Shown one piece after another: positions 1 to 24,989 of a stretch of DNA of 24,989 nt. The stretch lies in IMG/VR virus record IMGVR_UViG_3300035181_000109, positions 1 to 24,989 of that record; one strand, 5' to 3'. The translations under genes and the position numbers were made by a program. How positions within the stretch are numbered: position 1 is the stretch's first letter; each line of letters opens with the position of its first letter. This stretch comes from a virus. The notes under the pieces were generated by a model. It saw nothing but the letters and a program-made list of their open reading frames with translations, did no database searches and was not told the origin of the DNA.

Positions 1-2
1 TG

Positions 3-479
3 GCCGCCTCAGCCGCCTACTGGATCGGTTCTGCCGCGTCAGAACTCTACGTCACGCCCGGCGGCGAAGTCGGCAGCATCGGCGTATGGCAGGCGCACGA
101 GGATTGGTCGGCGGCGATGGAAGATGCCGGTGTCAAAACCACCCTGATCTCGGCAGGCAAGTTCAAGGTTGAGGGCAACCCCTACCAACCGCTCGATGCC
201 GAGGCGCAATCGTTCATGCAGTCGCGTGTCGATGACTACTACACCGCCTTCACCAGGGCTGTCGCCAAGGGCCGCAACGTACCCGTCGATCAGGTGCGCA
301 ACGGCATGGGCCAAGGCCGCGTGCTCGGCGCAGATCAAGCACTGTCTGAAAAGATGGTGGATGGAATCATGACATTCGACGAAGTAGTCAAGAAAATGCA
401 GCGCGATGCCAAGTCTGCGCAGAAACCATCAGCAAACCGCCTGGCATCCGCCAAGCGTGAACTGGAGATCATGGGCTAG
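3..479 (+). CDS. S49-family prohead protease, C-terminal part (5' end outside window)
   Basis: Serine peptidase of the SppA/S49 family, which in HK97-type phages cleaves the capsid delta domain and itself during prohead maturation. Only the last 158 residues are present and the frame is open to the left edge. The Ser-Lys dyad of the family can be placed: the nucleophile is the Ser of AASAAYW (codon 9-11), followed by the GSIGV segment, and the general-base Lys is the second Lys of GKFKVEGNP (codon 165-167). The position directly upstream of the major capsid gene agrees with this role. After the catalytic core there is a short Lys/Ala-rich tail. The alternative, a host SppA, is unlikely given the neighbours. 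Confidence 0.9.
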   Translation, partial: AASAAYWIGSAASELYVTPGGEVGSIGVWQAHEDWSAAMEDAGVKTTLISAGKFKVEGNPYQPLDAEAQSFMQSRVDDYYTAFTRAVAKGRNVPVDQVRNGMGQGRVLGADQALSEKMVDGIMTFDEVVKKMQRDAKSAQKPSANRLASAKRELEIMG

Positions 480-547
480 ACACAGCCCGCCCGCCGCGAT
501 CCGTCGATCATGGCGTCGGCCCGAAGGCCATCGTGTCACCCCAACAG

Positions 548-568
548 CCGCCTTTTGGCGGTTTTTTT
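548..568 (+). terminator. Rho-independent terminator-like hairpin between protease and capsid genes
   Basis: Stem CCGCC/GGCGG with a TTTT loop is followed at once by seven T. It lies 27 bases before the capsid start codon. The stem's right arm, T-tract and following bases (557-574, 18 bases) recur exactly upstream of the tail tube gene at 3744-3761. It may attenuate read-through from the protease gene or act as an mRNA processing or stability element for the capsid transcript. Confidence 0.65.
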
Positions 569-594
569 ACGCCCGTCCATTTTTGGAGAACACA

Positions 595-1863
595 ATGAGC
601 AAGAAACTCCGCGAGCTTAATGCCCGTAAATCCACGCTGGTCGAGCAGGCCCGCGCAATCACCGCAGGCGCAGAAGCATCCGACCGCGACCTGACCGCTG
701 ACGAAATCACCGCTTTCGACGGCCTGCGCTCCCAGATCGAAGCAGCCAACGCCGCCATCGACCGCGAGCATGTCCTGATCGCCGAAGAGGCCAAGATCGG
801 CATCAAGTCCGCTGGCTTTGTCACCGTCACCGAAAATATCGAGAACGACCCCAAGCGCGGATTCAGATCCTTTGGCGATTTCTCCCGCTCTGTCGCCCGT
901 TCGGCCCTGTTTGGCGAGCGTGACGCCCGTTTTGCCGCCGCCCCCTCGACTTTCGGCAGCGAGTCCACGGGTGCTGATGGTGGCTTCGCCATCCCGCCTG
1001 AGTTCTCCAGTGAAATCTGGCGGCTCGCCCTCGGTGAAAACTCCCTGCTGCCGCAGACTCAGAACACCGAAGTCACCGGCAACAGCATGATTTTCCCGAA
1101 AGACGAATCCACCCCTTGGGGATCGACTGGCGTGCAGGTTTATTGGCAGGCCGAAGCGTCCGCCGCAAACGCCAGCAAGCCTGCGCTGGGCACTGAGACG
1201 CTTGTGCTGCACAAGCTGATGGCGCTGGTGCCGGTGACTAATGAGCTGGTGGACGATGGTTTTGCCATCGGCTCTTACCTGCAACAAGTCGCCCCTGAGC
1301 GGATTACGTGGAAGGTGAATGAAGCTATCCTGTTTGGAGATGGCGCTGGCAAACCCCTCGGCGCGCTGAATGGCGGCCCGTCTATCGTGCAGGCCAAGGA
1401 CTCCGGCCAGGCCACCAATACGCTGTCCGTGGCAAACATCAGCAACATGGTAACGCGCCTGCTGCCGGGCGAGCTTGGGCATGCCTTCTGGCTTGCCACG
1501 CCCGATATCCTGCCATACCTGGAAGCGCTGACTGTCGGCCAGTTCCCCATCTACCTGCCGAACATGACTGCGGCAAACGCCCCTTACGGCATGTTGAAGG
1601 GCCGTCCGCTGATGTTGTCCGAGCATGCATCGGCCTTCTCCAGCCAAGGCGACTTGAACCTGCTGTCGTTGAACGGCTACCGCACTATCACCAAGGCCGG
1701 TGGCGTGCAGACGGCAACCTCGATGCACCTGTATTTCGACGCAGATGCGACGGCGTTCCGCTTTACGTTCCGCCTCAACGGCAAGCCGATCCTGTCTAAG
1801 CCTGTAACCCCGCCGAAGTCGAGCGTGACACGTTCGCACTTTGTCTCGCTGGCCGCACGCTAA
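595..1863 (+). CDS. Major capsid protein, HK97 fold
   Basis: Forms the icosahedral head shell. The start at ATG 595 is chosen because GGAG lies 6 bases upstream. An in-frame extension to 406 exists but would read through the terminator hairpin. The product is 422 residues, normal for an HK97-type capsid protein that keeps its scaffold-like N-terminus. Residues 1 to about 67 are charged and helical (the MSKKLRELNARK start and an LRSQIEAANAAIDRE heptad stretch), the expected delta domain removed by the upstream protease. The conserved core begins near residue 117 with a GADGGFAIPPEF-type segment, where the mature N-terminus usually lies. The cleavage site cannot be fixed by eye. This should be among the most abundant virion proteins, and hairpins lie on both sides of the gene. 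Confidence 0.95.
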   Translation: MSKKLRELNARKSTLVEQARAITAGAEASDRDLTADEITAFDGLRSQIEAANAAIDREHVLIAEEAKIGIKSAGFVTVTENIENDPKRGFRSFGDFSRSVARSALFGERDARFAAAPSTFGSESTGADGGFAIPPEFSSEIWRLALGENSLLPQTQNTEVTGNSMIFPKDESTPWGSTGVQVYWQAEASAANASKPALGTETLVLHKLMALVPVTNELVDDGFAIGSYLQQVAPERITWKVNEAILFGDGAGKPLGALNGGPSIVQAKDSGQATNTLSVANISNMVTRLLPGELGHAFWLATPDILPYLEALTVGQFPIYLPNMTAANAPYGMLKGRPLMLSEHASAFSSQGDLNLLSLNGYRTITKAGGVQTATSMHLYFDADATAFRFTFRLNGKPILSKPVTPPKSSVTRSHFVSLAAR

Positions 1864-1872
1864 TCGGTAATC

Positions 1873-1892
1873 GGGGCGGCCTCGGTCGCCCC
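1873..1892 (+). terminator. GC-rich hairpin after capsid gene, copy 1 of a pair
   Basis: Stem GGGGCG/CGCCCC, extendable by a G-T and a C-G pair, 9 bases after the capsid stop codon. There is no T-tract (ATCTATTT follows), so it may be a weak terminator or an mRNA 3' stabiliser. Bases 1872-1892 are identical to 2359-2379. Confidence 0.5.
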
Positions 1893-1912
1893 ATCTATTT
1901 AGGAGCAATTCC

Positions 1913-2353
1913 ATGTACACGAATGCAAAAATCTCTGAGCAACTCGCCGTGCTCGCAATCATCAATCCCGTCAGCCAGGCCGCTGGAACTGTAACCACCG
2001 GCTGGGTGAACACAGGCAATTCCGAGCGCATCCTGGCGCTGGTGCAAACCGGCGTCCTTGGCACGTCAGCCACTGTTGACGCGAAAATCCAGCAGGCCAG
2101 CGACGCCAGCGGCACAGGTGCAAAGGACGTAACCGGCAAGGCTATCACCCAGATCGTCAAGGCCACCGGCGACAACCGTTCGGCGATGATCAACCTGCGC
2201 CCCGATGAGCTCGACACCAACAACGGATACGAATATATCCGCGTCTCCCTCACGGTCGGCGCCGCAGCCAGCCAGGTGGGCTTGAACCTGCTTGGTGCTG
2301 TAGCCAAGGACGCGCCTGTCTCGCAATCCTTGGTTGCTGAAATCGTCGGCTAA
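1913..2353 (+). CDS. Small head protein after capsid gene, possible decoration protein
   Basis: 146 residues with no signal peptide or membrane segment. The start ATG 1913 has AGGAG 7 bases upstream. The sequence is rich in Ala, Thr, Val and Gly with alternating hydrophobic positions, consistent with a compact beta protein. A Thr/Ala-rich middle section (VDAKIQQASDASGTGAKDV) resembles small proteins that I recall lying directly after the capsid gene in other proteobacterial phages. A decoration or head-stabilising role is inferred from position (between capsid and connector), from the strong ribosome site and from the hairpins on both sides. No catalytic motif is seen. It could instead be a non-virion assembly factor. 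Confidence 0.7.
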   Translation: MYTNAKISEQLAVLAIINPVSQAAGTVTTGWVNTGNSERILALVQTGVLGTSATVDAKIQQASDASGTGAKDVTGKAITQIVKATGDNRSAMINLRPDELDTNNGYEYIRVSLTVGAAASQVGLNLLGAVAKDAPVSQSLVAEIVG

Positions 2354-2359
2354 TCAACC

Positions 2360-2383
2360 GGGGCGGCCTCGGTCGCCCCTTTT
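2360..2383 (+). terminator. GC-rich hairpin with T-tract, copy 2 of the pair
   Basis: Same stem and loop as the hairpin at 1873-1892, here followed directly by TTTT. It sits between the small head protein and the connector gene, 7 bases after the stop codon. It is a plausible partial terminator that lowers expression of the connector and downstream genes relative to the capsid. Confidence 0.6.
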
Positions 2384-2397
2384 AATTCGAGCGAATA

Positions 2398-3012
2398 ATG
2401 CCATACGTCCTTGTCACGCCACCAGCATCCGAGCCGGTAACGCTGGAAGAAGCCAAGTTGCACTTGCGCGTGGATGTTCTGGACGACGACGCGCTTATCT
2501 CCGCGCTTATCTCGGCAGCGCGACAACACGCCGAAATGATTACCCAGCGCCAGTTCGTCACTGCGACGTGGAAACTGGTGCTTGATGCATTCCCAGGGCC
2601 GTCTTTGATTGGCGTGCCTGCTGGCGTGTCGTTTTCTCTGCCAGGCCATGCCATCCTGCTAAATAAAAGCCCGGTGCAGTCCGTCACCTCGATCAAGTAC
2701 CTGGACATGTCCGGGGTGAAACAAACGATGCCGCCGACTGATTACGTTGTGGACACCAGCACCGAACCGGCGCGCATTACGCCGGTATTCGGCAAAATCT
2801 GGCCTATCAGTCTGCCACAGATCGGATCGGTTGAGATCGCCTTTACCGCAGGCTATTCAGCCGTGCCAGAAGGTATTAAATCCTGGATTAAGTTGCGCGT
2901 TGCCAGCCTTTTTGAGAATCGGGAGGAGGTTGCTCTTATGAATCGCGGGAAAGTCGAGCTGTTGCCATACGTTGACGGACTTCTTGATCCCTATCGCGTA
3001 GTCACATATTAA
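2398..3012 (+). CDS. Head-tail connector protein, phiE125 gp8 / HK97 gp6-like
   Basis: Adaptor that forms a ring under the portal and joins head to tail. The product is 204 residues. Residues about 15-55 (starting VTLEEAKLHLRV) are the helical segment typical of gp6-like connectors, and the remainder is a beta-rich domain seen in the longer phiE125 gp8-type members. ATG 2398 has only a weak GAGCG upstream. The stop is followed immediately by the next ATG, so the head closure gene is probably translationally coupled. Family assignment is by recalled sequence pattern and gene order. Confidence 0.85.
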   Translation: MPYVLVTPPASEPVTLEEAKLHLRVDVLDDDALISALISAARQHAEMITQRQFVTATWKLVLDAFPGPSLIGVPAGVSFSLPGHAILLNKSPVQSVTSIKYLDMSGVKQTMPPTDYVVDTSTEPARITPVFGKIWPISLPQIGSVEIAFTAGYSAVPEGIKSWIKLRVASLFENREEVALMNRGKVELLPYVDGLLDPYRVVTY

Positions 3013-3357
3013 ATGATCCGCACCGGCACATTGCGCAAGCGCGTCCAGATACAGCGGCGCGCCACTACCCAGGATACATTCGGCCAGCAGTCCGACACAT
3101 GGATCACGCTGGCTACTGTCTGGGCGGATATAGAAAGCATATCAGGGCGCGAAGTCATGGCTGCGCAGGCCGTGAACGTTGACATATCGCACACCATCAC
3201 CGTGAGATATCAGTCCATATTCGCCCAGCCTAAAACTGTTGTGGCATACCGCGTGCTCTACAACGGGCGGATTTTTAATATCCATTCGATGAGCAACGTG
3301 GAAGAACGCAACGCGATTGTCATTCTGACGGTTTCCGAAGGACTGAATGATGGTTGA
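3013..3357 (+). CDS. Head closure protein (SPP1 gp16 / HK97 gp7-like head-tail adaptor)
   Basis: Small beta-barrel protein that plugs the connector after DNA packaging. It has 114 residues, the usual length. It begins with the family's basic start (MIRTGTLRKRVQIQRR), followed by a D-x-F-G-Q segment, WADI, and a SGREVMAA helix. The ATG directly follows the TAA of the connector gene, and the 3' end overlaps the next gene by 11 bases. Confidence 0.88.
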   Translation: MIRTGTLRKRVQIQRRATTQDTFGQQSDTWITLATVWADIESISGREVMAAQAVNVDISHTITVRYQSIFAQPKTVVAYRVLYNGRIFNIHSMSNVEERNAIVILTVSEGLNDG

Positions 3358-3700
3358 AAACACCTTGTTCACCGTTCTGAACGGCCTGGTTGGAGGTCGC
3401 ATGTACCCTATGGTTGCGCCGGACTCGCCAACCGTGCCGTTTATCGTGTACCAGAACATCACCAACAGCCCGGAATACACGATCGGCAACACAAGCCCGA
3501 TCAACAACACCAGAATGCAGATCGACTGCTACAGCGATACCTATGGCGGCGTCAAGTCGCTTGTTGCCAGCGTACAGTCGGCAATGCAGGCGGCGGCGCA
3601 GGCAAAAACGCTTGTGAACGTGCCGAAGATGAGCAGCGACTTATACGAAGCAGAAGTTAAGTTATTCCGCGTCACCCAGGATTACTCAATATGGTATTAA
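3347..3700 (+). CDS. Tail completion / tail terminator protein (DUF3168, gp17-like)
   Basis: Caps the tail tube and mates it with the head. It has 117 residues. Family features seen are the N-terminal helix, the GGRMYPMVAPDSPTVPFIVY segment, and the central QIDCYSDTYGGVKSL region typical of DUF3168 proteins. Two ATG codons, 3347 and 3350, are both possible, with AAGGA just upstream. The gene ends just before two tandem terminator-like hairpins, so it closes the connector group. Confidence 0.87.
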   Translation: MMVENTLFTVLNGLVGGRMYPMVAPDSPTVPFIVYQNITNSPEYTIGNTSPINNTRMQIDCYSDTYGGVKSLVASVQSAMQAAAQAKTLVNVPKMSSDLYEAEVKLFRVTQDYSIWY

Positions 3701-3702
3701 CG

Positions 3703-3724
3703 ACCGCTGAAATGCGGTTTTTTT
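3703..3724 (+). terminator. Terminator-like hairpin after tail completion gene (first of two)
   Basis: Stem ACCGC/GCGGT with a 6-base loop leading into a run of seven T (3718-3724), two bases after the TAA. The stem is short, so it may be weak alone, but a second hairpin follows within 11 bases. Confidence 0.55.
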
Positions 3725-3734
3725 CGTCCCAACA

Positions 3735-3755
3735 CCGCCCACGGGCGGTTTTTTT
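3735..3755 (+). terminator. Terminator-like hairpin before tail tube gene (second of two)
   Basis: Stem CCGCC/GGCGG with a 4-base loop, followed by seven T. The right arm, T-tract and ACGCCC are identical to those upstream of the capsid gene. It lies 22 bases before the tail tube start, so the tube gene may need its own promoter or rely on read-through. No convincing promoter boxes are visible. Confidence 0.65.
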
Positions 3756-3776
3756 ACGCCCTAAAGGAGATTCATC

Positions 3777-4412
3777 ATGGCATCAACAGCAATCAGCGCA
3801 CAAGGCTCTACTTTTGCTATCGGCACCGCTACCGGCGCCGCCAAGAACGTCACCGGACTTACTCTTGGCAACCCGACGATTGTCCAATCAACCGCCCACG
3901 GTTTCGCCAACGGCGACGTGGTGACGTTCGCGTCATTGACAGGCAACACGACGCTTAACGGCCAGACGCTTGTAGTTAGAAACGTCACGACAAACACATA
4001 CGCAGTCGACGTTGACACCACCGGCGGCTCAGCTTGGGCATCTGGCGGTACTGCCACGCCTGTTACCTGGACGCCAATCGCAAATATCCGCGATTTCACG
4101 GCCTTTGACGGTAGCGCCGCCGTGATCGACGTGACTAACCTGGTAAGCACAGCCAAAGAGAAGCGCATGGGCTTGCAGGACAACGGCAATTTCAGCTTCA
4201 ACATGGATCAGGACAACAGCGATGCGGGCCAATTGGCGCTTCGCGCGTCCAGAACCGCGCAAAGCCTCAAGCAGTACAAGCTGACTTTGCCGAACGCCAA
4301 CACTGCAACATTCGCTGCGTACTGCTCGAAAGTGTCTGATGCAGGCTCAGTCGATGGCGTGGTTAAGAATGCCGTGACTCTGGTTATCACCGGCGCAGTC
4401 ATTCGCGCTTAA
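3777..4412 (+). CDS. Major tail tube protein with inserted beta domain
   Basis: Stacks as rings to form the tail tube. The start ATG 3777 has a strong AAAGGAG site 7 bases upstream. The product is 211 residues. Tube-protein features are the N-terminal TAISAQGSTFAIG, a central IRDFTAFDGSAAVIDVTNL and the following EKRMGLQDNGNFSFNMDQDN block, then a beta-rich C-terminus. Residues about 30-92 form an extra section containing HGFANGDVVTF and a VRNVTTNTYAV strand. This pattern is seen in phage proteins that are often labelled as resembling the E1 FCCH beta domain. The insert probably decorates the tube surface. It lies between hairpins at 3735-3755 and 4425-4440. Confidence 0.9.
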   Translation: MASTAISAQGSTFAIGTATGAAKNVTGLTLGNPTIVQSTAHGFANGDVVTFASLTGNTTLNGQTLVVRNVTTNTYAVDVDTTGGSAWASGGTATPVTWTPIANIRDFTAFDGSAAVIDVTNLVSTAKEKRMGLQDNGNFSFNMDQDNSDAGQLALRASRTAQSLKQYKLTLPNANTATFAAYCSKVSDAGSVDGVVKNAVTLVITGAVIRA

Positions 4413-4424
4413 TGATGGATAAAT

Positions 4425-4440
4425 GCCGCCTTTTGGCGGC
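4425..4440 (+). other. Hairpin after tail tube gene, no T-tract
   Basis: Perfect stem GCCGCC/GGCGGC with a TTTT loop, 12 bases after the tube stop codon and 18 bases before the chaperone start. Its core (CCGCCTTTTGGCGG) is the same as that of the hairpin at 548-561. AAACAC follows instead of T, so an mRNA processing or stability role is more likely than termination. Confidence 0.5.
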
Positions 4441-4458
4441 AAACACAAGGAATTAACA

Positions 4459-4800
4459 ATGGCTCTTCTCACTAAAGATCAGATCATCACCTCCAACGAC
4501 CGTGAATCGCAAATCGTCGAAGTGCCTGAATGGGGCGGCGAAGTTCGCATCATGGCAGTCACCCCGGCGATTCTCCGCGATGTCCGCAATACGGCTCCTA
4601 AATCTGGCACGGACGAAACCTTCGGCTATCGGCTGATGGTTAAGTCCATCGTTGACGAAAACGGGAATCCCATCTTCACGCAAGACGATATCGCGGCCCT
4701 TGAGGGAAAATCCGAGGCAGCGTTGAAGCGCGTGATGGAAGCCATTAACGAGCTTAATGGCTGGACTAAAAATAGCAAGGAAGAGCTGGGAAACGATTAG
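4459..4800 (+). CDS. Tail assembly chaperone, short form (lambda gpG-like)
   Basis: Binds the tape measure during tube assembly and is absent from the finished virion in relatives. It has 113 residues and is acidic at the C-terminus. ATG 4459 is chosen because AAGGAA lies upstream. The in-frame ATG at 4423 would start before the hairpin 4425-4440. The frame stops at TAG 4798, four bases after a slippery heptamer at 4788-4794. Assignment rests on position between tube and tape measure, size, and the downstream overlapping frame, as in lambda G/GT. Confidence 0.85.
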   Translation: MALLTKDQIITSNDRESQIVEVPEWGGEVRIMAVTPAILRDVRNTAPKSGTDETFGYRLMVKSIVDENGNPIFTQDDIAALEGKSEAALKRVMEAINELNGWTKNSKEELGND

Positions 4801-5156
4801 TTGATGACCATGAGAGGCGGTTCCACTTTCGCCTCGCCTTGGCGCTGGGCTGGCCGTCTGTCGAATGGGGGCTTGCCAACGTCACTTGCCGAGAGATAGC
4901 AGAATGGCGCGAGTTTTACGCAATCGAACCGTTTGGTTATATCCGGGGAGACTTACAGGCTGGCGTGATCGCCTCGACGGTCATCAACTACGCAGGAAAG
5001 ACGCTGAAAGATGATGCTCCAATGGCGAAGCCAAGTGACTTCGTCATGTTTTCAGAACGCGCAGAAAGTACCAACAAACCGATTCTGGAAGACGATCCAG
5101 AAGCGCAGTCAGCCTTGATGCTGGCGGCTCTATTTGGCGTTGCGCCGGGGGAATGA
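4459..5156 (+). CDS. Tail assembly chaperone, frameshifted long form (gpG-T-like)
   Basis: A -1 frameshift at 4788-4794 joins the short chaperone to a second frame ending at TGA 5154-5156. The fusion would contain 112 residues from the G frame plus about 120 from the T frame. The T part reads RLVDDHERRFHFRLALALGW, then a CREIAEWREFYAIEPFG segment, the pattern of phage tail assembly protein T. The T frame has no ATG near its 5' end (only TTG at 4839) and is blocked by TAG at 4773, so translation by frameshift is the natural explanation. In lambda the long form recruits tube protein to the tape measure, and the ratio of G to GT matters. Confidence 0.82.
4788..4794 (+). promoter_or_regulatory. 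Programmed -1 ribosomal frameshift site, GGGAAAC
   Basis: The heptamer fits X XXY YYZ in the chaperone frame: codons GGA AAC, preceded by the G of CTG, can re-pair as GGG AAA. It differs from the lambda G/GT site GGGAAAG only in the last base. The zero-frame stop TAG follows one codon later. I do not see an obvious strong stimulatory stem-loop just downstream, and lambda is not reported to need one. Confidence 0.85.
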
Positions 5157-5653
5157 TGGCCGATGTTGTAATAACAGGACTCGGTGAGCTAAAGGCGATG
5201 TTTCAAACCTTGCCTAAACAGCTTGCGGAGGCCGGTTTGCGCCGTGCGGCCTATACCGGCGCAGCAATTATCCAGGAGTCGGCAAAGGCCAACGTGCATA
5301 ACGTTACCGGCACGCTTTCGGACGCCATCATCGTCAAGCGGATCGAGGAAAAGAGCGGCCCATTCGTGCAAACCTATTACGTTACGGTTCGCAAAGGCAA
5401 GTTTGGCGGCCCGGATGGGTATTATGGACAATGGGTGGAGTTTGGGCACTTGATCCGCACAAAAGGCCAGTCCATAAAGGGCGGACGCCGATCAAGTAAA
5501 AACCAACGGGTAGAGCTGAAACGCATCGGCGCACCAGAGGTTCCGGCGCACCCATACATGCGCCCAGCCGTTGACGCGCACGGTAAAGAAGCAACGGACG
5601 CCATTAAAGAAGCCCTCATCACGAGAATTCGAGAATTAACCAATGACCATTGA
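5153..5653 (+). CDS. HK97 gp10-like tail morphogenesis protein
   Basis: 166 residues, or 165 if ATG 5156 is used. Both ATG codons overlap the TGA of the chaperone frame, and GGGGG precedes them. The N-terminal ITGLGELKAMFQTLPKQL helix and the AAYTGAAIIQESAKANV segment with the later GQWVEFGH and PAHPYMRPA motifs are typical of the gp10 family. The exact job of these proteins is unclear; they are needed for head-tail or tail morphogenesis. In HK97 the gene lies next to the head closure and tail terminator genes, whereas here it sits between the chaperones and the tape measure. Confidence 0.83.
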   Translation: MMADVVITGLGELKAMFQTLPKQLAEAGLRRAAYTGAAIIQESAKANVHNVTGTLSDAIIVKRIEEKSGPFVQTYYVTVRKGKFGGPDGYYGQWVEFGHLIRTKGQSIKGGRRSSKNQRVELKRIGAPEVPAHPYMRPAVDAHGKEATDAIKEALITRIRELTNDH

Positions 5654-8600
5654 AAACCTAAACGTACAGGTATCCGCCGATATCTCGGCTTTCAATGAGG
5701 GCATGACTCGCGCCGCAGATACGGCAGGGAAGTTTGGCGATCAGCTCGGCCAGATGGCCTCGGTATCGCAGCAGTCCACCGGCAAGATGTCGGAATCCAT
5801 GCGCGCGTTCAACGATCAAGTCAAACGCGCCGCAACAATTGGAGACGATTGGAAAGAAAAGGTACTGGCGCAGAATCAAGCAATGTCCGCAGTAACGGCT
5901 TCGATGGACGCGGCCAGGGACAAGGCCTACATGCTCGCCAACGGATATAAAGAAGTAGGCGGGCAACTTGTAAAGGTTGGCGAAGACGCCGGAAATGGCT
6001 TTGGAGCAATGGCGGCAGCAGCCGACAAAGGCGCATTCGCCACGGTTCAGGCCAGACGGGAGTTGATGGTGCTTGGGCATGAGGTAATGTCCGGCAATTT
6101 CTCTCGCATCCCCGGCAGCCTGATGGTGCTGGCGGAGCGCACCAATTTTACAGTGGCATCTATCTTCGGGATGGGGGGTGCCATAACCGCTGCTGTTGCC
6201 GCCGTCGCGGCGTTCGCCATTGCCATCAAGATGGGCGCCGTAGAAAGTGACGCCTACGCGCGCGCCCTCGTCCTCACAGGCAATGCGGCTGGGGAAACAG
6301 CCGCCGGATTGCAGGTAATGGCAGGCAACGTCGCCGCCGCCACCAGCGCCACGCAGCATTTCGCTGCCGAGGTGCTGGCGGAATTAGCATCCGGCGGTAA
6401 AGTCGCGGCAGACGGATTGCAGCAGGCCGCGCAAGCCGCGATCGACTTGGAGAGAGTCGGCGGCCCGGCGGCAGAGGAAACCGTCAAGCAATTCAACGAA
6501 CTCGGCAAGTCGCCGGTTGAAGCATCGCTCAAACTAAATGACGCGACTCACTTTTTAACCGAATCCATCTACCTGCAAATCAAGGCGCTCGAAGATCAGG
6601 GCAACAAAGCCGCAGCAGCAGCGCTCGCGCAAACGGCTTACGCCAGCGACGTGGAGAAGAAAGCGGACGAATTGCGCGCGAGTCTTGGCTCGTTGCAACG
6701 CGCGTGGCTCAGCGTCAAGGACGGCGCGAAGTCTGCTTGGGATGCAATGATGAATATCGGGCGGCCCACCACGCTCGATGAAGCCCAGGCCAATCTGGAT
6801 AAGATGAAGCAGTCCCTCGGCGAATATCAGCAGGGCAACCTGGGCAGATTCTTTGCACCCACCCAGGCGGATATCGACGCCCAGCAAAAATACATCGACA
6901 AGATGAAAGCAAGTTCTGCTGCCGAAGCCGCCGCCGCGACCGTCAAGGCCGAGTCTAACAAGCAGCAACAAGCCGCTATCGCTTTCGACCAGGAACGCGA
7001 GAAGCACCTGGACAAGACCGCCAGGATGTGGCGCGAGATCACGCAGGCCGAGATCGAGGGAACGCAAGGCGGTAAATCGCAGGCGGAAATCCTGAACGCC
7101 ATTACTGAAATCCAAAGTCGCTACGCTGACAAGACGAAAACCAGCGCCAAGGCCGCGAAGGATTCCTACGATTCCGTTTACGGCTCTATTGCCAAGCTCA
7201 ACGCCGAACTGATGGCCGGATCAGATTCGCAAGACAAGATGACGCGCGCGCAAAAGCTCGCGCTGGATACGATGGTCGGCATCCAGAACGGCACGATCAA
7301 ACTAACAGAATCGGAAAAAATCCGAGTATCATCCATGCTTGAATCGGCCCTGGCGCTCGACAAGCAGGCCACAGCGCAGAAAGCGGCGCAGGCCGCAGGA
7401 GAGGCCTATCGCCAGGAAATGGAGGCAGAAGACGCCGCGCGCCAGAAAGCTAACGACAGCCTGGACAAGGAAATCGACAAGCTTAAGACGCACGGCGAGG
7501 AGATCGGGCTGTCCAAGGACGCGCTCGATGCTCTCATCCTCTCGCGCCAAGATGACGCTATCGCAATCGCCAAGCAGACGCTGGCAAAAGCAGAAGAAAG
7601 CGATGCGAGTGCGCAGGAAATAATCGACCTCAACAAGACCATCACCCTGCTCAAAGAGCGCCGCAGTATATTGGAGTCGAACCAGTGGAGACAATCCGCC
7701 GCCGATGCCGCTGACGCTTCGGCCAAGGAATGGCAGAAAGGGTGGGACGAAACCGACAAACTCGCGCGCGGAGTTTTCACTGATTGGGCAACACAGGGCA
7801 AGAACGCTGCGCAGAAAATCGGCGACACGCTTAAAAAAGCATTACTGAGCGCTATCTACGAGGCCACACTAAAGCCGATTGCATTCCAGGTTTACGGCTC
7901 GCTGACTGGCGGTGGCGGCATGGCTGGCGCAATCGCAGGCCCAGGGGGCGGCATAGGCAGTATGTTGGGCATGGGTCAGCAGGGTTATTCGCTTTATTCT
8001 GGCCTGACCAGCGGTAATGGTGTATTTGGTACGGTTGGTAATTGGCTTGGTATGGGGCCAGCTGCGACAACCGGCATGACCACCGGAGTCGCATTTGCGC
8101 CTACCGCAGCATCATCTTTTGGTACGGGGGCCGCTGTTTCTGGCGAGTCGCTCGGCGTATCCGGTCTTACAGGAGTATCAGGCGAAGCATCCGGATCCTT
8201 GCTATCGACCGACCTCGGCGCGCTTTATGGGACAGGACAGGCGGCAGGTACAGCCGCAGGCGCGACTGCTACGGCAGGCGCAGCCGAAGGCGCAGCCGCA
8301 GGACTCGCGGCCATACCCGGATGGGGATGGGCGGCGCTTGGTGTCGCCGCGCTATTGAGCAGTGGCGGCGACCTGTTCGGCGGAGGCGGCGACACCGATC
8401 GTAGCGGTAACTGGAAAGGAGGGCTTGGGCAACCTACAAAATCGACAGACAACCACTGGTTCTCTAGCGGAGAAATGGGCACTTCTCTGGATGCGTTCTC
8501 ACAGTCTCTACAGTCTAACGAGCAGTCTCTGATCTCATCTCTCGGATTGACCGCGGATCAGATCACGAAAATAAACGCCAAACTCGATGCTGTTGCCAGT

Positions 8601-9578
8601 AAACAATACGGGTTTGGCATGGAGCACACTGACTGGACAAAGAGCGGCGCCGAACAGGCAATCACCCGTGACAGGTTGCAGTCAATTGCCGACGTGCTGG
8701 GCGAATCCCTGAATAAGATGCTGACGGATGCCACCTTCGGCATGGTGAAGATTCGCGCCGAATTTGCAGCAGCCGGGAAAGAAACGCCAAAAATACTCGA
8801 AGCAATTGCAGGTAGCTTTGACGCACTTAACGCCACAACCGAAACAACAAAAGCCGCGCTTGATCAATTCAACGATGCTTTGACGGTAACGCAATACACC
8901 ATGACCGACCCGCTGCATGCGGTCATGGATCAGATCGCGCAGAATGCATCGGGCGCGACAGGAGCCTTGCAGCGCAACAGCGATGCTCTGATGGCGATGA
9001 TTTCGACTTACGACGGCAGCGCCGCCGCCACGAAAAATCTAGCCGCCGCCACTCAGGGGCAGTATCAGCTAGAGATGCAGATGATCCAGCAGATACAGTC
9101 CGCGCTGTCAGCTACACATAGCATGTATACCGACAGCATCGAGTCCATAAAAATGTCGGTAATGGATAACCCGGCCAAATACGATTACCTGCGCACACAG
9201 GCAGATACGATTTACCAGCAACTGGCGAAGGCTATTGACCCGGCGCAAATCCAGAACCTCGCCAGCAAGATCAACGCCGATGTGAATTCCGCTTATGGCA
9301 TGCTCGATGCCAAACAGCAGAAAGACGTGTCAGGCGAGTTTATCGCCTATTTAACCAAAGTGGACGACCTAACAACTAAGCGCCTAAATGCGTCACAGGA
9401 CGCCATCACCAAGGAGCACAACGACCTCGCCGCGAAACTGACGGCGAAAATGGACGAAGCCGCCGCGCAACTGAACGCTGCAGCTGCTGCTTTGCAAGTT
9501 GCTGCTGCCAAGCCGACGCCACCGGCCCATGTGACAATCTTCAACGCATTGCAAAATGCTGAGGTATCGGTAAGTTGA
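5643..9578 (+). CDS. Tail tape measure protein (lambda gpH-like)
   Basis: Sets tail length and is ejected ahead of the DNA. It has 1311 residues, which by the rough rule of 0.15 nm per residue suggests a tail near 200 nm. Residues about 130-200 hold a GHEVMSGNFSRIPGSL segment and a hydrophobic stretch (about 169-197) typical of the lambda-type tape measure N-terminal family. Long charged helical regions follow. Residues about 692-752 (WQKGWDETDKLARGVFTDWA onward) match the lambda C-terminal tape-measure domain, and then comes a Gly/Ala-rich stretch to about 920 and a further helical C-terminus. The start overlaps gp10 by 11 bases. No lysozyme or peptidase motif was recognised. Confidence 0.95.
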   Translation: MTIENLNVQVSADISAFNEGMTRAADTAGKFGDQLGQMASVSQQSTGKMSESMRAFNDQVKRAATIGDDWKEKVLAQNQAMSAVTASMDAARDKAYMLANGYKEVGGQLVKVGEDAGNGFGAMAAAADKGAFATVQARRELMVLGHEVMSGNFSRIPGSLMVLAERTNFTVASIFGMGGAITAAVAAVAAFAIAIKMGAVESDAYARALVLTGNAAGETAAGLQVMAGNVAAATSATQHFAAEVLAELASGGKVAADGLQQAAQAAIDLERVGGPAAEETVKQFNELGKSPVEASLKLNDATHFLTESIYLQIKALEDQGNKAAAAALAQTAYASDVEKKADELRASLGSLQRAWLSVKDGAKSAWDAMMNIGRPTTLDEAQANLDKMKQSLGEYQQGNLGRFFAPTQADIDAQQKYIDKMKASSAAEAAAATVKAESNKQQQAAIAFDQEREKHLDKTARMWREITQAEIEGTQGGKSQAEILNAITEIQSRYADKTKTSAKAAKDSYDSVYGSIAKLNAELMAGSDSQDKMTRAQKLALDTMVGIQNGTIKLTESEKIRVSSMLESALALDKQATAQKAAQAAGEAYRQEMEAEDAARQKANDSLDKEIDKLKTHGEEIGLSKDALDALILSRQDDAIAIAKQTLAKAEESDASAQEIIDLNKTITLLKERRSILESNQWRQSAADAADASAKEWQKGWDETDKLARGVFTDWATQGKNAAQKIGDTLKKALLSAIYEATLKPIAFQVYGSLTGGGGMAGAIAGPGGGIGSMLGMGQQGYSLYSGLTSGNGVFGTVGNWLGMGPAATTGMTTGVAFAPTAASSFGTGAAVSGESLGVSGLTGVSGEASGSLLSTDLGALYGTGQAAGTAAGATATAGAAEGAAAGLAAIPGWGWAALGVAALLSSGGDLFGGGGDTDRSGNWKGGLGQPTKSTDNHWFSSGEMGTSLDAFSQSLQSNEQSLISSLGLTADQITKINAKLDAVASKQYGFGMEHTDWTKSGAEQAITRDRLQSIADVLGESLNKMLTDATFGMVKIRAEFAAAGKETPKILEAIAGSFDALNATTETTKAALDQFNDALTVTQYTMTDPLHAVMDQIAQNASGATGALQRNSDALMAMISTYDGSAAATKNLAAATQGQYQLEMQMIQQIQSALSATHSMYTDSIESIKMSVMDNPAKYDYLRTQADTIYQQLAKAIDPAQIQNLASKINADVNSAYGMLDAKQQKDVSGEFIAYLTKVDDLTTKRLNASQDAITKEHNDLAAKLTAKMDEAAAQLNAAAAALQVAAAKPTPPAHVTIFNALQNAEVSVS

Positions 9579-10093
9579 GAACCCTGACCACAGCCACCGC
9601 AACCGCAACCGCATCAACGGTTACGACACCTGCCTACCTGGTGGAAATCTCATTTCCCACCACCATTCGCTTGTCCACTCGCGGGGATCAATCATGGAGT
9701 GGATATACCTGGACGGGTGGCAGGCTGGGAAAAGTCAGCGGATTGAGTTGGGACGGGAAAGGCGCACAAACTGGCTCGCTCGACATCATCAATACAGACC
9801 TGGCCTATTCCGCACTTGTGCTAAATGATGGCGTAGCGGATCGCCCGGTAAAAATCTGGAAGTTCTACGGTGACAATCCTGGCGCGCTCGACCCGGTTGC
9901 GGTATTTGACGGGGTGGCAGACGAAGCAGACATCGGCCCGGATGCTGTACGCATCACGCTTGTTTCCTCGAAGACAACCGCGCTCTATGCGCCGCGCCGC
10001 TTCATCGGGCCGGGAATCGGATTAAACCATCTACGCCCGGCAGGCAGCAGAGACACATGGGGCGGGCAAACGTACATTCTGGAGCGCGTTTAA
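9575..10093 (+). CDS. Minor tail protein, distal-tail/DUF2163-like
   Basis: 172 residues. The best start is TTG 9575, overlapping the tape-measure TGA as TTGA, with GAGG about 10 bases upstream. No ATG lies in the first part of the frame. The N-terminus carries three exact ACCGCA hexamers (9596-9613) coding Thr-Ala. The body (PAYLVEISFPTTIRLSTRGD and on) is beta-rich, with a WDGKGAQTGSLDI segment and a repeated DGVADxAD motif, resembling proteins placed just after the tape measure in many siphophages that form the distal tail ring. The family call is from position and general pattern, so the exact name is uncertain. Confidence 0.65.
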   Translation: MRTLTTATATATASTVTTPAYLVEISFPTTIRLSTRGDQSWSGYTWTGGRLGKVSGLSWDGKGAQTGSLDIINTDLAYSALVLNDGVADRPVKIWKFYGDNPGALDPVAVFDGVADEADIGPDAVRITLVSSKTTALYAPRRFIGPGIGLNHLRPAGSRDTWGGQTYILERV

Positions 10094-10420
10094 ATGGCGG
10101 CATACCCGACACTACCGACCAGCTTCGGATCCGATCCGCAGAACGCCACGAAGTTGCTGGTTGACCGCGCCGAGGACGGCACCGCACGGGTGCGCAGTTA
10201 CGCCAACGACAAGTCTAGCTTCAAGATTTCTCACCCTTACCTGGACTCGGTCGGCAAGGGAACGCTGGATGCGTTCTATGCATCCAACCGCCTGCTGCCG
10301 TTTAGTTACACCAGCGCGGCAGATGGCGCGACCAGGACTTGCGTTTTTTCCGCCAGGCCGACATACAAATTTGAGCCGGGCGGTTACTACACGGCTACCG
10401 TCATGATGGAGGAGGTATGA
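10094..10420 (+). CDS. Small minor tail protein, lambda gpM-like size and position
   Basis: 108 residues. The ATG directly follows the TAA of the previous gene. It contains a beta-rich layout with RVRSYANDKSSFKISHPYL, then a helix TLDAFYASNRLLPFSYT and final strands ending TATVMMEEV. This is the pattern of small tail-tip proteins in which a deviation from F-x-W/F-x-P segments is common. The similarity to gpM is suggestive rather than proven. It overlaps the tip protein gene by ATGA, so the two are probably translated together. Confidence 0.6.
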   Translation: MAAYPTLPTSFGSDPQNATKLLVDRAEDGTARVRSYANDKSSFKISHPYLDSVGKGTLDAFYASNRLLPFSYTSAADGATRTCVFSARPTYKFEPGGYYTATVMMEEV

Positions 10421-12990
10421 GTTACACGCCGCCGCCAAACGGCCAGCCGTACCTTCCCGGCGTGTCGTGGACAACGTCGTCGTCAAGCCCGGTTGCCGCG
10501 CTCTCCACGCTCAACGCAGTCGCCAGCACCGCATCGGACACGCAGGCGCAATGCGCCGCCGAGAATGCGCCGCTGCCGATCATCTATGGCCGTGTCTATA
10601 CCGGCGCGCTAGTGGCCGATTGGCTGACGTACCAGAATGACCTGATTATGGTGCTGATCTGGGGTGAGGGCGAGATAAACACTATTGAAACCATCACCGA
10701 GAGCGACAACGCGCTCCCGGCTGGAATCACGATAACCAACTACAACGGCACGGCAGGGCAGACAGCGGATGCAACGCTGATTGCCGCCTATGCTTCGCAC
10801 GGCATCACCTATGCCGACGCGCTCCCAGGTATCGCCTACACCGTGGCCAGGATCAAGGCAGACGCTACCAGCGGATTCCCGACTTTCAAGGCCATCATCC
10901 AGGGCCGGAAACTCTACGATCCGCGCACCGGGCTGACGGCCTACTCGGACAACCCCGCGCTGGCACTTGCCGATTTCCTCACCTCGACGGTGTATGGTAT
11001 GGGCAAAACGGTGGATTCATCCAGCCTAACTGCTGCCGCGAACTTCTGCGACGAGCTTTGCGGCACCGAGAAGCGCCGCATCATCGGACTGGTACTGGAT
11101 CAAACAAACCCATGCACGCAATGGCTCGAAGCGTTGCGCACTTATGCCGGGTGTTTTATTAGCCAGGAAGGATCGAATTATCGCTTGATTCCTGACAAGC
11201 CCGGCATATCTGTTTTTAGTTTTACCGCTTCCAACATCGTCGCCAATTCGCTCAAACTCAAGAAGCGAGGATTGCAGCAAATCCCAACAGTGATCGACAT
11301 GCGCTATACAGACACCAGCGTTTTGCCGTGGGCTGAGAAATCGGCTTTTGCAAAAGCATCAGGTGTAGACGCCGGAACTACCCCGCGCCGCGATTCGCAG
11401 GTAAGCCTTCCGGGGATCACGCGATATAGCCAGGCCATGCGCGAGTCAATCGAGCGCCTGAACAAGCTCACCTTGTCAGACTTGTCAGCAGATTTCACAG
11501 CATTCGACGAAGCGCTGAAATTGCAGGTAGGCGACATTGTTGACATCACTCACCCCATCGGGCTGACTGCAAAACTCATGCGCGTCATGTCCGCAAAGAT
11601 TGCAGACGCTGGGCGCTGGCAGATTTCCGCGATTGAATACGATCCCGCCGCTTATTCCGATGTCGTCTCATCCAGCCCTACTTATGCAGACACCACGCTT
11701 CCCGATCCGGCAGCGCCACCCGCCATTACCGGCATTGTATCTGCGGAGGAAGTCTATCAGCTCGAAAATGGCACATATTCCTCGCGCATCAAAACAACGT
11801 GGGATGCCGTAACCTATCCCTACCTGGAGAGTTACCGCATCGAAGTCTACCAAGCCGGTGCACTGATAGATACAGCAAGTACGTTATCGCCAATCTACCG
11901 CACCGCGGCAGTTAAGGAGGGCGTTGAATACGTTGTCAAGGTCGCCGCTATAACCACTATCGGTTCTGTTGGATCATGGGCGCAGGCCAATATCACCCCG
12001 CTAGGAAAATATCTCATCCCCGGAAACGTGCCGAGCGTTGCGGCGTTTGAGGCTGGCGGGCGTGTCTATGTCTCATGGGCGCCGGCAGTTGACATCGACA
12101 TCTGGCGCTATGAAGTGCGCTATGGAGCAATCGGTGTTGCATGGGCATCCGCATTGCTTATTGATCGTGTTGACGCCTTGCGCCTTACGTCAGATCAGAT
12201 ACCTGTTGGCACATGGACGATCCACGTCAATGCGCTGGATTCTGTGGGGCAGTATAGTGCCACCGCCGCCACCGCAAATGTCACCGTCACCAGCGACGCA
12301 GCAGCTTTTCTGGTTGCCAGCTATGACCAGACCAATCCGACACTGACCAACATGGCGAGTTATACGATCAATCCGACAGACCGGAATAGTTACACAGTAA
12401 CGGAGGATGGCGTGCTGGCAGCAACCAAGTTCCCGAACACGGCAAGCACCTACGGAAACATTGCAGCTACTTACCACAACAGCGTGACAAGCACATGGCT
12501 TGGCGAGGTGGAGGACTTCGGCCTGGTGCTCGGTGGACAGTGGACAGGGACGGCGACGGTTGCCGATATTTCTGGCTCGCATATCAGCTATCTTGGCAAT
12601 TCGACCGATAATTCGACATGGAGTTATCCCGCCGGGCTAAGCCAGAAACTCAATGCCAGATTCGCCCGGATGAAGCATGAATCTCTAACCACCAGCACAC
12701 TAAAAGTCACGATGCCAACTCAGAATATCCGAGTAGACGCCATCCCCCGCGAAGAAGTAGGAACCGGCACCAGCAGCGCATCCGGCCCGGTAACGATCAC
12801 GCTGGCGAATCAATATGTCGCGGCGAAAAAGATCACCATCACCCCGCAGGGAACAACCGCAAGATCGGCTACCTACGACAACATCGTCATCGGTGGGGGC
12901 GCAGGAGCAACAACTTTTGATGTTTACGTTTTCGACCAAACCGGGGCAAGAATTGCCTCACCGTTCCGCTACGAATGGCAAGGAGTTTAA
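10417..12990 (+). CDS. Tail-tip hub / host-specificity protein with FN3 domains (gpJ-like)
   Basis: 857 residues. The start ATG 10417 overlaps the previous stop (ATGA) and is preceded by GGAGGAGG. Residues 1 to about 430 form the hub part, including NAPLPIIYGRVYTGALVADW, KAIIQGRKLYDPRTGLTAYS and NPALALADFLTSTVYGMG, which is the core seen in phage tail proteins related to gpJ. Residues about 434-530 and 534-627 look like two fibronectin type III domains (TTWDAVTYPYLESYRIEVY; VYVSWAPAVDIDIWRYEVRY). The C-terminal 230 residues are beta-rich with a possible carbohydrate-binding fold. It should sit at the tail tip and contact the host receptor. It is shorter than lambda gpJ. Confidence 0.85.
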   Translation: MSYTPPPNGQPYLPGVSWTTSSSSPVAALSTLNAVASTASDTQAQCAAENAPLPIIYGRVYTGALVADWLTYQNDLIMVLIWGEGEINTIETITESDNALPAGITITNYNGTAGQTADATLIAAYASHGITYADALPGIAYTVARIKADATSGFPTFKAIIQGRKLYDPRTGLTAYSDNPALALADFLTSTVYGMGKTVDSSSLTAAANFCDELCGTEKRRIIGLVLDQTNPCTQWLEALRTYAGCFISQEGSNYRLIPDKPGISVFSFTASNIVANSLKLKKRGLQQIPTVIDMRYTDTSVLPWAEKSAFAKASGVDAGTTPRRDSQVSLPGITRYSQAMRESIERLNKLTLSDLSADFTAFDEALKLQVGDIVDITHPIGLTAKLMRVMSAKIADAGRWQISAIEYDPAAYSDVVSSSPTYADTTLPDPAAPPAITGIVSAEEVYQLENGTYSSRIKTTWDAVTYPYLESYRIEVYQAGALIDTASTLSPIYRTAAVKEGVEYVVKVAAITTIGSVGSWAQANITPLGKYLIPGNVPSVAAFEAGGRVYVSWAPAVDIDIWRYEVRYGAIGVAWASALLIDRVDALRLTSDQIPVGTWTIHVNALDSVGQYSATAATANVTVTSDAAAFLVASYDQTNPTLTNMASYTINPTDRNSYTVTEDGVLAATKFPNTASTYGNIAATYHNSVTSTWLGEVEDFGLVLGGQWTGTATVADISGSHISYLGNSTDNSTWSYPAGLSQKLNARFARMKHESLTTSTLKVTMPTQNIRVDAIPREEVGTGTSSASGPVTITLANQYVAAKKITITPQGTTARSATYDNIVIGGGAGATTFDVYVFDQTGARIASPFRYEWQGV

Positions 12991-13359
12991 ATGGCATACG
13001 TTTTATTTGATCCCACCACCCCAGATGCCACCGCCCAGACGCTCACGCAGATGGGGCAATCCGAGCGCAACAACCTTAAGGCGGTGCGCGATGCCTGCAT
13101 CATGGGCGGGGGGTTCTACGGCTTCAGCCTAGCCGTATCCGGCGGCACGGCAGACCAGCCCGCACTGCTCACCTACACGAAAGGCACGGAGCAGATAAAG
13201 GCCGCACTGACGTGGGGTACAACGGGAGGAGCATCCGGGAGTGTCACTGTGGCGGTTTACAGCTACTCGGCAGACTCCGGCAGCACGTGGGCAACGATCG
13301 GCACAAAGACAATTACCTATGATGCTAACGCAAACGTAACATCAACAGCATGGTCGTGA
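12991..13359 (+). CDS. Small tail-tip-associated protein, unknown
   Basis: 122 residues, starting directly after the TAA of the tip protein with AAGGAG upstream. The N-terminal half is mixed (MGQSERNNLKAVRDACIMGG), and the C-terminal half is a beta-rich domain with a SADSGSTWATIGTKTITYD segment. I do not recognise a named family. Similar small proteins follow the tip protein in related phages, so a structural or tip-accessory role is inferred. The end of the gene is 2 bases from the HNH remnant start ATG at 13362. Confidence 0.6.
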   Translation: MAYVLFDPTTPDATAQTLTQMGQSERNNLKAVRDACIMGGGFYGFSLAVSGGTADQPALLTYTKGTEQIKAALTWGTTGGASGSVTVAVYSYSADSGSTWATIGTKTITYDANANVTSTAWS

Positions 13360-13361
13360 CG

Positions 13362-13403
13362 ATGAAATGCTCAGTTCCATAATGTGACAGGGATAGCTCA
13401 AAC
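13362..13403 (+). pseudogene. Upstream in-frame remnant of the HNH gene, cut by TAA at 13380
   Basis: ATG 13362 reads MKCSVP, then TAA (13380-13382), then CDRDSSN in the same frame, continuing into the HNH ORF. Across the stop the pattern is C-x4-C-x10-C-x2-H, which parallels the intact second finger (C-x4-C-x9-C-x2-H) further on. The stop occupies the fourth x of the first C-x4-C. This is good evidence that the original gene began at 13362 and acquired a nonsense change. Confidence 0.7.
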
Positions 13404-13877
13404 GTGAGTGGTCTTTGTGATACACATAGAACCTACAAATCTATGGGGCGCGAATTAAAGAAGCTAAAGCCGTTGCAACTTAGAAAACAGCAAACGGGTA
13501 TTTGTTCGTTTGACGGTTGCGGCAAGCCTTCTCGAGCACACAACCTTTGCAACAGTCATTACGCGCAAAAACGGGCTGGCGTTGATCTCCGACCTGTCAG
13601 GGATTTTGGCAACCCATCAGGATCAATAAATAGCGACGGATACAGGGTATTCAGAGATCCTGGAAATAAGCAGTACCTAGAGCATAGAAAAGTGATGGAA
13701 GACCATTTAGGAAGAAAACTCCACGCCCATGAAAACGTGCATCACATCAACGGAATAAAAGATGACAACAGACTTGAAAACTTAGAGTTGTGGTCAACCA
13801 AACAACCAAAAGGCCAGCGCGTTGAAGACAAAGTGAAGTGGGCGCTGGAAATTGTAGAACTTTATGGAGTTAAATAA
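13404..13877 (+). CDS. HNH homing-type endonuclease, N-terminal zinc finger incomplete
   Basis: 157 residues from GTG 13404, the first plausible start after the TAA at 13380, with AGGGA about 10 bases before. It keeps the second half of zinc finger 1 (C-DT-H), an intact finger 2 (CSFDGCGKPSRAHNLCNSH), a GSINSDGYRVFRD strand segment, and the HNH core NVHHINGIKDDNRLENLELW. This is the phage free-standing HNH type that nicks DNA and spreads its own gene. It is A/T-richer than its neighbours (43% GC in bases 13681-13740 against 63% in 13141-13200, counted by eye), a sign of transfer. Its 3' end supplies a GGAG site for the next gene, whose ATG overlaps its TAA. Confidence 0.85.
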   Translation: MSGLCDTHRTYKSMGRELKKLKPLQLRKQQTGICSFDGCGKPSRAHNLCNSHYAQKRAGVDLRPVRDFGNPSGSINSDGYRVFRDPGNKQYLEHRKVMEDHLGRKLHAHENVHHINGIKDDNRLENLELWSTKQPKGQRVEDKVKWALEIVELYGVK

Positions 13878-14338
13878 TGATTGATTTTTTACTCGGCGTG
13901 CCGGGAAAACTTAAAACCATCAGCGATTTGCTGACGACCTACTGGACAGCAGCACGAGCGGCGAAACTGGATTATCTGACTGGCAATGTCGCCCTAGCAT
14001 CAACGGCGGTGAGTAATGCCGATTATACGTCTACGAGGGCTACGTTTTTAGACAGCACCATTAGCGGACGACTTGGATCGATTAAAGCGATTTATAAAGG
14101 GACAGTTACAATTAACAATTCTTCGCAAAGCGGCACAGTGACAATTACGTCCGTTAATACAGCAAAGTCTTTGTGTTTTTTTATGGGATGGATGTACATA
14201 TCAGGGGGTGGGAATGTCCCAACTGGTAATGATTATCCGCGTATTGAGTTAACCGATTCAACAACCGTTACAGCTACAAGGGGCGCGGTTACGACCACGA
14301 GCATAGCCGTAGGCTATATTGTTGTGGAGTTCAATTGA
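13877..14338 (+). CDS. Small tail-fibre-like protein
   Basis: 153 residues. ATG 13877 overlaps the HNH stop (TAATG), with GGAG at 13866-13869 inside the HNH gene. The N-terminal helix IDFLLGVPGKLKTISDLLTT and the TYWTAARAAKLDYLTGNVA segment, then NADYTSTRATFLDSTISGRL, resemble the repeats found in phage fibre or stalk proteins. The C-terminal part is a beta-rich domain. A virion fibre or tip role is inferred from position and composition. Confidence 0.62.
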   Translation: MIDFLLGVPGKLKTISDLLTTYWTAARAAKLDYLTGNVALASTAVSNADYTSTRATFLDSTISGRLGSIKAIYKGTVTINNSSQSGTVTITSVNTAKSLCFFMGWMYISGGGNVPTGNDYPRIELTDSTTVTATRGAVTTTSIAVGYIVVEFN

Positions 14339-14862
14339 TGCGTTATCAAATTCTCCAATCCGGCGGTGTATTCGATTTCGAAACCAGAACAATCGTTCTC
14401 CCGGATCAATCTAGCGATTCTTGGAGGGCATACCAGGCATGGTTGACGGCAGGTAATAGTCCACTGCCGCCAGATACCATCGGGCAAGATACTCTTGCCG
14501 TTGCAATCGAAAAAAGAAAGTCAGAAATCGACTCATATGCTGCCGGATTACGCAATGCGGTAATCCGTGGCTACAGCTCGGCGGAACTCTCAAGCTGGAG
14601 TCTGAAACTGATTGAGGCACGTGCATATACGGCAACAAGCGATATTAACCAGGCCCCGTTGCTCAATGCTACCGCACAGGTGCGCGGTATCACAATCTCG
14701 GACATGGTTAATCGAGTGATGAATAATTCGGCGCAATTCCTGCATCTAGAGGCGACCATTGACGGTATTCGCGGAAAACACTGCGATGCTGTCGGCGCTA
14801 TGACAACAGTGCAGGACATCATCACTTACGACTGGCATTCCGGTTGGCCTGTTATCCCATAA
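14338..14862 (+). CDS. Tail-fibre assembly-like protein with DUF4376-type C-terminus
   Basis: 174 residues. ATG 14338 overlaps the previous TGA (TGATG) and has GGAG upstream. The in-frame TTG at 14335 is less likely. The N-terminus is a short beta region (MRYQILQSGGVFDFETR). The rest is helical, with EKRKSEIDSYAAGLRNAVI and a later GITISDMVNRVMNNSAQF and TTVQDIITYDWHSGWP, the layout of DUF4376 domains that end phage fibre-assembly proteins. It may act as a fibre chaperone or be part of the tip. Confidence 0.6.
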   Translation: MRYQILQSGGVFDFETRTIVLPDQSSDSWRAYQAWLTAGNSPLPPDTIGQDTLAVAIEKRKSEIDSYAAGLRNAVIRGYSSAELSSWSLKLIEARAYTATSDINQAPLLNATAQVRGITISDMVNRVMNNSAQFLHLEATIDGIRGKHCDAVGAMTTVQDIITYDWHSGWPVIP

Positions 14863-14876
14863 AAGGAGAAATACCC

Positions 14877-15425
14877 ATGAAAATTATGATCTTGATTACC
14901 GCAATCCTGATGCTCGCAGGTTGCGCGACATCATCCGATTACAGCCGGTATGCCGCGATGCAGGCACAAATACACAAGTCGCAATCCGATGCAGAAATCG
15001 CCAAGGCGAACGCAATCAAGGAGCTTGGCGCCACTGGTGGTGACGCTGCAAAAGTGGCTGCCGTCATGGCTCTGATGATCCCTAGCGGTGGGCAGTACCA
15101 GCAACAGATAGCCGCCCCTCGTTCGGTGTCGGAACAAATCCGGGATTGGGTGGGTATCCTTGTACCGTCTCTGATTCAGGGCTACGGCATCCATGCCAAT
15201 CAGCAGATAGCTGTCACGCAGAGCAACAACAGCCGGGACGTGGCCGTATCGACAAATAGCGCATTCGTCGGGATTGCCGGGCAGATACAAGCGCCAGCCG
15301 CGAATGTAACATCAACTATTACCGACAGTCACAACACAGACAGTCATACGGCTGACAGTCACACCATCGACAGTCACGCCGCCGACAATCACTCCGCCCT
15401 GACTTGCACCACCGGGCCATGCTGA
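14877..15425 (+). CDS. Lipoprotein with C-terminal DSH pentapeptide repeats
   Basis: 182 residues. ATG 14877 has AAGGAG 10 bases upstream; the ORF also opens at 14844 but that lies inside the previous gene. A lipoprotein signal is clear: MKIMILITAILMLAGC, with the lipobox Cys at 16. The middle is helical and Ala/Lys-rich, with a hydrophobic section near residues 55-65 and the WVGILVPSLIQGYGIHA segment. The C-terminus has five pentapeptides of the type (T/A/I)D(S/N)HX, followed by a short Cys-containing end (ALTCTTGPC). The repeat gives closely spaced Asp and His, so metal binding is possible. I do not recognise the family. Its position suggests an envelope role during lysis or a superinfection function. 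Confidence 0.72.
   Translation: MKIMILITAILMLAGCATSSDYSRYAAMQAQIHKSQSDAEIAKANAIKELGATGGDAAKVAAVMALMIPSGGQYQQQIAAPRSVSEQIRDWVGILVPSLIQGYGIHANQQIAVTQSNNSRDVAVSTNSAFVGIAGQIQAPAANVTSTITDSHNTDSHTADSHTIDSHAADNHSALTCTTGPC
15321..15395 (+). repeat. Five tandem 15-base units in the lipoprotein gene
   Basis: The core GACAGTCAC (with single-base variants) recurs at 15324, 15339, 15354, 15369 and 15384, spaced exactly 15 bases. It codes the DSH/DNH pentapeptides, keeping the reading frame. The copies differ mainly in the two codons between cores. Confidence 0.9.
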
Positions 15426-15471
15426 AACTGTTACCCGCCATAAAGGACGGGGTTTCTCGGAGCAAAACCAG

Positions 15472-15765
15472 ATGAGCACGGAAGTTATTTTATTCATAGC
15501 GGGCGGGGTTTTTACGGTATTGTTTTTCCTTCTACGCCAGAAGGACGCTGCACAGGCAGAACAGATCAAAGACTTGTACCAGAAACATGAGGACGATTCG
15601 TCGCGCTTAATCGCGCTGGAGCTAAAGTTGGCGCATGAATACCACTCCAAAACCGATATTAGAGACGTGCTAGAAAACCTGAAATTATTTTTCAACGAAC
15701 GCTTCGACCGCATGGAAGAAGCTCTTGGTGTCGAGCGTAGAAAGAATGGGATGCGACATGATTGA
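15472..15765 (+). CDS. Small membrane protein with coiled-coil tail, lysis candidate
   Basis: 97 residues with GGAG about 10 bases before ATG 15472. One N-terminal membrane segment (about residues 5-21, VILFIAGGVFTVLFFLL) is followed by a charged helical part (QKDAAQAEQIKDLYQKHEDD and on). Acidic residue 4 before the segment and RQK after it suggest, by the positive-inside rule, a cytoplasmic C-terminus, unlike an i-spanin. The gene overlaps the start of the endolysin candidate. It could be an accessory holin or an antiholin-like protein; the family is not recognised. Confidence 0.65.
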   Translation: MSTEVILFIAGGVFTVLFFLLRQKDAAQAEQIKDLYQKHEDDSSRLIALELKLAHEYHSKTDIRDVLENLKLFFNERFDRMEEALGVERRKNGMRHD

Positions 15766-16165
15766 TCAAACACGAGGCGAACGAAACTGCAATCCAGGAA
15801 ACCTTGAGTGCAACGGAACGACATGGAAAGGAATGTGCGAACAGCAAACCGATGCGCGGTTTGTCTCATTCCAGACGCCACAATACGGCATCCGCGCATT
15901 GGCTACCGTGCTACTGACGTATTACCGTCAGCATAACCTCAAGACTATATCTGGGATCATCAAACGCTTCGCCCCTCCAACTGAGAACGACACGCAAAGC
16001 TACATCATGGCCGTCTCTCAAGAGGTTGGCGTAAAGCCCGATGAGATCATCAATGTCAGCAACCGGGATACGCTCGAAAAGCTGGTGACGGCCATCATTA
16101 GGCATGAGAATGGGAGAGTGCCATATTCGCCGGATATTATTCGGGCGGGGATTGATTTGGCATGA
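15758..16165 (+). CDS. Candidate endolysin / phage P5-like virion-associated protein
   Basis: 135 residues. ATG 15758 overlaps the previous gene by 8 bases; the ORF opens earlier at 15725 but without a better ribosome site. It reads RGERNCNPGNLECNGTTWKG, then RFVSFQTPQYGIRALATVLL, a long helical part with RFAPPTENDTQSYIMAV and ends IRHENGRVPYSPDIIRAGI. This is the family that I recall being labelled structural protein or lytic enzyme in proteobacterial prophages. The compact Glu-containing N-terminal motif suggests a muramidase or transglycosylase, but no catalytic residue can be assigned from the sequence alone. No signal peptide is visible, so export would need a holin. Confidence 0.62.
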   Translation: MIDQTRGERNCNPGNLECNGTTWKGMCEQQTDARFVSFQTPQYGIRALATVLLTYYRQHNLKTISGIIKRFAPPTENDTQSYIMAVSQEVGVKPDEIINVSNRDTLEKLVTAIIRHENGRVPYSPDIIRAGIDLA

Positions 16166-16187
16166 ACAATGACAACAAGAGGCGAAA

Positions 16188-16532
16188 ATGGCGATACTTC
16201 GACGAATAGTTGACGCGGTAAAAGGCAAGGCTCCATTATCGGCTTCGCGATCGCCTAAATGGCCTGCCACAAGGAAAGCGCACCTGGCAGATTATCCGCA
16301 GTGTGAGGTTTGTGGCGGGACGAAAAGTCTCGAAGTGCATCACATTCTCCCTTTTCATCTGCACCCGGATCTTGAATTAGCCGATAACAATCTAATCACG
16401 TTGTGCGAATCGGATGAGAACGGAGTCAACTGCCATCTGTTCTTTGGGCATTTGGGCGATTTTCACAGTTACAACTGTTCGGTTATATCCGACTCTCCGC
16501 TGTGGCGTGAAAAATTGAGGAATCGGCCATGA
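16188..16532 (+). CDS. HNH endonuclease within lysis region
   Basis: 114 residues. ATG 16188 has AGAGG upstream. A basic N-terminus precedes a zinc-type Cys pair (CEVCGG), the HNH core EVHHILPFHLHPDLELADNN and LITLC, and a second cluster CESDENGVNCHLFFGHLGDF. The protein resembles small phage HNH nucleases. Those encoded next to terminase genes can help packaging, but this one is amid lysis genes, so its role is unclear. The stop overlaps the next gene by ATGA, so it is built into the operon rather than loosely inserted. Confidence 0.82.
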   Translation: MAILRRIVDAVKGKAPLSASRSPKWPATRKAHLADYPQCEVCGGTKSLEVHHILPFHLHPDLELADNNLITLCESDENGVNCHLFFGHLGDFHSYNCSVISDSPLWREKLRNRP

Positions 16533-16693
16533 CAGCATTACAAAAGATTATCGCATCCGCCGCGCTATTCATGGCATGGGGTGCGCTCGTGGTATTCGGG
16601 ATGGCGCCAGTTGCCGACTATGTAACCGCCATCCGAGACGCGCTTATCGCGCTTGGCGTTTTTACAGCCTCAATGTCTAATCCGAAGGAGTGA
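16529..16693 (+). CDS. 54-residue two-TM protein, holin candidate
   Basis: ATG 16529 overlaps the HNH stop (ATGA) and the frame runs to TGA 16691-16693. The product starts MTALQKIIASAALFMAWGAL. Hydrophobic segments lie at about residues 6-26 and 33-48, separated by ADYVTAIRD, and the polar tail is short (SNPKE). Such a small two-segment protein suits a holin that would release the endolysin. AAGGAG for the next gene lies at its end. It could alternatively be an unrelated small membrane protein. Confidence 0.65.
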   Translation: MTALQKIIASAALFMAWGALVVFGMAPVADYVTAIRDALIALGVFTASMSNPKE

Positions 16694-16696
16694 GTT

Positions 16697-17164
16697 ATGC
16701 AAAAATTTATTCCAGTCCTTGTGCTGTCCCTATCAGGATGTGCAAGCCTGCAAGAGGCCGGATCGGCCAGATACGAAGTCAAACCATTTACCGACGAACT
16801 GACCGGCAACCAGGTATGCTGCTCCGTTACCGTCCACAACGGCAAGGAAATCGCCAGCCTTGACGCCCAGATCACGCGCGGCGCGGATGGCGCTGTAACC
16901 GTCCACCTGATCGAGAATGGCGTAGCGGCATTCCAGGGGCAGGCCATTGCCGCCGGTGCTGCGCAAGACGCCATTAACGCCGCCGCGAAGGCCGCCGTGG
17001 CCACTGCGCTCGCTCCAATACTGCCTACGCTTGTTCCTGCCGCCGGTGCCGCCCTTGCTTCTCCGGGGCTTGGTGCTGCCGCTGTCGGCGCTGGAGGAGT
17101 GCTTGGCGCTCAACAACTGATGGCGCCGGCTTCTGGGCAAGGTTTGAAGGCTCCTGCACCATGA
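16697..17164 (+). CDS. Phage lipoprotein, Ala/Gly-rich
   Basis: 155 residues with AAGGAG 8 bases before ATG 16697. The signal MQKFIPVLVLSLSGC has a lipobox ending in Cys 15. The body contains a beta region (NQVCCSVTVHNGKEIASLDA, then a VTVHLIENGVAAFQGQ strand pair), and the last third is almost all Ala, Gly, Pro and Leu, possibly membrane-seeking. It is larger than typical Rz1-type outer-membrane spanins, so spanin function is only a guess. The stop overlaps the DUF1353 start by ATGA. Confidence 0.68.
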   Translation: MQKFIPVLVLSLSGCASLQEAGSARYEVKPFTDELTGNQVCCSVTVHNGKEIASLDAQITRGADGAVTVHLIENGVAAFQGQAIAAGAAQDAINAAAKAAVATALAPILPTLVPAAGAALASPGLGAAAVGAGGVLGAQQLMAPASGQGLKAPAP

Positions 17165-17535
17165 GCAAATTCCTCACAGAATTAGATGTGTCGTTGATAG
17201 ATGACGCGGCAAACGAATATCGCGGGTTATGGCGGCTCGACGCGCCGCTAGTATATCAATCTGATGTGGCAGCGCAGACAATCACCGCACCAGCCGGGAT
17301 GATTACGGACTTTGAAAGCTGCCCAAGGCTTCCTGTTGTGTTTTTCCTGGTTGGCGAGGTGACGCGAGAGGCCGCTGTGATTCATGATTACCTTTATAAA
17401 TCCAAGATGCTCCCGCGAGCGTTAGCCGACAAGGTGCTGCTCGAAGCATGCGCCGTTACGGGCATCTCGGCATGGCGCCGCTGGTTGATTTATGCCGGGG
17501 TGCGGGTAGGTGGCGCTTCGCATTTCGGCACGTAA
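17161..17535 (+). CDS. DUF1353-family protein
   Basis: 124 residues, overlapping the lipoprotein stop (ATGA). The family core is seen as AGMITDFESCPRLPVVFFLV, then TREAAVIHDYLYKSKMLPR with the invariant-looking H-D-Y-L-Y. The last part is WRRWLIYAGVRVGGASHFG. DUF1353 proteins occur often in the lysis or tail end of phages; their biochemical role is not known to me. No signal peptide is visible. Confidence 0.8.
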   Translation: MSKFLTELDVSLIDDAANEYRGLWRLDAPLVYQSDVAAQTITAPAGMITDFESCPRLPVVFFLVGEVTREAAVIHDYLYKSKMLPRALADKVLLEACAVTGISAWRRWLIYAGVRVGGASHFGT

Positions 17536-17548
17536 TTGCTAAACTATC

Positions 17549-17707
17549 ATGCAACAAGAATTCATCCGGTTTGCCGCCCAGCACGACCTGAATACGCAGC
17601 CAGCGGACTGTGCGTGCTGTACATACCAGGACAAGCATACCGAGCTGGCGTGGATGATGTGGCAATGGATATGGAGATACCAGCGTGGCGTATTACATAG
17701 CATATAA
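17549..17707 (+). CDS. 52-residue Cys/Trp-rich small ORF
   Basis: ATG 17549 to TAA 17705-17707, covering the otherwise empty gap between DUF1353 and the next gene and overlapping the next gene's GTG by 23 bases. The product starts MQQEFIRFAAQHDLNTQPAD and contains CACC (residues 21-24) and four Trp in residues 35-42 (WMMWQWIW). No clear Shine-Dalgarno site is seen, which lowers confidence. The family is not recognised; the Cys cluster might bind a metal. Confidence 0.5.
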   Translation: MQQEFIRFAAQHDLNTQPADCACCTYQDKHTELAWMMWQWIWRYQRGVLHSI

Positions 17708-18098
17708 CCGTAACCTAGGGAACGTTCTAGTCGGTGTATCCGGCCAGGAAATCCCTCCAGCTGACGGCGTAACAGTTGAAATTCGTGACGGCGACATGCC
17801 CGATATGTCTCGATGGGCGTGGAACGCTGCGATTCTCGATTTCTACGAAAAACCCCGTCGCAGGCTGACCAAACTTGAGCTTATGAACCGATTTACCGAC
17901 ACCGAATTGGCGAATATATACTCTGCCGCCAAGTCGTCCGTCATGGTGGAAGTATGGCTGGAAAAGCTGAATGCCGCATCTCCTGAAGCAGATGGAACAT
18001 CGGTTGACCTTGACGATCCGCGCACGGTGGCTGGAATCCAATCGATTGAAGCAGGCGGATTGATTGCTGCAGGGCGTGCTGCCGAGATTCTTGCATGA
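17685..18098 (+). CDS. Small phage protein preceding the fibre gene
   Basis: 137 residues from GTG 17685, with GGAG at 17673-17676. The N-terminus (MAYYIAYNRNLGNVLVGVSG) is beta-like. The C-terminal half is helical with RRRLTKLELMNRFTDTELAN, then VMVEVWLEKLNAASPEADG and GIQSIEAGGLIAAGRAAEIL. That helical part is a common phage segment in proteins near tail genes, but I know no assigned function. The stop overlaps the fibre gene by ATGA, so it could be a fibre accessory or chaperone. Confidence 0.65.
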   Translation: MAYYIAYNRNLGNVLVGVSGQEIPPADGVTVEIRDGDMPDMSRWAWNAAILDFYEKPRRRLTKLELMNRFTDTELANIYSAAKSSVMVEVWLEKLNAASPEADGTSVDLDDPRTVAGIQSIEAGGLIAAGRAAEILA

Positions 18099-20683
18099 CA
18101 ACAGCGTACACTTTAGCTGCTAACGCCACACTCAGAGATATCGGGAATGCCGCTATCTGGGGTGTAACCACAGCTAGAACTGGTGGCGATACTGTTGACA
18201 CAAACGGATTCAACCTCACTATCGACCAGGACAGCCGCTATGGCCTGAGTGGAACCACGTCAACAACGTGGGGCAGCTTTACCATCAACGCAACCAAGGG
18301 TGGAAAAATCCTTATTGACGGCACTAATGTCTGGATGATTCCGTTCACTGGTGGGTCTGGTACGCTCACGCTTGGAACGCAGATCACAATTGGCGGTGTA
18401 ACGTGCAACACAATCGGAATTTACGCTGATCTTGTTTCTGCTCCTGTTGCCACCGCGGCCTCCGGATGGCTGAAAGTTACCAACGCCAGCGGAACCCCGG
18501 GAACCATCAGTGATGGAGCCTATGCTGGTTTCACGCTCACGGCCAACGGGCCAGCGGTGCGGGGGTTCATCGAAGTAAACGGCGATGAGTCTGCGACTGT
18601 TTACGCGAACCGACTTGGCGCGTTTCAAGTCACCGGCGCGTGGTACACGCTCGGGACTACTTCTGGCGCGTCAAATCAGACCTTGCAAATCCCGAATAAC
18701 GGCACATTGCGTTATGCAGCTGGTGTGTTCATCGAGCAGACTTCTGGCCTTGGGGATTATGAGTTCTACCCAAATGCAGGCACAGCGACCACAGTCGGAA
18801 CAGAAGCGGCGCGCGGTAAAGTTGTCTGGATCGACAACACTGGTTTGGTGCGCATAGGCAACAACGGTTCCGCAACAAGCGGATATACACCTCCCGCCGG
18901 CCTGAAAGTTGTTATTGGAAACGTATTTTTCGAAAACAACACTACGGCGTCACGTACTGCGAATGTGATCCCCAATGCAACGGTTGCAACACGGCACTCA
19001 TTCACAACAACTGGCGGGGGCGTAATAAGCATAGACAAGTGCAACATGGCTTGGTATTTGTCATGCACTCAGGCGTATTCGGTCGCTCTCTCAAATTCCG
19101 GGTTTGTTGACGCGATTTATTTTAAGCAAATTGCGCAACCGATGATATTTTCGACAATCGGCGTAGGTAGCAAACCGACGACAGAATTGATCGGTAATGC
19201 GCTGTACATAACTTATTCCAATGCCGGTGGAACATTCACTAACTGCGTATTTTCCCGTGCATCTCTGAATACCCCACCAGTAGTCACGTTGTATTACGTG
19301 GCGGGGTTTACATTTACCGGATGCACGGTTAGGGCAAATACAATCATAGCAGCAGGAAATCCGGCGTCGATTACTGCAACACGCGCGGATAATTGCAATT
19401 TTGTGAATCACACCTCCATCGAGGGCAGTTTCTTCCCGACCACGTGTGATAACTTCAATACAACGAATGTAAGCTATATAAACTGCGTTTCTGGAACCAC
19501 GAGTTCTTCTTATGTAACCTATGTCTGGAACCTGGTTAACGCAAGCAACTGTGTTTTTAGTGGGCTGACTTTTCCGTTAGCCAATAACCAGCCGTATACC
19601 GGGCTTCTGAATGGTAATTACGGGAGCTTTAACATAAAGTTGCGCAACATTGGCACTTACTCATCACCTCTTGATCTGGGGGGTTCTTCAACCGGGTGTA
19701 ATAAAGTTTATATACTTTATTCTGGGTGTCATGACATAAAAATACAACACATATACGTAATAAACTCAAGATATGGTCTCGTTGACGGGGATAACACTGT
19801 TAAGAATATTATAGAGGAGAATGTCTGGGGCAAGTATAGCGATACCATTGACGCGATGCCGTTCAACAATATGACACGGAAAGGCATGGGAGAAACGGGG
19901 GCATTGACAGCGCTGGTTTCTGTGTACGGAACACACTGGCTTGATAATTTTACCAGCACCACAGCCGGAAGAATCGCTATCCTGATGAATGAACCGACAG
20001 TGGATACTGCGGCTCAAGTAACCTTGTCTGGTGGGTGTGGGTTTACATCGAACGGTAGTTTGTCTATGTTTGTGGTTGGGCAGAGCGCCACGTTCGAAAT
20101 GCCGTACTACGCCATCGGGCATACTGGTTTTGCTAACACTGCTCTAGTGATGGCTGGTGGAACAGCGACCAATTACAACTACAATTACGCCATCGACAAG
20201 AACGACGGCGCAGGTTGGTCAGCAATGACAACGGCCAACTATACAGCGACAACGCTCGGAACAGTGCTGAATGGGATTGCGGGTATTGACGCCAGCAAGG
20301 GGTTCAGGTTGCGGCTCATGATCACCACGATCACTGCCAACACTACCCCAATTACAAGCGTTTATATGACAACAACCAGCACCACAACGACGCAGGCTTA
20401 TCAGTATCCGCTAGACATTTTTACGCTGACTCTGACCAATCTGGTAGTGGGTTCGGCAATATCCGTTGAGGCTTACAGCACGGGCGAGCAACTATACTTT
20501 GGCATTGCCACAAGCACTACGCAGCTCATAAATTTAGTTGTGTATCAATCCGGCGATCCGAAGAATGATCTACGGATTAAAGTGCGACAAGGGACAACAG
20601 CGCCCTACTATAAACCCTATGAAACACGCCAGACGGCCATCGTGGGATCAGCCAGCTTGTATATCGAACAACAGCTTGATTAG
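18095..20683 (+). CDS. Large beta-helical tail fibre or tailspike
   Basis: 862 residues. The N-terminal 170 residues are Thr/Gly/Asn-rich beta strands (start MTTAYTLAANATLRDIGNAA). From about residue 270 to 600 short strands with repeated F-x-N-C and I-x-N-type turns (GGTFTNCVFSRASL, AGFTFTGCTVRANTI, NASNCVFSGLTFP) suggest a right-handed parallel beta-helix, the fold of many receptor-binding and depolymerase spikes. The last 200 residues look like a compact beta domain. No catalytic Asp/Glu pair can be assigned. It probably binds or cleaves a surface polysaccharide. Bases 19681-19800 are clearly A/T-rich, so the module may be mosaic. Confidence 0.75.
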   Translation: MTTAYTLAANATLRDIGNAAIWGVTTARTGGDTVDTNGFNLTIDQDSRYGLSGTTSTTWGSFTINATKGGKILIDGTNVWMIPFTGGSGTLTLGTQITIGGVTCNTIGIYADLVSAPVATAASGWLKVTNASGTPGTISDGAYAGFTLTANGPAVRGFIEVNGDESATVYANRLGAFQVTGAWYTLGTTSGASNQTLQIPNNGTLRYAAGVFIEQTSGLGDYEFYPNAGTATTVGTEAARGKVVWIDNTGLVRIGNNGSATSGYTPPAGLKVVIGNVFFENNTTASRTANVIPNATVATRHSFTTTGGGVISIDKCNMAWYLSCTQAYSVALSNSGFVDAIYFKQIAQPMIFSTIGVGSKPTTELIGNALYITYSNAGGTFTNCVFSRASLNTPPVVTLYYVAGFTFTGCTVRANTIIAAGNPASITATRADNCNFVNHTSIEGSFFPTTCDNFNTTNVSYINCVSGTTSSSYVTYVWNLVNASNCVFSGLTFPLANNQPYTGLLNGNYGSFNIKLRNIGTYSSPLDLGGSSTGCNKVYILYSGCHDIKIQHIYVINSRYGLVDGDNTVKNIIEENVWGKYSDTIDAMPFNNMTRKGMGETGALTALVSVYGTHWLDNFTSTTAGRIAILMNEPTVDTAAQVTLSGGCGFTSNGSLSMFVVGQSATFEMPYYAIGHTGFANTALVMAGGTATNYNYNYAIDKNDGAGWSAMTTANYTATTLGTVLNGIAGIDASKGFRLRLMITTITANTTPITSVYMTTTSTTTTQAYQYPLDIFTLTLTNLVVGSAISVEAYSTGEQLYFGIATSTTQLINLVVYQSGDPKNDLRIKVRQGTTAPYYKPYETRQTAIVGSASLYIEQQLD

Positions 20684-20694
20684 GAGAAGACACT

Positions 20695-22155
20695 GTGTCT
20701 ATAACCGCAACAGATTTTAGTATATCAGCAAGTGGAGACTTGCGCAGTGTAGCCGGAACGTCCGTTTATTCGGTGCTTGATCTCCATGCGTGGTTGCAAG
20801 ACCTCGCCGATAATCCGAATGTAACCGCTGACGATAACGTCTCCATCTTAGGTGCTGTGCCATCGGAGCTTGCTGGTAAGCGTAACACGCTCAGGCCGTC
20901 GGCGCTGACGCTTTTGAATGGCATTAACATTGACTCCTTAACTAGCCAGCGCTTTTACTTCGGTTCCGTTGAGCAAGGAAGCGGGGCGGAGCTATATACC
21001 GGCATCAATACCATCGGCTCTGGTTTGACGGGCCGTAGTCACTACGTTGTGCAGAACGGTGCCAAGTACAACTCTGGCACCAAGTGGTGGCCTGCCGGGC
21101 CGATTAGGGCGTTGTTTAAGGTTAAAACCGCAGGTGCTCTAATCAACTCGGGAATTGTTACTGTACTATCCAGAGAGTGGGGTTACGCATTCAGCCACTT
21201 CGACGTGGACTGTTCCGCTGGTTCTGAACAGGTGGCGGCATTATCGGTGTCGGCTGACGGCAATATTTCCAGGCTTGTCGGAAATTACACTGGTGGCACA
21301 AATACTGTCACCTCTACAACACCCGCTGGTGTTGTTACGTTAACCTTCGGTTCTGTTACTAAAACACTTGGGAACGTAACAAAGCTATACAAAGGCACGA
21401 TTTCCTGGACGGGTGCACTGCGGCTGACTGAGGTATATCAGGCTTTGCAGTGGGCCTGCCACGAAAACAGCACGGCCACGCTGAACGGTATAGCTGGGTG
21501 GCAATATCGGAAACTGAATGCGGCCTATAATGATATCCAAGAGGCGCCTTTTGGCAAACTATCCGGCGGTAAGTTCTTCGTTGCTCAAGGGTGGTGGATA
21601 GACTTAAACAGCCTGCACAGCGCGGATTTACAGGCGTACCAACTGATAAGCGACGATGGCGTTCCAGTAGTACCACCAAACGTTATCGCCGTGTCCGCCG
21701 GTAATTTGCTGGCTACTGACTATATCCTCATAGGTAAAGATGACGGCGCAGGTGGATTCAGTACAACCACCGGCATCACAGGTACTGGAAGCGCAGCAAG
21801 CACCACGCTAACGCTATCCGGCGCTCCTGCGGGCGATGTTGCTACTGGAGCAGGGTATATCCGTATTGCAAATAACCCGCATACCTATACCGGAATCTCT
21901 GGTACAACTGTATCTGGATTGTCGCCCGCGATCCCAACCGGCGGATACTCTGCGGCAGCGGTATGGTTCCCGTATATTGACAAACAGACATCGCAAACTT
22001 CGGAGTCAAGTGGGACATTTAACTATGTGGCCGATTTTACTGCGCGTGTCCGTGTCCGTAACGGCGGGGCATCGCCCATTGTGCCTTTTGAAACCACGTT
22101 CCCGGTAACCGTTACTGGCGGCTCGGTTAACGCTATCCGCAACGCTGACGTTTAA
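20695..22155 (+). CDS. Large virion protein, tail/baseplate type
   Basis: 486 residues from GTG 20695 with AGGAGA upstream. The N-terminal part (residues 1-60) includes YSVLDLHAWLQDLADN, a segment seen in several phage tail proteins. The middle is a beta-rich body with TLNGIAGWQYRKLNAAYNDI. Residues about 345-400 form a small Gly/Thr-rich repeat-like region, and the end (FVTVTGGSV-like, ending NADV) looks like an Ig-type domain. A fibre or baseplate structural role is inferred; no enzyme motif is seen. Confidence 0.62.
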   Translation: MSITATDFSISASGDLRSVAGTSVYSVLDLHAWLQDLADNPNVTADDNVSILGAVPSELAGKRNTLRPSALTLLNGINIDSLTSQRFYFGSVEQGSGAELYTGINTIGSGLTGRSHYVVQNGAKYNSGTKWWPAGPIRALFKVKTAGALINSGIVTVLSREWGYAFSHFDVDCSAGSEQVAALSVSADGNISRLVGNYTGGTNTVTSTTPAGVVTLTFGSVTKTLGNVTKLYKGTISWTGALRLTEVYQALQWACHENSTATLNGIAGWQYRKLNAAYNDIQEAPFGKLSGGKFFVAQGWWIDLNSLHSADLQAYQLISDDGVPVVPPNVIAVSAGNLLATDYILIGKDDGAGGFSTTTGITGTGSAASTTLTLSGAPAGDVATGAGYIRIANNPHTYTGISGTTVSGLSPAIPTGGYSAAAVWFPYIDKQTSQTSESSGTFNYVADFTARVRVRNGGASPIVPFETTFPVTVTGGSVNAIRNADV

Positions 22156-22165
22156 GGGATAGAGG

Positions 22166-22546
22166 ATGTCTCTCACGGTAGACTTTGCGAACCGGATAGT
22201 ACATTCGGACGCCTCCATTACGGATATGGTGGCGTTTCACCTTGCGTTACGCGATATTGAGGACGGGGCGGACGCCATAATCTACCCTCCAATTCATACG
22301 TATAAAGCAGTCAGCTTGGGGGGCGGGGCGGTATTTCCAGCCGTTGCTTTTGTCAATGGATGGACGCTTCAGTTCCCGGCGGGAAATTGGGTTATACGCG
22401 GTGGCAACCTGGACTGTACGATCAACCCAGTCTCCGGCGCGTATATTGAGCGCACTCAATCTGCTGCATACGCAGTAACCAGTATTGGTGCTGGTGGAGC
22501 AACACCTGCGGACATTGCCACAGCAGTGTGGGCGTACACGAAATGA
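22166..22546 (+). CDS. Small virion protein, fibre/baseplate accessory type
   Basis: 126 residues with AGAGG directly before ATG 22166. It reads LTVDFANRIVHSDASITDMV, then AFHLALRDIEDGADAIIYPP, and a beta-rich middle ending GGATPADIATAVWAYTK. I recall this pattern in small proteins near fibre genes of many proteobacterial phages, and the ATAVW end is a common oligomerisation-like tail. Its function is unknown. The stop overlaps the next start by ATGA. Confidence 0.65.
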   Translation: MSLTVDFANRIVHSDASITDMVAFHLALRDIEDGADAIIYPPIHTYKAVSLGGGAVFPAVAFVNGWTLQFPAGNWVIRGGNLDCTINPVSGAYIERTQSAAYAVTSIGAGGATPADIATAVWAYTK

Positions 22547-22818
22547 GCGCGTGGACTAATCTGCTGGCAGCATCCAGCTTGGCTACTGGCACGGCTTGGG
22601 ATTTACTCACTCACCCGAGACTTGGCGGTGGCAGTGCTCTAGTGCATGACGCCGTAGGAATAGTCAATGACTCGTCTGTCTCCGCGTCGGTAAATACTGA
22701 TCCGATAGTCGCCGTAGCCAACGATACTTCGATATCCGCCATTTATTCCAGCGACAGCGCTATCGCTGCTTATGCGACTGATGCACAATCTACCGCCATT
22801 ACGTGCGTATTTATTTAG
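22543..22818 (+). CDS. Small Ser/Ala-rich protein, unknown
   Basis: 91 residues. ATG 22543 overlaps the previous TGA. The first 30 residues are helical (MSAWTNLLAASSLATGTAWD). The remainder is a chain of short strands rich in Ser, Ala, Asp and Val (SVSASVNTDPIVAVANDTSI and on). It has no recognised family. It sits in a run of small beta proteins, so a virion or assembly role is likely. Confidence 0.5.
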   Translation: MSAWTNLLAASSLATGTAWDLLTHPRLGGGSALVHDAVGIVNDSSVSASVNTDPIVAVANDTSISAIYSSDSAIAAYATDAQSTAITCVFI

Positions 22819-22826
22819 GAGCACTC

Positions 22827-23153
22827 ATGTCAATTATCCAACGCCGCCGTGGAAATACCCACAAGGACTTGCTGACAATTATCAGTTCGTCAACCAATTT
22901 GCCGATCGACATCACGGGGTGCAGCTTTACCATGAACGTCACCACCGATAAAGCGCCCGACTCGCTCGGCGCCAATTTGCTGTATTCGCTGGTGGGAACA
23001 ATAGTTACCCCCGCCACAAACGGCCAAGTCACATTCGCCCCAACGCAGATTCAGGCAACACAAGCTGATGGCACGTACTACTACGAAGTTATTATGACGG
23101 ACGCACAAGGGCTTACCGAAACAGTGGCCTTGGACAAGTACGTCTATTATTAA
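22827..23153 (+). CDS. BppU-like small Ig-type baseplate/fibre protein
   Basis: 108 residues. ATG 22827 is chosen because AGGAGC lies 6 bases upstream; an earlier ATG/GTG in frame at 22803 lacks a site. The RRRGNTHKDLLTIISSSTNL start, DITGCSFTMNVTTDK, then VTFAPTQIQATQADGTYYYE and VIMTDAQGLTETVAL follow the layout of the Ig-like N-terminal domain of BppU-type baseplate proteins. It is the last gene of the + strand late operon; its stop is overlapped by a - strand ORF. Confidence 0.65.
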   Translation: MSIIQRRRGNTHKDLLTIISSSTNLPIDITGCSFTMNVTTDKAPDSLGANLLYSLVGTIVTPATNGQVTFAPTQIQATQADGTYYYEVIMTDAQGLTETVALDKYVYY

Positions 23154-23245
23154 TCGTGCGTTCCTGTGCTAATGAACCAGCCTAGAAACAAGGCAACTGG
23201 AATAGACACAAGAAACCAGAAAAGTAGTGCAAGCAGGAAGTCCAT
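23150..23245 (-). CDS. 31-residue single-TM small ORF
   Basis: Reads MDFLLALLFWFLVSIPVALF and continues for 11 more residues, ending at TAA (complement of 23150-23152). AAGGAA lies about 7 bases before the ATG, a good site for the strand. Almost the whole length is hydrophobic, so a membrane location is likely. It overlaps the last late gene tail to tail by 4 bases. It may be the last gene of the - strand block. Its small size means chance cannot be excluded. Confidence 0.5.
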   Translation of the reverse strand: MDFLLALLFWFLVSIPVALFLGWFISTGTHD

Positions 23246-23271
23246 TTCATTTTCCTTGTGTAATTTCAACT

Positions 23272-23490
23272 TCAAGTTTCATTCGGAACCTCCGGTAACG
23301 ACATCCAGTGAGTAGGTTCGGTTTCCAACGAACAATACAAAATGTTGCAGCCAAACCAACCAGCTTGTATATGGATGGCACGCAGAATTTCTGCGCCACA
23401 TGCTACCAGCACAGGCTTCCCGTTTTCTGGCAATCTGTCGGTGACTGGCGTCCAGGCGCAAAGCATACGTAGCCGATTTATTTCGTCCAT
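23272..23490 (-). CDS. DUF551-family small protein
   Basis: 72 residues. It has the short family pattern: WTPVTDRLPENGKPVLVACG, then a hydrophobic strand section and the closing THWMSLPEVP. DUF551 proteins are common in phage early or accessory blocks and have no known function. The start ATG (complement of 23488-23490) has a weak site; the N-terminal helix MDEINRLRMLCA precedes the domain. It is 37 bases from the next upstream gene. Confidence 0.78.
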   Translation of the reverse strand: MDEINRLRMLCAWTPVTDRLPENGKPVLVACGAEILRAIHIQAGWFGCNILYCSLETEPTHWMSLPEVPNET

Positions 23491-23527
23491 TGCCTGTTTT
23501 TTGGGAACATGGTTATTTCCTCAATTC

Positions 23528-23755
23528 TTAATGCTTCAATGCCGACACCGTGATTTTGTTAAACCATCGCCGGATAACGTAGCTCCTAACCAGCGAAACG
23601 ACAGTGAACCACACGCCGATAGCAATATTGTCCGACAACGGAATGTGAATTCCGTACATCGGGAAGATTACCAATTGAGAAACCAGCGCCACGGTGTATC
23701 CGATTAAGATGTTTGTCGCCGACTCAATCAGGCTATGGGTTTTTGTTTGGCTCAT
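23528..23755 (-). CDS. DUF7220-like small membrane protein
   Basis: 75 residues. It reads MSQTKTHSLIESATNILIGY, then SQLVIFPMYGIHIPLSDNIA, with two membrane segments at about residues 15-33 and 44-62 and a basic end RSYVIRRWFNK. The MSQTKTHSLIES start and IPLSDN are the recurring features of this phage family. Its role is unknown. Its ATG overlaps the methyltransferase stop (ATGA), so the two are coupled. Confidence 0.75.
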   Translation of the reverse strand: MSQTKTHSLIESATNILIGYTVALVSQLVIFPMYGIHIPLSDNIAIGVWFTVVSLVRSYVIRRWFNKITVSALKH

Positions 23756-24687
23756 GCGAACAAGTCTCCGGTATCTTTCATCGCCGCCTGCACATTCAGC
23801 ACCATCTGCTTGTAGTAACTGTCCTTTAATTCAATTGCGATGGCCTTCCTTTTCATGCGTAGAGCAGTTACAGGTTCGGAACCAATCCCGCCAAATGGTG
23901 AAAAAACCACATCGCCAGGATTCGTCCATAGTTTTATGCCGCGCTCGATGACTTGTAGTTGAAGCGGGCATATATGTCGCTCATCTTCGTTGTCTCTTGC
24001 GCTTCTGTATTGGAGTGTTTCGCTGGGGTTAATATCCATCCATACCGGGCTGGCGAGTTGCTGCCATTCCTGAACTGGCAATACGTTTAAACTCTGAGTG
24101 GCGCAATCCTTCCCTTCTTCTGCGCAGACCTCAGACAGTTCTGCTTCGTCCCTGTAATGTCGCACCCTATCGACGATTTCGCCCGGGGCTCGCATCGTCA
24201 CCAGATAGTCAGGGATGCCCTGACGGCTCATGGTTGCGTTTCCCCTAATAGTCTTATGCAGTAAACCTAATGCTTTGGTGCGCTGCATCGCCGTCACCGG
24301 ATCTTTCCAGATGCAGACCTCGCTGGCATAAATAAAGCCGTGACGCTGAAATGCGCGAATCAGATCACCGCGAAAGTCTTTCAGGCCGATGTAGCCATCG
24401 CGCTCCTTGCTGGTGGGCATAAGCATGCAGTGGAAGCTGACGTTATGACCTGGCTTCATTACCCGGCGTAGTTCCTGAATGATGAAGTCGAAATGCGCGA
24501 AGAATTCTTCATCTGATCTTGAATTTCCGAGATCGCGGGTAGAATTTGAATAGGTGTAAAGCGATGCGAACGGGGGCGAGAATATTGAATAATCTACGCT
24601 TGAATCCGGCAAGCCTTTCATTACCTCACACGAATCGCCGTGATACAGCGCATAGTCTTCTGTTACTGTTTGATTGATGACATTCAT
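23752..24687 (-). CDS. Beta-class DNA methyltransferase (N4C/N6A type)
   Basis: 311 residues. The catalytic motif IV is FSPPF (residues 36-40) and the AdoMet motif I is FSPFGGIGS (residues 262-270), in the order motif IV before motif I that defines the beta class. SPP-type motif IV is usual for N4-cytosine enzymes but also occurs elsewhere, so the methylated base cannot be settled. A target-recognition region probably lies around residues 140-240. No restriction endonuclease is next to it in this window, so it is likely an orphan enzyme that protects phage DNA or alters its regulation. It overlaps the helicase stop and the DUF7220 start, both by ATGA. Confidence 0.85.
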   Translation of the reverse strand: MNVINQTVTEDYALYHGDSCEVMKGLPDSSVDYSIFSPPFASLYTYSNSTRDLGNSRSDEEFFAHFDFIIQELRRVMKPGHNVSFHCMLMPTSKERDGYIGLKDFRGDLIRAFQRHGFIYASEVCIWKDPVTAMQRTKALGLLHKTIRGNATMSRQGIPDYLVTMRAPGEIVDRVRHYRDEAELSEVCAEEGKDCATQSLNVLPVQEWQQLASPVWMDINPSETLQYRSARDNEDERHICPLQLQVIERGIKLWTNPGDVVFSPFGGIGSEPVTALRMKRKAIAIELKDSYYKQMVLNVQAAMKDTGDLFA

Positions 24688-24989
24688 GATGCAATCCTCA
24701 GAAAATTAGGAACCGCAATTTGCGCGGATGTGTTGTAAGTGTTTGTCTCGCGTTTGAATCCCAGAATATTCTCTTTGATGGCTTCGAGCGTTTCCGATGA
24801 AAGCGCGTCGGCCATGGCGCGAGCGTCCTTCTCCTTGCGCTCCAAGTTTTTTACCACAGACCCCTCCTGCTCGGATGCGAAGATATGGACATTTACCGCA
24901 TTCTTCTGTCCAAAACGCCATGATCTTCTGACCGCTTGATAATATGCCTCATAGGAATCCGTCACCCCGACGAATGCCATATTGCAACA
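24684..24989 (-). CDS. SNF2-type helicase, C-terminal part (5' end outside window)
   Basis: Frame open to the right edge; about 101 residues visible. VTDSYEAYYQAVRRSWRFGQ is a good match to helicase motif VI of the SNF2/DEAD-box superfamily 2 proteins found in phages (arginine fingers in QAxRRxxRxGQ). A Lys/Glu-rich helical tail follows (VVKNLERKEKDARAMADAL). The ATPase core lies outside the window. Phage proteins of this kind are thought to remodel DNA during replication or recombination. It overlaps the methyltransferase start by ATGA. Confidence 0.85.
   Translation of the reverse strand, partial: CCNMAFVGVTDSYEAYYQAVRRSWRFGQKNAVNVHIFASEQEGSVVKNLERKEKDARAMADALSSETLEAIKENILGFKRETNTYNTSAQIAVPNFLRIAS

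Follow-up and report, generated by a model that had tools for sequence, protein, structure and literature searches.

Free-standing HNH genes that lie between phage genes, and whose sites are empty in related phages, are known from T4 and others (PMC2988022). Such genes do not always remain functional: I-TevIII of T4 is inactive through a large deletion, while the copy in phage RB3 works (PMC2988022). An HNH endonuclease with zinc fingers was found hidden in the ShiLan insertion in mycobacteriophage methylases (PMC11855218), and nuclease genes near tail operons have been described together with changes in their DNA-binding repeats (PMC10448857). The locus considered here lies in a window of 24,989 bases (the whole stretch of DNA analysed) from one virus record, a single metagenome contig. 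The locus is probably a recently acquired, free-standing HNH homing-type gene with a recent nonsense lesion, which has left it newly broken or newly shortened. The features of the locus are collected in the table.

Features of the HNH locus and its neighbours (window positions)
Feature	Position	Strand	Remarks
Upstream gene, 122 aa, intact	12991..13359	+	without match in Pfam or PHROG; last codons TCG TGA, two bases ahead of ATG 13362
Inserted DNA, ~505 nt	13360..13864		missing from all 12 relatives found with the locus
Remnant leader of the HNH gene, ATG AAA TGC TCA GTT CCA TAA (MKCSVP*)	13362..13382	+	
Interrupted finger 1, C-x4-C-x10-C-x2-H	13368..13427	+	profile score; read-through model pLDDT ~92
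In-frame TAA	13380..13382	+	residue preceding second Cys of finger 1
Remaining open frame, HNH endonuclease, 157 codons + stop	13404..13877	+	starts GTG 13404, then ATG 13443
Intact finger 2, CSFDGCGKPSRAHNLCNSH	13503..13559	+	
HNH_3 domain (PF13392)	13680..13802	+	conserved residues present
GGAG, Shine-Dalgarno-like site of downstream gene	13866..13869	+	within last HNH codons; also in several empty sites
Downstream gene, 153 aa	13877..14338	+	no Pfam or PHROG match; ATG overlaps HNH stop by one base (TAATG)

The original prediction had placed an ATG at 13362-13364 in the frame of the HNH gene and an in-frame TAA at 13380-13382 inside the first C-x4-C of a zinc finger. Both are there. Translation from the ATG gives MKCSVP*CDRDSSNVSGLCDTH... 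and, over a longer stretch, MKCSVP*CDRDSSNVSGLCDTHRTYKSMGRELKKLKPLQLRKQQTGICSFDGC..., and apart from this TAA the frame stays open as far as its terminal TAA at 13875-13877. The internal stop stands in place of the residue immediately ahead of the second Cys (Cys codons at 13368 and 13383). Coming after six codons, it would block the full-length product of the ancestral frame, which we infer from relatives of the gene. GTG 13404 is merely the first in-frame start codon past this stop. It follows 21 bases later, with a weak and distant Shine-Dalgarno-like AGGG whose predicted strength is equalled at about 19% of window positions, and it leaves the second half of finger 1, GLC-x2-H (13410-13427), on its 3′ side. 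ATG 13443 is likewise in frame and has no predicted Shine-Dalgarno. The ribosome site of ATG 13362 is itself weak on its own.

A finger reading frame lies on both sides of the stop. We built a profile from 57 distinct C-x4-C...C-x2-H fingers of relatives, leaving the window's own second finger out of the control. The broken finger scored 20.2 bits with the 14 residues preceding GTG 13404 (the stop taken as X) and 6.9 bits without them. As a control, 49,596 other 42-nt stretches of the window, from both strands, were joined to the same downstream residues, and just one scored as well or better in register. Since only that one stretch scores as high, the match lies beyond chance, and judged by this profile the 42 nt ahead of GTG 13404 are real finger remnants. 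When the stop was replaced by an arbitrarily chosen residue, AlphaFold modelled finger 1 with a pLDDT of ~92, against ~90 for finger 2. No useful match to the broken finger emerged when its sequence was compared with solved structures. The spacing between the second and third Cys of finger 1 (13383-13427) is ten, a value seen in few relatives; nine prevails in the family.

The rest of the gene is in good order. Its predicted architecture has two C-x4-C...C-x2-H fingers ahead of an HNH_3 domain, and the match to Pfam HNH_3 (PF13392) reaches 36.6 bits, above the cut-off of 24.8. Finger 2 is intact and places the gene among the phage HNH genes with at least one such finger before the HNH domain. 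The 157-residue remainder also matches several PHROG HNH families. The best solved fold is that of I-HmuI, an HNH homing enzyme, although the match is weak (E 0.1). Past the stop, the open reading frame departs from the family in one of 40 conserved columns and keeps the other 39; relatives depart in 0 to 8. When the short product was modelled, pLDDT came to 84-93 in finger 2 and the HNH core and to 51-70 in the first 20-30 residues. The window also holds a second, unrelated HNH gene, which is intact (16188-16532; Pfam HNH, PF01844; 114 aa).

Relatives in viral contigs and phage records carry one, two or three such fingers before the same core. Two- and three-finger members such as L010, L026, L034, Weasels2 and Zitch open with a Met at most three residues from the first Cys, as is the case for ATG 13362. 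Starts of the form M-x(0-3)-C-x4-C with an uninterrupted finger 1 thus exist, as the original prediction anticipated. None of the relatives examined starts by default at the place of the GTG, and none has a stop within a finger. Together, the finger profile and these intact relatives support the proposal that 13362, or a position close to it, was once the start of a gene with a whole finger 1. One-finger members are also common (L003, L006, L009, L070 and others).

No close copy of the gene was found in the viral contigs or in the bacterial and archaeal genomes searched, collections that may leave out sequences very close to the window. No viral contig contained this DNA when the stop position was allowed to be any codon, and a second DNA pattern gave one match, in an unrelated contig (L064) that has no HNH match. 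The scan of bacterial and archaeal genomes confirmed no relative; the plasmid search returned four distant matches.

The annotated starts of several family members lie late (Zitch, Cece, Pan2, Comrade and a Streptomyces plasmid), which suggested a stop recurring across the family. We rejected this idea: in all of these the DNA is open through all fingers, so the annotated starts are in most cases simply late. They fall inside open frames at 684-969 of Gordonia phage Zitch (L065), 774-885 of Microbacterium phage Cece (L073), 651-1167 of Pan2 (L068) and 651-1014 of the Streptomyces plasmid (L074). These four HNH genes are probably longer than annotated, with one or more complete fingers omitted. 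Two further contigs, compared at L027:2430-2440 and L009:2475-2607, are alike except for one base over ~5.2 kb and a ~131-base deletion in L027 that takes away the HNH gene start and the finger. This may be a second natural finger loss in the family or an assembly artefact.

The gene sits in the tail region, downstream of a gene resembling that of the central tail fibre J (10417-12990). Scanning with the two neighbour genes found 12 contigs that carry the locus, and in all 12 the neighbours adjoin, with 3 to 30 bases between them. The upstream gene is 73-93% identical over its whole length in nine related contigs. In most relatives the downstream gene keeps its first 50-75 residues, and the remainder has diverged. 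Among the empty-site relatives, L059/L060 comes closest: upstream of the HNH gene it shares 92.6% identity over 2,964 nt, and the match breaks off at the gene's left edge. Some of the empty sites have the sequence TGGTCGTGA|TGGAGATAAGCAATG (L052) or TGGAGTTAATAAATG (L061). Most simply, the insertion would lie between TGA 13359 and TGGAG 13865. On the right, its boundary may shift by a few bases, since TGGAG/GGAGTTAA occurs in empty sites too. Read in this way, the insertion leaves the stop of the upstream gene and the GGAG of the downstream gene in place, and the last HNH codons and the HNH stop derive from the target site. The G+C content falls from ~0.55 to 0.44 over the insertion and stays low for several hundred bases past it, so composition alone cannot mark the edges.

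The records of the empty-site relatives hold no copy of the HNH gene elsewhere. One weak 27-residue match was seen there, and a check for a finger-bearing frame gave no confirmation. An intron-borne HNH gene was ruled out, as an Rfam search over 12800-14400 (E up to 1) matched neither a group I intron nor any other RNA family. With no RNA family covering the locus and both neighbours whole, neither a self-splicing intron nor an intein carries the gene. It is free-standing: it is intergenic, and its site is empty in 12 of 12 relatives. These features make it a putative homing endonuclease gene of the free-standing kind, and recent acquisition followed by a recent lesion is the best reading of its history.

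The course of events can be pictured as follows. The HNH gene entered between two tail-region genes and harmed neither. In its ancestral state it was probably translated from ATG 13362 by ribosomes that had just finished the upstream gene, two bases away. The codon at 13380 would later have mutated to a stop, which ends the product after six residues and removes the first half of finger 1. The full-length protein would no longer be made, and starts at GTG 13404 or ATG 13443 may yield low levels of a shorter protein that comprises finger 2 and the HNH core. As read from the sequence, either product would resemble a normal one-finger member of the family. Loss of finger 1 need not kill the enzyme, because members with one finger are common.

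This raises the question of whether the truncation is tolerated or even useful, with reinitiation at GTG 13404 (or a start at ATG 13443) yielding a working one-finger enzyme, perhaps with another target range. The natural one-finger relatives are in keeping with this, as are the AGGG ahead of the GTG, the conserved remaining frame and the good fold predicted for finger 2 and the HNH core without finger 1; such enzymes are reported to shift in specificity when the number of their fingers or repeats changes (PMC10448857). Against it, the signal at the GTG is weak and distant, half a finger is left in front, and a conserved remainder is equally expected after a recent lesion, so that conservation does not discriminate. 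We consider a tolerated truncation rather unlikely. A stronger version holds that the stop is kept by selection, the six-codon leader being coupled to the upstream gene, so that only a little nuclease is made, in a one-finger form with a changed target range. This is improbable; if true, such enzymes could acquire a new specificity through a nonsense codon with reinitiation, at the price of a finger. The stop might instead come from faulty sequencing or assembly, or the consensus of this metagenome contig may have picked up a minority variant. There is one record only, and the lesion is one codon in an otherwise intact gene; however, no further sign of base errors was noted, and the neighbours are open with normal overlaps. 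An error is unlikely as well, slightly more so than a tolerated truncation.

Two other explanations have far less in their favour. The original prediction allowed that the TAA may be read by a suppressor, and readthrough, by a suppressor tRNA or a changed code, would indeed give the full protein, as the frame is otherwise open on either side of TAA 13380. This suggestion found no support. About ten genes of the window end in TAA, the HNH gene included, and no tRNA gene occurs in the window, which is itself a fragment. No relative examined has a stop at that position, and a T follows the TAA, which in E. coli makes an efficient terminator. Within the window we thus find TAA neither reassigned nor suppressed, and readthrough is highly improbable. 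The gene could also have always begun at 13404 or 13443, the upstream finger match being a coincidence. The weak ribosome site at 13404 and the existence of one-finger relatives agree with an originally short gene, but the in-register half-finger match recurs so rarely in the control stretches, and a leftover GLC-x2-H would be so purposeless, that we give this explanation hardly any weight; the present relatives speak against it too. We retain the reading of a recently acquired gene that has since suffered a nonsense lesion, itself recent.

On that reading, the locus is a snapshot of the known life cycle of homing-type genes: one phage carries the gene, close relatives show the exact site empty, and damage at an early stage is confined to a single DNA-binding module. 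The variation from one to three fingers makes this family convenient for asking whether finger loss kills or retargets the enzyme.

The comparison with described systems places the gene among its kind. Like the T4 mob genes (PMC2988022), it is intergenic, belongs to no intron, joins an HNH domain to a DNA-binding module and has an empty site in relatives. This putative homing gene differs from them in its N-terminal C-x4-C...C-x2-H fingers and its broken start region. With I-TevIII it shares a lesion in a homing HNH gene while related working genes exist; there the damage is a large deletion in an intron gene, whereas here it is a single nonsense codon in a free-standing one. As in ShiLan, a fingered HNH gene fills a precise insertion, starting close to its left border and ending in TAA at the right one. 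The ShiLan insertion, in contrast, lies inside a gene and in another reading frame, while the present gene stands between genes and is interrupted in its own start region. The closest in make-up are the HNH proteins of the actinophages Zitch, Weasels2, Cece, Comrade and Neville and that of Pan2, which share the finger type, the HNH_3 core and the C-terminal region, with 36-56% identity over the matched parts; these have one to three fingers, all uninterrupted. The present gene adds a further member to this known kind, one hit early by a nonsense lesion. For mobile genes of this sort that is an ordinary stage, and it indicates no new mechanism.
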